DNA from: an uncultured Aquabacterium sp.
Lineage (GTDB): Bacteria; Pseudomonadota; Gammaproteobacteria; Burkholderiales; Burkholderiaceae_C
Assembly: GCF_913773725.1 (NCBI RefSeq)
Contig: NZ_CAJYGK010000156.1
Location: forward strand, 62,001-126,000
Direction of reading: 5' to 3'
DNA length: 64,000 nucleotides
Shown here piece after piece: positions 1 through 64,000 of the stretch. Position 1 is the first letter of the stretch. Every line of letters starts with the position of its first letter. The position numbers and the translations under genes were made by a program. Below the pieces are notes generated by a model that saw nothing but the letters and a program-made list of their open reading frames with translations, searched no databases and was not told the origin of the DNA.

Positions 1-557
1 AGGTGCAGTTCGCGCACCCGCTCGATGGACACCACCCGTCGCGCCAGCAGCCCGAGCAGCGCCGCCTGGTAACCGCAGCCCGTGCCGATCTCGAGGCAGG
101 CACCCAGCGGCGCCGGCGACTGGCGGTCTGCGGCCAGGCCGGGCCGCTCGCACAGCAGCTGGAGCATGGCCCCCACCACCGAGGGCTTGGAAATCGTCTG
201 CCCCAGCCCGATGGGCAGGCTGGTGTCTTCGTAGGCCTGGTTGACCAGGGCCGTGTCGACAAAAAGATGGCGCGGCACGGTACCGAAGGCACCCAGCACC
301 CGCCCATCGGACAGGCCGTCGGCCTTCAAGCGCTCCACCATGCGCGCTCTCACGCGCACCGAGTCCAGCCCAAGGCCACCCGGCGCACTGAGGCGGCGGC
401 GGTCCTGCTCTGCCTGGGCCAGCGGCGCCTGGGGGCGAAGGAGGTCCCGAGGCCCTGCCGGCGCGGCAGCCCGGGGGGCTGCTGGCCGTGCCGACGCGAC
501 CTGATCCAGCTGCAGCGGAAACCGCCGCGGCTTGGGATCAGACTGCCCGCGGCTCAT
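1..557 (-). CDS. pcm: protein-L-isoaspartate O-methyltransferase (C-terminus truncated by window edge)
   Basis: Reverse-strand translation contains [64 protein letters not shown]...[15 protein letters not shown], typical of PCMT; start ATG overlaps surE stop (ATGA). Confidence 0.93.
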
Positions 558-1303
558 CGGGTGCCAGCCCAGCCCTGCCAGGCGGGCAGTCGCTGGTGAT
601 CCGTCATGTCGACCTTCAAAGGCGTGATCGAGACCTGTCCATGGCGCACGGCGTGGAAATCGGTGCCTTCGCCCTCTTCGCGCGCTTCACCGGCGGGGCC
701 GATCCAGTAGAACAGGTCGCCACGCGGGTTGGTCTGGGGCACCGCCGGAAAGCTGGCGTGACGCCGCCCCAGGCGCGTGATGGCCCAGGGCAGCGCGTCG
801 GCGTCCTCGCGGTTGGGGATGTTCACGTTGAGCAGCCAGGGCGACTCGGACGGCGGATGGGCCAGCACGTGCTCGATGATGCGGCGGGCCGTGCGGGCCG
901 CGGCATCCAGCGCATGCCAGCCCTTGACCACCTGCGAAAAAGCGATGGCCGGTACACCGAACAGATAGCCCTCGGTGGCCGCGGCCACGGTGCCGGAGTA
1001 CAGCGTGTCGTCACCCATGTTGGCGCCGTTGTTGATGCCGGACAGCACCAGATCCGGCTTGGGAATGAGCCCGGCCGTCAGGGCCAGGTGCACGCTGTCC
1101 GACGGCGTGCCAGTGACATAGCGAAAGCCGTTGGCCGCGGTGTGCAGGCTGAGCGGCTGGTGCAGGGTCAGCGCGTTGGAGGTGCCGCTGGCATTGCGCT
1201 CCGGCGCGAACACATCGACCGTTCCCAGTCCCTGGCAGGCTTCGACAAGGGCAGCGATGCCGGGCGCCAGGTAACCGTCATCGTTGGCAATGAGAATTCG
1301 CAT
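554..1303 (-). CDS. surE: 5'/3'-nucleotidase SurE
   Basis: [23 protein letters not shown]...[27 protein letters not shown] motifs; internal ATG at 1303 is the likely start. Confidence 0.96.
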
Positions 1304-1509
1304 CCGGTGATTGTAGGAGCGCAACGTCGTGCGGCAGCCGGCCCCCTCGATTCGGTGAGCCCCCTGGCCGCGGCAGGGGCGCTTGCATGTAAAGTTACCG
1401 ACTTGTACACCTGTCAACTCGTCCACCCGGGCGAGACCCCGGGACGCAGTTCAGCCGGGGCCCACCAACCCAGCCCATGCGGCGCCCGCGCGGGCTCGGA
1501 AGGAACTCC

Positions 1510-2259
1510 ATGGCCGTCAAGGTTCTGATACTCGAAGACAACCCGGTGGCGCGCGGCTTTCTGTGCCGTGTCGTGCGTGAAAGTTTCAGCGATGTAGGCA
1601 GCATCACCGAGGTCAGTGACCTGGACGCCGCGCGCCGTCTGCTGGGCCATGCTCCCGGCGGACGGGCCCAGCCCGGCGCAGAGCCGTTTCAGCTGATCCT
1701 GGTGGACCTGGAGTTGCCGGATGGCAGCGGCCTGGAGTTGCTGACCGAACTGGGGGGGTATCCCGCCACGCGCATTGTCACCACGCTGTACTCCGACGAC
1801 GAACACCTGTTTCCGGCGCTGCAGTGCGGTGCAGACGGCTACCTGCTCAAGGAAGACCGTTTCGAGGTGCTGGTCGAAGAGCTGCAGAAGATCGTTCGGG
1901 GGCAACCGCCCCTGTCCCCGGCCATCGCGCGGCGGTTGCTGAACCACTTCCGGACCGAAGGCGTGACCCCTGCGGGAAGTCAGCACGCTGGCGCCGTGCA
2001 CGCAGCAGAGCCGGGCGCACCGACGGCCCACGCGACGACGGCCGGCGCAGCCAACACCCTCGACCATGAGCGGCTCACGCCCCGCGAGAGCGAGGTGCTG
2101 ACGTACCTGAGCAAGGGCTTCACGATCAAGGAGATCGCCTCGCTCATGGGCATCAAATGGTTCACCGTCAACGACCACATCAAGTCGATCTACAAGAAGT
2201 TGAACGTGTCGAGCCGTGCAGAAGCGGCCGTGCTGGCCAGCAAGCAGGGCCTGGTCTGA
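1510..2259 (+). CDS. NarL/LuxR-family response regulator
   Basis: Receiver domain (LILEDNP...LILVDLELPDGSGLELL...GADGYLLKED) plus C-terminal LuxR HTH (LTPRESEVLTYLSKGFTIKEIASLMGIKWFTVNDHIKSIYKKLNVSSRAEA). Confidence 0.93.
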   Translation: MAVKVLILEDNPVARGFLCRVVRESFSDVGSITEVSDLDAARRLLGHAPGGRAQPGAEPFQLILVDLELPDGSGLELLTELGGYPATRIVTTLYSDDEHLFPALQCGADGYLLKEDRFEVLVEELQKIVRGQPPLSPAIARRLLNHFRTEGVTPAGSQHAGAVHAAEPGAPTAHATTAGAANTLDHERLTPRESEVLTYLSKGFTIKEIASLMGIKWFTVNDHIKSIYKKLNVSSRAEAAVLASKQGLV

Positions 2260-2266
2260 GCACCCC

Positions 2267-4612
2267 ATGCCGGACCCGGCTGCGCACCCGCCCTCGTCTG
2301 CTCACAGGCTGAACGGGCTGCTGGCGCGGCGAGCTCCGGGAGCCTTGCCAACCATCGACGAGGTGTTGGGCGAAACCCGCGCCCCGCCTCGATGGATGGG
2401 CTGGCGCATGCGGCTGCTGGTGGGGCTGGCACTCGGAGCCTGTCTGGTGGTGGCCGGGTGCGCGTGGTGGCTCGCTCGACAGCCTCACCTTCCCGTGACG
2501 CTGAAGGCCAGGGCAGATGGGCACCTCTCGCTGCAGTCTGTCGATTACCCGACCCTGCGCAGGCTCGAGCGACTGGAGCTGGTCGGCCTGCGCATCGATC
2601 CCCCGCCGGAGGCCGGACCGGCCCAGCCCGTGAGCTTCCCCGCCGGCATGGTGCTGCTCCAGCGCTCGGCGCGCTGGCTGCCCGAAGAGGCCGACCGTGC
2701 TCGCTTCCTTGCCTTTCATCGTCAAGTCGATGCCGTGCGGCAGCACTGGCGCCCGGAAGGCCTGGTCGCTCACCTGAGTTTCGCGCACGCGGCAGAAGAA
2801 CCGGTCCTGATCGCCCCCCGCAGCTGGTCGGGCCTCACCGTGCTGTACTGGGTGCTGTCGGGCTTGGCGCTCGCCGTGTTCATGGTGGGGGCCTCGGTCC
2901 TGTTGTCACATCCGACCCGGAACAGCGCCGCCTTTGCCCTGCTCACCACGGCGCAATCGGCCCAGCTGATGTTCATGGCCGTCGGCAGCAACCTCGACTT
3001 CTTCGCGCCGGCGTGGCTGGCGTCGCTGGACTTCGGCGGACGCATGGCCGCCGACCTGGCCTCTGCAGCCGCCTTGATGCAGCTGGCCGTCGGCGTACCG
3101 AGCCGTCTGACGGCCGCCGGGCGCTGGGTCGGCGGCGTGGTTCTCCTGCTGCTCGCACTGGTGGCGGTCGCGACCGCCGTGGCCCCTTCTGTGCTCGCCT
3201 CCGCCGCTGGCTGGTGGGCCTGGCAAGGCCTGTGCGCGTTCAGCATGGTCGCGGCCCTCCTGCTGATGCGCCATGGACAGCGTGTGCAGCCTCATCCATT
3301 CGGCAGGATCGTGCTGCGCTTCACGCTGGTGGCCGCGGCGACCTGGGCGCTGCTGGTCTTCGCGCTCATGCTCGGGCACCGGCGGCCTGATCTTCAGTTG
3401 CACCTGGGCTGGCAGGGCGTGATGGTCTGGCATCTCTTTGTCGGCATCGTGCTGTCGTTCTGCCCCTATCTGTCGCGGACGCGACAGGTGCTGCAGGAGT
3501 TCTCGCTGCTGGCCGTATCGAGCACGGTGGCCGCGTCACTGGATCTGCTGTTCGTCGCGGTGTTCTCGCTCGGTCAGTTCACGTCGATGACGCTGTCGCT
3601 GTTTCTCGCGCTGGGAAGCTACCTGCTGGCGCGGCGTTGGATGCTGACGCAGCTGCCCGGGCGGGATGCACTGTCCATGGAGCGCCTCTTTCAGCACCTC
3701 TATCGCATGGCGCGCGAGCTGGAGCACCACCCGGACCGCCTGAACGAGGCCATGCTGCGGCTGATGCGTGAGTTGTTCGACCCGCTGGAAAGCGAAGTGG
3801 TCCGCGGCCACGTGGCCGGTGCCGCCGTGCGCAGCAATGGCGCCTTGCTGCTGTTGCCCATGCCGCGGCTGGGCGACGCCGTAGCGGGCAACCGAGCGCT
3901 TGCGCTGCGACACGCACACAAGGGGCTGCGCCTGTTCACGGTGGAAGATGCCCGGCTTGCCGAGCGCATCATCGAACAACTGCAGCGCGCGCTGAACTTC
4001 GATCGCGCTGTGGAACAAGGGCGCAGCGAGGAACGCCTGCGCATCGCCCAGGACCTGCACGACGACATCGGGGCGCGGTTGCTGACACTGATGTACCAGG
4101 CCCCGAACACGGAAATCGAGGAGTACATCCGGCACACGCTGCAGGACCTGAAAACCCTGACACGCGGCCTGGCAGCCCAATCACATTGCCTGGTAGAGGC
4201 CGCGGCCGAATGGAAGCGGGACCTGCACCATCGCGCCGCCGTGGCCGAATGCCGGCTCGATTTCGACTTCGCTGCCGATGTCAACGTGACGCTGACGATG
4301 GTCCAGTGGTCGTCCCTGACCCGCATCCTGCGGGAGCTGGTGAGCAATGCGCTGAGCCATGCACGCGCCCGCCACATCGTGGTGACGCTGAAACTGGCAG
4401 ATGACCGCCTGACCCTCGAGGTCCAGGACAACGGTATCGGCCGGGCGCCGGAGGACTGGTCTCACGGCCTGGGTATGGGCGGTGTCCGCAAGCGCGTGAA
4501 GCAGCTCGGCGGTCAGGTGCGGTGGGAAGAGGTCTCCCCGTGCGGGATCCGTTGCGTGGTGACGGTGGAGCCGTTCACCAGCGCCGCTGCCGCCGATCAG
4601 GTTTCCCACTGA
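2267..4612 (+). CDS. membrane sensor histidine kinase (HisKA_3/HATPase type), partner of the upstream response regulator
   Basis: Several TM segments; DHp box EERLRIAQDLHDDIGARLLTLMY; HATPase motifs NALSHARARHIVV and DNGIGRAPEDWSHGLGMGGVRKRVKQLGG. Confidence 0.9.
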   Translation: MPDPAAHPPSSAHRLNGLLARRAPGALPTIDEVLGETRAPPRWMGWRMRLLVGLALGACLVVAGCAWWLARQPHLPVTLKARADGHLSLQSVDYPTLRRLERLELVGLRIDPPPEAGPAQPVSFPAGMVLLQRSARWLPEEADRARFLAFHRQVDAVRQHWRPEGLVAHLSFAHAAEEPVLIAPRSWSGLTVLYWVLSGLALAVFMVGASVLLSHPTRNSAAFALLTTAQSAQLMFMAVGSNLDFFAPAWLASLDFGGRMAADLASAAALMQLAVGVPSRLTAAGRWVGGVVLLLLALVAVATAVAPSVLASAAGWWAWQGLCAFSMVAALLLMRHGQRVQPHPFGRIVLRFTLVAAATWALLVFALMLGHRRPDLQLHLGWQGVMVWHLFVGIVLSFCPYLSRTRQVLQEFSLLAVSSTVAASLDLLFVAVFSLGQFTSMTLSLFLALGSYLLARRWMLTQLPGRDALSMERLFQHLYRMARELEHHPDRLNEAMLRLMRELFDPLESEVVRGHVAGAAVRSNGALLLLPMPRLGDAVAGNRALALRHAHKGLRLFTVEDARLAERIIEQLQRALNFDRAVEQGRSEERLRIAQDLHDDIGARLLTLMYQAPNTEIEEYIRHTLQDLKTLTRGLAAQSHCLVEAAAEWKRDLHHRAAVAECRLDFDFAADVNVTLTMVQWSSLTRILRELVSNALSHARARHIVVTLKLADDRLTLEVQDNGIGRAPEDWSHGLGMGGVRKRVKQLGGQVRWEEVSPCGIRCVVTVEPFTSAAAADQVSH

Positions 4613-6423
4613 GGCGTGTTGCGCAACACCTCTTCCAGCGTGGTGACGCCTTCGGCCACTTTCATGACGCCGCCCGGCCGCAGGGGACGCAGCCCCTCCT
4701 TGGCAGCTGTCTGGCGCAGACGGGGCATGTCGACATGCGGGTGGATCGCACTGCGGATGCCTTCGCTGACCGGCAGCAGTTCATACAGACCGACCCGGCC
4801 CTTGAAACCCGTCATCCGACACTCCAGGCAGCCCACCGGCTTGTAGGGCTGGATGTGGCCGTTGAGGCGCCAGGGCTTGATGGCTTCGGCCAGCATCTCG
4901 GGGCGCACGCTGTCGTCCGGCTTCTTGCAATGCGGACACAGGGTGCGCACCAGGCGCTGGGCCAGCACGCCGATGACGGTGGCACTGATCAGGTAGCTGG
5001 GCACGCCCAGATCGGTCAGGCGGGTGATGGCCGAAGCCGCATCGTTGGTGTGCAGCGTCGAGAACACCAGGTGGCCGGTCAGCGAGGCCTGGATGGCCAT
5101 CTCGGCGGTTTCCAGATCTCGGATTTCACCGACCATGATGATGTCCGGGTCCTGACGCATCAGCGCACGCAGGCCCTCGGCGAAGCCGAGGTCGATGGTG
5201 GCCTGCACCTGAGTCTGGTTGAACGAGGGCTCGATCATTTCGATCGGGTCTTCGATGGTGCAGACGTTGACCTCGTCGGTCGCCACGCGCTTGAGCGTGG
5301 AGTACAGCGTCGTCGTCTTGCCGGAGCCCGTGGGGCCGGTGACCAGGATGATGCCGTGCGGCCGGCTGACCAGTTGCTCCCACTGCTGGGTCTCGCTGGG
5401 CGCGAAGCCAAGGGCCTCGAACGACTTGACGGTGTTGTCCGGGTCGAAAATCCGCATGACCAGCTTCTCGCCAAAAGCGGTCGGCATGGTGGACAGGCGC
5501 ATCTCGACTTCGTCGCCCCCCGGGTTGCGCGTCTTGATGCGCCCATCCAGCGGGCGGCGCTTCTCGACCACGTCCATGCGCCCCAGCAGCTTGATGCGCG
5601 CGGTCATGGCCTGCATCACAGCCAGCGGCACCTGGTAGACGGTGTGCAAGACGCCATCGATGCGGAAGCGGATGGCGCCCATCTCGCGGCGCGGCTCGAG
5701 GTGGATGTCCGAAGCGCGCTGGTCGAAGGCGTACTGCCACAGCCAGTCGACGACCTGGATGATGCCCTGGTCGTTTGCGTCGAGCTGACGATTGCTCTTG
5801 CCCAGTTCGACCAGTTGCTCGAAGTTGTGCGCGACGCTGTCGCCCGTCTTCTTGTTGGCGTCCTTGACGGACTTGGCCAGCGTGTAGAACTCGGTGCGGT
5901 AGCGTTGCAGGTCGAGCGGGCTGGAAACCACCAGCTTCACCTTCTTCTTGGTGTGCGACAGGATCTCTTCGACCCAGTCCACATCCAAAGGCTCGCTGGT
6001 TGCGATGGTGATCTCGGTCAGGCTCATCTGCACCGGCAGCGCCTTGCGGCGCTCGGCGTAGTTGATGGACATGACTTCGGCCACGCGGGCCACATCGACC
6101 TTGAGCGGGTCGATGCGCAGGTAGGGCATGCCCACGCGCCCGGCCAGCCACTCGGTGAGGGGCTCCAGTTCGAGCAGATTGCCGGTGTCGGCGCGGGTCA
6201 GGCCCATGCCGGCCAGCCGCACCAGCGGGTGCTGGGCGCTGTCGCCTGCGGCAAAGCGCCGGGCCACCTTCTCGGCGTCCCGGACGCCGACCACGCCGTC
6301 TTCCGTCAACCACTGCAGCAGCAGCCGCCACTCCAGCGGCCCCTTGGGGGCGGCAGTGGGCCGGCGGGGCGTTGAAGCGGGGCCGGGCGCGGGTGCGGGG
6401 GCGGACGCAGAGGAAGCGCTCAT
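4597..6423 (-). CDS. GspE/PulE/PilB family type II secretion / type IV pilus assembly ATPase
   Basis: Walker A GPTGSGKTTTLYSTL, Asp/His boxes (TIEDPIEMIEPSFNQTQVQ, MVGEIRDLETAEMAIQASLTGHLVFSTLHTNDA), Zn-type C4 motif CPHCKK...GCLECRMTGFKGR. Confidence 0.93.
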   Translation of the reverse strand: MSASSASAPAPAPGPASTPRRPTAAPKGPLEWRLLLQWLTEDGVVGVRDAEKVARRFAAGDSAQHPLVRLAGMGLTRADTGNLLELEPLTEWLAGRVGMPYLRIDPLKVDVARVAEVMSINYAERRKALPVQMSLTEITIATSEPLDVDWVEEILSHTKKKVKLVVSSPLDLQRYRTEFYTLAKSVKDANKKTGDSVAHNFEQLVELGKSNRQLDANDQGIIQVVDWLWQYAFDQRASDIHLEPRREMGAIRFRIDGVLHTVYQVPLAVMQAMTARIKLLGRMDVVEKRRPLDGRIKTRNPGGDEVEMRLSTMPTAFGEKLVMRIFDPDNTVKSFEALGFAPSETQQWEQLVSRPHGIILVTGPTGSGKTTTLYSTLKRVATDEVNVCTIEDPIEMIEPSFNQTQVQATIDLGFAEGLRALMRQDPDIIMVGEIRDLETAEMAIQASLTGHLVFSTLHTNDAASAITRLTDLGVPSYLISATVIGVLAQRLVRTLCPHCKKPDDSVRPEMLAEAIKPWRLNGHIQPYKPVGCLECRMTGFKGRVGLYELLPVSEGIRSAIHPHVDMPRLRQTAAKEGLRPLRPGGVMKVAEGVTTLEEVLRNTPQWET

Positions 6424-6424
6424 G

Positions 6425-7189
6425 TCAGGCGGGCAAAGACGGGGTGCATCGGGACAGCAATTTGACCCATTTTCGCGCAGGCAGATTCCAGCGGGTCTGT
6501 AAAGTTTCGGCGCGTTCAGCCAGCACTTCGCGGGAAGGCAGGTCGAACCCTTTCCACGCCAGCACGATGGTGTTGCCGTCGCGCGTGGGTTTGAGCATGG
6601 CCACGCGGTCGGCGCCGAAGGCGGAGGCAATGCGGCTGGCGCTGCGATCGAAGCTGACGTCCCGGCCGAAGAGGTTGACGCTCATGACCCCGCCATCGTC
6701 CAGCACCTGCCAGCAGGCCCGGTAGAAGGCCTCATCGTCCAGCACCGGGCTGGCGGCCTCGTGGTCATACAGGTCGACGCACAGGGCGTCGAACGCTGCC
6801 ACGTGGTGCTCGTCGGCCACGAAACGGGCCGCATCACCCTGGATCACCGTGAGACGCTCGTCGTCGTCCGGCAGATGGAACCACGCCCGGCAGGCCGCGA
6901 TCACCTGGGGATTGAGCTCGACCGCGGTCGTGGGCGCGCGAAGGACGCTGTGGCAGAACTTGGTGAGCGCGGCCGCGCCCAGTCCCAGCTGCAGGGTGCG
7001 CGCGGTGGCCACCGCCTCGGGGTCGCGCAGCAGCGTCCAGGCCATCATGCGCTGGATGTACTCGAGCTCCAGCTTGAGCGGCTGGCGGATGCGCATGGCG
7101 CCCTGGATCCAGGGGGTTTCAAGGTGGAGGTAACGCAAGCCGCCCTGTTCGGACAGGGTGGCCTCGGGGAGTCGGGGCTTTCGTTTCAC
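6425..7189 (-). CDS. spermidine synthase-like class I SAM-dependent methyltransferase fold protein
   Basis: LQLGLGAAALTKFCHSVL...TAVELNPQVIAACRAWF...AFDALCVDLYDHEAASPVLDDEAFYRACWQVLDDGGVMSVNLFG; GTG start at 7189 assumed. Confidence 0.75.
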   Translation of the reverse strand: MKRKPRLPEATLSEQGGLRYLHLETPWIQGAMRIRQPLKLELEYIQRMMAWTLLRDPEAVATARTLQLGLGAAALTKFCHSVLRAPTTAVELNPQVIAACRAWFHLPDDDERLTVIQGDAARFVADEHHVAAFDALCVDLYDHEAASPVLDDEAFYRACWQVLDDGGVMSVNLFGRDVSFDRSASRIASAFGADRVAMLKPTRDGNTIVLAWKGFDLPSREVLAERAETLQTRWNLPARKWVKLLSRCTPSLPA

Positions 7190-7217
7190 GCGGCGAGTGT
7201 GGCACAGTGCCGATCCC

Positions 7218-7757
7218 ATGCCACGCACTCCCGAGCCTCCGTCCCCGCGTCTGCAAGGCCTGCCTCCGGTCGTGGGCCCGGGCGCGCGGCTGCTGGTGCT
7301 CGGCAGCTTTCCGGGCGTGGCCTCGCTGGCGTCGCAGCAGTATTACGCTCATCCCCGCAACGCGTTCTGGCCCATTCTGTCGGCGCTGTGGGGGCTGCGT
7401 GGCGACGAGGCCCTGCAAGTGCGTCCCTACGCTGAGCGCCTCCCGGTCGTGCGGGCCCATGGCCTCGCCATCTGGGACGTGTATGCCGGCTGCGCACGCG
7501 AGGGCAGCCTCGACAGCGCCATCCGTGACGCCCAGCTCAACGACCTGCCCGGCTTGATCCGGCAGGTGCCGACGCTGCGCGGCATTGCGCACAACGGCGG
7601 CGAGTCGGCACGGCACATGCGCATCACGCGGGCCCTGGGCCTGCCCGTCTACCAACTGCCCTCGACCAGCCCGGCCAATGCTTCGTGGTCTTTCGAGCGC
7701 AAGCTCGCCGCCTGGCGGGTGGTGTTCGAGACCGCAGGCGTGGCCGCGTCAGGATAA
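7218..7757 (+). CDS. DNA-deoxyinosine glycosylase / MUG-like uracil-DNA glycosylase superfamily protein
   Basis: GARLLVLGSFPGVASLASQQYYAHPRNAFWPIL motif; C-terminal LPSTSPANASWSFERKL. Confidence 0.85.
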   Translation: MPRTPEPPSPRLQGLPPVVGPGARLLVLGSFPGVASLASQQYYAHPRNAFWPILSALWGLRGDEALQVRPYAERLPVVRAHGLAIWDVYAGCAREGSLDSAIRDAQLNDLPGLIRQVPTLRGIAHNGGESARHMRITRALGLPVYQLPSTSPANASWSFERKLAAWRVVFETAGVAASG

Positions 7758-7787
7758 AAAAAGGGCAACGGTCGCGTGACCGTTGCC
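7755..7787 (-). terminator. Rho-independent terminator of the porin gene
   Basis: Perfect stem GGGCAACGGTC-GCGT-GACCGTTGCCC with a run of A on the + strand (U-tract on the minus strand transcript). Confidence 0.88.
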
Positions 7788-7846
7788 CCAAGTTGCCCGC
7801 CTGGCTGCGCACCGCACGCAGCCAGACGCTCTTACCGACCTCGCGA

Positions 7847-9058
7847 TCAGAAGAACAGGATGCCGCCCAGGCTGATGGTGTTGGTCTTGGTCTCGTTCGA
7901 GTTGGCCGAGTTGGTCTGCTTCTCGTTGTTGAACTCGCCCACCAGGGTGATGAACTTGTTCAGCGAGTGGTACACGCCCAGGGTGTAGCTCTGGTTCTTC
8001 AGCGACACGCCGGCACCGGCTGCACCATCCTTGTCCTTGTTCTGACCGTAGTTCAGACCGAACTTGGTGTCACCGAGCTTGTAGGTGCCTTGCACGAAGT
8101 AGCCGTTGGACTTGGTCTTGTTGCCGTCTGCATCAGCGCCACCCAGGAACTGTGCACCGACGGTGGACAGGCCGAGGCCCTTGCCGTTGAAGCCATAGGC
8201 CAGCACTTCGAAGGCATCGAATCGGACCTTGCCACCCAGCTCGAAGCCGTTGGCCGTGAACGGCTTGGTGGCGCAAGTGGTCGAGCTTTGGCAGTCGGTC
8301 TTCTGGTGAACGAGACCGGTCCACAGCTGGCCCGGCAGCGCGCCCGGGATGTCGTAGGTGGCCATGGCTTGCAGGCCGGGGGTCTTGGCGGAGTTGCCCG
8401 AGAAGCTCTTCGGCTGGAACAGACCGGCACCTGCCTGGAAGCCCGACACCTTCGGGCTCAGGTACGAGATCTGGGCCTGGAAGCCTGTGTACATGTAGCC
8501 ATGCCCGATCATGCCGAACGTCGTGTTGAACGGGATGGCCGCGTTGGTCGTGCCACCGACGCCCAGCAGGGTCATGTCGGACAGGATCACGTTCTGACCG
8601 AACATGCCGATGTCACGGCCGATCTTGACCGTGCCCATCGTGGGCGTGCCGAACGAGAAGTAGTTGTTGCGGGTGTCGATCTGGCTGAAGGGGCTGTTGT
8701 CCACGCCCTGGGTGATGCCGTCAGCGCCGGAGCCCTTGGGCAGGCCCACGATGTCGGAGCGGTCGTTGATGCCAGGGGCAAAGCTGATGTGCGCCTTGAC
8801 GTCGTAGCCGCCGGCCTTGCCGGTGGCCACAAAGTTGATCCAGCCCGGCAGCAGGCCGTTGGAGATGCCGCTGGTCTTGGTGGTCTGGCTGACGCCCTCG
8901 ACCGTCGTCTTGCTGTCGCGGTTGACGTAGAAGCCGTTGACGGTGCCGTTGATGTCGAGCGTGACGCCGTTCTGTTCGAAGCTCACGGCCTGAGCCGAGG
9001 AGGCGGCAGCAGCGGCCACAGCGAGGGCGAGGATCGACTTGATGGGGGCAGTCTTCAT
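7847..9058 (-). CDS. Gram-negative porin (outer membrane, betaproteobacterial type)
   Basis: Signal peptide MKTAPIKSILALAVAAAAASSAQA; beta-barrel pattern; C-terminal aromatic ending (GGILFF). Confidence 0.9.
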   Translation of the reverse strand: MKTAPIKSILALAVAAAAASSAQAVSFEQNGVTLDINGTVNGFYVNRDSKTTVEGVSQTTKTSGISNGLLPGWINFVATGKAGGYDVKAHISFAPGINDRSDIVGLPKGSGADGITQGVDNSPFSQIDTRNNYFSFGTPTMGTVKIGRDIGMFGQNVILSDMTLLGVGGTTNAAIPFNTTFGMIGHGYMYTGFQAQISYLSPKVSGFQAGAGLFQPKSFSGNSAKTPGLQAMATYDIPGALPGQLWTGLVHQKTDCQSSTTCATKPFTANGFELGGKVRFDAFEVLAYGFNGKGLGLSTVGAQFLGGADADGNKTKSNGYFVQGTYKLGDTKFGLNYGQNKDKDGAAGAGVSLKNQSYTLGVYHSLNKFITLVGEFNNEKQTNSANSNETKTNTISLGGILFF

Positions 9059-9297
9059 GTTGTCTCCAGTCTTGAACCTTTGGATGGGTAAGCCCGCTGG
9101 ACTGCGGGTTGGGGGACCGGAGGGCAAGGCCTGTGCCGGAATTGGCCAGGACACCGATGTGACAGGGAAAGGCCCAAGGTGGAACAGGGTTATCCCACCC
9201 GACATGGAGCACGAGTGCCTCAGGCTGAAGCAGTTGACCGCCCGACTGCTCCCGGCACGCCGTGGCGCAAACGCGCCATTCGGAGACAGCTTCCGTG

Positions 9298-10155
9298 TCA
9301 GCCCGGAGCACCCAGGAGCAACAACCGTGGCAGGACGCGCTGGGCGTTACGGGTGGTGTGCCACTTGACCTGCTCGAGCGACCACCCTCGCAGCGCGGCC
9401 AGCACGGCAGCCATGGCCGGCAACTCTGCCGGCTCGTTACGGCTGCGTAGACCTGCAGCCCGCTCGGCCGCCGTGCGGTACAGCCAGTGCGGCGGAATGT
9501 CCGGGGCATCGGTTTCCAGCACGATGGCATCGGCCGGCAAGGCGGCTGCCAGGCGGCGGATCTGGTGTGCCCGATCGAACGTCATCGCGCCGCCGAAGCC
9601 CAGGCAGAAGCCCAGATCCAGGAAAGCGTGGGCCTGCTGAAGGCTGCCGTTGAAGGCGTGGGCGATCCCGCCTCGCACGGGCCGCCCTCGCGCTCGTTGC
9701 AGGCGCAGGTGTTTGAGCAACAGGTCGGCACTGCGGCGCACATGCAGGATCACGGGCAAACCGTGTTCGACCGCGAGCTCGAGTTGCTGCGCGTACAGCG
9801 ACTCCTGCCGTTTCCGGGAGCACTCATCCTGCAAGGCCGGCACGAAGTGGTCCAACCCGATCTCGCCCACGGCGACAAGACGAGGGTCCTGGCCGTGCTG
9901 GGCGAGTGCCTCGCCCAAGCGCGCGACCGGGTCGTCGCCCGCCGCATGCACGTACAGCGGGTGGGTGCCCAGCGCGTAGGCTCCATTGGCCTCCTGAGCT
10001 GCCCGTCGCGCGCTGTCGAACAAGGAGGGCATCACCGCTGGAATGACCTGCATGGCCACCCCGGCTGCGCGGGCCCGGGCAATCACCTCGGGCCGGTCCG
10101 CGCCGAACTCCGGCGCATCGAGGTGGCAATGGGTGTCGATCCACATCGCATCCAC
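9298..10155 (-). CDS. tatD: TatD family hydrolase (DNase)
   Basis: MWIDTHCHLDAPEFGADR...AVGEIGLDHF...VILHVRRSADLLLKHL...IAHAFNGSLQQA...VLETDAPDIPP. Confidence 0.93.
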   Translation of the reverse strand: MDAMWIDTHCHLDAPEFGADRPEVIARARAAGVAMQVIPAVMPSLFDSARRAAQEANGAYALGTHPLYVHAAGDDPVARLGEALAQHGQDPRLVAVGEIGLDHFVPALQDECSRKRQESLYAQQLELAVEHGLPVILHVRRSADLLLKHLRLQRARGRPVRGGIAHAFNGSLQQAHAFLDLGFCLGFGGAMTFDRAHQIRRLAAALPADAIVLETDAPDIPPHWLYRTAAERAAGLRSRNEPAELPAMAAVLAALRGWSLEQVKWHTTRNAQRVLPRLLLLGAPG

Positions 10156-10188
10156 CTGGGGTCCAGGCCTGGCCAGCGCAAGGCAGCG

Positions 10189-10875
10189 TCAGTCGACGAA
10201 CCGCCCGCCGACCAGCTGGTGGCGCACCACGCAGCGCGCCGCCAGGGTAGCGTCGTGCGTCACCATCACGACCGCCGTGCCTTCGTTGCGGGCGAGCTCC
10301 ATCATCAGCTCGAACACCGCGTCGGCTGTGCCGCGATCCAGGTTACCTGTCGGCTCGTCAGCCAACAGGCACGCCGGCCGTGTGACCAGGGCCCGAGCCA
10401 CTGCCACGCGCTGCCGCTCACCGCCGGACAACTCGGCCGGCCGGTGGTTGCCGCGGTGTGCCAACCCGACACGAGCCAGCCAGTCCTGCGCGTGTTCACG
10501 CGCCTGCGCAATGGGCTGGCGCCGGATCAGCAGCGGCATGGCCACGTTGTCGATGGCCGAGAACTCGGGCAGCAGGTGATGAAACTGATAAATGAAGCCC
10601 AGGTGCTGGTTGCGCCAGCTGCCCTGCTCGGCCGGGCTCATCTGCGCCAGATCACGCCCCATGAGTCGCACCTGCCCCTGGGTGGGCGAGTCGAGCCCGC
10701 CCAGCAGGTGCAACAACGTGCTCTTGCCGGAGCCTGAGGCCCCGACGATGGCCACGGTCTCGCCGGCCGACACGGTCAGGTCCACGCCATGCAGCACCGT
10801 CACGTCCACGGGGCCTTCGTGGAAGCGGCGTACCAGGCCCCGGGCATGCAGGATGGAGGAAGCGGAAGATGTCAT
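10189..10875 (-). CDS. lolD: lipoprotein-releasing system ATP-binding protein LolD
   Basis: Walker [25 protein letters not shown]; signature [32 protein letters not shown]; linked to lolC. Confidence 0.93.
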
Positions 10876-11084
10876 CAGATGTTCAGCAACCACGCGATGA
10901 CGTTCTTGGCGACGAAGCCCAGCACGCCGAAACCCAGCACCAGAAACAGCACGAAGGTGCCGAACTTGCCTGCCTTCGATTCGCGCGCGAGCTGCACGAT
11001 GATGAACATCATGTAGAGGATGAACGCGCCGACCCCGAAGGTCAGGCCCCACTGAGCAATCTGCTCTTCGGTCAAGCCGTACAT
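10875..11084 (-). CDS. small membrane protein, DUF2788-like
   Basis: 69 aa [69 protein letters not shown]; two TM helices; stop overlaps lolD start. Confidence 0.8.
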
Positions 11085-11085
11085 G

Positions 11086-11859
11086 TCAACTCGTCTCTCG
11101 GACCACGAGGTCCCGGTAAGCATGCCAGGTGGCGTGCCCCAGCACCGGGAGCACCACGATCAGGCCGAACATGAATGTTGCAAGTCCCAGGGCCGTCAGC
11201 GACATGACGATGGCGGCCCACAGGCTCATGCAGATGGGATTGGCTGCCACGGCCTGCCAGCTGGTGCGCAGCGCGCATTGCATGGTGACCTGGCGGTCCA
11301 GCAACAGGGGAATGGCCACCACACTGGAAGCAAAAATCGGGGCAGCCATGAGCCCGCCCAGCAGCAGCCAGATCTCGAACACCCCGGAGTCGGACGCCAG
11401 GACCACGCGATAGAGGAAATCGACAGGCGTGGCGACCGTCGGCTTCACACCGAGGGTAATGATGGCCGCGGAGCTGATCACCCAGCCCGTGCCCATGGCC
11501 GTCAACAGGATGCCGAACTGAACCAGTCTCCGGTCCAGTGAAGCCCAGACGCGCTGAACGGTGCCGAAGTTGGCTGGCTCCCCACGCACCAGCGCGCGGC
11601 TGACGGCGTACAGGCCAGTCGACAGGATGGGAGCCACGAGCAGGAACCCCGAGAACGCCCCGGCCAGGACCCAGAAGTGGTTCCAGGCAAACGCCAGCAG
11701 CGCGCCCCCGAACAGTGCCATCAGGGCACCGTGCGCCAGGCCGACCCTTGGAGCGGCCATCAGATCGGCCCACCCGTGGGCCAGCCACCGGAAGGTGCGC
11801 AAGGAGTGCACCTTGCGCACGTGGAGGGGACGGTGTTCGGCAGGAATGAGTTCACTCAT
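11086..11859 (-). CDS. integral membrane protein, DUF2189-like
   Basis: VRKVHSLRTFRWLAHGWADLMAAPRVGLAHGALMALFGGALLAFAW...FSGFLLVAPILSTGLYAVSRALVRGE. Confidence 0.85.
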   Translation of the reverse strand: MSELIPAEHRPLHVRKVHSLRTFRWLAHGWADLMAAPRVGLAHGALMALFGGALLAFAWNHFWVLAGAFSGFLLVAPILSTGLYAVSRALVRGEPANFGTVQRVWASLDRRLVQFGILLTAMGTGWVISSAAIITLGVKPTVATPVDFLYRVVLASDSGVFEIWLLLGGLMAAPIFASSVVAIPLLLDRQVTMQCALRTSWQAVAANPICMSLWAAIVMSLTALGLATFMFGLIVVLPVLGHATWHAYRDLVVRETS

Positions 11860-13105
11860 AGCGCAAGGCCTCGGCAGGTTGCACACGACTGGCGCGCCAG
11901 CTGGGGTAGAGCGTGGCGGCGAGGGACAGAACGAGTGAAATCAGGGCAATGGGCACGATGTCGGTCGACTGCGGGTCGGAAGGCATGCGGCTGATCAGGT
12001 AGATGCTGCCCGGCAGGAAATCGACGCCCAGCAGGCGCTCGATGGCCGGCACGATCACGTCGATGTTGAAGGCGACCAACAAGCCCAGCCCCAGGCCACC
12101 GAGCGTGCCCAGGAACCCCGACAGCGCGCCCTGGACCATGAAGATGGCCATGATCGAGCGGGGACTGGCGCCCAGCGTGCGCAGGATGGCGATGTCGGCG
12201 CGTTTGTCGGTCACGGTCATGACAAGGGTGGACACCAGGTTGAACGCGGCCACCGCCACGATCAGCGTCAGGATGATGAACATCATGCGCTTTTCCACCT
12301 GCACCGCATCGAACCAGTTGCGGTTGGTGTGCGTCCAGTCACGCACGATGACGCCATCGCCCAACAGGTTCTGCAACTCCGCACCGACCTGACGGGCCGC
12401 CTGGGCATCCTTCAGGCGCAGTTGCACACCGGTGATCCCCCCGGTACGAAACAGGCGCGCGGCGTCTTCGGCATGCATCAGCACCAGGCCGCTGTCGTAC
12501 TCGAAGTGGCCTGCGTTGAACAGGCCCACCACCGTGACCTGCTTGAGGCGGGGCACCACCCCTGCGGGTGTCACCTGACCGCTCGGAGCCACGAGGGTGA
12601 TCACATCGCCTTCTCGCAGGCCCAGACTGCGCGCCAGTTCCACCCCGATCACAACACCCCAGCCCCCAGGCACCAGCCGGCCAAACACGGGCTTCATGCT
12701 GGCAGCCAGCGGCGTGACCTGGGCTTCCTCTGCCGGAACGATGCCGCGGACCATGGCCCCGCGCATGTCGTCACCCCGTGCAATGAGCGCCTGCGCCGGC
12801 ACGAAGGGCGCAGCGCCAGCAACTGCTGGATGGCGCCGCGCGGCATTCGCCAGCAGCTTCCACTCCACCAGAGCCCCACCGTGGGCGTCGTAGAGCTCCA
12901 CGTGGGCAATGACGGACAGCATCCGGTCGCGCACTTCCTTCTGAAAACCGTTCATCACCGACAGCACGATGATGAGGGCCGCCACCCCCAGCGCAATGCC
13001 CAGAACGGACACGCCGGAAATGAAAGAGATGAAGCCGTTGCGTCGGGTGGCCCGGCTGGCACGGGTGTAACGCCAGCCAACACGCCATTCATAAGGCAGA
13101 TTCAT
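11852..13105 (-). CDS. lolC: lipoprotein-releasing ABC transporter permease LolC/E
   Basis: MNLPYEWRVGWRYTRASRATRRNGFISFISGVSVLGIALGVAALIIVLSVMNGFQKEVRDRMLSV; C-terminal FtsX-like domain ending YPSWRASRVQPAEALRYE. Confidence 0.94.
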   Translation of the reverse strand: MNLPYEWRVGWRYTRASRATRRNGFISFISGVSVLGIALGVAALIIVLSVMNGFQKEVRDRMLSVIAHVELYDAHGGALVEWKLLANAARRHPAVAGAAPFVPAQALIARGDDMRGAMVRGIVPAEEAQVTPLAASMKPVFGRLVPGGWGVVIGVELARSLGLREGDVITLVAPSGQVTPAGVVPRLKQVTVVGLFNAGHFEYDSGLVLMHAEDAARLFRTGGITGVQLRLKDAQAARQVGAELQNLLGDGVIVRDWTHTNRNWFDAVQVEKRMMFIILTLIVAVAAFNLVSTLVMTVTDKRADIAILRTLGASPRSIMAIFMVQGALSGFLGTLGGLGLGLLVAFNIDVIVPAIERLLGVDFLPGSIYLISRMPSDPQSTDIVPIALISLVLSLAATLYPSWRASRVQPAEALRYE

Positions 13106-13140
13106 GGTGGGGGGAGTGTACTCATTCGATAATCCCCCCC

Positions 13141-14151
13141 ATGCCCGCCCCCGATGTGAAAGAAGCGCCGCTGCCGCACTGGATCGTGCCGTTTGCCGCC
13201 AGCCTGTCCGAGCCTTGCGTCCAGGCCCTGCCCCGCCTGGACGCTGCCGATGCCCTGCCCCACTGGTCCGAGTTGTGGGGGCTGCTGGAGGAAACCGGGC
13301 GACTACATGCGGATGAGTACGCACTGTCGATGCCGCACGAGCGCGTTCTGGCCGACCTGCTCGGCTGGGCCGAGACGGGCGATGCCCTGGCAGACGGGGC
13401 CTTGCCCTGGGCCGCCTGGTGGGCCCATCACGACGGCGTCACGTTGACGCCCGACCAGTACTGGGGCCAGCTGACCCCTTGCCACTGGCTGATGGGCCGT
13501 GACCACATGACCCTGCTGGACCCGGACAGCATGGGGATCACCGCAGCCGACTCCCGAGCCGCGTTCGAAGCGGTGCGAGATCTGTTCGAGAGCGATGGCT
13601 GGACGCTGCTGTGGGGCGCGCCCACCCGCTGGTATGCATCCCATGCCTCGCTGGCAGGGCTGCCCACGGCGTCGCTGGACCGCGTGATCGGTCGCAATCC
13701 GGACGTGTGGATGACGGATCACCCGCAGGCTCGGGTGCTGCGGCGGCTGCAGAGCGAGGTTCAGATGGTGCTGTATCAGCATGCCGTCAACGACCGCCGT
13801 GAAGCAGCAGGCCTGCCCACGATCAACTCGTTCTGGTTGAGTGGCTGCGGCTTGCCCGGCCGGACGGCGACCCTGCCAGCCGGGGTGACCGTGGTCGACC
13901 ACCTGCGTGCGTCCCTGCTGGCCGACGACATGCCGGCCTGGCTGGCCGCCTGGCAGGAAGTGGACGCGTCGGTGCTGGCCCCGGCCTGTGCCCGGCTCAA
14001 GGCCGGGCAGCCCGTGAAGCTCACCCTGTGCGGGGAGCGAAGCGCCGTGACACTGACGGCCGCGGCGCCGCGTGGCGCGCTGGGCCGTTGGTGGCAACGT
14101 TGGCGTGGCGTGACCGCTGCGCGCCCCGCCAGCTGGCTGGCCGAACTGTGA
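13141..14151 (+). CDS. conserved hypothetical, RpfE-like / 'phosphoglycerate mutase-like' regulatory family
   Basis: Full-length ORF upstream of recJ with LTPCHWLMGRDHMTLLDPDSMGITAADSRA...INSFWLSGCGLPG; family assignment from memory of this conserved recJ neighbour. Confidence 0.65.
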   Translation: MPAPDVKEAPLPHWIVPFAASLSEPCVQALPRLDAADALPHWSELWGLLEETGRLHADEYALSMPHERVLADLLGWAETGDALADGALPWAAWWAHHDGVTLTPDQYWGQLTPCHWLMGRDHMTLLDPDSMGITAADSRAAFEAVRDLFESDGWTLLWGAPTRWYASHASLAGLPTASLDRVIGRNPDVWMTDHPQARVLRRLQSEVQMVLYQHAVNDRREAAGLPTINSFWLSGCGLPGRTATLPAGVTVVDHLRASLLADDMPAWLAAWQEVDASVLAPACARLKAGQPVKLTLCGERSAVTLTAAAPRGALGRWWQRWRGVTAARPASWLAEL

Positions 14152-14162
14152 GCGCCATCCCG

Positions 14163-15884
14163 ATGCAGTTGATCGAACGAGACGTTCCCCCACGCGCCGC
14201 CTGGGCCCTGGAACAGGCCGGCGTCCACCCCTTGCTGGCCCGCCTGTTCGCGGCCCGTGGCGTGCGCCAGGCCGACGAGCTGGACGACAGCCCGGCCCGC
14301 CTGCTTCCGCCCGACGCCTTGTCCGGCACCCGTGAGGCGGCACTGCTGCTGGCAGACGCCCTTGCTGCCGGCCAGCGGCTGTGCATCGTCGCGGACTACG
14401 ACTGCGACGGCGCCACCGCCTGCGCGACGGCCCTGCGCGGCCTGCGCATGCTGGGCGCCCGAGCAGAGCAGCTGAGCTACGTGGTACCCGACCGCGCCGT
14501 TCACGGCTATGGCCTGACGCCCCCCATCGTCGAGCTCGTGCGGGCCCGGCGCGCCGACGTCCTCATCACGGTGGACAACGGGATGGCCAGCCATGAAGCG
14601 GTCGACCTGGCGCACTCGATGGGCATGAAGGTGCTGATCACCGACCACCACCTGCCCGTGATCGAGGCCGACGGCAGCGTCAACCTGCCGCATGCCGATG
14701 TGATCGTCAACCCCAACCAGCCTCAATGCCGCTTTCCCAGCAAGGCCCTGGTGGGCGTCGGGGTGATGTTTTACGTGCTGCTCGCTCTGCGGGCGGTGCT
14801 GCGCGAACGCGGCGCCTTCGAGGCCGCCAGCCAGCCGCGCATCGACAGCCTGCTGGATCTGGTGGCCCTCGGCACCATCGCCGACGTCGGTCGACTGGAC
14901 GACAACAACCGGCGTCTGGTCTCCCTCGGATTGAAGCGCATCCGCGCAGGACGGATGCAACCCGGTATCGCGGCGCTGTTCGCAGCGGCAGGCCGCGACC
15001 CGGCGCGCGCCACCAGCCAGGACTTCGGGTTCTCGCTGGGCCCCCGCGTCAATGCGGCGGGCCGGTTGGCGGAGATGGGGCTGGGCATCGAATGCCTGGC
15101 CACCGATGACCCGGCCCGCGCGGAGACTCTCGCGCGCCAGCTGGATGCCATCAACAGGGAACGCCGCGACCTGGAAGGTGGCATGCGGGAGCAGGCAGAG
15201 ATGCTGCTGGAGCAGGTGATGCCGGAAGGCGAGCCCCCCGCCGCGCTCGCCCTGTTCGACCCGGATTTTCATGAAGGGGTGGTCGGGATCGTTGCATCGC
15301 GGCTGAAGGACCGGCTGCATCGTCCCACCTTTGTCTTTGCGCGCGGACAGGACGGCCTCCTGAAAGGCTCTGGCCGCTCCATTCCCGGCTTTCATTTGCG
15401 CGACGCTCTGGACCTGGTGGCCAAACGGCACCCCGGATTGCTCAAGCGCTTCGGCGGCCATGCCATGGCAGCGGGCTGCACCGTGGCGGAAGCGGATTTC
15501 CCGAAGTTTCAGACTGCCCTTGAACACATCGCCGAAGCAGAACTGGATGCGAGCCTGCTGCAGCGGCAGCTGAGCACCGATGGCCCTCTGGCGGTGCACT
15601 GGTTCACACCGGACACCGTGCAGGCGCTGGACGCCGCCGTGTGGGGCCCCGGATTCGACGCGCCGGTGTTCTGCGAGCCGGTCGAGGTGATCAACCAGCG
15701 TCTGGTGGGCGAACGCCACCTCAAGCTCAGCCTGCGGGTTCAGGGCCAGGTGCGCGACGGCATCTGGTTTGGCCGGACGGCTCCCTTGCCAGCGCGGGCG
15801 CAACTGGCCTACCGCGTGTCACTGGACGAGTTCCAGGGGCGGCAGCGCGTGCAGATGGTGGTGGAAGGCGCGGTCGAGGCCTGA
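14163..15884 (+). CDS. recJ: single-stranded-DNA-specific exonuclease RecJ
   Basis: DHH motifs: LCIVADYDCDGATACATA, VDNGMASHEA, ITDHHLP; FSLGPRVNAAGRL; DHHA1-like HEGVVGIVASRLKDR...GHAMAAGCTV. Confidence 0.96.
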   Translation: MQLIERDVPPRAAWALEQAGVHPLLARLFAARGVRQADELDDSPARLLPPDALSGTREAALLLADALAAGQRLCIVADYDCDGATACATALRGLRMLGARAEQLSYVVPDRAVHGYGLTPPIVELVRARRADVLITVDNGMASHEAVDLAHSMGMKVLITDHHLPVIEADGSVNLPHADVIVNPNQPQCRFPSKALVGVGVMFYVLLALRAVLRERGAFEAASQPRIDSLLDLVALGTIADVGRLDDNNRRLVSLGLKRIRAGRMQPGIAALFAAAGRDPARATSQDFGFSLGPRVNAAGRLAEMGLGIECLATDDPARAETLARQLDAINRERRDLEGGMREQAEMLLEQVMPEGEPPAALALFDPDFHEGVVGIVASRLKDRLHRPTFVFARGQDGLLKGSGRSIPGFHLRDALDLVAKRHPGLLKRFGGHAMAAGCTVAEADFPKFQTALEHIAEAELDASLLQRQLSTDGPLAVHWFTPDTVQALDAAVWGPGFDAPVFCEPVEVINQRLVGERHLKLSLRVQGQVRDGIWFGRTAPLPARAQLAYRVSLDEFQGRQRVQMVVEGAVEA

Positions 15885-15898
15885 GGCCCGGCGCCGTT

Positions 15899-16288
15899 TC
15901 AGCGGTAGGCTTTGATGGCCTGGGCACCAGGGCCGCTGGCCAGAGCCCCGTAAGTGTCGGCCTGCTCACGCGGCAGCAACACCTGGAGCGTACGCTCGAA
16001 TGTCAGGGCCGCCCGATGAGCCGGTGCAAGCTGGGCCGCGGCGCGCGCGCGCGCCAGATCGAGCCGTTCGCGCAGCGACGGCGTCAACGACGCAGCCCCG
16101 TGCTGGCCCGCCACGCGAGCCGTTTCCATCAGGGCCTGGTGCAATCCTTCGCTGGCCGCCTCGATGCCCGAGGGCTCGCCCTGGGCGAACGCGGCTTCAA
16201 GCGCGTCGAGTTGCTGCTCGAGAACCGACACCCGCTGAGCCAGGGCGTCAGCGGGTGGCATGGGAAGGCCTCGGCCCAACGCGGACAT
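15899..16288 (-). CDS. FlgN-like flagellar export chaperone candidate
   Basis: Small helical protein directly downstream of flgM on the same strand (position typical of flgN); LEQQLDALEAAFAQGEPSGIEAASEGLHQAL. Confidence 0.5.
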   Translation of the reverse strand: MSALGRGLPMPPADALAQRVSVLEQQLDALEAAFAQGEPSGIEAASEGLHQALMETARVAGQHGAASLTPSLRERLDLARARAAAQLAPAHRAALTFERTLQVLLPREQADTYGALASGPGAQAIKAYR

Positions 16289-16295
16289 GCTGAAA

Positions 16296-16607
16296 TCAGG
16301 CAGCGCGTGCCTGCAGCAGGTCGCGGGCGTTGCTGATGAGCTTGTCCGCGATCACTTCTGCGTTGACCTTGTAGGTCCCGTTGTCGATCGCCGACTTCAC
16401 CTCGGACACCTTGGCCGCATTGAAGTCGCCGTTGTCGGCGGTGTTCATCAGCCCGGTTGCCGTAGAGGACAGCGTCACCTTGGCGCTCTCGCTCACACCA
16501 CCGTCCAGAGAACCGGTCTTGCCGGGTGTGGACGTGGTGGTGGCACCCTCGGTCCGCTGGGCGGCCCCGGCGCCTATCGCCTTTTCAAGTGGGTTGCCGA
16601 TCTTCAT
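16296..16607 (-). CDS. flgM: anti-sigma-28 factor FlgM
   Basis: MKIGNPLEKAIG...VTLSSTATGLM...DFNAAKVSEVKSAIDNGTYKVNAEVIADKLISNARDLL. Confidence 0.95.
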   Translation of the reverse strand: MKIGNPLEKAIGAGAAQRTEGATTTSTPGKTGSLDGGVSESAKVTLSSTATGLMNTADNGDFNAAKVSEVKSAIDNGTYKVNAEVIADKLISNARDLLQARAA

Positions 16608-16652
16608 GATGTACTCCTGTTTCCCGGCTTTCACCGAGTGGTCACATCCGTC

Positions 16653-16679
16653 TTATCGACGAGAGACTGACCGACTTTA
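16653..16679 (-). promoter_or_regulatory. putative sigma-28 (FliA) promoter of flgM
   Basis: Minus strand TAAA-N15-GTCGATAA (TAAAGTCGGTCAGTCTCTCGTCGATAA), one mismatch to TAAA-N15-GCCGATAA, about 46 nt upstream of the flgM ATG. Confidence 0.8.
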
Positions 16680-16734
16680 ATCCGTTTTGCATCCCGAACC
16701 CCATGAATAAGGGGTCAAAACGCAATCAATTGTT

Positions 16735-17598
16735 TCAGAGCCGGAGTTCGGCCAGTCTTTCGCCCACTGGCATCGCGCACACCGTACGACCATTTTCGGC
16801 ACGGATGCGCGCACATTGACCCTCATCGCCATGTGCCATTGCCCGCCCCTCGGCCTGCACATGGAAGCCGTCACCCAGCACGTTGACGGTGACGGTGTCT
16901 CCGAGCGCGAACCAGCGCCGCGGACGGACGTCGCTGGTGCGAAGGGCATGCCCTGCTTCCAGCGCCCGCGTCACAGAGCGCCCGATCAGGGCTGCCGGCT
17001 GGAGCACGGCAGGCGCGGGCTCGGCCGCCAGGTCCACTTCGGCCAGCTTGAGGTCGGCCGCCGTGAGGGGCTCACCGGGCCGCAGTGGCGCGGCGGCCAC
17101 GACGGCCTGGCCCCACACGCGTACGGTCACGGGCCAGAAGACGTTCCAGCGCACCGGCCCCTGCTCGCAACGCAGGCCGACACGCGTGCGGCCCCAGAGC
17201 CGGGCGCCGGCGGGAAGGTAGGCCTGGATGCGCTGGCAAGGCGCCAGTCGCAGACGGGGATCGAGCTCGCCCAGTTCGAACGCGACACGCCAGGGGCTGC
17301 GCGCCGCGCTGCTGCCGGCGCCTTCACCCTGCGCGACTTTCTGTTGGGACAGCAAGGCCCCCACTTCTGCGCGCAATGCCAGGCTGGCATCTGCAGGCAG
17401 GGCAGCCTGAGGCGCCGCTGTCTGCCCCCACGCCACGCACACGAGCGCCAGCGTCCATGCGAGGGCCAGCGCGCCTCGCGACAGCCAGCAGGCCAGCGAG
17501 GCCCGCCACCATGATGTGGCATCCGACGCGCTGCGCGCGACTGCCCCGATCGGGGACGCGGCAGACGGCGGTTTCGAGGACGACAGCGGGCTGAACAT
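16735..17598 (-). CDS. flgA: flagellar basal body P-ring formation chaperone FlgA
   Basis: SAF-type C-terminal domain: RPGEPLTAADLKLAEVDL...LIGRSVTRALEAGHALRTSDVRPRRWFALGDTVTVNVLGDGFHVQAEGRAM; divergent from flgB. Confidence 0.93.
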   Translation of the reverse strand: MFSPLSSSKPPSAASPIGAVARSASDATSWWRASLACWLSRGALALAWTLALVCVAWGQTAAPQAALPADASLALRAEVGALLSQQKVAQGEGAGSSAARSPWRVAFELGELDPRLRLAPCQRIQAYLPAGARLWGRTRVGLRCEQGPVRWNVFWPVTVRVWGQAVVAAAPLRPGEPLTAADLKLAEVDLAAEPAPAVLQPAALIGRSVTRALEAGHALRTSDVRPRRWFALGDTVTVNVLGDGFHVQAEGRAMAHGDEGQCARIRAENGRTVCAMPVGERLAELRL

Positions 17599-17771
17599 GG
17601 TGAATCGGACTGTACGGATGCGGCCGGCCGGCCGAGGTCTGAAATGGCGGCCGAAACGCCCCTTATTCCGGCTCATGTTCCGGCCGCGCTCGCCGCACCA
17701 TCGGCACCAAGCTCAAGGCCTGGGCTCGGACACCGGATCCACCGGTCCGTCGAAGGCCGGAGGTCCCCGAG

Positions 17772-18212
17772 ATGTTGAACCGCTTGACCGATTCCCTGAA
17801 TTTCCAGGCCCAGGCCCTGACCCTGCGGTCGGAGCGCCAGCGCCTGATCGCCAGCAACATCGCCAACGCCGACACGCCGGGCTATGTGGCACGCGACTTC
17901 GACTTCGCCACAGCCCTGCGCAATGCGACGGGCCAGAGCTCGGTGGCCGAACGCAGCCCCGGCATGCCCAAGCTGCAGCTGGCCACGACCAGCGCATCGG
18001 GCCATCTGCAGCGAGATGGCCGCCCTGCCGGCGCACGCACCGAGCCCGACATGAATTACGCAGCCGCATCGCAGACGAACCTGGACAGCAACTCGGTGGA
18101 CATGGACCGCGAGCGCGCCAGCTTCGCCGACAACACCGTGCGCTACGAGGCCACGCTGCGCTTCATCAACGGCTCGGTCCGCACGTTGAACACGGCGATC
18201 ACCGGCCAGTGA
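17772..18212 (+). CDS. flgB: flagellar basal-body rod protein FlgB
   Basis: LNRLTDSLNFQAQALTLRSERQRLIASNIANADTPGYVARDFDF. Confidence 0.95.
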   Translation: MLNRLTDSLNFQAQALTLRSERQRLIASNIANADTPGYVARDFDFATALRNATGQSSVAERSPGMPKLQLATTSASGHLQRDGRPAGARTEPDMNYAAASQTNLDSNSVDMDRERASFADNTVRYEATLRFINGSVRTLNTAITGQ

Positions 18213-18240
18213 GGCCTTCAAGCAGTCAGAGGAGTGCCCC

Positions 18241-18651
18241 ATGTCGATGTTCAACATCTTCAACGTATCAGGCAGCGCCGTCAGCGCCCAGGCGCAGCGG
18301 CTCAACGTCGTGGCGTCCAACCTGGCCAACGCCGATACGGTGGCCGGCCCGGATGGCCAGTCCTACAAGGCGCGTCATGTGATCTTCAGCACGGCGCCGA
18401 TGGGCAGCGTGGGGGCGGCCGGCGTGACGGTGTCCAACGTCACCGAAGACGCCAGCCCCGGACGACGCGTACATGACCCACGCCACCCCCAGGCAGATGC
18501 CGATGGCTACGTCACTTACAGCAACGTCAACGCGGTGGAAGAGATGGTCAACATGATCTCGGCCTCCCGCTCGTACCAGAACAACGTGGAGGTGATGACC
18601 ACCACGAAGTCCCTGCTGATGAAGACCCTGCAGATGGGTCAAGGCAGCTGA
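18241..18651 (+). CDS. flgC: flagellar basal-body rod protein FlgC
   Basis: FNVSGSAVSAQAQRLNVVASNLANADT...GYVTYSNVNAVEEMVNMISASRSYQNNVEVMTT. Confidence 0.96.
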   Translation: MSMFNIFNVSGSAVSAQAQRLNVVASNLANADTVAGPDGQSYKARHVIFSTAPMGSVGAAGVTVSNVTEDASPGRRVHDPRHPQADADGYVTYSNVNAVEEMVNMISASRSYQNNVEVMTTTKSLLMKTLQMGQGS

Positions 18652-18669
18652 GGCTGAAGAAAGCACACC

Positions 18670-19323
18670 ATGAGCACCACCACCCCTGTCAACGGCGCGA
18701 GCGCTGCAACCACATCCAGCAGCTCCAACAAGACGCCCACCGCGAGCGAGGCGTCGGACCGCTTCCTGAAGCTGCTGGTCACGCAGATGCAGAACCAGGA
18801 TCCGCTCAACCCCATGGACAACGCCCAGGTGACGAGCCAGATGGCCCAGATCCAGACGGTGACGGGCGTGGAGAAGCTGAACACCACGATGACCAGTCTG
18901 GGCGCCAACCTCACGCAGATGCAGATGCTGCAGGGCGCCGGTCTGGTCGGCCACAACGTCTGGCTGGAAGGCAACAGCCTGGCGACAGGCAACAACGGCG
19001 TCACGGTGGGCGGCTACGAGCTGACCTCGGCCGCCGCCAATGTCCGCATCGACATCCTCGACAAGGCCGGCAAGGTGGTCGACACCGTGACGCAGTCCGG
19101 CATGCCGGCAGGCCGTCAGGGCTTCACCTGGACCGCGCCGGAAGGCACCAACACCAGCGGCATGACTTTCAAGGTCACGGCCACATCGGGCAACACCGCA
19201 GTGGGCTCGACGGCCATGATGCTGGATTACGTCAATGCGGTCAGCACACAGAACGGCACGCTCAAGCTCGAGCTGCAGAACAAGGGCAGCGTCGCCTACA
19301 GCGCTGTCAAGGCCATCTCGTAA
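18670..19323 (+). CDS. flgD: flagellar hook assembly protein FlgD
   Basis: ASDRFLKLLVTQMQNQDPLNPMDNAQVTSQMAQIQTVTGVEKLN. Confidence 0.95.
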   Translation: MSTTTPVNGASAATTSSSSNKTPTASEASDRFLKLLVTQMQNQDPLNPMDNAQVTSQMAQIQTVTGVEKLNTTMTSLGANLTQMQMLQGAGLVGHNVWLEGNSLATGNNGVTVGGYELTSAAANVRIDILDKAGKVVDTVTQSGMPAGRQGFTWTAPEGTNTSGMTFKVTATSGNTAVGSTAMMLDYVNAVSTQNGTLKLELQNKGSVAYSAVKAIS

Positions 19324-19356
19324 ACGGCGCGGCCGTCACCCCCGAAAGGAACAGAC

Positions 19357-20643
19357 ATGGGCTTCCAGCAAGGACTTTCCGGACTCAATGTGTCCAGCAA
19401 GAGTCTGCAGGTCATCGGCAACAACGTGGCCAACGCCAACACCTACGGCGCCAAGACCGCCCGCGCCGAGTTTGCCGACATGTACGCGGCCTCACTCAAC
19501 GGCGGTGGCAGCAACAACATCGGCATCGGTGCCACGATCGCCTCGGTGGCCCAGCAGTTCACGCAGGGCAACATCACCACCACCGAGAACCCGCTGGACA
19601 TCGCCATCAACGGCGACGGCTTCTTCAAGGTCCAGCGTTGGGACATGGGGAGCAACGGATCGCTGTATGTGGCGGGCGAGCGGCTTTTCTCCCGCAATGG
19701 CCAGTTCAAGGTCGACAACAACGGCTTCATCGTGAACAACCAGGGGCACAAGCTGCTGGACGAGGGCGACCAGCCCATCAAGCTGGCCCTGACCGGCGGC
19801 AGCGCCAAGGCCACTGGCCGCATCACGATGGACATCAACCTGAATGCATCGGAGATGGCGGACGATGCCTACGACACCTCCGTCTACCCCCCGCTGACCG
19901 GCTCCTACACCTTCAGCACCACGCAGACGCTGTATGACGGCTCGGGCCAGGGTGTGGCGGTGGACTACTACTACCGCAAGAGCGGTGACGACAGCTGGGA
20001 TGTGTACGCAGCCGTGAATGGCAAGTACCTGCCTACCGGCTCCACCACTCCGGCCTTCCAGATCCAGTTCGACCCGGCCACCAGCAAGCCCAGCCAGATC
20101 GTCGACTACAACGGAAACTCGCTGACGACCAAGGCGCAGATGAGCCTGGTGCAGTTGCCGCCGTTCTCGGGTGCGGATGTCGGGATCTCCACGCTGTCCG
20201 ACGTCAACGCCACGATCGACTTCAGCAAGGCCACCCAGTACGCCGGCAAGTCGGTCGTCAACGAGCTGCAGCAGGACGGCTACCCCCGTGGGGATTTCTC
20301 GAGCTTCAACATCGACTCGACCGGTGCCATCCTGGTGCGCTACACCAACGGCCAGACGGTGACAGAGGCCCAGATCGGGCTGGCACGATTCAATAACCCG
20401 CAGGGCCTGGAGCCAAAGGGGGGCAACGAGTGGGGGCAGACCGCATCGTCCGGCCCCGCACAGTACGGCACGCCCGGTGCGGGCCGCCTGGGCCTGCTTC
20501 AAGGCGGGGCACTGGAGGAGTCCAACGTCGACCTGACCGGTGAACTCGTCAACATGATCGTGGCGCAACGCACCTATCAGGCCAATGCGCAGACCATCAA
20601 GACGGAAGACCAGGTGCTGCAGACGCTGGTCAACATCCGCTGA
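19357..20643 (+). CDS. flgE: flagellar hook protein FlgE
   Basis: MGFQQGLSGLNVSSKSLQVIGNNVANANTYGAKTARAEF...LLQGGALEESNVDLTGELVNMIVAQRTYQANAQTIKTEDQVLQTLVNIR. Confidence 0.96.
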   Translation: MGFQQGLSGLNVSSKSLQVIGNNVANANTYGAKTARAEFADMYAASLNGGGSNNIGIGATIASVAQQFTQGNITTTENPLDIAINGDGFFKVQRWDMGSNGSLYVAGERLFSRNGQFKVDNNGFIVNNQGHKLLDEGDQPIKLALTGGSAKATGRITMDINLNASEMADDAYDTSVYPPLTGSYTFSTTQTLYDGSGQGVAVDYYYRKSGDDSWDVYAAVNGKYLPTGSTTPAFQIQFDPATSKPSQIVDYNGNSLTTKAQMSLVQLPPFSGADVGISTLSDVNATIDFSKATQYAGKSVVNELQQDGYPRGDFSSFNIDSTGAILVRYTNGQTVTEAQIGLARFNNPQGLEPKGGNEWGQTASSGPAQYGTPGAGRLGLLQGGALEESNVDLTGELVNMIVAQRTYQANAQTIKTEDQVLQTLVNIR

Positions 20644-20683
20644 TGAACCGGCCCGTCTCTGATCTGACCGCAAGGAGCTGCTG

Positions 20684-21412
20684 ATGGACCGCATGATCTA
20701 CCTCAGCATGGCCGGCGCCAAGATGAACATGCAGCGCCAGGACGTGCTGTCGAACAACCTGGCGAACGTGAGCACGACCGGCTTTCGGGCCGAGTTGCAG
20801 GCCATCCGTGCCGTGCCGGTGCGCGGCGACGGCGCCACCACCCGCGTTTACTCGCTGGAAACCACCGTTGGCTACGATGACGCAGCCGGTCCGGTCACGG
20901 TGACGGGCCGCCCGCTCGATGTGGCCATGCAGGGCAAGGCCTGGATGACCGTGCAGGCGCTGGATGGCACCGAGGCCTACACCCGAGCCGGCACGATGGA
21001 GGTGCTGCCCGACGGCACCCTGGTCACGCCGGGCGGCTTGCCGGTGATGGGGGATGGCGGGCCGATCACGGTGCCGCCGGAGACCGAGGTGACGATCGCG
21101 CCCGATGGCACGGTCAGTGCCAAGCAGGCCAATGGACAGATCAACCAGGCTGGCCGGATCAAGATGGTCATCCCGGAAGAAAAGCTCAAGCGTGGCGACG
21201 ATGGGCTGTTCCGCACGGCCAACGGGGACCCCCTGCCCCTGAGTGATGTGGCGCGGCTGCAGAGCGGCGCGCTGGAAGGCTCGAACGTCAGCCCGATCGA
21301 GACCATGGTGTCGATGATCGCAGCCGCTCGCCAGTTCGAAGCCCAGATGAAGATGATGCAGACCGCCGAGCAGGACGAGAAGGCGGCCTCGCAACTGTTG
21401 TCGAGCTCCTGA
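20684..21412 (+). CDS. flgF: flagellar basal-body rod protein FlgF
   Basis: MDRMIYLSMAGAKMNMQRQDVLSNNLANVSTTGFRAELQAIRAVPV. Confidence 0.95.
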   Translation: MDRMIYLSMAGAKMNMQRQDVLSNNLANVSTTGFRAELQAIRAVPVRGDGATTRVYSLETTVGYDDAAGPVTVTGRPLDVAMQGKAWMTVQALDGTEAYTRAGTMEVLPDGTLVTPGGLPVMGDGGPITVPPETEVTIAPDGTVSAKQANGQINQAGRIKMVIPEEKLKRGDDGLFRTANGDPLPLSDVARLQSGALEGSNVSPIETMVSMIAAARQFEAQMKMMQTAEQDEKAASQLLSSS

Positions 21413-21443
21413 GCTTCGACCTGAACCCTGAAGGAGACCGGCC

Positions 21444-22229
21444 ATGATGCGTTCCCTGTGGATCTCGAAATCCGGCATGGAAGCCCAGCAGACCCAGCTG
21501 GACCACATCTCGAACAACCTGGCCAACAGCGGCACGAACGGCTACAAGCAGTCGCATGCCGTGTTCGAAGACCTGATGTACCAGACGCTGCGGCAAAGCG
21601 GCGCCAACAGCTCCGAGCAGAGCACCCTGCCCACCGGGCTGCAGGTCGGGCTGGGCGTCAGGCCGGTGGCCACCTCGCGCCAGTTCACGCAGGGCAGCCT
21701 GCAGCAGACCAGCGGCAACCTGGACGTGGCCATCAACGGCAAGGGCTTCTTCGAGGTCACACTGCCGGATGGCCGCATCGGCTACACCCGCGACGGCGCC
21801 TTCCAGCTGGACAATCAGGGCCGCATCGTCACCAACAACGGCTATCTGGTGAACACGAACGGCGCCACGGTGCCGGCCGAAGCCACCAACATCACCATCT
21901 CGGCCGACGGCATCATCTCGGCAAAGCTGGCAGGTGAAACAGAGCCTGCGGTCATTGGCCGCTTCCAGATCTCGAACTTCGTCAACGCGCCAGGGCTCGA
22001 TCCCATCGGCCAGAACACCTACGTGGAATCGGTCGCCTCCGGCCCCCCACAGTCGGGCAACCCGCAGTCCGGCAGCCTGGGCTCGCTATCTCAAGGCTTT
22101 GTCGAGACCTCCAACGTCAACGTCGTGCAGGAGCTGGTGCAGATGATCCAGACCCAGCGCGCCTATGAACTGAACTCCAAGGCCATCCAGACCTCGGATC
22201 AGATGCTGCAGAAGCTGGGACAGCTGTGA
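21444..22229 (+). CDS. flgG: flagellar basal-body rod protein FlgG
   Basis: MMRSLWISKSGMEAQQTQLDHISNNLANSGTNGYKQSHAVFEDLMYQTLRQ...QTQRAYELNSKAIQTSDQMLQKLGQL. Confidence 0.96.
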   Translation: MMRSLWISKSGMEAQQTQLDHISNNLANSGTNGYKQSHAVFEDLMYQTLRQSGANSSEQSTLPTGLQVGLGVRPVATSRQFTQGSLQQTSGNLDVAINGKGFFEVTLPDGRIGYTRDGAFQLDNQGRIVTNNGYLVNTNGATVPAEATNITISADGIISAKLAGETEPAVIGRFQISNFVNAPGLDPIGQNTYVESVASGPPQSGNPQSGSLGSLSQGFVETSNVNVVQELVQMIQTQRAYELNSKAIQTSDQMLQKLGQL

Positions 22230-22894
22230 TGAAACTGCGCCTTATCGCCGCCCTGTGCGCGCTGGCCCTCTCGGGCTGCGTGACCCTCAACCCCAAGGTC
22301 GAGGTGGTCGAGCCCACGCAGGTTCGCCCCGCCCCGGTGGCCCAGCCGGTGGCCAACACGGGCTCGATCTTCCAGAGCGCAGGCTACCGGCCGCTGTACG
22401 AAACGCACCGCGCACGCATGGTGGGCGACATCATCACCATCGTGATCAACGAGCAGCTCAAGGCCAACCAGGAAAAGACCACGACCATCCAGAAGGACGG
22501 CAAGGTCTCGAGTGGCATCACGGCCGTGCCATTGATCGGGGCGTCCGCGCTGGCCAAGCTCGAAGCCGCCGGCAACAGCAACAACACCTTCAATGGCAAG
22601 GGCTCGGCGAAGGCCGACAACCAGTTCGAGGGCACGATCACGGCCACCGTGGTGGAGGTGCTGCCCAACGGACACCTCGTCGTCTCGGCCGAGAAGCAGA
22701 TCGGCATCGGCGCCAACGTCGACGTGCTGCGTTTCTCGGGCCAGATCGACCCCATGGCCATCCAGCGGGACAACAGCGTCAGTTCGCAGAAGGTGGCCAA
22801 TGTCCGCGTCGAGCAGCGGGGACAGGGCTCCCAGCAGGAAGCCCAGGGAATAGGCTGGCTGTCGCGCGTCTTTTTGAGCATTTCGCCGTTCTAA
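22226..22894 (+). CDS. flgH: flagellar L-ring protein FlgH
   Basis: Lipoprotein signal ALSGCVTL; GSIFQ...ARMVGDIITIVINEQ...RFSGQIDPMAIQRDNSVSSQKVANVRVE. Confidence 0.95.
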   Translation: MMKLRLIAALCALALSGCVTLNPKVEVVEPTQVRPAPVAQPVANTGSIFQSAGYRPLYETHRARMVGDIITIVINEQLKANQEKTTTIQKDGKVSSGITAVPLIGASALAKLEAAGNSNNTFNGKGSAKADNQFEGTITATVVEVLPNGHLVVSAEKQIGIGANVDVLRFSGQIDPMAIQRDNSVSSQKVANVRVEQRGQGSQQEAQGIGWLSRVFLSISPF

Positions 22895-22936
22895 AGCTTC
22901 CGAAAATGGAGCCGACCCCCAGAAGGATTCGGCTCC

Positions 22937-24067
22937 ATGCGTACCACCTCCCGCCTGATCAAGCTCCTGATCGCACCGGCCTGCCTGGCCGCCCTGCTGG
23001 CCAGTGCCCTGCCCGCGCACGCCGCATCGGTCCGCCTCAAGGAGATCGCGGCCGTGCAAGGGGTTCGCAGCAACCAGCTGATGGGGTACGGACTGGTCGT
23101 CGGCCTCGACGGCACGGGTGACCAGACAGCTCAGACGCCCTTCACCGGCCAGAGCATGAACGCGATGCTGCAGCAGATGGGCATCACGGTGCCGCCGGGT
23201 GCGGCCATGCAGCTCAAGAACGTGGCTGCCGTGCTGGTGACGGCCTCCCTGCCCGCCTTTGCTCAGCCCGGGCAACCGCTGGATGTCAACGTCTCCTCGA
23301 TCGGCAATGCCAAGTCCCTGCGCGGCGGCACCCTGATCGCCACGCCGTTGAAGGGGGCAGACGGGCAAATTTACGCCCTGGCGCAAGGCAACCTGATCGT
23401 GGGCGGCGCGGGCGCCTCACAAGGCGGCTCCAAGGTGCAGATCAACCACCTCAGCGCCGGCCGCATCCCAGACGGTGCCACGGTCGAACGGGCGGTCCCC
23501 ACCCCTTGGCTTCAGGGCAGCCTGATCCAGTACGACCTGCGCGCGGACGACTTCAACACCGCGCGTGAAGTGGCCAAGGCGATCAACCAGGCCAAGGGCG
23601 ACGGCACGGCCGAGGCCATCAACGGCCGCACGGTGGCCGTCAAGCTGCCGCAGGCACCCGGCGAGCGGGTCGCCTTCATGGCCGATCTGGAGAACCTCAC
23701 CATCACGCAGGCCACTCCCGCCGCCCGCATCGTGATCAATGCGCGGACCGGCTCCGTCGTCCTGAATCAGAACGTCACCATCGGCCCCTGCGCGGTGGCG
23801 CACGGCAACCTCTCCGTCACGATCAGCTCGACGCCGGTGATCAGCCAGCCCAATCCACTGTCGCAAGGCCAGACCGTCGTCAGCGAGAAAGCCGACATCT
23901 CGATCAACCAGGCGCCGGGTGCCCTGATCCAGATGCCCGCCGGCACCAAGCTGACGGAGGTGGTCAAGGCGCTCAACACCCTGGGTGCCAATCCGCAGGA
24001 CCTGCTGGCGATTCTTCAGGCGATGAAGGCGGCCGGCGCGCTGCAGGCTGAACTGGAGGTGATCTGA
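22937..24067 (+). CDS. flgI: flagellar P-ring protein FlgI
   Basis: VRLKEIAAVQGVRSNQLMGYGLVVGLDGTGDQTAQTPFTGQSMNAMLQQMG...LTEVVKALNTLGANPQDLLAILQAMKAAGALQAELEVI. Confidence 0.96.
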   Translation: MRTTSRLIKLLIAPACLAALLASALPAHAASVRLKEIAAVQGVRSNQLMGYGLVVGLDGTGDQTAQTPFTGQSMNAMLQQMGITVPPGAAMQLKNVAAVLVTASLPAFAQPGQPLDVNVSSIGNAKSLRGGTLIATPLKGADGQIYALAQGNLIVGGAGASQGGSKVQINHLSAGRIPDGATVERAVPTPWLQGSLIQYDLRADDFNTAREVAKAINQAKGDGTAEAINGRTVAVKLPQAPGERVAFMADLENLTITQATPAARIVINARTGSVVLNQNVTIGPCAVAHGNLSVTISSTPVISQPNPLSQGQTVVSEKADISINQAPGALIQMPAGTKLTEVVKALNTLGANPQDLLAILQAMKAAGALQAELEVI

Positions 24068-24996
24068 TGGCCCTCACACCCCGCCCTGGTGGCCTGACCA
24101 CCGATCTGCGCTCGCTGGACCAGCTGAAGGCCACAGCGGGCCAGGACCCTCGTCGGGCCGTTCGAGATACGGCCAAGCAGCTCGAAGGCCTGTTCATGCA
24201 GGAGCTGATGAAGAGCATGCGGGCCACCACGATGAGCTCCGGCATGCTGGACAACAGCGGGACGGAGATGGGCGCCAGCATGCTCGACCAGCAGTTCGCC
24301 ACCCAGATGACCGGGCTGCCCGGCGGGCTGAGCGACATGATCGCGCGCCAGCTGGAGCGCCAGATGGGCATCCGCTCGGACCAACCGGCTGCTGCAGCCA
24401 ACCCGACTGCACGCATGCTCGGCAGCGTCACACCGAACCAGGCCCTCGACGCCCGGCTCAACACCGACCGCAGCCGCGTGGATGCCGAAGGCCGCCCGGT
24501 GGCAGCCAATGGCCGTGCACTCAGCGCATCGGAGCAGTTCGTGCGCAAGCACCAGGCTGCAGCCCGCGCGGCGGAAGAGGCCACGGGCATCCCGGCCAGC
24601 AACATCCTGGGCCAGGCAGCGCTCGAATCCGGCTGGGGGAAGCGCGAAATCAAGACGGCGGACGGCCAGCCCTCTCACAACCTGTTCGGCATCAAGGCCA
24701 CCTCCGGGTGGAAGGGCAAGGTGGCCGAGGTGACCACGACCGAGTACATCGGCGGTGTCGCACGCAAGGTGACGGCCAAGTTCCGTGCGTATGACTCATA
24801 CGAGGAGGCCTTCAAGGACCACGCCCGGCTGTTGAGCCAGAGCCCGCGCTACAGTCAGACGGTGGCCCAGGCCGACACGGCACAGGGTTACGCGCGCGGC
24901 CTACAGAAGGCCGGCTACGCCACCGATCCGGCCTACGCCGACAAGCTGACCCGCGTGATCAACACCACCCTGCGTCTGCAGCGCACCGTGGCCTGA
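24067..24996 (+). CDS. flgJ: flagellar assembly peptidoglycan hydrolase FlgJ
   Basis: Rod-binding N-term (LEGLFMQELMKSMRATTMSSGMLD) plus glucosaminidase domain (GIPASNILGQAALESGWGKREI...NLFGIKA...FRAYDSYEEAFKDHARLL). Confidence 0.95.
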   Translation: MALTPRPGGLTTDLRSLDQLKATAGQDPRRAVRDTAKQLEGLFMQELMKSMRATTMSSGMLDNSGTEMGASMLDQQFATQMTGLPGGLSDMIARQLERQMGIRSDQPAAAANPTARMLGSVTPNQALDARLNTDRSRVDAEGRPVAANGRALSASEQFVRKHQAAARAAEEATGIPASNILGQAALESGWGKREIKTADGQPSHNLFGIKATSGWKGKVAEVTTTEYIGGVARKVTAKFRAYDSYEEAFKDHARLLSQSPRYSQTVAQADTAQGYARGLQKAGYATDPAYADKLTRVINTTLRLQRTVA

Positions 24997-25016
24997 CCCA
25001 CTGAGGAGTTCGCACC

Positions 25017-26720
25017 ATGGGATCAGGCATCTTCGCGCTCAGCACCCGTGCGATGTTCGCCAACCAGGCGATGCTGGACACGACCGCGCACAACATCAGC
25101 AACGTCAACACACCCGGCTACTCACGGCAGAAGGTCGAACTGTCGACGGAAGGCGGCATGTACACCGGGGCCGGCTTTTTCGGCCGGGGCGTCAAGGTCA
25201 CCACCATCACCCGCTCGACCAACGAGTTCCTGATCAAGTCGGCCAACGAGGCCTCGGCCGCCGCCTCGGCCGACAAGACGCGTCTGGACAAGCTGGAGCA
25301 GCTGGAAACCGTGCTGCCCACCGGAGAGACCGGCCTGGGCTACGCCGCCACGCAATTGCTCAATGCCTTCGTCGATGTGGCCAACCAGCCGCAGGACATG
25401 TCGGCGCGCCAGGTCGTGCTGTCGCGTGCCGAAGAGTGGGCCAGCCGCATCCGCTCGTCCGCGCAGCAGATTGAACAGCTCCAGGCCGGCGTCATCTCCG
25501 ACCTGGGCACCGACATCAAGCAGATCAACGACTACGCCAAGCAGATCGCGCGGCTCAATCAGGACATCGCCAGCGCCAAGGGAACCGGCCAGCCCCCCAA
25601 CGACCTGATGGACCGCCGTGACGAGGTCATCACCCGGCTCAACAAGCTGGTTCAGGTCAACACCGTGGAAGCCGACGATGGCAGCCTGAGCGTGTTCATG
25701 GGCGGCGGGCAACTGCTGGTGTTGAGCAACCAGGCACAGGAACTGGCCCTGATGCAGGGCACCAACGCAGACGGGATCACGGTCGGCGCGGTCGGCATCG
25801 TGACGGCCAACAGCCTGCGCCAACTGGACGACAGCCAGCTGGTCGGCGGCGGACTGCGCGGGCTGCTGGACTTCCAGAACAAGGATCTGGCTTCCACACG
25901 CAAGGACCTCAACGACTTCGCCTCGAGCTTCGCGGCTGCCATCAACACGCAGCAGCAGCTGGGCATTCTGGCGAAGAAGGATGCGGCGGGCAACGTGCTG
26001 CAAGGCAATGCGCTGTTCACAGGCATGGACAAGGCCATCACGGTACGCGTGAACCTGCAGAATCCGCAGGACATCGCCGCGGCATCGCCGTTGGTGGCCT
26101 ACACCGCGGACACCAACCGCGGAACGATGTCGGTCGATTCGCTGACCATGAACGCCCCGTCGGGTCGCGCCCTTCCCGCCACGCCTTTGACGCTGACGTT
26201 CCAGACGCCAGCCACCGGCAGCGGCTTCAACGTGGTCGACGGCAGTGGCAACCTGATTGCGGCCAACTGGCTGCCCGGTCAGAACCTCGTCTTCAACGAC
26301 GCGGGCGGTGCGGCCCTGTTCACACAACGCATCACCGGCGTGCCCGAAGCCGGTGACAGCATCACGATCGAGCCGCCGGTGGACCCTTCGGGGAACAACG
26401 GCAATGCACGCGGGATGCTGGAGCTGCGCGACCGCAACCTGATCTCGTTGAGCTCCAACGGGTCGGTCACCACCGTGACCAACGCGTATTCGCAGATGAT
26501 CGGCAACCTGGGGGTGCTGGTCCAGAGCGGACGCACCGCCTCGAGCATCAGCAGCGCGCTGGACACCCAGGCGACCCAGACGCTGGAAGCCACCCGGGGC
26601 GTGAACCTGGACGAAGAAGCCGCACGCCTGATCCAGTTCCAGCAGAGCTACCAGGCCGCGGCCAAGGTCTTGCAGGTGGCCCAGAAGGTTTTCGACACGC
26701 TGCTCAACGTGTCACAGTGA
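25017..26720 (+). CDS. flgK: flagellar hook-associated protein FlgK
   Basis: MGSGIFALSTRAMFANQAMLDTTAHNISNVNTPGYSRQKVEL...GVNLDEEAARLIQFQQSYQAAAKVLQVAQKVFDTLLNVSQ. Confidence 0.96.
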   Translation: MGSGIFALSTRAMFANQAMLDTTAHNISNVNTPGYSRQKVELSTEGGMYTGAGFFGRGVKVTTITRSTNEFLIKSANEASAAASADKTRLDKLEQLETVLPTGETGLGYAATQLLNAFVDVANQPQDMSARQVVLSRAEEWASRIRSSAQQIEQLQAGVISDLGTDIKQINDYAKQIARLNQDIASAKGTGQPPNDLMDRRDEVITRLNKLVQVNTVEADDGSLSVFMGGGQLLVLSNQAQELALMQGTNADGITVGAVGIVTANSLRQLDDSQLVGGGLRGLLDFQNKDLASTRKDLNDFASSFAAAINTQQQLGILAKKDAAGNVLQGNALFTGMDKAITVRVNLQNPQDIAAASPLVAYTADTNRGTMSVDSLTMNAPSGRALPATPLTLTFQTPATGSGFNVVDGSGNLIAANWLPGQNLVFNDAGGAALFTQRITGVPEAGDSITIEPPVDPSGNNGNARGMLELRDRNLISLSSNGSVTTVTNAYSQMIGNLGVLVQSGRTASSISSALDTQATQTLEATRGVNLDEEAARLIQFQQSYQAAAKVLQVAQKVFDTLLNVSQ

Positions 26721-26738
26721 TACGCAAGGAAGTTCATC

Positions 26739-27677
26739 ATGCGCCTGTCCACCGCCTATGCCTACGAGCAGTCGATCAACAATCTGCAGAACCGCCAGCA
26801 GGACCTGAGCCGCACGCAGGGCCAGCTGACCTCCGGCAAGCGCGTCAACCTGGCCAGCGACGACCCCACGGCCGCCGCCCGGGCGGAGCGCGCTCTGGCC
26901 TCCATCGCCCGCAACGATTCCGACAAGCGCGCCCTGGACGCCAGCCGCAACGCCATGGGTATCGCGGAATCGGCTCTGGGCGATGCGGTGGAGTTGCTGC
27001 AGAGCGCCCGCGAAACCATGGTGGCCGCCGGCAACGGCTCCTACTCCGACGGCGAGCGGGATGCGCTGGCCAAGAAGCTGGTCGAGATCCGCAAGCAGTT
27101 GCTGTCGATCGCCAATCGGCCGGACGGCAGCGGCGGCTATGTCTTCGGCGGCCAGGGCCTGTCAGACACCCCGTTCACCGAAGTGTCGAACACCGCGCCG
27201 GGCACCGTGCAATACAACGGCCAGCGGGGTCGCATCCAGGCGAGCTCCAGCGAACAGGTCAGTCTCACGGTGGACGGCCAGCGCACCTGGATGCAAGGAC
27301 GGGACGAGCAGGGCAACCTGGTCGGCGTCAACGTGTTCGACGCCCTGACTTCCGCCATTGCCGGCCTGCAGCAGAGCAACGCCACCAGCACCGACCTCCG
27401 GGCCACCGTGAACAACGGCCTGAAGGACCTGGACAAGGTGATGGGCAACATGCAGGCGGCCCGTGCCGAGGTGGGTGAAGCCCTGAACCGCATGGACGGC
27501 ATCGAAAGCCGCATTGGGTCACTCAAGCTGGCAGCCCAGAACGAGAAGTCCAACGCGGAAGACCTGGACATGATCGAGGCGATTTCTCGCTTCCAGGGGC
27601 AGCAGGCGGGTTACGACGCGGCTCTGCGCAGTTATGCTGCGGTCCAGAAAATGTCGCTCTTCCAGTACATCGGCTGA
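26739..27677 (+). CDS. flgL: flagellar hook-associated protein FlgL
   Basis: MRLSTAYAYEQSINNLQNRQQDLSRTQGQLTSGKRVNLASDDPTAAARAERA; end of flg operon. Confidence 0.95.
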   Translation: MRLSTAYAYEQSINNLQNRQQDLSRTQGQLTSGKRVNLASDDPTAAARAERALASIARNDSDKRALDASRNAMGIAESALGDAVELLQSARETMVAAGNGSYSDGERDALAKKLVEIRKQLLSIANRPDGSGGYVFGGQGLSDTPFTEVSNTAPGTVQYNGQRGRIQASSSEQVSLTVDGQRTWMQGRDEQGNLVGVNVFDALTSAIAGLQQSNATSTDLRATVNNGLKDLDKVMGNMQAARAEVGEALNRMDGIESRIGSLKLAAQNEKSNAEDLDMIEAISRFQGQQAGYDAALRSYAAVQKMSLFQYIG

Positions 27678-27698
27678 TTTCCCCCGCATCGCGCCCTC

Positions 27699-28907
27699 AT
27701 GGACCACCCCATTCTTTCGCAGATCGCCCTCGCCTACAGTCCGGTGATCGACCGCCAGCGCAACGTGATCGCCACGCGTCTGTCGGTCTTCCCGCTGACG
27801 CCAGACACCAGACTCTCACCGGCCGCGCTCATCGAGGCCCTGGAAACCGTCTGGCCGGCAGGCGGGCCGGCCGTCTGGCTCAATGTGGTCAGCGAAACGC
27901 TGCTACACGACCTGATCCTCAGCAAGCCGGCTCCGCAGTGGCTCGTCGAGATTCCCGCCTTCATGGCGACGGACCCGGCCAACGCGGAGGCCATCTGCGC
28001 GCTGCACAGCCATGGCAGCACGCTGCTGCTCAAGGGGCGCCCGCTGACAGAACTCCCGCGTGAAGTGCTGCCCTGCTTCAAGCACGCCATCATCGATTTC
28101 TCGGAAGACCGCCGGGTGGACCAGACCACCGGGGGGGTCGGCTTCAATCCGGACGGCGTGGCACGCCACATCGTGCACGTGCAGGCCGGCGTGGAAACCG
28201 TGGCCGACATGGAAACCAGTTTCCGCCGGGGTGCCATGGCCGTCCTGGGATGGCCGATCGACGACGCCATCCACGACAGCGGCAAGCCGGCCGACCAGCC
28301 GGCGCTGCAGGTCATCGTGCAGTTGATCGACCAGGTGCACCGCCAGGCCGACATCGAAGACCTGGAAAACACGCTCAAACGCGACCCGCCGCTGGCCTAC
28401 AAGCTGATGCGCTACATCAACTCGCCGGCCTTCGGGCTGTCGGTGGAGATCAGCTCGTTCCGTCACGCCATCATGATCCTGGGCTACCAGCGGCTCAAGC
28501 GCTGGCTGGCGCTCTTGCTGGCCACCGCCAGCAAGGACCCCAACATGCGGCCCGTCATGTTCGCGGCCGTGCGACGGGGCCTGTTGATGGAAGAGCTGGC
28601 CCGCGCCGCCCATGCCGACGACGAGACCCGTGGCGAGCTTTTCATCTGTGGGGTGTTCTCGCTGCTCGATCGCATGTTCATGCAGCCCTTCCCCCAGTTG
28701 CTCAAGACCATTCCGGTGCCGGAGCGGGTCTACCAGGCACTGGCCGAAGGCACCGGCCCTTACGAGCCGTACTTCAAGCTGGTCAAGGCCATCGAAGGCA
28801 GCACGCTTTTCGACATCCGGGACGCGGCCGAAGGCATGCTGATGGACTTCGGAGACGTGAATGCCGGCATCCTGAGGGCACTGGCGGCGGCCGCCCAGCT
28901 CGACTGA
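27699..28907 (+). CDS. EAL-like (degenerate)/HDOD domain signalling protein (YuxH/CdgJ-like)
   Basis: C-terminal HDOD region LENTLKRDPPLAYKLMRYINSPAFGLSVEISSFRHAIMILGYQRLKRWLALLL; N-terminal half resembles a degenerate EAL fold; 21 nt downstream of flgL. Confidence 0.8.
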   Translation: MDHPILSQIALAYSPVIDRQRNVIATRLSVFPLTPDTRLSPAALIEALETVWPAGGPAVWLNVVSETLLHDLILSKPAPQWLVEIPAFMATDPANAEAICALHSHGSTLLLKGRPLTELPREVLPCFKHAIIDFSEDRRVDQTTGGVGFNPDGVARHIVHVQAGVETVADMETSFRRGAMAVLGWPIDDAIHDSGKPADQPALQVIVQLIDQVHRQADIEDLENTLKRDPPLAYKLMRYINSPAFGLSVEISSFRHAIMILGYQRLKRWLALLLATASKDPNMRPVMFAAVRRGLLMEELARAAHADDETRGELFICGVFSLLDRMFMQPFPQLLKTIPVPERVYQALAEGTGPYEPYFKLVKAIEGSTLFDIRDAAEGMLMDFGDVNAGILRALAAAAQLD

Positions 28908-28982
28908 GCCCCCGAAGGCGCGGGGGAGCCGGCATCCGGGCTCCCGCCTTGTGGATTCCGCACGGGAAGGCACCCCTCACAC

Positions 28983-29003
28983 CAAGGGAAAACCCTTGAT
29001 CTT
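28983..29003 (+). terminator. possible short intrinsic terminator after the flg/HDOD operon
   Basis: CAAGGG-AAAA-CCCTTG stem followed by ATCTTTT; another GC hairpin (GGAGCC...GGCTCC) lies about 45 nt upstream. Confidence 0.45.
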
Positions 29004-29032
29004 TTATGGCCCCCGGCTATTCTCCGGGAACC

Positions 29033-29368
29033 ATGAATGCGCTTGCTCCCCTCATCGGCGTGCTGGTCCTGTCCATCGTGCTGGTTGTCAACTTCTTCCA
29101 TGCCGCCTGGCGACTGGGCATGTTGCGCGCCTTCGGGCGGCGGCGGCACCTGAGTTGGCGCGCGCTGGCTGCCGGCAGCCTGGCCGGCTGCCTGCCGTTT
29201 GCCGGTGCGGTGATCGCGTTGACGCTGATCCCGGCCGACAACGGTGCCGACATCGCGGCGGCCGCGGCGCCCCTGGCGGTGCAACTCGCCCTCGCGGGGC
29301 TGGTCATCCACCTGCTCAACGATCAGCTCGTGCAGTGGGGCTGCGCCACGACGCCCGTGGCACGCTGA
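29033..29368 (+). CDS. hypothetical membrane protein
   Basis: Three TM segments in MNALAPLIGVLVLSIVLVVNFFHAAWRLGMLRAFGRRRHLSWRALAAGSLAGCLPFAGAVIALTLIP... Confidence 0.65.
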   Translation: MNALAPLIGVLVLSIVLVVNFFHAAWRLGMLRAFGRRRHLSWRALAAGSLAGCLPFAGAVIALTLIPADNGADIAAAAAPLAVQLALAGLVIHLLNDQLVQWGCATTPVAR

Positions 29369-29391
29369 AAGGCGTGTGGCCTAATCAGGCC

Positions 29392-30495
29392 ATGCCCGAC
29401 CACGACGACGCCCCGCTTTCGAGCCCACTCGCAGACAGCCAGACCCCTTACGCCGACCTGACGCCCGATCTGGTACTGGATGCCATCGAGGCCTTTGGCC
29501 ACCGCGTGGACGGCCGGCTGCTGCAGCTGAACTCATACGAGAACCGCGTCTTTCAGATCGGGCTGGACGACGGCGGCATGGCGGTGGCCAAGTTCTACCG
29601 GGCCAGCCGCTGGACCGACGACCAGATCCTCGAAGAACACGACTTCGCGCTCGAGTTGATGGAGGCCGAGGTACCAGCCGTGCCGCCACTGCCGCTTGCC
29701 CTGGTGCCCGAGCGTGTGCCCGCCACGCTGGCTCAGGCCCCTGAGGGCACAGTGCGCCTGCTGGGCACCCTGCCCTCCCTGGGCGTGCTCGGTCTGCATC
29801 GGCTGGCCCTCACGCCCCGCCGCGGTGGCCGCTCGCCTGAACTGGAAGACCCCGAAGTCCTGCGCTGGCTGGGCCGTTTTCTGGGGCGCCTGCACACCGT
29901 GGGCGCGCGCCGCCCCTTCGCCCACCGCCTGACCATGGGCGTGGCCGAGACCGGCCGCTCGGCCCGCGACAGCCTCGCCGACAGCCCCCTGCTGCCGCCG
30001 GATCAACGGGCCATGTGGCTGGGTGTCGCGGACCAGGCGCTGGACCTGGCCGACGAGGCCTTTGCCCGGGTGGACGGCCTGCGTCTGCGCCGCCTGCACG
30101 GCGACTGCCATCCCGGCAACATCCTGTGGACGCCGGACGGCCCGCACTTCGTGGACCTGGACGACGCCTGCATGGGTCCGGCCGTGCAGGATCTGTGGAT
30201 GCTGCTCAGCGGCGAACGGGCCGAGCGCACCCGCCAGCTGGACGTCCTGCTCGACGGATACGAGAGCGTGTGCGAATTCGACTGGCGCGAACTCAAGCTC
30301 ATCGAGCCCCTGCGCACGCTGCGCCTCATCCATCACAGCGCCTGGATCGCCCGCCGCTGGCACGATCCGGCCTTCCCCGCGGCCTTTCCATGGTTCGACT
30401 CGGGCGTCTACTGGCAGCAGCAGGCCGACGCCCTGCGCCAGCAGATCGAACTCATGAGCCAGTCGGACGACACGCCGGCCTGGCTCATCGACTGA
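29392..30495 (+). CDS. srkA: stress response serine/threonine protein kinase SrkA (YihE/RdoA)
   Basis: YADLTPDLVLDAIEAFGHRVDGRLLQLNSYENRVFQIGLDDGGMAVAKFYR...LHGDCHPGNILWTPDGPHFVDLDDACMGPAVQDLWMLL. Confidence 0.93.
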   Translation: MPDHDDAPLSSPLADSQTPYADLTPDLVLDAIEAFGHRVDGRLLQLNSYENRVFQIGLDDGGMAVAKFYRASRWTDDQILEEHDFALELMEAEVPAVPPLPLALVPERVPATLAQAPEGTVRLLGTLPSLGVLGLHRLALTPRRGGRSPELEDPEVLRWLGRFLGRLHTVGARRPFAHRLTMGVAETGRSARDSLADSPLLPPDQRAMWLGVADQALDLADEAFARVDGLRLRRLHGDCHPGNILWTPDGPHFVDLDDACMGPAVQDLWMLLSGERAERTRQLDVLLDGYESVCEFDWRELKLIEPLRTLRLIHHSAWIARRWHDPAFPAAFPWFDSGVYWQQQADALRQQIELMSQSDDTPAWLID

Positions 30496-33400
30496 GCCGC
30501 AGCCGCAGGCGCTCCAGACCCAGGTACACCACCGGCGTGGTGTACAGGGTCAGCAACTGGCTCAACAGCAGGCCGCCCACGATGGCAATGCCCAGCGGTC
30601 GGCGCAGTTCAGCGCCTTCGCCACCGCCCAGCACCAGCGGCAGCGCGCCCAGCATGGCCGCTGCACTGGTCATCAGGATGGGCCGCAGCCGCCGCACCGC
30701 CGCCTGGTGAATGGCGGCCCGGGCATCCAGCGCCCGCGTGCGCTGGGCGTCCAGCGCCACGTCGATCATCATGATGGCGTTCTTCATCACGATGCCCACC
30801 AGCAGCACCACGCCGATGAAGGCCACCAGGCTGAACTCGGTCTCCGTCAGCATCAGCGCCAGCAAAGCCCCCACGCTGGCCGAGGGCAGCGTCGACAGGA
30901 TGGTCAGCGGGTGAACCAGGCTTTCGTACAGCACGCCCAGCACGATGTAGATGGCGATGATGGCGGCCAGGATGAGCAGCGGTTGGTTCTCGGTGGCGAC
31001 CTGCTGCGCGCGCGCCGTACCCTGGAAGCTGCCGTGAAGCTCGGGCGGCAGGTTGAGCCGGGACAGTGCGGCCTGGGCGGCCTGCTGCGCGGTCGACAGG
31101 GCCACGCCCTCGGGCAGGTTGAACGCGATGGTGCTCGCCGCAAAACTGCCCTGCCGATTGACCGACATGGCCGCCGTGGTGGGCACCCAGCGTGCCAGCG
31201 CCGACAAGGGCACCTGTGCACCGCTGGCCGACGACAGGTAGACCTGCGCCAGCGAAGCCGGGCCTTCCGTGAACGAGGCAGGCGCTTCCAGCACCACTTT
31301 GTACTGGTTGAGCGGCTGGTAGATGGTGGCCACCTGCCGCTGCCCGTACAGGCTGTAGAGCGTGTTGTCCAGGTGGCGGAAGTTCACGCCCAGGCGGGCG
31401 GCCGCCTCGCGGTCCACCACCAGCGTGACCTGCGGGCTGCCGTCGGCCACATCGGTGTTCACATCCACCAGTTCAGGCAGCTGCGACAGCGTCTTGCGCA
31501 CCAGCGGCTCCCACTGCCGCAGCACGGCCAGGTCGGTCGACTGCAAGGTGTACTGGTAGGACGCGTTCGCGCTGCGCCCGCCCACCCGCACGTCCTGGGG
31601 CGCCCACAGGTACAGGCGCGCCCCGGGCACCTTGCTCAGCTGCTTGCGCAGGCGGCTGATGATGGCCTCGGCGTCGGCATCACGCTCTTTGAGCGGCAAC
31701 AGGTCGATGAACACGTTGGCGCTGTTGCGCTGCCCGCTGCTGGTGAAGCCCACCACGTGCGCCACGGCCGGATCGGCCTGCACGATGCGCATGGCCTGCT
31801 GCAGCTTGGCCTGCAGGGCATCGAAGGACACGGTCTGGTCGGCCACGAGCCCGCCCATCAGTCGCCCGTTGTCCTGACGCGGCAGAAAGCCTTTCGGGAT
31901 GGTGATGTAGAGCCACACGGTGAGGCCGATGGTGGCCACCAGCAGCAGGCCCACCAGCGCCGGGTGGCGCAACACCCAGCTCAGCGAAGCCGCGTAGCCC
32001 CGCTGCCATGCGCCGGCATGGGCCTTGGCGGGCTCGCCGTCGGGGCTTGCCGGCCGGGCCTTCAACAGGCGTGCGGCCATCATCGGCGTGGTCGTGAGCG
32101 ACACGACCAGTGACACGGCCACCGCCACGCCCAGGGTCATGGCGAACTCCTGGAACAGCCGCCCCACCAGCCCCCCCATGAACAGGATGGGGATGAACAC
32201 AGCGAGCAGCGACAGGCTCATGGACACCACCGTGAAGCCCACCTCGCGGGCACCCAACAGGGCCGCCTGCATGGGCTGCAGCCCGCGCTCCACATGGCGC
32301 GCGATGTTCTCCAGCACCACCACGGCGTCGTCGACCACGAAGCCCGTGGCCACCGTCAGCGCCATCAGCGACAGGTTGTTGAGGCTCAGGCCGGCCAGGG
32401 GCATCACGGCCAGTGCGCCCAGCAGCGACACGGGCACGGCGACCGCCGGCACCAGCGTGGCGGCGCGGTGCCGCAAGAACAGCAGCACCACCATGATCAC
32501 CAACCCCACCGAAATCGCGAGCGAGCGCTGCACCTCAGCCAGGCTGGCGCGGATGGAGCGCGTCGCGTCCATGACCACCTGCAGGTGCATGTCCGGGGGC
32601 ACGGACGCCTCCATCATCGGCAGCAGGCGCCGGATCTCGTCCACGGTCTTGATCACGTTGGCGCCCGGCTGGCGGCGGATCGTCAGCACCACGGCGGGCT
32701 CACCATTGGCATAGCCCGCGCTGCGCACGTCCTGTACGCTGTCGCGCACCTCGGCCACGTCGCGCAGGCGCACCGCGGCCCCCTCGCGCCAGCGCACGAC
32801 CGTGGGCGCCAGCGTGGCCGCGTCCGGCGCCTGGTCCGAGGCGCCCAGTTGCCAGCTGCGGGGGCCGTCTTCCACCAAGCCCTGCGGCCGGCGTGCATTG
32901 GCGGCGTTCAGCGCGGTGCGCACATCCTCCACCCCCAGCTCCATGGCCGCCAGCACCTGGGGATTCACCGTCACGCGCACGGCCGGCAGCGAGGCCCCGC
33001 CCACGTCGACCTGGCCCACACCCTTCACCTGCGACAGGCGCTGCGCCAGGATGGTCGAGGCGGCATCGAACATCTGCGCGCGGCTGTGGCGCGGCGAGGT
33101 CATCGCCACGATCATGATGGGCGAATCGCCCGGATTGACCTTGCGATAGGTCGGGTTGCCCGGCATGCCGGTGGGCAGCAGGCTGCGCGAGGCGTTGATG
33201 GCGGCTTGCACCTCGCGCGCCGCGCTGTCGATGTCGCGGCTCAGGTCGAACTGCAGCGTGATGCGGGTGCTGCCCATGTTCGACGACGAGGTCATCTCGG
33301 TCAGGCCAGCAATGCGGCCCAGGCTGCGCTCCAGCGGCGTGGCCACGCTGCTGGCCATGGTCTCGGGGTTGGCGCCCGGCAGGTTGGCCGTGACGACGAT

Positions 33401-33559
33401 GGTGGGCGAATCGACCTGCGGCAGTGCCGCCACGGGCAGCGCACGCCAGCCCAGCAAACCGGCCAGGGCTATCGCCAATGTCAGCAGCACCGTGGCCACG
33501 GGCCGGCCGATGAACAAGGCCGACAGCGAGCCCATCGAGGCCGCAGGCAGCGCTTTCAT
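30485..33559 (-). CDS. mdtC: RND multidrug efflux permease, MdtC-like
   Basis: AcrB/MdtC-type: [78 protein letters not shown]...[11 protein letters not shown]. Confidence 0.9.
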
Positions 33560-36500
33560 GCGGCAGCGCTCCGCCCGGCGCGCCAGTCGGCCCACGCCGT
33601 CTGCAAGCGCACGAAGCCCAGGTAGATCACGGGCGTGGTGAACAGCGTCAACACCTGGCTGACGATGAGCCCGCCCACCAGCGTCAGGCCCAAGGGCTGA
33701 CGCAATTCCGCGCCCACGCCGGTGCCCAGCATCATCGGCAAGGCGCCCAGCAAGGCCGCCATCGTCGTCATCAGGATGGGCCGGAAGCGCAGCAGGCAGG
33801 CTTCGTAGATGGCATCCCGTGGCGCCAGCCCCCGCGTGCGCTCGGCATCCAGCGCGAAGTCGATCATCATGATCGCGTTCTTCTTGACGATGCCGATCAG
33901 CAGCACGATGCCAATCACGGCGATGAGGCTGAGGTCCTGCCCGCCCACCAGCAGCGCCAGCAAGGCCCCCACCGCAGCCGAAGGCAGCGTCGAGAGGATG
34001 GTGACGGGGTGGATGAAGCTCTCGTACAGCACGCCCAGCACGATGTACATCGTGACCACCGCAGCCAGCACCAGCCACAGCGTGCTGGACAGCGAATCAC
34101 GGAAAGCGAGCGCGGCGCCATCGAAGCGCGTCTGCACCGAGGGCGGCAGCGCCAGCTCGGCCTGGGCGGCTTCGACGGCCGCCACGGCCTCGCCCAGCGC
34201 CACACCCGGGGCCAGGTTGAACGACAGCGTGGCCGCCGGAAACGGGCCGACGTGCTGGATGGACAGCGTCGCCGGACGCTCCACCACACGGGCCACGCTG
34301 GACAAGCGCACCGGCGCACCGCCCTGGGCACTGGCCGGCACGTACAGGTCCTCCAGCGCCTTGGGGCCAACCTGAAAGGCCGGTGCCGCTTCCAGCACCA
34401 CGCGGTACTGCGCCGCCTGCGTGAAGATGGTGGAGACCATGCGTTGCCCGAACGCGTTGTAGAGCACGTTGTCGATGGCGGCCACGGTCACACCCAGGCG
34501 GCCTGCGGCCTCGCGGTCGATTTCGACAAAGGCCTGCAGGCCCTCTTCCTGCAGGTCGCTGCTGACGTCCCTCAGTTCGGGCAAGGTGCGCAAGCGCTCG
34601 ACCAGCGCCGGCACCCAGCGTGAGAGGTCGTCCGGCCGGGCGCTCTGCACCACCAGCCGGAACTGCCCGCGGCTCACGGTGTCTTCGATGCCCAGCTCCT
34701 GCACGGGCTGCAGGTACAAGGTCACGCCCGGCACCGCACGGGCCCGCTCTGCCAGGCGCTGCATCACCGCATGCGCCGACTCGCCGCGCTGCGCATGGGG
34801 AACCAGGCTGATCTGCAACCGGCCGCTGTTCAACGTGGGGTTCTGGCCGTCCACACCGATGTGGGCACTCAGGCTCTGGACCGCCGGGTCGGCCAGCAGC
34901 ACCCGGGCCAGGGCCTGATGACGCTCGGCCATCGCAGCGAACGAGGTCGACTGGCTGGCCAGCGTGATGCCCTGGATGGCACCCGTGTCCTGCGCCGGGA
35001 AGAAGCCCTTGGGCACCAGCAGATACAGCCCCACGGTCAAGGCCACGGTGCCCAGCGCCACCCACAGCGTCGTCGCCTGGTGGGCCAGCACCACCTTCAG
35101 GGCACGGTCATAACGGGCCACCAGGCCATCGAGCACACGCCCGCACACCTGAAAGAACGCGTTCTCGCGGTGCGCATGCGGGGGCTGCAAGAGCCGCGCG
35201 CTCATCATTGGCGTCAACGTCAGCGACACCACACCCGAGATCAGGATGGCCACGGCCAGGGTCACCGCGAACTCGCGGAACAGCCGCCCCACCACATCGC
35301 CCATGAACAGCAGGGGGATCAGCACGGCGATCAGCGAGAAGGTCAGCGAGATGATGGTGAACGCGATCTGCTGGCTGCCCTTCAACGCGGCGGCCATCAG
35401 CGATTCGCCCTCCTCCACGTAGCGGGCGATGTTCTCGACCACCACGATGGCGTCGTCCACCACGAAGCCGGCCGCCACCGTCAGCGCCATCAGCGTCAGG
35501 TTGTTGATCGAATAGCCCAGCAAGGCCATCACGGCCAGCGTGCCGATCAGCGACAGCGGCACGGCCACCGCGGGAATCAGCGTGGCGCGGCCATTGCGCA
35601 GGAACAGCAGGATGACCAGCACCACCAGCACGACGGCCAGCGCCAGCTCGAACTGGGTGGCAGCCACCGACGCGCGGATGGTCACGGTGCGGTCGCTCAG
35701 CTCGGTGAGCTCGATCGTGGAGGGCAACGCCGCACGCAGCTCGGGCATGAGGGCGTGGATGCGGTCCACCGTCTCGATCACGTTGGCGCCGGGCTGACGC
35801 CGGATGCTGAGCACCACGGCCGCCTTGTCGTTCGCCCAGGCGGCCAGCCGGGTGTTCTCGGCCGCATCCACCGTCTGCGCCACGTCCCGCAGGCGGATGG
35901 GCGCGCCGTTCTTCCAGGCGATCACGAGGTCACGGTATTCGGCCGCCGAGCGCAGCTGGTCGTTGGCATCGATCGTGGCGGCTTGCGAAGGGCCATCGAA
36001 GCTGCCCTTGGCCTGGTTGACGTTGGCGTTGCCGATCGCGGTGCGCACGTCTTCGAGCGTGAGGCCCAGCGCCGCCAGCGCGGACGGGTTGGCCTGGATG
36101 CGCACCGCGGGGCGCTGCCCGCCCGTCAGGGCCACCAGGCCGACGCCCGGCAACTGCGACAGCTTCTGCGCGATGCGGGTGTCGACCAGGTCCTGCACCC
36201 GCGTGAGCGGCAACGAAGCGGACGTGACACCCAGGGTCATCACGGGCGCATCCGCCGGATTGACCTTGTTGTAGACCGGCGGCATGGGCAGGTCGGTCGG
36301 CAGCAGCGTGGCGGCCCCATTGAGCGCCGCCTGCACCGATTGCTCGGCCACATCGAGCGGCAGGCCCAGGTTGAAGCGCAAGGTGATGACCGAGGCCCCG
36401 CCCGAGCTGGTGCTCGCCATGCGGGCGAGCCCGGGCATCTGGCCCAGCTGCCGCTCGAGCGGCGCCGTCACGGCCGACGCCATCACATCCGGGCTGGCGC

Positions 36501-36657
36501 CCGGGTAAAGCGTGACGACCTGGATGGTGGGGTAGTCCACCTGAGGCAGCGCCGACACCGGCAGCTGCCTCCAGCCCAGCAGGCCCACCAGCAGCACCGC
36601 CAGCATCAACAGCGTCGTGGCCACCGGGCGGTGGATGAACAGGCGTGATGGGTTCAT
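33556..36657 (-). CDS. mdtB: RND multidrug efflux permease, MdtB-like
   Basis: [81 protein letters not shown]...GFFPAQDTG; stop overlaps mdtC start. Confidence 0.9.
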
Positions 36658-36678
36658 GTCGGATCCCGCAGGCGCCCC

Positions 36679-38013
36679 TCAGTGGGCAGGCCGGCCACCG
36701 CCCGCCGCGCCGCGGTCGGCACGCGCCCGTCGGCCGCCTTCTGCGCTAGACGCCCCAGACGCACCGGACGCCGCGCGCCCCGCGGCCTCGGGCACCACCT
36801 CGACACGGCTGCCATCTTCCAGCCGCTCGCTGCCGTCGATCACCACCTGCTCTCCACCCGTCAGCCCGTCCTGGATGGCCACCCGACCGGCCTCGCGCGG
36901 GCCGGTCTTCACGGTCTGCATGCGGGCCTTGCCCTGGTCGATCACGTAGACATAGGCACCCTGGGCGCCACGCAGGACCGCGGCCTCCGGGACCGTGGGG
37001 ATGGCCTTCAGTCGGTCCAGGCGCAGGCGCACATTGACGAACTGGTTGGGAAACAGGCGGCTGTCCTCATTGGCAAAGCGGGCCTTGAGCTTGACGGTGC
37101 CCGTGGCGGCGTCCACCTGGTTGTCCACGGCCATCAACGTGCCGCGGCCGAGCACCGTGCCGCCATTGCGGTCGAACGCCTGCACGGCGAGCCCCTCGCT
37201 GCGCCCCTTGAGCGCGGCCAGTTGGTCCTGCGGCACGGCGAACACCACGGCAATCGGCTGCACCTGGTTGATGACAGCCAGCCCCGCCGTGTCGGTGCTG
37301 CGCACCATGTTGCCCGGGTCCACCTGGCGCAGGCCGATGCGGCCGCTCAGGGGCGCCGTCACCTGCGTGTAGCCCAGCTTGAGCCGGGCATCGTCGACGG
37401 CGGCCTGATCGACCTTGAGGGTGCCTTCGTACTGCGCCACCTGGGCCTGCTGCGCCGCCAGTTGCTGGGCCGAGGCCGCGTCCTGGCGCACCAGATCGGT
37501 CAGGCGCCGGGCCTCCAGCCGTGCGTTGTCGAGCAAGGCGCGATCACGCTGCAGTTGCCCCTGGGCCTGGGCCAGCGCCACCTCGAAGGGCGCCGGGTCG
37601 ATGCGCGCCAGCACCTGGCCCGCGCGCACCACCTGGCCTTCCTGGAACAGCACCGCCTGCAGCAGGCCATCCACCCGCACACGGACCGTGGCCGACGCCA
37701 CCGGGGTCACGGTGCCCAGCGCATCCAGCACCACGTCCATGTCCTGACGGCGGACCTCGGCCACCCGCACGGGCACGGCCTGATCGCCGCCACGGGCACC
37801 GCGCCGGCGATCGCCAGCCCCCGCCCTGGGTGCACCGGCCGAGGCTTCGGTCCGGGGCCCATCGGCGGTCGGCGCTTCAGCGCGATGTGTCCACCACCAG
37901 CCGGCGGCGCCCGCCACACAGGCGGCGGCCACCAACCATGGCCAGCGGGCTCGTCCGGTCTGCTGCTGTGCGGGTCGAGCGGGCAACGGCCCACGGGTCG
38001 TCTCGGGTGTCAT
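36679..38013 (-). CDS. mdtA: RND efflux periplasmic adaptor subunit, MdtA-like
   Basis: HlyD-type: VLDALGTVTPVASATVRVRVDGLLQAVLFQEGQVVRAGQVLARIDPAPFEVALAQAQGQLQRD...LSGRIGLRQVDPGNMV. Confidence 0.9.
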   Translation of the reverse strand: MTPETTRGPLPARPAQQQTGRARWPWLVAAACVAGAAGWWWTHRAEAPTADGPRTEASAGAPRAGAGDRRRGARGGDQAVPVRVAEVRRQDMDVVLDALGTVTPVASATVRVRVDGLLQAVLFQEGQVVRAGQVLARIDPAPFEVALAQAQGQLQRDRALLDNARLEARRLTDLVRQDAASAQQLAAQQAQVAQYEGTLKVDQAAVDDARLKLGYTQVTAPLSGRIGLRQVDPGNMVRSTDTAGLAVINQVQPIAVVFAVPQDQLAALKGRSEGLAVQAFDRNGGTVLGRGTLMAVDNQVDAATGTVKLKARFANEDSRLFPNQFVNVRLRLDRLKAIPTVPEAAVLRGAQGAYVYVIDQGKARMQTVKTGPREAGRVAIQDGLTGGEQVVIDGSERLEDGSRVEVVPEAAGRAASGASGASSAEGGRRARADRGAAGGGRPAH

Positions 38014-38199
38014 GCTGTTCTGCTTGGGTGATCCACCCGGAGTCTGCGTGCTGACCGTACCGGCGCAGCGGGTGGTCTCGACCGGCACTGCAGGCAATGC
38101 GGCCGAGCGTGAAGATGTCGCAAAAGCGCGCAGCTTACCCCGTCATGCCCCACCCGGTGCAGCCTAAGCTAATGCGCTTTACTCAACAGGAGCTGCCGC

Positions 38200-38658
38200 A
38201 TGTCGAACACCCGCCCCACCCCTGCCACCGCGCGCCGCCGCGAACGACAGGACTGGCTGGTCGGGATCGTCATCGGCCTGGTCACCCTGGGACTGGGGAT
38301 CGGTGTCTGGTTCTACGCCAACCAGCCCACGGAAGACCCCGGCCGCCCACGTCCGGCATGGGTCGACCTGGGCCGGATGACGCCACAGCTGGCCGACGGC
38401 AGCTTCGTGCGCGTGGAAATCAGCCTGCAGGTGAACGACAAGACCGCCCAGCAGGTGCTCGCCCCCCTCACGCCTGCCTTCCAGTCCATGGTGACGCAAC
38501 TGGGCGCCGAAATGGACAGTCAGGACGTGCTGGGACCAGATGGCATGCGTCAGCTGTCCCGCGAGATCCGACGCAGCGTCAACGACCATCTGGCACGCCA
38601 GCACATCAGCGCCCGCGTGCAGCGCGTCGCCTTCACCGACTACGTGCTGATTCCCTGA
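38200..38658 (+). CDS. FliL-like single-TM protein
   Basis: N-terminal TM (WLVGIVIGLVTLGLGIGVWFY), then FVRVEISLQV...QDVLGPDGMRQLSREIRRSVNDHLARQHISARVQRVAFTDYVLIP, C-terminal pattern like FliL. Confidence 0.55.
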   Translation: MSNTRPTPATARRRERQDWLVGIVIGLVTLGLGIGVWFYANQPTEDPGRPRPAWVDLGRMTPQLADGSFVRVEISLQVNDKTAQQVLAPLTPAFQSMVTQLGAEMDSQDVLGPDGMRQLSREIRRSVNDHLARQHISARVQRVAFTDYVLIP

Positions 38659-40657
38659 GCCAGGGGCGGCACAGTCCCGCGCCAAGCAGCAAGGCCCACG
38701 CCGCCAGCCAGCTCGGGTCGATGGCGCCGCCGCCTCCGCCGCCGCCGCCGCCAGACGACGGCGGGCCGGCGGTGGACGCGTCCAGGGAGGCGATGTGCAC
38801 GCGGTAATCGGACACCGAGGTGGCCCCCCGGTCATCGGTCACCGCGAGCCGGACCTTGAAGCTCCCAGCCGCTGACGGCACGGCGGTCATGGACACGGCG
38901 TTTGCGTCTCCTGCCAGGGCCGTCACGATGCCGCCGCCTTCCAGCAGCGTCCACTCGTAGCGGGTGACACCGGCAGCCGGCACGCTGGGGAGCGACCCGG
39001 CACCACTCAGCGTGATCGTTCTCCCCGGGGCCAGCACGCTGTTGCCCGTCGAGACGACCGCCACCGCACCGTCCACGGCCGCCACGGCCTGCCCCACATC
39101 CAGCATGCCCGCGCCACAGGTGGCGTCGGTGCAGTGGCACTCGTCCTGACGTACCCCGGAGGCCGGCGCGGTGCACTGCGGAACGCCATCCCCGCCCGAC
39201 GGTGCGGGAAAAGGGCGCGCCGTGTTGCGCAGCAGTTGCGCCATGGCCGCCGGCGTGAGCCCGGGCCGCTGGCTGAGCATCAAGGCCAGCGCACCGCTGA
39301 CCTGGGGCGCGGCAAAACTGGTGCCATACGTCGGCCGCTCGCCGCTGCTGTAGTCGGCGCCCGCCGAGCCGGCCACGGGGGTGGTCGCGCCCGTGTTGAC
39401 CGTGGTCAGGATGGGATAAGCGCAGGCACCGATGCCGCTCAGGCAGTTGCCACTGGGAGCGCTCACGGTCACCTCGGGGCCCAGCGCAGAGTAATCGACC
39501 TTGGTGCCCGCGTGACGCAGGCCGGCCACCGTGATCACTCCCGGGCAATTGCCCGGCGCGCTCACTGCCTCGCCGTACCCGTTGCCCGAGGATGACACCA
39601 CCACCACATTGCGCGCGGCCAGCTGCGAGATCACATCGCGATATGCCGACGAACAGCTGCCCTCGCCGCCCAGACTCAGGTTGATGACCCGCGCGGTCTG
39701 CGTGCTGCTCAAGGGCGTGACGCCGGGCACCGACAGCCCGGCTGCCCACCGCATGCCGGCGATGATGTCCGAGTCATAGCCGCCGCACTTGGCCAGCACC
39801 CGCACGGGCAGCAGGCGCGGCGCCCACGCCACCGAGGCCATGCCGACGCCGTTGTCGCTCTGGGCGCCCAGAATGCCGGCCACCTTGGTGCCATGCCATG
39901 AGCTGGTCGACTGCACCTCGCAGTCCTTGTACAGCGTCGGATTGGCCGTGATCTCGGCCTGCGTCAGCCAGTCGCCCAGGTCCGAAGCGCTGGCCGTGCG
40001 CCCCCCGCCCGGATAGCCCGCCCGCGTGCCCTCGGCCACCATGCTGTAGCCTGGTGAAATCAGCTTGTTCGCCAGATCAGGGTGGTCGAAGCGCACCCCC
40101 GTGTCCAGCACCGCCACGACCACGTCGGCGCTGCCGACCGCGCCCAGGCTGGACTGAAGCTGGGACCAGGCCGAGGTGGCGTTGATGGCCGAGCGGAACA
40201 CCCCGGTCGGCGCGCGCAGGTACCACTGCCCTGCCGGCAGGCTGGCCGGGGACCCGAAATACGGGTCCGTGGGCTCGCTCACGCTGGTCGGACGCCGCCA
40301 GCCATCCACCACCGCGTACTCGACGTCACTGCGCGCGCTCAGCCGGGCCGCCAGCGCCGATGCACTGATCCCCGATGCCGTGGCGACGTGCAGGCCAGGC
40401 GCCAGCTGTCGACCGTCGGTGAGCGGGATCCCACTCGACTGCCCCAGGCGATGCATGGGCCGCAACTCTGCAGAGGGCACGCCTTGGGCGGCCTGCCGGG
40501 CGCTCACGGTGGCCAGCTCCGTGCCGGTACGCAGCTTGACGATGATGCGTGCCGCGGGCGACTGGGCCGCAGCCCCACCGGGCATCAGCCCGGACAGCAG
40601 GCCGGCGCATACCCCGAGGTGGACCGCGCGCCGCAGGGCAGAAGTGAAAGAAGACAT
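38633..40657 (-). CDS. secreted S8 subtilisin-like serine peptidase with GlyGly-CTERM-like sorting tail
   Basis: Catalytic triad contexts VVAVLDTGVRFDHPDL / SWHGTKVAGILGA / TYGTSFAAPQVSGALALML; PKD-like region; C-term SSGGGGGGGGGAIDPSWLAAWALLLGAGLCRPWLRESARSR. Confidence 0.9.
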   Translation of the reverse strand: MSSFTSALRRAVHLGVCAGLLSGLMPGGAAAQSPAARIIVKLRTGTELATVSARQAAQGVPSAELRPMHRLGQSSGIPLTDGRQLAPGLHVATASGISASALAARLSARSDVEYAVVDGWRRPTSVSEPTDPYFGSPASLPAGQWYLRAPTGVFRSAINATSAWSQLQSSLGAVGSADVVVAVLDTGVRFDHPDLANKLISPGYSMVAEGTRAGYPGGGRTASASDLGDWLTQAEITANPTLYKDCEVQSTSSWHGTKVAGILGAQSDNGVGMASVAWAPRLLPVRVLAKCGGYDSDIIAGMRWAAGLSVPGVTPLSSTQTARVINLSLGGEGSCSSAYRDVISQLAARNVVVVSSSGNGYGEAVSAPGNCPGVITVAGLRHAGTKVDYSALGPEVTVSAPSGNCLSGIGACAYPILTTVNTGATTPVAGSAGADYSSGERPTYGTSFAAPQVSGALALMLSQRPGLTPAAMAQLLRNTARPFPAPSGGDGVPQCTAPASGVRQDECHCTDATCGAGMLDVGQAVAAVDGAVAVVSTGNSVLAPGRTITLSGAGSLPSVPAAGVTRYEWTLLEGGGIVTALAGDANAVSMTAVPSAAGSFKVRLAVTDDRGATSVSDYRVHIASLDASTAGPPSSGGGGGGGGGAIDPSWLAAWALLLGAGLCRPWLRESARSR
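38724..38752. repeat. GCC/GGC trinucleotide microsatellite encoding the polyglycine linker
   Basis: cgccgccgcctccgccgccgccgccgcc run in the 3' part of the subtilase gene. Confidence 0.75.
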
Positions 40658-40690
40658 GCAGGTGATCAGCGGAGGAAACCAGGGAGCATG

Positions 40691-42370
40691 TTAGCGACCT
40701 GCTTGCTCCATGCGGCGCGTCACCAGAATGCCCTCGATGAAGAGCGCGTCCAGCCCGGCATGCTGCATGGTGCGCACCGCGTCCGCAGGGCTGTCGACCA
40801 CCGGCTCACCGTCCACATTGAAAGACGTGTCGAGCAGCATGGGCACCCCGGTACGGGTCCCGAACGCCTCGATCAGCGCCCGCCAACGCCGTGGAGCCAT
40901 GTCGTGGGTGACCGTCTGCAGCCGGCCCGTGCCATCCCGGTGCACCACGGCAGGCACCTGGGCGCGACGCTCGGGCCGGAAAGGCAGGACCTTGTCCATG
41001 TAAGGGGAAACAGGCTGGCGATCACCCAGGAACCACTCAGGCTGCGCTTCGGCCAGCACCGCCGGTGCAAAGGGCCGGAACGGCTCGCGGAACTTGACGA
41101 GGCGGTTGATGCGATCCTGCATCTCCGGCACACGGGGGTCCGCCACGATGGAGCGGGCACCCAATGCCCGCGGGCCGAATTCCGCCCGTCCCTGAAACCA
41201 GCCGATCACCTCACCTTGCTGCAGGCGCTGCACCGCCTCGGCCAGAAGCTCGCTTTCTCCAAGCCGACGCCACGTCAGCCCTGCCGCCTCTGCCGCAGTC
41301 ACCGCGTCGTCAGAGCCGAAACCTCGCCCCAGGCAGGACGACGCGCCATGCGCCCCGCGCCCCTCCAGCCTGTCTGCCCCGGAAATGGCCCGTGCGCCCA
41401 GCAAAGCCGCGCCGATGGCGGCCCCGCTGGCATCGGGTGCGAAGGGCACATAAAGGGATTCGAACGGCCCTTCGCAGGCCGCTCGGCCATTGGCCAGCGA
41501 GTTCAGCATGACGCTGCCGCTCAGGCACACGGCAGGCAGCCCCGTGCGGCGGTACAGCACATGCAGTCCCTTCAGCAGGTGCTGCTCGGCCAGCGCCTGC
41601 ACCGAAGCAGCCAGATCGAAGTGACGCGCGGACCAGGGCTCGGTCTGCTGCCGAGGGGGCCCGAACCAGCGAAGCCCTGCCTCGGTCTGCAGCGCCAGCC
41701 CACCGTCCTCGGCGAGCCGCCAGAAACCAGGGTTCACGTGCAGTCCCCCAGAGGGGTCCCAAGTCAACGCCTCGGCCCAGGACGGCGCGTGCCGGGCCGG
41801 ATCGCCCCACGCCGCCGCGCCCATCACGCGCCACTCATCCCCCTCCGGCCGCAGGCCCAGCCAGCGGGTGACAGCGCCGTAGACCGCGCCCAACCCCACC
41901 GCGCCCGGCTCGGCTTCATGCCAATCTGCCGCGGCCTGCACACTCCCACGCCCCAGGCGCTGTCGCCCCCAACGTCCCCGCTCGCCACCGCCAGCCCGGG
42001 CGTGCGGCTCGCTGCACCACACGGCGGCCTCGTCATGCGGAGACAGGCCCAGCGCCTGGGCCCACTGCGCGTCCTGCAGGGACACATGCCGCACGCGGCC
42101 CGGGAGAATGCCGCGACGAGCCAGCCAAGCCTGCCAGACGGGATCGCGCTCGAGCCAGGCCGGCCCGGCCACCACCCAACTGTCCACCGCCGCAGCAGAC
42201 AGATCCAGCCACGCCAGCCCCGCGTCCAGCGCCGTCACCGGACAACGACGGTCGCCCTTGCACCGGCTCAAGCGCTCCTCGGCCGAGGCAAACGCCAACC
42301 GACCGTCCTGCCAGAAGGCGGCCGCCCCCAGGCCCAAGCCCCAATGCATACCCACCGTCACCCTGCTCAT
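40691..42370 (-). CDS. carbamoyltransferase family (NodU/TobZ-like) protein with atypical N-terminal domain
   Basis: C-terminal YrdC-like/Carbam_trans_C: GEVIGWFQGRAEFGPRALGARSIVADPR...NRLVKFREPFRPFAPAVL...TSFNVDGEPVVDSPADAVRTM; N-term DGRLAFASAEERLSRCKGDRRCPVTAL. Confidence 0.9.
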   Translation of the reverse strand: MSRVTVGMHWGLGLGAAAFWQDGRLAFASAEERLSRCKGDRRCPVTALDAGLAWLDLSAAAVDSWVVAGPAWLERDPVWQAWLARRGILPGRVRHVSLQDAQWAQALGLSPHDEAAVWCSEPHARAGGGERGRWGRQRLGRGSVQAAADWHEAEPGAVGLGAVYGAVTRWLGLRPEGDEWRVMGAAAWGDPARHAPSWAEALTWDPSGGLHVNPGFWRLAEDGGLALQTEAGLRWFGPPRQQTEPWSARHFDLAASVQALAEQHLLKGLHVLYRRTGLPAVCLSGSVMLNSLANGRAACEGPFESLYVPFAPDASGAAIGAALLGARAISGADRLEGRGAHGASSCLGRGFGSDDAVTAAEAAGLTWRRLGESELLAEAVQRLQQGEVIGWFQGRAEFGPRALGARSIVADPRVPEMQDRINRLVKFREPFRPFAPAVLAEAQPEWFLGDRQPVSPYMDKVLPFRPERRAQVPAVVHRDGTGRLQTVTHDMAPRRWRALIEAFGTRTGVPMLLDTSFNVDGEPVVDSPADAVRTMQHAGLDALFIEGILVTRRMEQAGR

Positions 42371-42544
42371 GGCGGCAGTGTGCAACAGGCGGACGTGGGC
42401 CCGGCACACTGACGTGGCAAGGGCACATCTGCGCTCGGCCGGCGGCGGCACAAAGCCAGAACAACATGCCGCACCCGTGCTTTCTGCACGGTTGGCAGCC
42501 CGTCAACACCCCTAGAGTGGCGACACCGTCATCACGCCCACTCC

Positions 42545-43372
42545 ATGAATCCGGTCAGCGCCTTTTTCCCGTTCTCCCTGGTCTTGCCCAACATGCCCGG
42601 GGTCGCCCTGGAATTGATGCGCAGCCTGAACGACGACAACCTGTCGCTCAACGACCTCGCCAACGTGATCGGCAAGGATCCCGCGCTGAGTGCCACCGTG
42701 CTGCGCGTGGCCAACACCGCCCGTTACAGCCCTCTGCGCAGCATCAGCAGCCTGCGCGAGGCAACAGCGACCATGGGCCTGGTCACCCTCCGCAACCTGG
42801 CAATGGCCAGCAGCGTGGCACGCAGCTTTCCCGCCGTCCCAGGCCTGGACCGCCGCCGCTTCTGGCGCCGCGGCCTGGCGTGCGCGCACTACGCCGGCTT
42901 GCTGGCGCGGCCCGCCCTGGTTGATCCCGAAGTGGCCTACCTGGGCGGCCTCATGCTCCAGACCGGTCAGCTGCTGATGATGCAGGTCGAGCGCGAGGGC
43001 GTGGCCCTCATCGAGTCGAGCGTCGCGCGCCCTGGAGACCGTTTCCTGTTGGAGCAGGCCCGTTTCGGCTGCAGCCACGCCGACGTGACGGCCGAACTGG
43101 CGCGGCGCTGGAAGTTTCCGGATGCCCTGCTGCAGGCCTTTTCCACAGCGGCGCGGCCCCTGGAGGCCCGGCCGTTCCAGCCGATGGGCGCCGTGCTGCA
43201 CCTGGCGGTGCTGCTGGCCGACGCGATGGACATGGGCCTGCCGGCTGCCGATTGCCTCGACGCGCTCGCCCCGCAGCTGGTTGGCCACTTCAAGCTCAAC
43301 CTCGACTGGCTCGCCGACCGTGCGCTGTCTGCCGCGGACCTGGATGCCGAGGTGGACGGCATGATGGCCTGA
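42545..43372 (+). CDS. HDOD domain-containing protein
   Basis: LPNMPGVALELMRSLNDDNLSLNDLANVIGKDPALSATVLRVANTARYSPLRSISSLREATATMGLVTLRNLAMASSV. Confidence 0.88.
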   Translation: MNPVSAFFPFSLVLPNMPGVALELMRSLNDDNLSLNDLANVIGKDPALSATVLRVANTARYSPLRSISSLREATATMGLVTLRNLAMASSVARSFPAVPGLDRRRFWRRGLACAHYAGLLARPALVDPEVAYLGGLMLQTGQLLMMQVEREGVALIESSVARPGDRFLLEQARFGCSHADVTAELARRWKFPDALLQAFSTAARPLEARPFQPMGAVLHLAVLLADAMDMGLPAADCLDALAPQLVGHFKLNLDWLADRALSAADLDAEVDGMMA

Positions 43373-43454
43373 GGCAGGTGTTTACGCGGGTGGACGCGCC
43401 ACAGGGGCCGCCTCACACTGCGCACTCCCTCGTTTCAGCCCGTCTTCGCCTGCG

Positions 43455-43688
43455 ATGAAACCCTCCATCGTCGACGCCCTGCCCCACCATCGGTGCCCGC
43501 TGTGCGGCGGGCCGAATGCCTGTGCGCCGGCCCTGTCGGGCCGCCTCGACACGCCCTGCTGGTGCAAGAGCGTGACGTTTTCTCCGGAGTTGCTGGCGCG
43601 TGTGCCCAAGGCCATGCGTGGGCTGTCATGCCTGTGCCAGAACTGTGCGACGCAGGAAGTGCGCCCGGTCGAACCCGGCGCAGACTGA
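43455..43688 (+). CDS. cysteine-rich CWC-like small protein
   Basis: HRCPLCGGPNACAPALSGRLDTPCWCKSVTFSPELLARVPKAMRGLSCLCQNCA. Confidence 0.8.
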   Translation: MKPSIVDALPHHRCPLCGGPNACAPALSGRLDTPCWCKSVTFSPELLARVPKAMRGLSCLCQNCATQEVRPVEPGAD

Positions 43689-43850
43689 GCATCGGTACAG
43701 AGCCGTTCCAGCATGCAGGAACGGTCATGGAACTGCCACATTTATGGGCAACCTACCGGGTTACCCAGGGGGGAAGGCCCTTTCCCAAGGCTTCCCAACA
43801 GACTTATCCACAGGATGCGGGGATAAGTCGTCTGCCGTCCGGCAAGCGAC

Positions 43851-44156
43851 TCAGCGCTTCGGTTCGGTGCTGGACCAGAGACGGGCTTGAAGGCGCTGCG
43901 CGAAGCGGCTGCAGTTGAAGCCGGCACGCGAGGCCAGCTCGCTGAGGCGGCCAGCGGCCTGGGGACGTGTCGGCGCGCCAACCAGTTCGCGCATTTCCTG
44001 CTCCCGGCCGTACCAGCGGGCGTTGGCCAGCAAAAGCATGGCACAGGCCTTGTAGTCCGGAGACACGCTGTCCAGACTCTCCCACGCTTGCGGGTTGAAT
44101 CGGCCGTGCTGGGCGACGCAGAAATTCAGCAGCTGTTGCTCTGTATGACGGTTCAT
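43851..44156 (-). CDS. hypothetical protein
   Basis: MNRHTEQQLLNFCVAQHGRFNPQAWESLDSVSPDYKACAMLLLANARWYGREQEMRELVG...; plausible composition, no family recognised. Confidence 0.5.
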   Translation of the reverse strand: MNRHTEQQLLNFCVAQHGRFNPQAWESLDSVSPDYKACAMLLLANARWYGREQEMRELVGAPTRPQAAGRLSELASRAGFNCSRFAQRLQARLWSSTEPKR

Positions 44157-44269
44157 GGAACGACAACTTCCATTGATGCGATGACGGTTCAACGCAGGCC
44201 CCGCCTGCCCGGATGACAGGCGCTTTGCAAAAAACTACATCACCCCTCCTCCCCTCGGGGTCTTTCTGT

Positions 44270-44291
44270 AATTTCAGGATTTACTGAAATT
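44270..44291. promoter_or_regulatory. palindromic operator-like site upstream of gbsR-cydAB
   Basis: Perfect inverted repeat AATTTCAG-GATTTA-CTGAAATT, 48 nt upstream of the regulator start, in an AT-rich patch. Confidence 0.65.
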
Positions 44292-44339
44292 TGTCAAAGA
44301 CAATGCGCTCACCTCTCCCCTTTCGGAAAGCCCCTCACC

Positions 44340-44918
44340 ATGTCCGCTGCCATGTCCCCCCTGGTCGCCACCTTTGTCGCCCACTTCGGCGAGATGGGCA
44401 GCCGCTGGGGCATCAACCGCACCGTCGGTCAGATCTACGCACTCATCTACCTGTCGCCCCGCCCGCTGAACGCCGACGAGATCACCGAAGCGCTGTCGTT
44501 CAGCCGCTCCAACGTCAGCATGGGTCTGAAGGAGTTGCAGTCCTGGCGACTGGTCCGGCTCAAGCACATGCCGGGCGATCGCCGCGAGTACTTTGACGCT
44601 CCGTCTGACGCCTGGGAGATCTTCCGTACCCTGGCCGAAGAGCGCCGCCGCCGAGAGGTGGAGCCCACGCTGACCATGCTGCGCGGCGCCCTCATGGCCA
44701 GCCCGGCCAGCGACGACGACCGCGTGGCCCAGGAACGCATGCAGGGCATGCACGACCTCATCGAATTGATGATGACCTGGTTCGACGACGTGCAGCGCAT
44801 GGACGCCCGCACGCTCGCCCAGTTGATGAAGCTGGGCTCGAAGGTCGGTCGTTTGCTGGAGTTCACCGGCCACCTGAAGGTGGTCGGTCAGCGTGAAACG
44901 CAACGAGATCCGGAGTGA
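44340..44918 (+). CDS. GbsR/MarR-family transcriptional regulator
   Basis: GRIYALIYLSP-type wHTH: WGINRTVGQIYALIYLSPRPLNADEITEALSFSRSNVSMGLKELQSWRLVRLKHMPGDRREYFDAPSDAWEIFRTLAEERRRRE. Confidence 0.88.
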   Translation: MSAAMSPLVATFVAHFGEMGSRWGINRTVGQIYALIYLSPRPLNADEITEALSFSRSNVSMGLKELQSWRLVRLKHMPGDRREYFDAPSDAWEIFRTLAEERRRREVEPTLTMLRGALMASPASDDDRVAQERMQGMHDLIELMMTWFDDVQRMDARTLAQLMKLGSKVGRLLEFTGHLKVVGQRETQRDPE

Positions 44919-44923
44919 GCGCC

Positions 44924-46312
44924 ATGGATGCCCTCGACACCCTGCTGCTGTCACGCATGCAGTTCGCGGCCAACATCACCTTCCACATCCTCTTTCCAAC
45001 CATCAGCATCGCGCTCGGCTGGGTGCTGCTGTTCATGCGCTGGCGCTGGCTGCGCACGGGGCACACGGCCTGGCTGGGTGCCTGGCGCCTGTGGACCAAG
45101 GTGTTCGCGCTGACCTTCGCCCTGGGCGTCGTCAGCGGCGTCACCATGAGTTTCCAGTTCGGCACCAACTGGCCGGGCTTCATGGCGCGGGCGGGCAACA
45201 TCGCCGGGCCACTGCTGGGCTACGAGGTGCTCACGGCCTTCTTCCTGGAGGCCACCTTCCTGGGCGTGATGCTGTTCGGCCATGGCCGGGTCAGCGAGCG
45301 CATGCACCTGGTGGCCAATTTCCTGGTCGCCTTCGGCACCACCATGAGCGCGTTCTGGATCCTGAGCCTGAACTCCTGGATGCAGACCCCGCAAGGCCAC
45401 ACGCTGGTCAACGGCGAGTTGCATGCCACCGACTGGCTGGCCATCGTCTTCAACCCGAGTTTTCCGTACCGGCTCACGCACATGCTGCTGGCGTCCGGGC
45501 TGACCGTGGCCTTCCTGATGGCGGGGCTGGCGGCCAGCCAGGTGCTGCGCGGCTGCGCCAATGCGGCCACGCCCAAGGTGCTGCGTCTGGGCGTCACGCT
45601 GGCGGCGGTGCTGATCCCGCTGCAGATCATTGCAGGTGACCTGCATGGGCTCAACACCCTCAAGCACCAGCCGGCCAAGATCGCCGCCATCGAAGGCATC
45701 TGGCACACCGAGCGCGGCGCGCCCCTTCTGCTCATGGCCTGGCCGAACGAGGCCGAGCAGCGGCACGACTGGGCCGTGGGCATCCCCAAGCTCGGGTCGC
45801 TCATCCTCACGCACAGCGCCGATGGCGAACTCCAGGGGCTGTCTTCCTTCCCGGGAGCGCACCCGCCAGTCAAGCCCGTGTTCTTCAGCTTCCGCATCAT
45901 GGTGGGCATGGGCACGCTGATGCTGCTGGTCAGCTGGCTGGCGTGGTGGCGCCTGCGACGCGCCGGCTGGTCCACGGCCGACGCCCGTGTGCCGAAGGCC
46001 GTGTGGCGCGCGCTGTCGTGGATGACCTTCTCGGGCTGGGTCGCCACCGTGGCCGGCTGGTATGTCACCGAGATCGGCCGCCAGCCCTACCTTGTGCACG
46101 GCGTGCTGCGCACCGCCGACCTTGTCACCACCACGCCGGCCGCCACGGTGGCCTGGAGCCTGACCGGCTACGTGGTGCTTTACGTGAGCCTGCTGCTCGC
46201 CTACATCGGCGTGCTGCGCTACCTCAGCAGCAAGCCCCTGGACGCGGCCGGCCCGGACCCGGTCGTACCCGGCATGACGACCGAACAGGGTCTCGTTCAG
46301 CAAGGAGCCTGA
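44924..46312 (+). CDS. cydA: cytochrome bd-type (cyanide-insensitive type) ubiquinol oxidase subunit I
   Basis: LLSRMQFAANITFHILFPTISIALGW...GPLLGYEVLTAFFLEATFLGVMLFG...KHQPAKIAAIEGIWHTE...GRQPYLVHGVLRTADLVTTTPA; short Q-loop. Confidence 0.95.
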   Translation: MDALDTLLLSRMQFAANITFHILFPTISIALGWVLLFMRWRWLRTGHTAWLGAWRLWTKVFALTFALGVVSGVTMSFQFGTNWPGFMARAGNIAGPLLGYEVLTAFFLEATFLGVMLFGHGRVSERMHLVANFLVAFGTTMSAFWILSLNSWMQTPQGHTLVNGELHATDWLAIVFNPSFPYRLTHMLLASGLTVAFLMAGLAASQVLRGCANAATPKVLRLGVTLAAVLIPLQIIAGDLHGLNTLKHQPAKIAAIEGIWHTERGAPLLLMAWPNEAEQRHDWAVGIPKLGSLILTHSADGELQGLSSFPGAHPPVKPVFFSFRIMVGMGTLMLLVSWLAWWRLRRAGWSTADARVPKAVWRALSWMTFSGWVATVAGWYVTEIGRQPYLVHGVLRTADLVTTTPAATVAWSLTGYVVLYVSLLLAYIGVLRYLSSKPLDAAGPDPVVPGMTTEQGLVQQGA

Positions 46313-46313
46313 C

Positions 46314-47321
46314 ATGGACTTCGATACCTTCTTGCCCGTGCTGTTCTGGCTGCTGATGGGCGTGTCCATGCTGGCCTATGTGGCCCTGGACGGCTACGAC
46401 CTGGGCGTGGGCATGCTGCTGCCGCGCGCCCATGGCGACGGCGAACGCGACGAGATGGTCTCCTCCATCGGTCCGTTCTGGGATGCCAACGAGACCTGGC
46501 TGGTGCTGGGCGTCGGCCTGCTCCTCATCGCCTTCCCGAAGGCGCACGGGGTGATCCTGCAGGCGTTGTACATCCCGGTGGCACTGATGCTGCTGGGCCT
46601 CATCCTCCGCGGGGTGGCGTTCGACTTCCGCGTCAAGGCCCGCGCGCAACACAAGCCGCTGTGGAACCGGGCCTTCTTTGCCGGCTCGCTGCTGGCCTCG
46701 TTGGCACAGGGCTGGATGCTCGGCCGCTACGTCACGGGCCTGGCCGAGGGGCCGATGGCCCTGGTGTTTGCCGCTGGCGTGGCCGTGGCCGTGCCCGTGG
46801 CCTACGTGCTGTTGGGCGCGTGCTGGCTCATCCTCAAGACCGACGGGGCCCTGCAACGCCGTGCGGTGGGCTGGGCCAAGGCGGCCTGGCCGGGGCTCGT
46901 GCTGGCCCTGCTGCTGGTGTCGGTGGCCACGCCGCTGGTCAGCCCCACGGTGGCCGAACGCTGGTTCACCATGCCCGCCCTGCTGGCCCTGCTGCCCGTG
47001 CCCCTGATGACCGGCATGGCCCTGATTGCGTTACGCGGGCTGCTGAATTCGCACCGCGTGCAAGGGCCGAATGGCAAGCTGGCGTGGCTGCCGCTGGTGC
47101 TGGCCATCAGTGTGCTGGTGCTGGGCGCTTTCGGGCTGGCCTACAGCCTCTACCCGTACGTGCTGCTCGACCGGCTCACAGTGTGGGAAGTGGCCAGCGC
47201 ACCGTCCTCGCTCAAGATCATCCTCGTGGGCACGGCCATCAGCCTGCCAGCGATCGCTGGCTACACGGTCTTCGTCTACCGGGTGTTCGGGGGCAAGACG
47301 AGCGGCATCACCTACGGGTGA
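46314..47321 (+). CDS. cydB: cytochrome bd-type ubiquinol oxidase subunit II
   Basis: LPVLFWLLMGVSMLAYVALDGYDLGVGMLLPRAHGDGERDEMVSSIGPFWDANETWLVLGVGLLLIAFPKAHG. Confidence 0.95.
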   Translation: MDFDTFLPVLFWLLMGVSMLAYVALDGYDLGVGMLLPRAHGDGERDEMVSSIGPFWDANETWLVLGVGLLLIAFPKAHGVILQALYIPVALMLLGLILRGVAFDFRVKARAQHKPLWNRAFFAGSLLASLAQGWMLGRYVTGLAEGPMALVFAAGVAVAVPVAYVLLGACWLILKTDGALQRRAVGWAKAAWPGLVLALLLVSVATPLVSPTVAERWFTMPALLALLPVPLMTGMALIALRGLLNSHRVQGPNGKLAWLPLVLAISVLVLGAFGLAYSLYPYVLLDRLTVWEVASAPSSLKIILVGTAISLPAIAGYTVFVYRVFGGKTSGITYG

Positions 47322-47368
47322 GCCATGGGGTGTATCCCGCATGGGCCCTCGGCGCGGCATCCGGCACG

Positions 47369-48010
47369 ATGCAGCGCATGATCACACTGTACGACTGCGC
47401 CACCGCGCCGAGCCCGCGCCGCGCCCGCATCCTGCTGGCTGAAAAAGGCATCCCGCACGAGACCGTTCAGGTCGACCTGATGCGGGGCGAGCAGCTGGGC
47501 GACGCCTTCCGGACACTCAACCCGCAGTGCACCGTGCCCGCGCTGAAGCTGGACGACGGCACCGTGCTGCCCGACAACGCGGCGATCTGGGCCTGGGCGG
47601 AAGCCGCCTGGCCCGACCCGCCGCTGCTGGGGCGCACGCCCATCGAAAAGGCGCAGGTGGCGAGCTGGAACGCGCGCCTGGAGTTTGAAGGCCTGCTGGC
47701 CGTGGCCGAGGCCTTCCGCAACACCAGCCCGGCCATGAAGGGCCGCGCCCTGACGGGCGAGGCCAGCGTGCCCCAGATCCCGGAGCTGGGTGAACGGGGC
47801 CAGACCCGGGCGCTGCGCTTTTTCGACACGCTGAACGCCCACCTGGCCGACCGCGATTTCGTGGCAGCCGACCACCTCACGCTCGCCGACATCACCGCCG
47901 TGGTGCTGGTCGACTTCGCCCGCATCATCCGGTTCAAACCCGGTGAGGCGCACCCGCATCTGGCCCGGTGGCGCGCTGCGCTGGCCGAGCGCCCCAGCCT
48001 GAAAGCCTGA
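47369..48010 (+). CDS. glutathione S-transferase family protein
   Basis: [73 protein letters not shown]. Confidence 0.9.
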
Positions 48011-48012
48011 GC

Positions 48013-48699
48013 ATGATCGACCTGTACACCGCCTCCACCCCCAATGGCCACAAGGTGTCGGTGGCACTCGAGGAACTGGGCCTGCCGTACACCGTGCACG
48101 CGATCGACCTGGCTGCGGGCGAGCAGAAGCAGCCCTGGTTCCTCCAACTCAACCCGAATGGCCGCATCCCCGTCATTGTCGACCGCGAAGCCGGCGACTT
48201 CGCGGTGTTCGAATCGGGCGCCATTCTGGTCTATCTGGCCGAAAAGACAGGCCGCTTGATGCCCAGCGACGCGCAGGGCCGATCGCGCGTCTTGCAATGG
48301 CTGATGTTCCAGATGGGCGGCGTGGGGCCCATGATGGGCCAGGCCAATGTGTTCTTCCGCTATTTCCCCGAGAAGATCCAGCCCGCCATCGACCGCTACC
48401 AGAATGAATCCCGGCGCCTGTTCGAGGTGCTGGACGGCCAGCTTGCGCGCACCGAATGGCTGGCTGGCCCCGACCTGTCGATCGCCGACATCGCGAACTG
48501 GTGCTGGGTGCGTACGCACCGCTGGTCGGGCGTGTCGGTCGACGGGCTGCCGCACCTGCAGCGCTGGCTGGATGCCATGAAGGCGCGGCCGGCCTGTCAA
48601 CGGGGCGTGGCTGTGCCCGTCAAGGTAGAAAGCCTGGTTCAGGACGACAAGGGCTCGACCGCCTTCATCGAACAGGCGCAGAAGATGGTGCAGCGGTGA
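48013..48699 (+). CDS. glutathione S-transferase family protein (YfcG/Ure2p-like)
   Basis: [78 protein letters not shown]. Confidence 0.9.
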
Positions 48700-48705
48700 G
48701 GTGAA

Positions 48706-50067
48706 TCACCCCTCGACCGGCGGATGCTCCGTGCCTTCGGGCGGGGCACCGTCCGTGGCATCGTGCACCACACGGTTGCGTCCCTGGTCCTTGGCACGAT
48801 AGAGCGCCGCGTCGGCACGCGCCAGCCAACGCGTCAGGCTCAGCTCCCGCCAGTCGAACTGCGCCACACCGATGCTCACGCTCACGCGCAGGGGTTTGCC
48901 GTCCACCATGAGCCGAGCCTCGCTTACGGCACGGCGGATGCGCTCGGCCAACGCACCCGCCTGGGCGACATTTGCGTTGGGAAGCAGCACCACGAACTCC
49001 TCGCCGCCTATGCGGGCCAAGGTGTCCATGTTGCGGATCTGCTGCTGCACCACCTGGGCAAAGTTCACCAGCACGGCGTCGCCCGTGACATGCCCGTGCT
49101 GGTCGTTGATGCCCTTGAAGTGATCCAGATCCAGCATCAGCAGCGACAGGTCATTGCGGTAGCGCAGGGCGCGCTGCATCTCGACCTCGGCCACTTCAGT
49201 GAACGCAAGACGGGTGGCGGTGCCAGTGAGGGCATCGGTTCGGGCGGCCTGCTCGGCGACCTCCTTCTGATGACGCAGCTCGCGGGTGGCCTGCTCGATG
49301 CGGTACTGCAGCTCCTCCTGGGTGGTGGCGATCCGGCCGATCATCACGTTGATGCCCAGCGCCAGCGGACGCAACACCCCGCTGCGATGGATGTCCACCC
49401 GCTCATCGAGATCGCCTTGGCCCACGCGGGCAACCACATCGTTGATCAGCGTGATCTGGGCCGTCACGCGCGAAGCCAGCAAGGTCGCGAGCCCGCCGGC
49501 AAGCAACAGCCCCCCAGCCGCCGTCACGAGCGACCAGAGCAACAGCTCCTTCTGCTGCTGCGCCAGCGTCTCCATCGACATCTCGAGCACCGCATGCCCC
49601 ACCAGGCGAGAGCCCGGACCGTAAGCCAGGCCAGCCGAGGGCGTCGGCGTGTACAGATCGTCCACCGGGCCGGCCGTCGGGTAGATCGGCTGCACGATGC
49701 GCAACTCGTCGGCCACCTGCACGTCCAGCAGCGAGCCCTGAGGCGCAGGGCTTGCCGTCAACTGACCTGCCGATGCCAGCAGTTGCCCTTGCGCGTCATA
49801 GACCGCCACGCCGCGCAACTGCTTGTCGTTGCGCACGGCCGCCTCGGTCAGTCTGACCAGCCCCTCCCGGTCGCCGGCAAACACCATGAACTCCGCCGCG
49901 CTGCCCAACTGCCGCGCCGACGCGACACCGCGGTCCTGCAAGGCATCGGCCATGCGCTCGCCATAACGAAACGCAAATCCGGCTACCAGCATGGCGATCA
50001 CCAGCATGGCTGGCAACGCCGTGGCCACCCACAGACGCGCCCGGATGCCGCCCAACTTCAAGCTCAC
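48706..50067 (-). CDS. membrane HAMP-GGDEF diguanylate cyclase with periplasmic sensor region
   Basis: Two TMs flanking ~130 aa periplasmic region, HAMP (ARVGQGDLDERV), GGDEF: ARTDALTGTATRLAF...LLMLDLDHFKGINDQHGHVTGD...RNMDTLARIGGEEFVVLLPNA; I-site RxxD (RNMD) present; GTG start overlaps upstream stop. Confidence 0.9.
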   Translation of the reverse strand: MSLKLGGIRARLWVATALPAMLVIAMLVAGFAFRYGERMADALQDRGVASARQLGSAAEFMVFAGDREGLVRLTEAAVRNDKQLRGVAVYDAQGQLLASAGQLTASPAPQGSLLDVQVADELRIVQPIYPTAGPVDDLYTPTPSAGLAYGPGSRLVGHAVLEMSMETLAQQQKELLLWSLVTAAGGLLLAGGLATLLASRVTAQITLINDVVARVGQGDLDERVDIHRSGVLRPLALGINVMIGRIATTQEELQYRIEQATRELRHQKEVAEQAARTDALTGTATRLAFTEVAEVEMQRALRYRNDLSLLMLDLDHFKGINDQHGHVTGDAVLVNFAQVVQQQIRNMDTLARIGGEEFVVLLPNANVAQAGALAERIRRAVSEARLMVDGKPLRVSVSIGVAQFDWRELSLTRWLARADAALYRAKDQGRNRVVHDATDGAPPEGTEHPPVEG

Positions 50068-50957
50068 CGTGAGCCCTCCTGTCGCCGGATGAGTTCGGCC
50101 AGCGCAACGGGCTCCGGCACATCCAGCCCCAAGGATCGGCACACCTGCTCGTTGGTTGCGATCATGAAACTGTCCGCCAGACGGGAAGCAGGCCAGTTCT
50201 GGGCTTGGGGTGCGAGCTTCAACATGGATGCCACCTGCCGTCCCACCTGGGCCGGACTTGCATACAGACCAAGGGCCGCCCCGGACCGGACCAGAGCAGG
50301 TGAATAGGCGATCACCGGAATGCGCTGCCGGTAGGCAGCGATCAGGACCCGCTGCAGCGCACCGGCGTCGGCCACCGTGCTGTCGGGCAGCACCAGCAGC
50401 ACATCGCTGTCCGCCAGGGCCGTGCGCAAAGCGCCATAGAGTCCGTCGGGCTGGCTCACCGTCACAGGCGTCAGCTGGAGGCCGCGCTCCCTGGCTTCCT
50501 CGGCCAGCACCTGGCGCATGGCCTGACCATCGGGCCCCAGCAGCACACCCACTCGTGTGGACTTCGGGAACACCTTGCGGATCAATTCCATGTAGCGGTC
50601 GGGCGGCTGGTCCAGGTAAACCGCAGACACCCACGCCGGAGGCCGCCGCCAGATGGCCGCAAAGGCCTCCCGCGGAATCAGGGCAGCCAGCACCGGCACG
50701 CGGGCCCAGTCGGACTGGGCCTCTGCCCGGCTGTGCACCAGCCGCAGGGCGTTGCTGCCCAAGGTGATCACCGCGCCAGGCAGCCCTTCGGTGGGCAGCT
50801 GGCCCGGCTCCAGCACGATCAGGTCGCCGCGACGGCTGGCCTGGCGCCAGGCCACCTGCAACGCCGACAGTGCTTCCGCATGCGCCCCCCCCGCATCCGA
50901 CGGCAGCACCCAGACTGCCTCGCCTGCGCCACGCAATGGCGCTGCGACACCGGCCAA
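50064..50957 (-). CDS. ABC-type substrate-binding-like periplasmic protein (start uncertain, probably upstream near 50990)
   Basis: PBP-like pattern VPVLAALIPREAFAAI...VYLDQPPDRYMELIRKVFPKSTRVGVLLGPDG...DVLLVLPDSTVADAGALQRVLIAAYRQRIPVIAYSPALVRSGAALGLYASPAQVGRQVA; upstream in-frame codons encode LINRRQSLLLAAGAALAGVAAP (signal-peptide-like). Confidence 0.8.
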   Translation of the reverse strand: MAGVAAPLRGAGEAVWVLPSDAGGAHAEALSALQVAWRQASRRGDLIVLEPGQLPTEGLPGAVITLGSNALRLVHSRAEAQSDWARVPVLAALIPREAFAAIWRRPPAWVSAVYLDQPPDRYMELIRKVFPKSTRVGVLLGPDGQAMRQVLAEEARERGLQLTPVTVSQPDGLYGALRTALADSDVLLVLPDSTVADAGALQRVLIAAYRQRIPVIAYSPALVRSGAALGLYASPAQVGRQVASMLKLAPQAQNWPASRLADSFMIATNEQVCRSLGLDVPEPVALAELIRRQEGSR

Positions 50958-51003
50958 GGCGGCGCCCGCAGCAAGCAGAAGGGACTGTCGCCGGTTGATC
51001 AGA

Positions 51004-53013
51004 TCAGATCTCCAGCTTCAGGGTGACGAACACCCGACGGGCCAACGCGAACCCTCGGCTGATCAGAAAAGCATCCTGCTGCCCCTCCAGCGACTGCACG
51101 GTGAGCGCTGCCTCGGCCTTGCTGTCTCCCAGGCGGAACGCCTGCGCCAGGCGCACATCGGTGCGGTGAGAGAACGGAAGCCAATCGCGGTCATAGCGCC
51201 AGGTCATGCCGCCCAGCCGCTCGTGAATGACACTCAGTTCGGTCTGCGGAGACAACCGCTGGAACCAGGCGATCGTCGTGTGGTGACGAGGTGGACGGCG
51301 CTCGTCGCTGACCTGGTAGTTCACGTTGTCCCACTTGGTTTCCGTGAACGTCTGATTCAGCCACAGCTCGGTGTCAGCCGCCGGCTTCCAGCGGACCTGG
51401 TACTCCCCACCCGTGACCAGCAGGTCGGTGTAGTTCAGATAATCCCGCGCGCGCTTGCCGGTCTCGGGGTGGCGAGTGCTGGGCAACCGGGCGACGATGA
51501 ATTCATCGAGCTGCTCCCGGAAAAGTCGGACATCGAAGGTCAGCCGGTAGTCCTGCAGCCGACCGACGTAGCCGAGCTCGACGCTCCTGAGCTTTTCCGG
51601 CTGCACCCTCCCCGTCGCCGCGTATTCATGCTGGTACAGCGCGCCCGTGGTCGTGTAGTGCCGGACGTCGGCGACATACTCGGACAGGTTGGGCGCACGC
51701 ACCGATTCGGTGGCACCGAAACGCAGCGTGTGTCCGGGAGCCAGCAACCAGTTGGCCATCAGCCGCGGCGTGGCGTATGTGCCCGCAAGGCTGTGCTTGC
51801 CCACGAACAAGCCTGCGTTGAACAGCCACTGCGGCGTCATGCGCCACTCGACCGTGCCGAACGCACGGGACTCCTGGAACGACTGCCATGCTGCGTTGTG
51901 GTACAGCGCTTCGGACTTGGCGCGCTCGTCCTTGAAGCCGAGTCCGACCAGCGCCCGCACCCCGTTACCCAGACCAAAACGGCGCTGCGCCTCGATGTTG
52001 CTTCGCCGGCCCAGGGCACCGTAGTCCCATATGACGCTCTCGCCACTGACCGGTGGGTTGCTGTTGAGCTTGCGGTTGGGCGACAGTGCGTAGTCCTGCT
52101 TGCGGTCTTCCATGAAGCTTGCAGACAGCTTGAACTCGTCGGAGTCCGCCAGCTGGTGCCGCCAGTCGAGCTGCAGGTACACATCCCGACTGTAGATCGT
52201 GTGGTACGGATTGCCGTCGTCCGTGGGCGTGTACCCCTCTCCCGCTGCCAGATACGAGACACCGCTGGCAAGCATCACCTCGTCGACCGCGGAAGGCCGC
52301 AGATCGACCCGTCCGTTGAGCTGGCTGAGGCGCTTGTCGTCATAGGCGTTCCGATAGCCGCTGTCCCGCTGCTCACCAGCCGAAAGCCGAAAACTCGCGA
52401 CCTCGTTGCCACCGCCCACTCGCGCGCGCTTGTCAAAGATGCCGTCATTGCCGACCGTCAGGCCCAATTCGCCTCCGACGGTATCTGCGCTGTGCCGGGT
52501 GATGATGTTGATCACACCGAACATGGCATTGGCGCCGTAGGCGGCCGAGTTGGCTCCGCGCAGCACCTCGATGCGCTCGATGTCCTCGAGCATCACATCC
52601 ATCATGCCGCGGTGGGTGTCTCCGAGGTGGGCGGTGGAGTACACCGACCGACCGTCGATCAGCACCAGATTGCGGATGCCGTAGTCGTCCAGCGGCACGT
52701 GATACGCCGACAGAGGATTGGCACCGTTCCACCCGCTGGACAGGTAGCCCGGCACCAGCCTGAGCACCTCTGCGATGGTTCGCGCACCCGACAGCCGGAT
52801 CGTGTTCCGGTCGACCACCGTGATGGCGCCGGGCGCTTCATTCAACGGCTGATCCAGACGACTGGCCGTGAGCACCACGGGGATGTTCGCGTAATAGTCC
52901 TCTTCGGTGGGCACGCGCTCAAGCGCACGTGCTGAGCTCCCGGCCACACAGCCCAGCGCACACAACACGCCCCACACCTTGTAATTGGCTCGGACACCCA
53001 ACATCTGCGACAC
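51004..53013 (-). CDS. TonB-dependent receptor
   Basis: Plug: LDQPLNEAPGAITVVDRNTIRLSGARTIAEVLRLVPGYL...LVLIDGRSVYSTAHLGDTHRGMMDVMLEDIERIEVLRGANSAAYGANAMFGVINIIT; barrel APNLSEY etc. Alternative ATG start at 53004. Confidence 0.92.
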   Translation of the reverse strand: MSQMLGVRANYKVWGVLCALGCVAGSSARALERVPTEEDYYANIPVVLTASRLDQPLNEAPGAITVVDRNTIRLSGARTIAEVLRLVPGYLSSGWNGANPLSAYHVPLDDYGIRNLVLIDGRSVYSTAHLGDTHRGMMDVMLEDIERIEVLRGANSAAYGANAMFGVINIITRHSADTVGGELGLTVGNDGIFDKRARVGGGNEVASFRLSAGEQRDSGYRNAYDDKRLSQLNGRVDLRPSAVDEVMLASGVSYLAAGEGYTPTDDGNPYHTIYSRDVYLQLDWRHQLADSDEFKLSASFMEDRKQDYALSPNRKLNSNPPVSGESVIWDYGALGRRSNIEAQRRFGLGNGVRALVGLGFKDERAKSEALYHNAAWQSFQESRAFGTVEWRMTPQWLFNAGLFVGKHSLAGTYATPRLMANWLLAPGHTLRFGATESVRAPNLSEYVADVRHYTTTGALYQHEYAATGRVQPEKLRSVELGYVGRLQDYRLTFDVRLFREQLDEFIVARLPSTRHPETGKRARDYLNYTDLLVTGGEYQVRWKPAADTELWLNQTFTETKWDNVNYQVSDERRPPRHHTTIAWFQRLSPQTELSVIHERLGGMTWRYDRDWLPFSHRTDVRLAQAFRLGDSKAEAALTVQSLEGQQDAFLISRGFALARRVFVTLKLEI

Positions 53014-53205
53014 ACCTCGAGGTCAATGAACCTCCCCTGGTCGCAAATTATCCATGCGAGCCGGGGGGCCGGGGTGACAAACTGGGCGGGCCGGAGTGAC
53101 CCATGACTGTCCATCGACGACACGCGCCACGCTGTCGTCGCAGCACAACGTCTTTTCGGTTAACGGGAAGATGCGGTAAGCACCCGAACCATGCGTAAAC
53201 CAGGG

Positions 53206-53282
53206 TGGTAGGCCGTGTTGGACTTGAACCAACGACCAAAGGATTATGAGTCCTCTGCTCTAACCGACTGAGCTAACGGCCC
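53206..53282 (-). tRNA. tRNA with CAU anticodon (Met elongator or Ile2), CCA encoded
   Basis: Manually folded 77-nt cloverleaf: GGGCCGT TA GCTC AGTCGGTTA GAGC A GAGGA CTCATAA TCCTT TGGTC GTTGG TTCAAGT CCAAC ACGGCCT A CCA. Confidence 0.93.
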
Positions 53283-53438
53283 CCCTTCAACTGCGCTGCG
53301 GACGTGCCCTCCCGGGCCCCCACAGACAGCCCTCTATCGTAGCAGAGGCCCTGGAGCGTCATGCCGGTTCGGCCATGGGCCACGCACGCTGTTTGCCGGC
53401 AAGCAGGTGTTGCCTCATTCCTGCCCTCCCCTGCGACC

Positions 53439-54287
53439 ATGCCCACACCCGCAACGCCCTTCACGGCCGATGTCGACATCCTCATTCCGACACGAAATCG
53501 CCCTGCGGCACTGGCCGTCACCCTGACCAGCGTGATGGCTCAGACGGCGGCTTCGCTGCGCATCGTGGTGGCTGACCAATCCGACACATCCACGCTGCAC
53601 GCGCCGGAGGTCCGGGCCATCATCCGGCTTCTGCAAGCCCAGGGGCGCCCTGTCGACTGGCATGGCCCGCGCCCTCGGCGAGGGCTGGCCGAGCAGCGCG
53701 CCTTCCTGCTCCATCAGGTGCGCGCGCCCTACTTGCTCTTCCTGGATGACGACGTCATCCTCGAACCCGACCTCGTGGAACGGCTCGTCATCGCCCTCCG
53801 CTGGGCGCGCTGCGGGTTTGTAGGCAGTGCCGTGCACGGCCTCAGTCACATGCACGACGAGCGCCCGCATCATCAAGCTGTCAGTTGGTGGGACGAACCG
53901 GTGCGGCCGGAATGCATCCGCCCCGGCGACCCGCACTGGGCTCGCCACCACCTCCACAGTGCAGCCAACCTCTATCACTTGCAACAGAAACTGGGCGCCG
54001 ACGACCGCACCGCACCGGACGCCGCGCCGCGGCTCTACAAGGTCGCCTGGGTGGGCGGCTGCGTGCTGTTCGACACGGCCAAGCTGCGCGCCGCTGGTGG
54101 TTTCGACTTCTGGCAGGACCTGCCCACTCAGCATTGCGGCGAGGATGTTCTGGCGCAATTGCGCGTCATGGCCCGCGACGGCGGCTGCGGGCTCTTTCCT
54201 TCCGGCGCCTACCACCAGGAGTTGCCCACCACAGTGCCGGAGCGGGACTGTGACGCACCCTGGGTCTTGCAGGGCGCACTGCCATGA
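53439..54287 (+). CDS. family 2 glycosyltransferase
   Basis: VDILIPTRNRPAALAVTLTSVMAQTAASLRIVVADQSD...PYLLFLDDDVILEPDLVERLV. Confidence 0.88.
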   Translation: MPTPATPFTADVDILIPTRNRPAALAVTLTSVMAQTAASLRIVVADQSDTSTLHAPEVRAIIRLLQAQGRPVDWHGPRPRRGLAEQRAFLLHQVRAPYLLFLDDDVILEPDLVERLVIALRWARCGFVGSAVHGLSHMHDERPHHQAVSWWDEPVRPECIRPGDPHWARHHLHSAANLYHLQQKLGADDRTAPDAAPRLYKVAWVGGCVLFDTAKLRAAGGFDFWQDLPTQHCGEDVLAQLRVMARDGGCGLFPSGAYHQELPTTVPERDCDAPWVLQGALP

Positions 54288-55441
54288 TGAGACGCGCCGT
54301 ACTGCCTGCCCGCCCGCTCAAGGGTCCTGCGCTTGCCACTGCACAGGTCCGCCGCATTGCGGTACTGCGGCCCAATGCCATCGGCGACTTCGTGTTCGCC
54401 CTGCCGGCCTTGCACGCGCTGCGCGCCAGCTGGCCTCAGGCGCACATCACGCTGTTGGGCCGAGCCTGGCACCAGGCGTTCCTTCACGGTCGACCGGGCC
54501 CGGTCGATGAGGTGGTCGTCCTGCCACAGATCCCGGGCGTCGGAGCCCCCGAAGACAGTCTCTCCGACCACGCCGCGGTGGATCGATTCGTGGCATCCAT
54601 GCGCCAGGCTCGCTTCGACCTCGCCATCCAGCTGTATGGCGGTGGCCGCTACACCAACCCGTTCATCAAGCGCCTCGGGGCAGCCCTGACCGTCGGCCTG
54701 CAGGCAGACAATGCCGAGCCGCTGGACCGGAACCTGCCTTATGAGCGCTGGCGCAACGAGCGCCTGCGGCTGTTGGAGGTCGTCGGCCTGGCGGGCGCCG
54801 CCGCGCGCGAACTCAATCCCAGGCTGGCGGTGACCGCCCGGGATCACGCCGTGCTGGCCGCGGTGGCAGCGCTGCCGCATCAACCGATCGCCGTGCTGCA
54901 ACCGGGCGCCACAGATGAACGCCGTCGCTGGCCTGTCGAACGGTTCGCTGCGGTGGGACGGGCGCTGGCGCGGGCAGGGGCGTTCATCGTGGTCAATGGC
55001 AGCGAGGCGGAACGCTCCTTGACCTCGCAGCTCGCGGGACAGCTGGGCGACACCCCCCACCTGGACCTGGCCGGTCAGTTGCCTTTGAGCGGTCTGCTGG
55101 CTTTGCTGCAGCGAGCGCGCCTGCTGGTGTCCAACGACACAGGGCCACTGCACCTGGCCTCTGCACTCGGCTGCCCCAGCGTTGGCATCTACTGGGCCAT
55201 GAACCTCATCACCGCAGCGCCCCTGGTCCAGGGGCGCCAGCGCGCGGTGTTGTCCATGGGGCTGACGTGCCCAGTCTGCGGCGTAGAGAACGTGCGCCAA
55301 CGTTGCCACCACCAGGTCTCGTTCGTCACCGACGTCACGGTGGACGAGGTGCTCGGAGCCGCCATGGCCGAATGGCAAGCGGGCCCCGGGGGGCATACGG
55401 CCCCGTCCGCGCATCGCCCACTCGAAGCGGCCAGCCCGTGA
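54284..55441 (+). CDS. family 9 glycosyltransferase (heptosyltransferase-like)
   Basis: RRIAVLRPNAIGDFVFALPALHALRASWPQAHITLLGRAW...LLVSNDTGPLHLASALGCPSVGIYW; overlaps upstream GT2 stop. Confidence 0.9.
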   Translation: MMRRAVLPARPLKGPALATAQVRRIAVLRPNAIGDFVFALPALHALRASWPQAHITLLGRAWHQAFLHGRPGPVDEVVVLPQIPGVGAPEDSLSDHAAVDRFVASMRQARFDLAIQLYGGGRYTNPFIKRLGAALTVGLQADNAEPLDRNLPYERWRNERLRLLEVVGLAGAAARELNPRLAVTARDHAVLAAVAALPHQPIAVLQPGATDERRRWPVERFAAVGRALARAGAFIVVNGSEAERSLTSQLAGQLGDTPHLDLAGQLPLSGLLALLQRARLLVSNDTGPLHLASALGCPSVGIYWAMNLITAAPLVQGRQRAVLSMGLTCPVCGVENVRQRCHHQVSFVTDVTVDEVLGAAMAEWQAGPGGHTAPSAHRPLEAASP

Positions 55442-55473
55442 GCGTGCGCCCCGGCCATCAGACGCCGGGCTCG

Positions 55474-56598
55474 TCAGAAGCGCTCGAGCAGCTGCCGTGC
55501 CTCATGCAGCACGAGGTCGATGCGCTCGCCCGCGGGGTCCCACACGGCGCGATGGCGCTCGGTGTCCATCGGAGCCCAGCGGTCGATGTCGGTGCAGCGA
55601 AATACCACCACGCTGGGCACCCTCAAGGCGGCCGCCAGATGCGATGTCCCCGTGTCGTTGGTGATGAGCAGACGGCTGCCGGCGATCAGGCTCGCCAGCG
55701 CACCGACCGGCACGGCCTCCGCTGCGTCCAGCACAGGCGAGCGCATGGCGCGACGCACCGCCCCGGTCAGGGCCGCCTCCTCGCCGCTGCCGGTCAAGAC
55801 GACGGGCAGCCCGGTGAGCCCGGCCAGCACATCCGCCACCGCGGCAAACTGGTGTGCGGGCCAACGCTTTCTCGTTTCGCGCCCGCCCGGATGCAGGCAC
55901 AGGTAGCCGCCCGACCGCAACGCCAGGATGTCGGGCCGCCCCGCCCACGCTGCGCGATCCTGAGCCCCGAGGGGAAAGGCCAGCGCCGGGTCGTCAGCCG
56001 GTGCGCCGAGATGCCGGGCCAGGGCCATCAGGCGAAGTGGCTCGGGGCCCGATTCAGGCCACGGCACGTGCCAAGGCCAGGCACTCAGCCCGCCTGCCTC
56101 ACAGAAGCCGGTGCTCATGCGGGCGCCGAGCAGCGCCATCAGGGCATTGGTGTGATGTCCGTTGCCATGCATCTGCACGACCAGGTCGAAGCCCTGACCC
56201 TGCATGGATTGCAGAAAGTCCGGCCACGCAAGGACATCGGTTTCGCGCTCAGGCAGGGCCGGGTAGCCGGGAAAGCTCAGATGCCCGTCCAACAGATCCG
56301 CGAAACGGCGCGAAAAGTCGATGGCCCACGGCAAACCGAGCAGCGTGATGTGCGCGGTCGGCAGTACACGGCGCAGGGCTCGCAAAGCTGGCACGGCGCA
56401 CAACATGTCTCCCAGGTTCAGGGCACGAAACACCAGCACGCGCTCGGGCGTCCACTGGTGAAGCAGCGGCCCGCCATGCGGCGTCGGGCCGTCGGCCAAG
56501 CCCCCGGTCGGCCTGCCTGGCACAGGAAAGGGCGATGCAGGAGGAACGAGACGGGCAGACACGGCTGGACGAAAGAGTGCGATCTTCCGCCTTGGCAA
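55474..56598 (-). CDS. family 9 glycosyltransferase (heptosyltransferase-like)
   Basis: RVLVFRALNLGDMLCAVPALRALRRVLPTAHITLLGLPW...LHPGGRETRKRWPAHQFA...LLITNDTGTSHLAAALRVPSVVVF. Confidence 0.9.
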   Translation of the reverse strand: MPRRKIALFRPAVSARLVPPASPFPVPGRPTGGLADGPTPHGGPLLHQWTPERVLVFRALNLGDMLCAVPALRALRRVLPTAHITLLGLPWAIDFSRRFADLLDGHLSFPGYPALPERETDVLAWPDFLQSMQGQGFDLVVQMHGNGHHTNALMALLGARMSTGFCEAGGLSAWPWHVPWPESGPEPLRLMALARHLGAPADDPALAFPLGAQDRAAWAGRPDILALRSGGYLCLHPGGRETRKRWPAHQFAAVADVLAGLTGLPVVLTGSGEEAALTGAVRRAMRSPVLDAAEAVPVGALASLIAGSRLLITNDTGTSHLAAALRVPSVVVFRCTDIDRWAPMDTERHRAVWDPAGERIDLVLHEARQLLERF

Positions 56599-56637
56599 AC
56601 GCCATGCCCCCTCACATACCCCGTGGGCAGTCCGGCG

Positions 56638-57666
56638 TCACTTCACGCTCAAGGCGTTGCTCACAAGGCGGGACGTGATGTCGACGATCTCGATCATCCG
56701 GTCGTAGGCCATTCGCGTGGGCCCGATCACACCGAGGGTTCCCACCACCTGCCCATTGATCTCGTAGGGCGCCGACACGACGGACAGCTCTTCGAAGGGC
56801 ACCACCTGGCTTTCGCCGCCAATGTAGATGCGCACGCCTTCGGCCCGGCTGGATCCATCCAGCAGGCGCATCAGCTGTGTCTTCTGCTCGAACAGGTCGA
56901 ACAGGCGGCGCAGCGAGCCGAGGTCGTTGGAGAAGTCCTGCACGGTCAGCAGGTTGCGCTCGCCAGACACGACCACCTGGTCCGTGCTTTCCGCCATGGC
57001 TTCCCCGCCCACCTGCACCGCCTGGCTCATCAGGGTGGCAATGTCGGCACGCAACTGCTCCACCTCTGTTTTCAGCCGGCTGCGCATCTCGTCGATCGTC
57101 AGGCCCGAGTAATGCGCGTTGAGGATGTTGCTGGCCTCGACCAGCTGAGACTGCGTGTAATCCTGCACCGTGAAGATCACGCGGTTCTGCACGTCGCCAT
57201 CGGGCGCCACCAGGATGACGAGCACACGCTTGTCGCCCAGCCGCACGAACTCGATGTGCCGGAAGACGGACGCCTTGCGCGGTGCCGTCACCACCCCCAC
57301 GAACTGAGAGAGGTCGGACAGCAGGTGTGCGGCATTGGCGATCACACGCTGAGGCTGATCGGGCTGCAGATGGGGGGTCTGCTCCCCCGCTTCGGCAGCC
57401 AGCCCGTCCAGGCTGACCGGGCGCGCCGTGAGCATGGTGTCCACGAAAAGGCGATAGCCCTTGGGGGTGGGCACGCGGCCGGCCGAGGTGTGGGGACTGA
57501 CAATCAGCCCGAGCTCTTCCAGATCCGCCATGACGTTGCGGATGGTGGCGGCCGACAGATCGAGCCCCGAGGCCCGCGACAAGGTGCGCGAACCCACTGG
57601 CTGTCCGTCAGCGATGTAGCGCTCGACCAGCGCTTTCAGGAGGATCTTGGCACGGTCATCCAGCAT
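56638..57666 (-). CDS. hrcA: heat-inducible transcriptional repressor HrcA
   Basis: [79 protein letters not shown]...[28 protein letters not shown]. Confidence 0.96.
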
Positions 57667-57761
57667 GGCTGTTTCATTCTAGGCGCACACGGTACCGCCG
57701 CGGCCCCTCTCCCTGGGGAAAAGCACAGGTTTGTCATGGTCGCTGTGGTGTAATTCCCCGC

Positions 57762-58664
57762 ATGCCGAGCCCCCTGCCCTGCCGCTTCACCCACGCCGCC
57801 CTGGTGGGCAAGTACCACGCGCGCGGTATCAAGCCGGTGCTGGAAGACGTCGCCCAGATTCTGGTGCGCGCCGGACTCGATGTCTCGATCGAGCAGGAGA
57901 CCTCGCAAAGCACCGGCATGTCGGACTACCCCTCGCTGGGCATGCGCGACATCGGCCGCCAGTGCGACGTGGTGGTCGTGGTGGGCGGCGACGGCACCAT
58001 GCTGGCGACTGCCCGTGAACTGGCCCCGTTCGACGTGCCGCTCATCGGCATCAACCAGGGCCGCCTCGGTTTCATCACCGACATCCAGCTCAAGGACATG
58101 GCCACCGCCCTGCCCCTGATCCTGGGCGGCCAGTACGAAGAAGAAAAGCGCGTGCTGCTGGCCGGCGCCGTGCTGCGCCCCACCCGCGATGGCGAGTTCG
58201 ACACCATCTACGAAGGCTTCGCGATCAACGAGATCGTCGTGAGCCGCGGCGCCGTGGCGTCGATGGTCGAGGTGCGCGCCGAGGTGGACGGCCTGTTCGT
58301 GGCCAACTACCGCGCCGACGGCCTGATCGTGTCGACGCCCACCGGCTCCACCGCCTACGCCATGTCGGCGGGCGGCCCGATCCTGCATCCGGATCTGGGT
58401 GGCTGGACCATCGTGCCGATTGCCTCGCACACCCTGTCGAACCGGCCCATCGTGCTGCCCGACACCGGCACCGTCACGATCGAGATCGTGGCCGCGCGCG
58501 ATGCGAGCATGAACTTCGACATGCAGAGCCTGGCGAGCCTGCTGCCCGGCGACCGCGTGACGGTGCGCCGCTCGGCCCACCGGGTGCGCTTCCTGCATCC
58601 CGAGGGCTGGAACTACTACGCGACCCTGCGCCGCAAGCTGCGCTGGAACGAAGGAGTGAGTTGA
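57762..58664 (+). CDS. nadK: NAD kinase
   Basis: VVVVGGDGTMLATARELAPFDVPLIGINQGRLGFITDI...RADGLIVSTPTGSTAYAMSAGGPILHPDL. Confidence 0.96.
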   Translation: MPSPLPCRFTHAALVGKYHARGIKPVLEDVAQILVRAGLDVSIEQETSQSTGMSDYPSLGMRDIGRQCDVVVVVGGDGTMLATARELAPFDVPLIGINQGRLGFITDIQLKDMATALPLILGGQYEEEKRVLLAGAVLRPTRDGEFDTIYEGFAINEIVVSRGAVASMVEVRAEVDGLFVANYRADGLIVSTPTGSTAYAMSAGGPILHPDLGGWTIVPIASHTLSNRPIVLPDTGTVTIEIVAARDASMNFDMQSLASLLPGDRVTVRRSAHRVRFLHPEGWNYYATLRRKLRWNEGVS

Positions 58665-58665
58665 G

Positions 58666-60420
58666 ATGCTGCGCCGCCTGAGCCTGCGCGATTTCGTCAT
58701 CGTCACCCAATTGGAGATCGACCTGGGCGCCGGCTTCACGGCGCTCACGGGCGAGACGGGTGCCGGCAAGTCCATCCTGATCGACGCGCTGCAACTGGCG
58801 CTGGGCAGCCGCGGTGACGCTGGCGTGGTGCGCGAAGGCGCAGCCAAGGCCGACATCACCGCCGAGTTCGACCTGACCGAGTCCCTCGCCACGCGCCTGG
58901 CCCCTTGGCTGGAAGAGGCGGGCTTCGAAGTCGAGCCGGGCGCCCCGCTGATGCTGCGCCGGGTGGTCGATGCACAGGGCAAGAGCCGCGCGTGGATCAA
59001 CGGCGCGCCGGCCACCGTGTCGCAACTGCGCGAACTGGGTGAGCACCTGGTCGACATCCACGGCCAGCACGCCTGGCAGAGCCTGACCCGCACCGACGCC
59101 GTGCGGGCGCTGGTGGACGGCCAGGCGGGCGTGGACACCAACGCGCTGCAGCAGGCCTGGACCGCCCGCCGGGATGCACAGCGCCGCCTGGAGGAGGCCC
59201 GCAGCCGTCAGGCCGATCTGGAGCGCGAGCGCGAACGCCTGCAGTGGCAGATCAGCGAGCTCGACAAGCTGTCGCCCCAGCCCGAAGAGTGGGAGACACT
59301 GAATGCCGAACACCAGCGCCTGAGCCATGGTCAGGCCATTCTGGATGCCGCCCGGCTGGCGCTCGACGCCGTCTCGGAGGCGGATGACAGTGCCGAGTCG
59401 CTCACCAGCCGCGCCATCGACGCGCTGGAAGATGTCGCCAGCGTCGAGCCCCACCTGGCCAATGCGCTGGAGGTGCTGCGCGACGCCCAGGCGCAGTTGC
59501 AGGACGCCGCCCACAGCCTCAACAGTGCGCTGCACCACACCGAGCTCGACCCGGACCGCCTGGCCGAACTCGACGGCCGCATGTCGGCCTGGATGAGCCT
59601 GTCGCGCCGCTACCGCCGCCAGCCTGCCGAGCTGCCCGAACTGCTGCAAGGCTGGAAGGCCGAACTGGCCGAGCTGGATGCTGCCACCGACCTCGACGCG
59701 CTGGAGCGCGAGGCCGCCCGCGCTCATCAGGCCTGGCTCACCGTCGCGCGGGCCGTATCGAAGCAACGCGCGCAGGCCGCCCCCGCCCTGGCCGAGGCCG
59801 TCACCGCCGCCATGCAGGAGTTGGGCATGGCCGGTGGCCGCTTCGAGGTGGCCCTGACCGCGCAAACCGAGCCGCAGGCCTTCGGCCTGGAATCGGTGGA
59901 GTTTCTGGTGGCCGGTCACGCCGGCAGCACGCCGCGCCCGCTCGGCAAGGTAGCCTCGGGCGGTGAGCTGTCGCGTCTCGCGCTCGCCATCGCGGTCACA
60001 ACCACACAGCGCACGGCCGATGCCGAGCAGGTCGGCACCCTGATCTTCGACGAAATCGACTCGGGCGTGGGCGGCGCCGTGGCCGACACCGTGGGTCGGC
60101 TGATGCAGCGCCTGGGCCACGGCCGTCAGGTGCTGGCCGTCACCCACCTGGCCCAGGTGGCCGCGTGTGCGCACCAGCACCTGCTGGTGGCCAAATCGCT
60201 CCAAGCTGGCCAGACCACCAGCGACATCCGCCCGGTGGACGGCGATCCGCGTGTGGCCGAGGTGGCCCGCATGCTGGGCGGCGCGGTCAGCGACACCAGC
60301 CTGGCCCATGCCCGCGCGATGCTGGAAGCCGCCCGCGTGCAAGACGCGCAAGACCGTGAGGCGCCACCGACCGGGGCGCCAGGCACGGCCAAAGGCCGGC
60401 GCCGCAAGGAGGCCGCATGA
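58666..60420 (+). CDS. recN: DNA repair protein RecN
   Basis: MLRRLSLRDFVIVTQLEIDLGAGFTALTGETGAGKSILIDALQLALG...VDIHGQHAWQSL...KVASGGELSRLALAIAV...LIFDEIDSGVGGAVADTVGRLM. Confidence 0.97.
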   Translation: MLRRLSLRDFVIVTQLEIDLGAGFTALTGETGAGKSILIDALQLALGSRGDAGVVREGAAKADITAEFDLTESLATRLAPWLEEAGFEVEPGAPLMLRRVVDAQGKSRAWINGAPATVSQLRELGEHLVDIHGQHAWQSLTRTDAVRALVDGQAGVDTNALQQAWTARRDAQRRLEEARSRQADLERERERLQWQISELDKLSPQPEEWETLNAEHQRLSHGQAILDAARLALDAVSEADDSAESLTSRAIDALEDVASVEPHLANALEVLRDAQAQLQDAAHSLNSALHHTELDPDRLAELDGRMSAWMSLSRRYRRQPAELPELLQGWKAELAELDAATDLDALEREAARAHQAWLTVARAVSKQRAQAAPALAEAVTAAMQELGMAGGRFEVALTAQTEPQAFGLESVEFLVAGHAGSTPRPLGKVASGGELSRLALAIAVTTTQRTADAEQVGTLIFDEIDSGVGGAVADTVGRLMQRLGHGRQVLAVTHLAQVAACAHQHLLVAKSLQAGQTTSDIRPVDGDPRVAEVARMLGGAVSDTSLAHARAMLEAARVQDAQDREAPPTGAPGTAKGRRRKEAA

Positions 60421-61331
60421 GGCTGCTCGACGTCGTCCTGTTGACCGGCATCTCCGGCTCGGGCAAATCCGTCGCCCTCAATGCGCTGGAAGACGCCGGC
60501 TATTTCTGCGTCGACAACCTGCCCCCGGAACTGCTGCGCGGCCTGGTGAACCTCGAGCAGCAACGCCTGCCCGAGCAACAGCGCCGGCTGGCCGTGTCGG
60601 TGGATGTGCGCAGCGCAGGTTCACTGCCACAGTTGCTGCCCGTGCTGAGCGAGCTGCGCACGGAAGGGCACACACTGCGATCGGTGTTCCTCGATGCCAG
60701 CACCGAGGTGCTGGTGCGGCGCTTCTCGGAAACACGCCGCCCTCACCCGCTGCTGCAGGCCACGGGCCACGTCCCCGCACAAGGCGAGCAGCCCGACCGG
60801 GCGCTGTCTCAGGAAGACCAGGCCCTGATCGACACCATCAACCTGGAGCGCGAACTGCTGAGCCCGCTGCGCGACGTGTCGACGGTGATCGACACCACGC
60901 TGCTGCGCCCCGCCCAGCTGCGCACCTGGATCCGCAACATCGTGCAGGCGGCGCCAGCCCGGCTCACGCTGGTCTTCGAGTCGTTCGCTTTCAAGCACGG
61001 CGTGCCACTGGACGCCGACTTCGTGTTCGACGTGCGCATGCTGCCCAATCCCTTCTACCTGAAGGAACTGAAGCCGCTGACCGGTCGCGACCAGCCCGTG
61101 ATCGACTACCTGGCGGCCCAGCCTGAATCGGCCGAGCTGATCACCCAGATCGAGGCCTTCCTGCTGCGCTGGCTGCCAACGCTGGAGGGCGATCAACGCA
61201 GCTACGTCACGGTCGCCATTGGCTGCACAGGCGGCCAGCACCGCTCGGTGTACTGCGTCGAGCAACTGGTGCGGCGCTTTGCGCCACGTGGCGTGGTGCT
61301 GGCCCGGCACCGCGAGCAGGACGCCCGCTGA
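60417..61331 (+). CDS. rapZ: RNase adapter protein RapZ
   Basis: VVLLTGISGSGKSVALNALEDAGYFCVDNLPPELL...LVFESFAFKHGVPLDADFVFDVRMLPNPFY...YVTVAIGCTGGQHRSVYCVEQL. Confidence 0.97.
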   Translation: MRLLDVVLLTGISGSGKSVALNALEDAGYFCVDNLPPELLRGLVNLEQQRLPEQQRRLAVSVDVRSAGSLPQLLPVLSELRTEGHTLRSVFLDASTEVLVRRFSETRRPHPLLQATGHVPAQGEQPDRALSQEDQALIDTINLERELLSPLRDVSTVIDTTLLRPAQLRTWIRNIVQAAPARLTLVFESFAFKHGVPLDADFVFDVRMLPNPFYLKELKPLTGRDQPVIDYLAAQPESAELITQIEAFLLRWLPTLEGDQRSYVTVAIGCTGGQHRSVYCVEQLVRRFAPRGVVLARHREQDAR

Positions 61332-61393
61332 AGCGCCTGCCCGCATGACATGGGCCAGGCCCTCCCGGGCCGGGCCTTGTCGACGTTGCCAGC

Positions 61394-62323
61394 TCAGCCC
61401 TGCTTGGCCATCGCTTCGCGCAACGCCGTCTTGAGCTGCGCGCCGATCTCCGGCTTGCCGGCAAACGGGTCGGTCGGGTTGCGGCCCTGCATCACGTCTT
61501 CCAGACGGGTCTGCACCATGGCCAAGGCCTGCGGGTGCGTGTAGATGTAGAACTGCCCGGCTTCGATGGCGCCGAACACCAGCTTGGCCGTATCGGCCGC
61601 CGTCACCTTGCCCGACGTGACGGCCTTGGTGCTCATGGCCTGCGCAATCATCTGGCTGGGTGTGGGCTTGCCTTCGCTGCGCAGCTCCGCCGGGCGGTTG
61701 CGGTGCGACATGTGGATGCCGGTGGGCACGAAATAAGGGCACAGCACCGAGGCATGCACCTGCTCGCTGACCAGCGCCAGATCCTGGTACAGCGTCTCGG
61801 AGAGGCTGACCACCGCATGCTTGCTGACGTTGTATGCGCCCATGTTGGGCGAGTTCAGCAGGCCGGCCATCGAGGCCACGTTGACGATGTGGCCCTGCCA
61901 GCTCGGGTCCTTGCGCGCGGCGTTGAGCATGAGGGGCGTGAAGACGCGCACGCCGTGCACCACGCCGAACAGGTTGACACCCAGCACCCATTCCCAGTCA
62001 CGCTGGGTGTGCTCCCAGATCAGGCCGCCGTGGGCCACGCCCGCGTTGTTGATGACGATGTGGGGCGCACCGAAGCACTCCATGCACAGGTCAGCCAGGG
62101 CCTGCACGTCCTCGGCGCGCGACACGTCACCGCGCAGGGCCGCCACCTTCACGCCCTTGGCGGTCAGCTCGGTCACGGCCGCATCCAGCGCGTCCTGCTG
62201 CACGTCGGTCAGGACCAGGTTCAGGCCCTTCTCGGCGCCCAAGCGCGCCAGTTCCAGCCCGAAGCCGCTGCCGGCGCCCGTGATCACGGCCGTCATGCCA
62301 GGGCGAAGGGTCAATGCGCTCAT
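61394..62323 (-). CDS. SDR family NAD(P)-dependent oxidoreductase
   Basis: GMTAVITGAGSGFGLELARLGAEKG...HIVINNAGVAHGGL...IVNVASMAGLLNSPNMGAYNVSKHAVVSLSETLYQDL. Confidence 0.9.
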   Translation of the reverse strand: MSALTLRPGMTAVITGAGSGFGLELARLGAEKGLNLVLTDVQQDALDAAVTELTAKGVKVAALRGDVSRAEDVQALADLCMECFGAPHIVINNAGVAHGGLIWEHTQRDWEWVLGVNLFGVVHGVRVFTPLMLNAARKDPSWQGHIVNVASMAGLLNSPNMGAYNVSKHAVVSLSETLYQDLALVSEQVHASVLCPYFVPTGIHMSHRNRPAELRSEGKPTPSQMIAQAMSTKAVTSGKVTAADTAKLVFGAIEAGQFYIYTHPQALAMVQTRLEDVMQGRNPTDPFAGKPEIGAQLKTALREAMAKQG

Positions 62324-62363
62324 GTAGGTCTCCTGCTGAAGCGTTGTTCAATGAAAATCAGGC

Positions 62364-63395
62364 TCAGATCAGCTTCACCAGCTGCTTGCCAAAATTGCGG
62401 CCCTTGAGCAGACCCATGAAGGCTTCCGGCGCGGCGCTCAATCCCTGAGCCACCGACTCGCGGAACTTCATCCTGCCGGTGGCCACCATGCCGCCCAGCT
62501 CGGTCATGGCCTCGGGCCACACCTCGGGGTGCTCGCTGACGATGAAACCTTCCACCTTCAACCGGTTGACCAGGATCAGCGCCGGGTTCTGCATGGGTGT
62601 GGGCTCACCGTTGTAGCCAGCGATCATGCCGCACACGGCGATGCGGCCGAACGCGTTCATGCGCGCCAGCACGGCGTCCAGCACCATGCCGCCCACGTTC
62701 TCGAAGTAGCCGTCGATGCCGTTCGGCGTCGCTTCCTTCAGCGCCTTGTAGAACGACTTCGGGTCGGGGTGGGCCTTGTAGTCCACGCAGGCGTCGAAGC
62801 CCAGCTCGTCGACCACATAGCCGCACTTCTCGGCGCCGCCCGCCACGCCCACCACACGGCAACCGCGCGCCTTGGCGAGCTGGCCCACCACGCTGCCCAC
62901 CGCCCCGCTGGCGGCGCTCACCACCACGGTCTCGCCGGCCTTGGGCTGGATGATCTTGATGAGACCGTACCAGGCCGTGACGCCCGGCATGCCGACCGAG
63001 CCCAGATAGGCCGACAGCGGAATGTGGGTGGTGTCGACCTTGTTGAGCAGGCCGCGCTGCGTGGCGTCGACCACGCTGTACTCCTGCCAGCCGCCCATGC
63101 CGACCACCTTGTCGCCCACGGCAAACTTGGGGTGCTTGCTGGCCACCACCTCACCCACCGTGCCGCCGATCATCACGGTGTCCAGCGGTTGCGGTTCTGC
63201 GTAGCTCTTGCTGTCGTTCATGCGGCCGCGCATGTACGGGTCGAGCGACAGGTAATGGTGGCGCACCAGCACCTGGCCCTCGGCCAGATCGTCGGCCGAG
63301 GGCACGGGGGCTTCGACCATGCGGAAGTTGTCGGGGGTGACCTCGCCTTGCGGGCGAGAGGCCAGCAGCAGCTGGTGGTTGACGGCCTGGCTCAT
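62364..63395 (-). CDS. NADP-dependent oxidoreductase, CurA/leukotriene B4 dehydrogenase-like MDR family
   Basis: NHQLLLASRPQGEVTPDNFRMVEAPVPS...LVRHHYLSLDPYMRGRMND...GMPGVTAWYGLIKIIQPKAGETVVVSAASGAVGSVVGQLAKARGCRVVGVAGG. Confidence 0.92.
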   Translation of the reverse strand: MSQAVNHQLLLASRPQGEVTPDNFRMVEAPVPSADDLAEGQVLVRHHYLSLDPYMRGRMNDSKSYAEPQPLDTVMIGGTVGEVVASKHPKFAVGDKVVGMGGWQEYSVVDATQRGLLNKVDTTHIPLSAYLGSVGMPGVTAWYGLIKIIQPKAGETVVVSAASGAVGSVVGQLAKARGCRVVGVAGGAEKCGYVVDELGFDACVDYKAHPDPKSFYKALKEATPNGIDGYFENVGGMVLDAVLARMNAFGRIAVCGMIAGYNGEPTPMQNPALILVNRLKVEGFIVSEHPEVWPEAMTELGGMVATGRMKFRESVAQGLSAAPEAFMGLLKGRNFGKQLVKLI

Positions 63396-63429
63396 GGGAT
63401 GCTCCTTGGGTGGGTTGGCACAGCGGGGT

Positions 63430-63897
63430 TCAGTCGGACCCGTCCCCTTGCAGGGGAACGCGCGACAGGGCCTGCGTGGCACGGCCAGACACCGGCAGCG
63501 CGCGCAGGAACTTGAAAGTGCCCGTGGCATGGGCACAGATCTGCCCCGCCTCGTCGAGCACACGGCCTTCGCAAAAGGCCATCTTGGCCGTGGCATGCAT
63601 CACCGCGCCCACGGCACGCAGCGTGCCCTGCCCGGGTCGCATGAAGCTGGTCTTCATCTCGATGGTGACGATGCCGGGGCCGCCATCGGGGGCGTCCTTG
63701 TTGCGGCTGCGCGCAGCATGCGCCATGGCCACGTCGAGCATCATCATCAACAGCCCGCCGTGGGCCACCTTGAAGGAGTTGGTGTGCACGTCCGCGTCGA
63801 GCGTCAAGCTCAACTCGGCCTCGCCATCGGCAAAGCGCTCCAGGCGCAGTCCCAGGTGCTCGACCAGCGGGATGTGAACGGGAAAGGGAATGGACAT
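63430..63897 (-). CDS. PaaI family thioesterase (hotdog fold)
   Basis: IPLVEHLGLRLERFADGEAELSLTLDADVHTNSFKVAHGGLLMMMLDVAMAHAAR. Confidence 0.88.
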   Translation of the reverse strand: MSIPFPVHIPLVEHLGLRLERFADGEAELSLTLDADVHTNSFKVAHGGLLMMMLDVAMAHAARSRNKDAPDGGPGIVTIEMKTSFMRPGQGTLRAVGAVMHATAKMAFCEGRVLDEAGQICAHATGTFKFLRALPVSGRATQALSRVPLQGDGSD

Positions 63898-63900
63898 GGA

Positions 63901-64000
63901 TCAGGCACCGATGATGGCGCTCACCCCGCCGTCGACCGCGAGGATCTGGCCGGTGATGTGCTTGCCGGCATCCGAGGCCAGCAGCACGGTGGCGCCCTTG
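63901..64000 (-). CDS. SDR family oxidoreductase, C-terminal fragment (truncated by window edge)
   Basis: Reverse translation KGATVLLASDAGKHITGQILAVDGGVSAIIGA*, typical SDR C-terminus. Confidence 0.85.
   Translation of the reverse strand, partial: KGATVLLASDAGKHITGQILAVDGGVSAIIGA

Follow-up and report, generated by a model that had tools for sequence, protein, structure and literature searches.

In the 64,000-nucleotide stretch of DNA analysed here (the window), three adjacent genes encode a TonB-dependent receptor (TBDR), a binding protein of the PF04392 family (PBP) and a transmembrane sensor, and comparison with their homologues suggests that the three products probably form one trans-envelope pathway, in which the PBP would be a periplasmic adaptor and the sensor would carry an interchangeable output. 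Judged from the sequences, genomic support for a pathway shared by the three genes is strong; what we infer beyond this concerns the ligand, a direct contact between PBP and sensor, the sign of the regulation, and whether the TBDR transports or only senses. The host genome is 4.5 Mb in size and the nearest named relative at the locus is an uncultured Aquabacterium (PBP identity 90%). The locus is laid out as follows.

48706..50067, minus strand: diguanylate cyclase, TM1 – periplasmic sCache_4 – TM2 – HAMP – GGDEF (domain search)
50064..50067, minus strand: GTGA overlap of the PBP stop and the cyclase GTG start
50064..51002, minus strand: PBP, periplasmic PF04392 (ABC_sub_bind) protein (domain search and predicted fold)
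51004..53013, minus strand: TBDR, Plug and beta-barrel (domain search)
53014..53205, minus strand: intergenic region between the tRNA-Met and TBDR genes
53206-53282: tRNA-Met gene, 192 bp ahead of the TBDR gene

The original prediction described three packed minus-strand genes, and these lie where it placed them, the PBP gene starting 1 nt past the TBDR stop and overlapping the cyclase gene by GTGA. Its product assignments also held, with Plug and barrel in the TBDR, PF04392 in the PBP, and two TM segments, HAMP, GGEEF and an RxxD I-site in the cyclase. For the TBDR start, the ATG at 53004, which has a GAGG 10 nt ahead of it, is favoured over the GTG at 53013. No ATG, GTG or TTG lies ahead of the PBP signal peptide, which contains RR, and the protein appears to start at a CTG, the only workable codon, next to the TBDR TGA; GGAG-N7-CTG is found at this start (50999-51016, minus strand), and the layout is kept in the Aquabacterium-type orthologues L002, L003, L005-L008, L060-L062 and L064-L066 (L-numbers are labels of compared loci). 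A GATAAT box lies ~40 nt ahead of the TBDR start, within the intergenic region, and an (A/C/G)ATAAT box is present upstream of the set in six orthologues. Regulation by Fur and iron was rejected, as the best Fur-box match scored 10.2 of 19 positions against 9.7 in shuffled sequence (96 loci), with no enrichment. A plasmid search gave one weak Massilia match.

Conservation had been proposed as a check on the prediction, and the TBDR, PBP and sensor set does recur across many Proteobacteria. Loci were collected by PBP similarity, the profile having been seeded with members of triads; they comprise 80 named loci and 60 further genome regions, between which the same record may occur twice. For the 125 core-subfamily loci, a homologous sCache_4/HAMP sensor lies directly 3' of the PBP gene at 117 of the 120 loci that allowed a call and a TBDR gene lies ahead of it at 97 of 121, and TBDR, PBP and sensor occur in this order at 90/116 loci. 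Because the loci came from a triad-seeded profile and may contain duplicate records, the reverse test starting from sCache_4 matters: across 120 Burkholderiales genomes, 24 of the 26 sCache_4 matches sit 96-151 bp past such a PBP gene, the two exceptions being the lone sensors L289 and L308. The adjacent sensor is missing at three of the 120 loci, L077, L128 and L131, the last of which retains all three genes in permuted order, plus a divergent regulator, and relatives from Sulfuricella and Thiobacillus retain PBP and sensor without the TBDR. Matches to the PBP profile were found in 100/346 good-quality genomes sampled from the order (E <= 1e-12) and in 71/314 genomes sampled from the class (E <= 1e-15), both being upper bounds for the triad subfamily, as looser matches include transporter-type relatives.

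In many families the three genes stay adjacent although protein identity is down to about 30%, and because the set is conserved so widely, chance is excluded as the origin of the three-gene set on the strength of these comparisons. Distances between TBDR, PBP and sensor correlate for every pair (r 0.66-0.70), which indicates co-inheritance and nothing further, as a PBP–sensor contact is not singled out. At 19 loci the set is near rnhA, at several of them directly after rnhA-dnaQ-like genes (among L081-L136, L248 and L251), and this neighbourhood suggests an old, vertically inherited position.

The cyclase starts with GTG, has TM segments near residues 10-36 and 175-199, and carries RNMDTLARIGGEEF, an RxxD I-site plus GGEEF. 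R345, D348, G354, G355, E357 and F358 are invariant among 35 homologues, and the motifs are those of a predicted active, product-inhibited diguanylate cyclase; GGDEF structures were among the matches listed in a fold search. Its sCache_4 domain (PF09984) scored 35.1 bits against a cut-off of 22.1, while the HAMP domain, at 24.6 bits, fell marginally under the Pfam cut-off of 25 and was above it in all seven relatives scanned by Pfam. With sCache_4 flanked by the two TM segments and HAMP coming next, the cyclase has the BarA-type arrangement; sCache_4 is also present in E. coli BarA, and the N-terminal part of the cyclase matches BarA (residues 7-269, 1.1e-21). Unlike the BarA/LetS sensor kinases, the present protein has a GGDEF output and its sensor is paired with a PBP, a partner that BarA is not known to have.

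At other loci the C-terminal output of the third gene is GGDEF, GGDEF-EAL or a (hybrid) histidine kinase, the last frequently accompanied by receiver and Hpt domains, while the TBDR, the PBP and the sensor part stay homologous. Outputs were classed by sequence motifs, seven of them also being run through Pfam, and placing these labels on a PBP tree gave ~10 changes by parsimony, of which >=3 (at least three) are forced by well-supported branches; the tree was a quick one with long branches and the count of ~10 is approximate. The exchange is sharply drawn between L120 and L123, which share 76% identity in the PBP, 63% in the sensor, 66% in the HAMP region and 66% in the TBDR, and differ from the HAMP boundary onwards, one having a hybrid kinase and the other GGDEF. 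A NarL-type regulator, recognised by motif search, lies near 15/55 kinase loci compared to 0/32 cyclase loci (Fisher p = 0.0007, a value that overstates independence, as most of the 15 loci are from related species). Such natural swaps offer ready-made pairs for studying how one input drives different enzymes. The original proposal is partly supported: the signalling cassette is well upheld at the level of the genes, by conservation, PBP–sensor pairs without a TBDR, permuted retention and output swaps, and the particular chain, in which a ligand would cross the TBDR and bind the PBP and the PBP would modulate the cyclase, stays a proposal. c-di-GMP would be the endpoint here, where the third gene encodes GGDEF, and is one of several outputs, among which histidine kinases are commoner at the loci read.

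In the pathway that we favour, the TBDR would capture or admit a ligand at the outer membrane, and the PBP, as an adaptor and not a component of ABC transport, would bind this ligand or read the state of the TBDR and dock on the third protein at its sCache_4 domain in the periplasm. The signal, passing via TM2 and HAMP, would set the dimer state of GGDEF and with it c-di-GMP synthesis, which product inhibition at the I-site would limit. Periplasmic binding proteins control membrane sensors in LuxP/LuxQ, TorT/TorS and NspS/MbaA, and the present set is like these in having a binding protein beside a kinase or GGDEF/EAL sensor and no dedicated transporter; it is unlike them in its binding-protein family, its BarA-type sCache_4 sensor and its TBDR. 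More broadly, there is precedent for binding proteins activating chemoreceptors, kinases and cyclases/phosphodiesterases (PMC9602780). The triad may be described as binding-protein-controlled membrane signalling with a TBDR added, of which no earlier description was found in the literature searched, subscription journals being mostly outside its reach. A point against the pathway is that a PBP is not indispensable to sCache_4 sensors, as BarA and the lone sensors L289 and L308 show. If the pathway is right, it gives molecules at the outer membrane a way of controlling c-di-GMP or kinase signalling that needs no sigma-factor cascade, sCache_4 sensors gain a partner, and the absence of transporters for these PBPs is explained.

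TBDRs normally transport, which also speaks against the pathway. Identity as a FecA-type TBDR transducer was rejected: such receptors, with their sigma/anti-sigma partners, likewise feed a signal inward, but the N-terminal STN signalling domain was not found in the present TBDR, for which the domain search gave Plug and barrel only. Its N-terminal motif EEDYYANIPVVLTASRL is conserved within the family, and the form S-E-x-D-[FY]-x-x-x-[LM]-P-V-V-L-S/T, ahead of the plug, is common to most triad receptors. The best full-length named match of the TBDR and its relatives is the TOL_0244 family (NCBIfam NF053590), outside which the TBDR falls with 136 bits against a cut-off of 645. TOL_0244 showed a sevenfold rise on a long-chain alkane and is related to Alcanivorax OmpS, which is reported to detect alkanes (PMC6304351); this does not fix the ligand of the present TBDR.

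At 20/27 loci with TOL_0244-type receptors (L256-L282) there is a YfiR/HmsC-like neighbour, and those examined by Pfam have CHASE8-HAMP sensors, so that TBDR, YfiR-like protein and CHASE8 sensor make up, to judge by gene content, a parallel receptor-adaptor-sensor set in the nearest named TBDR family. In both sets the receptor has a periplasmic adaptor and a HAMP sensor for neighbours, and they differ in that the adaptor is YfiR-like and the sensor CHASE8 in the TOL_0244 family. YfiBNR too combines an outer-membrane component (YfiB), a periplasmic adaptor (YfiR) and a membrane cyclase (YfiN) in one operon; there, however, the outer-membrane part (YfiB) is an OmpA-like lipoprotein and the adaptor (YfiR) a PF13689 protein, in place of the TBDR, PF04392 PBP and sCache_4 cyclase found here. 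The present set does not have the PF13689 protein and CHASE8 cyclase of YfiBNR, and no YfiR-like ORF was found among the PBP loci.

The YfiR family is known for protein–protein control of cyclases, and an alternative modelled on it would have the PBP bind no diffusible ligand and act mainly as a protein–protein adaptor on the periplasmic face of the TBDR, contacting the acidic N-terminal motif and passing on occupancy or TonB engagement to the sensor, much as YfiR connects an outer-membrane partner with YfiN. The conservation of that motif across most triad receptors is consistent with such a relay, as is the fact that in the nearest named TBDR family this position is taken by a YfiR/HmsC-like protein. 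We nevertheless consider it unlikely, as the PBP retains the full two-lobe binding-protein fold and family-wide conserved motifs, and the PBP–sensor pairs without a TBDR in several lineages would need another input.

Rather improbable, too, is an uptake operon in which the TBDR and PBP import a nutrient with the help of a permease that is distant or promiscuous, and the cyclase detects this or another ligand directly through its own sCache_4 domain, a reading with which the ability of BarA-type sensors to function without a PBP agrees. It draws on the PF04392 relatives that are components of ABC transport, such as that of L234, which has an adjacent permease and ATPase and falls outside the triad PBP subfamily, and on solved members, which hold Phe, Trp and Tyr (PMC6816091). 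In the host genome, however, no PF04392 protein besides the PBP was found, and the cognate-type permease of L234 found no match there, although this was a single distant query and is weak evidence. As originally claimed, no ABC permease or ATPase was found near the PBP gene in the window, and the same searches, with the same weakness of the permease query, found no complete transporter for the PBP elsewhere in the genome. A role in ABC transport was rejected on these grounds, the permease and ATPase that would be encoded with the PBP of an ABC importer being found neither nearby nor in the genome. The genes instead follow the LuxP/LuxQ kind, with the PBP adjoining a membrane sensor and no cognate ABC permease or ATPase found, and the PBP is tied more closely to the sensor (117/120; 24/26 in reverse) than to the TBDR (97/121).

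The predicted structure of the PBP offers at most a lead to a ligand. The predicted model has a two-lobe binding-protein fold (pLDDT 91), closest in fold comparison to 3lkv, 3lft and 6hni, which carry bound Phe, Trp and Tyr (PMC6816091); in sequence as well as fold, the solved structures nearest to it are those of VC_1101, SP1069 (TrpX) and CD0873. With 45.7 bits against a cut-off of 390, the PBP lies outside the TrpX family NF041285, and it belongs to a subfamily with its own conserved motifs, LDQP, LPDP and YRxRVP, and no transporter, unlike CD0873 and its kind, which function in the transport of aromatic amino acids. Because this subfamily departs from its solved relatives at conserved motifs, an aromatic ligand would be only a lead.

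That the three genes are unrelated neighbours, for which nothing speaks beyond the overall tendency of genes to stay clustered through descent, is scarcely credible, as it is contradicted by adjacency at about 30% identity, by output exchange and by permuted order with retention.

Taking the trans-envelope pathway together with the TOL_0244-type loci, a broader but tentative reading, to which we give somewhat less than even weight, is that this clade of TBDRs may now be mainly sensory, working with either of two unrelated kinds of adaptor and sensor (PF04392 with sCache_4, or YfiR-like with CHASE8) and with exchangeable outputs. If true, this would be a general design for signalling from the outer membrane to the cytoplasm in Pseudomonadota, beside the FecA sigma-factor route.

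Some loci show further variations around the receptor gene. L062 and L065 have a second TBDR match upstream of the triad receptor. TBDR and PBP lie in a single ORF at L076 (L076:3-2948, 982 codons) and L082 (L082:2097-4859, 921 codons), which were not used as evidence of true fusions, possibly being frameshift or assembly artefacts. At L263, an above-cut-off TOL_0244-type receptor has a PF04392-type binding protein downstream, so that this locus may stand midway between one kind of set and the other.
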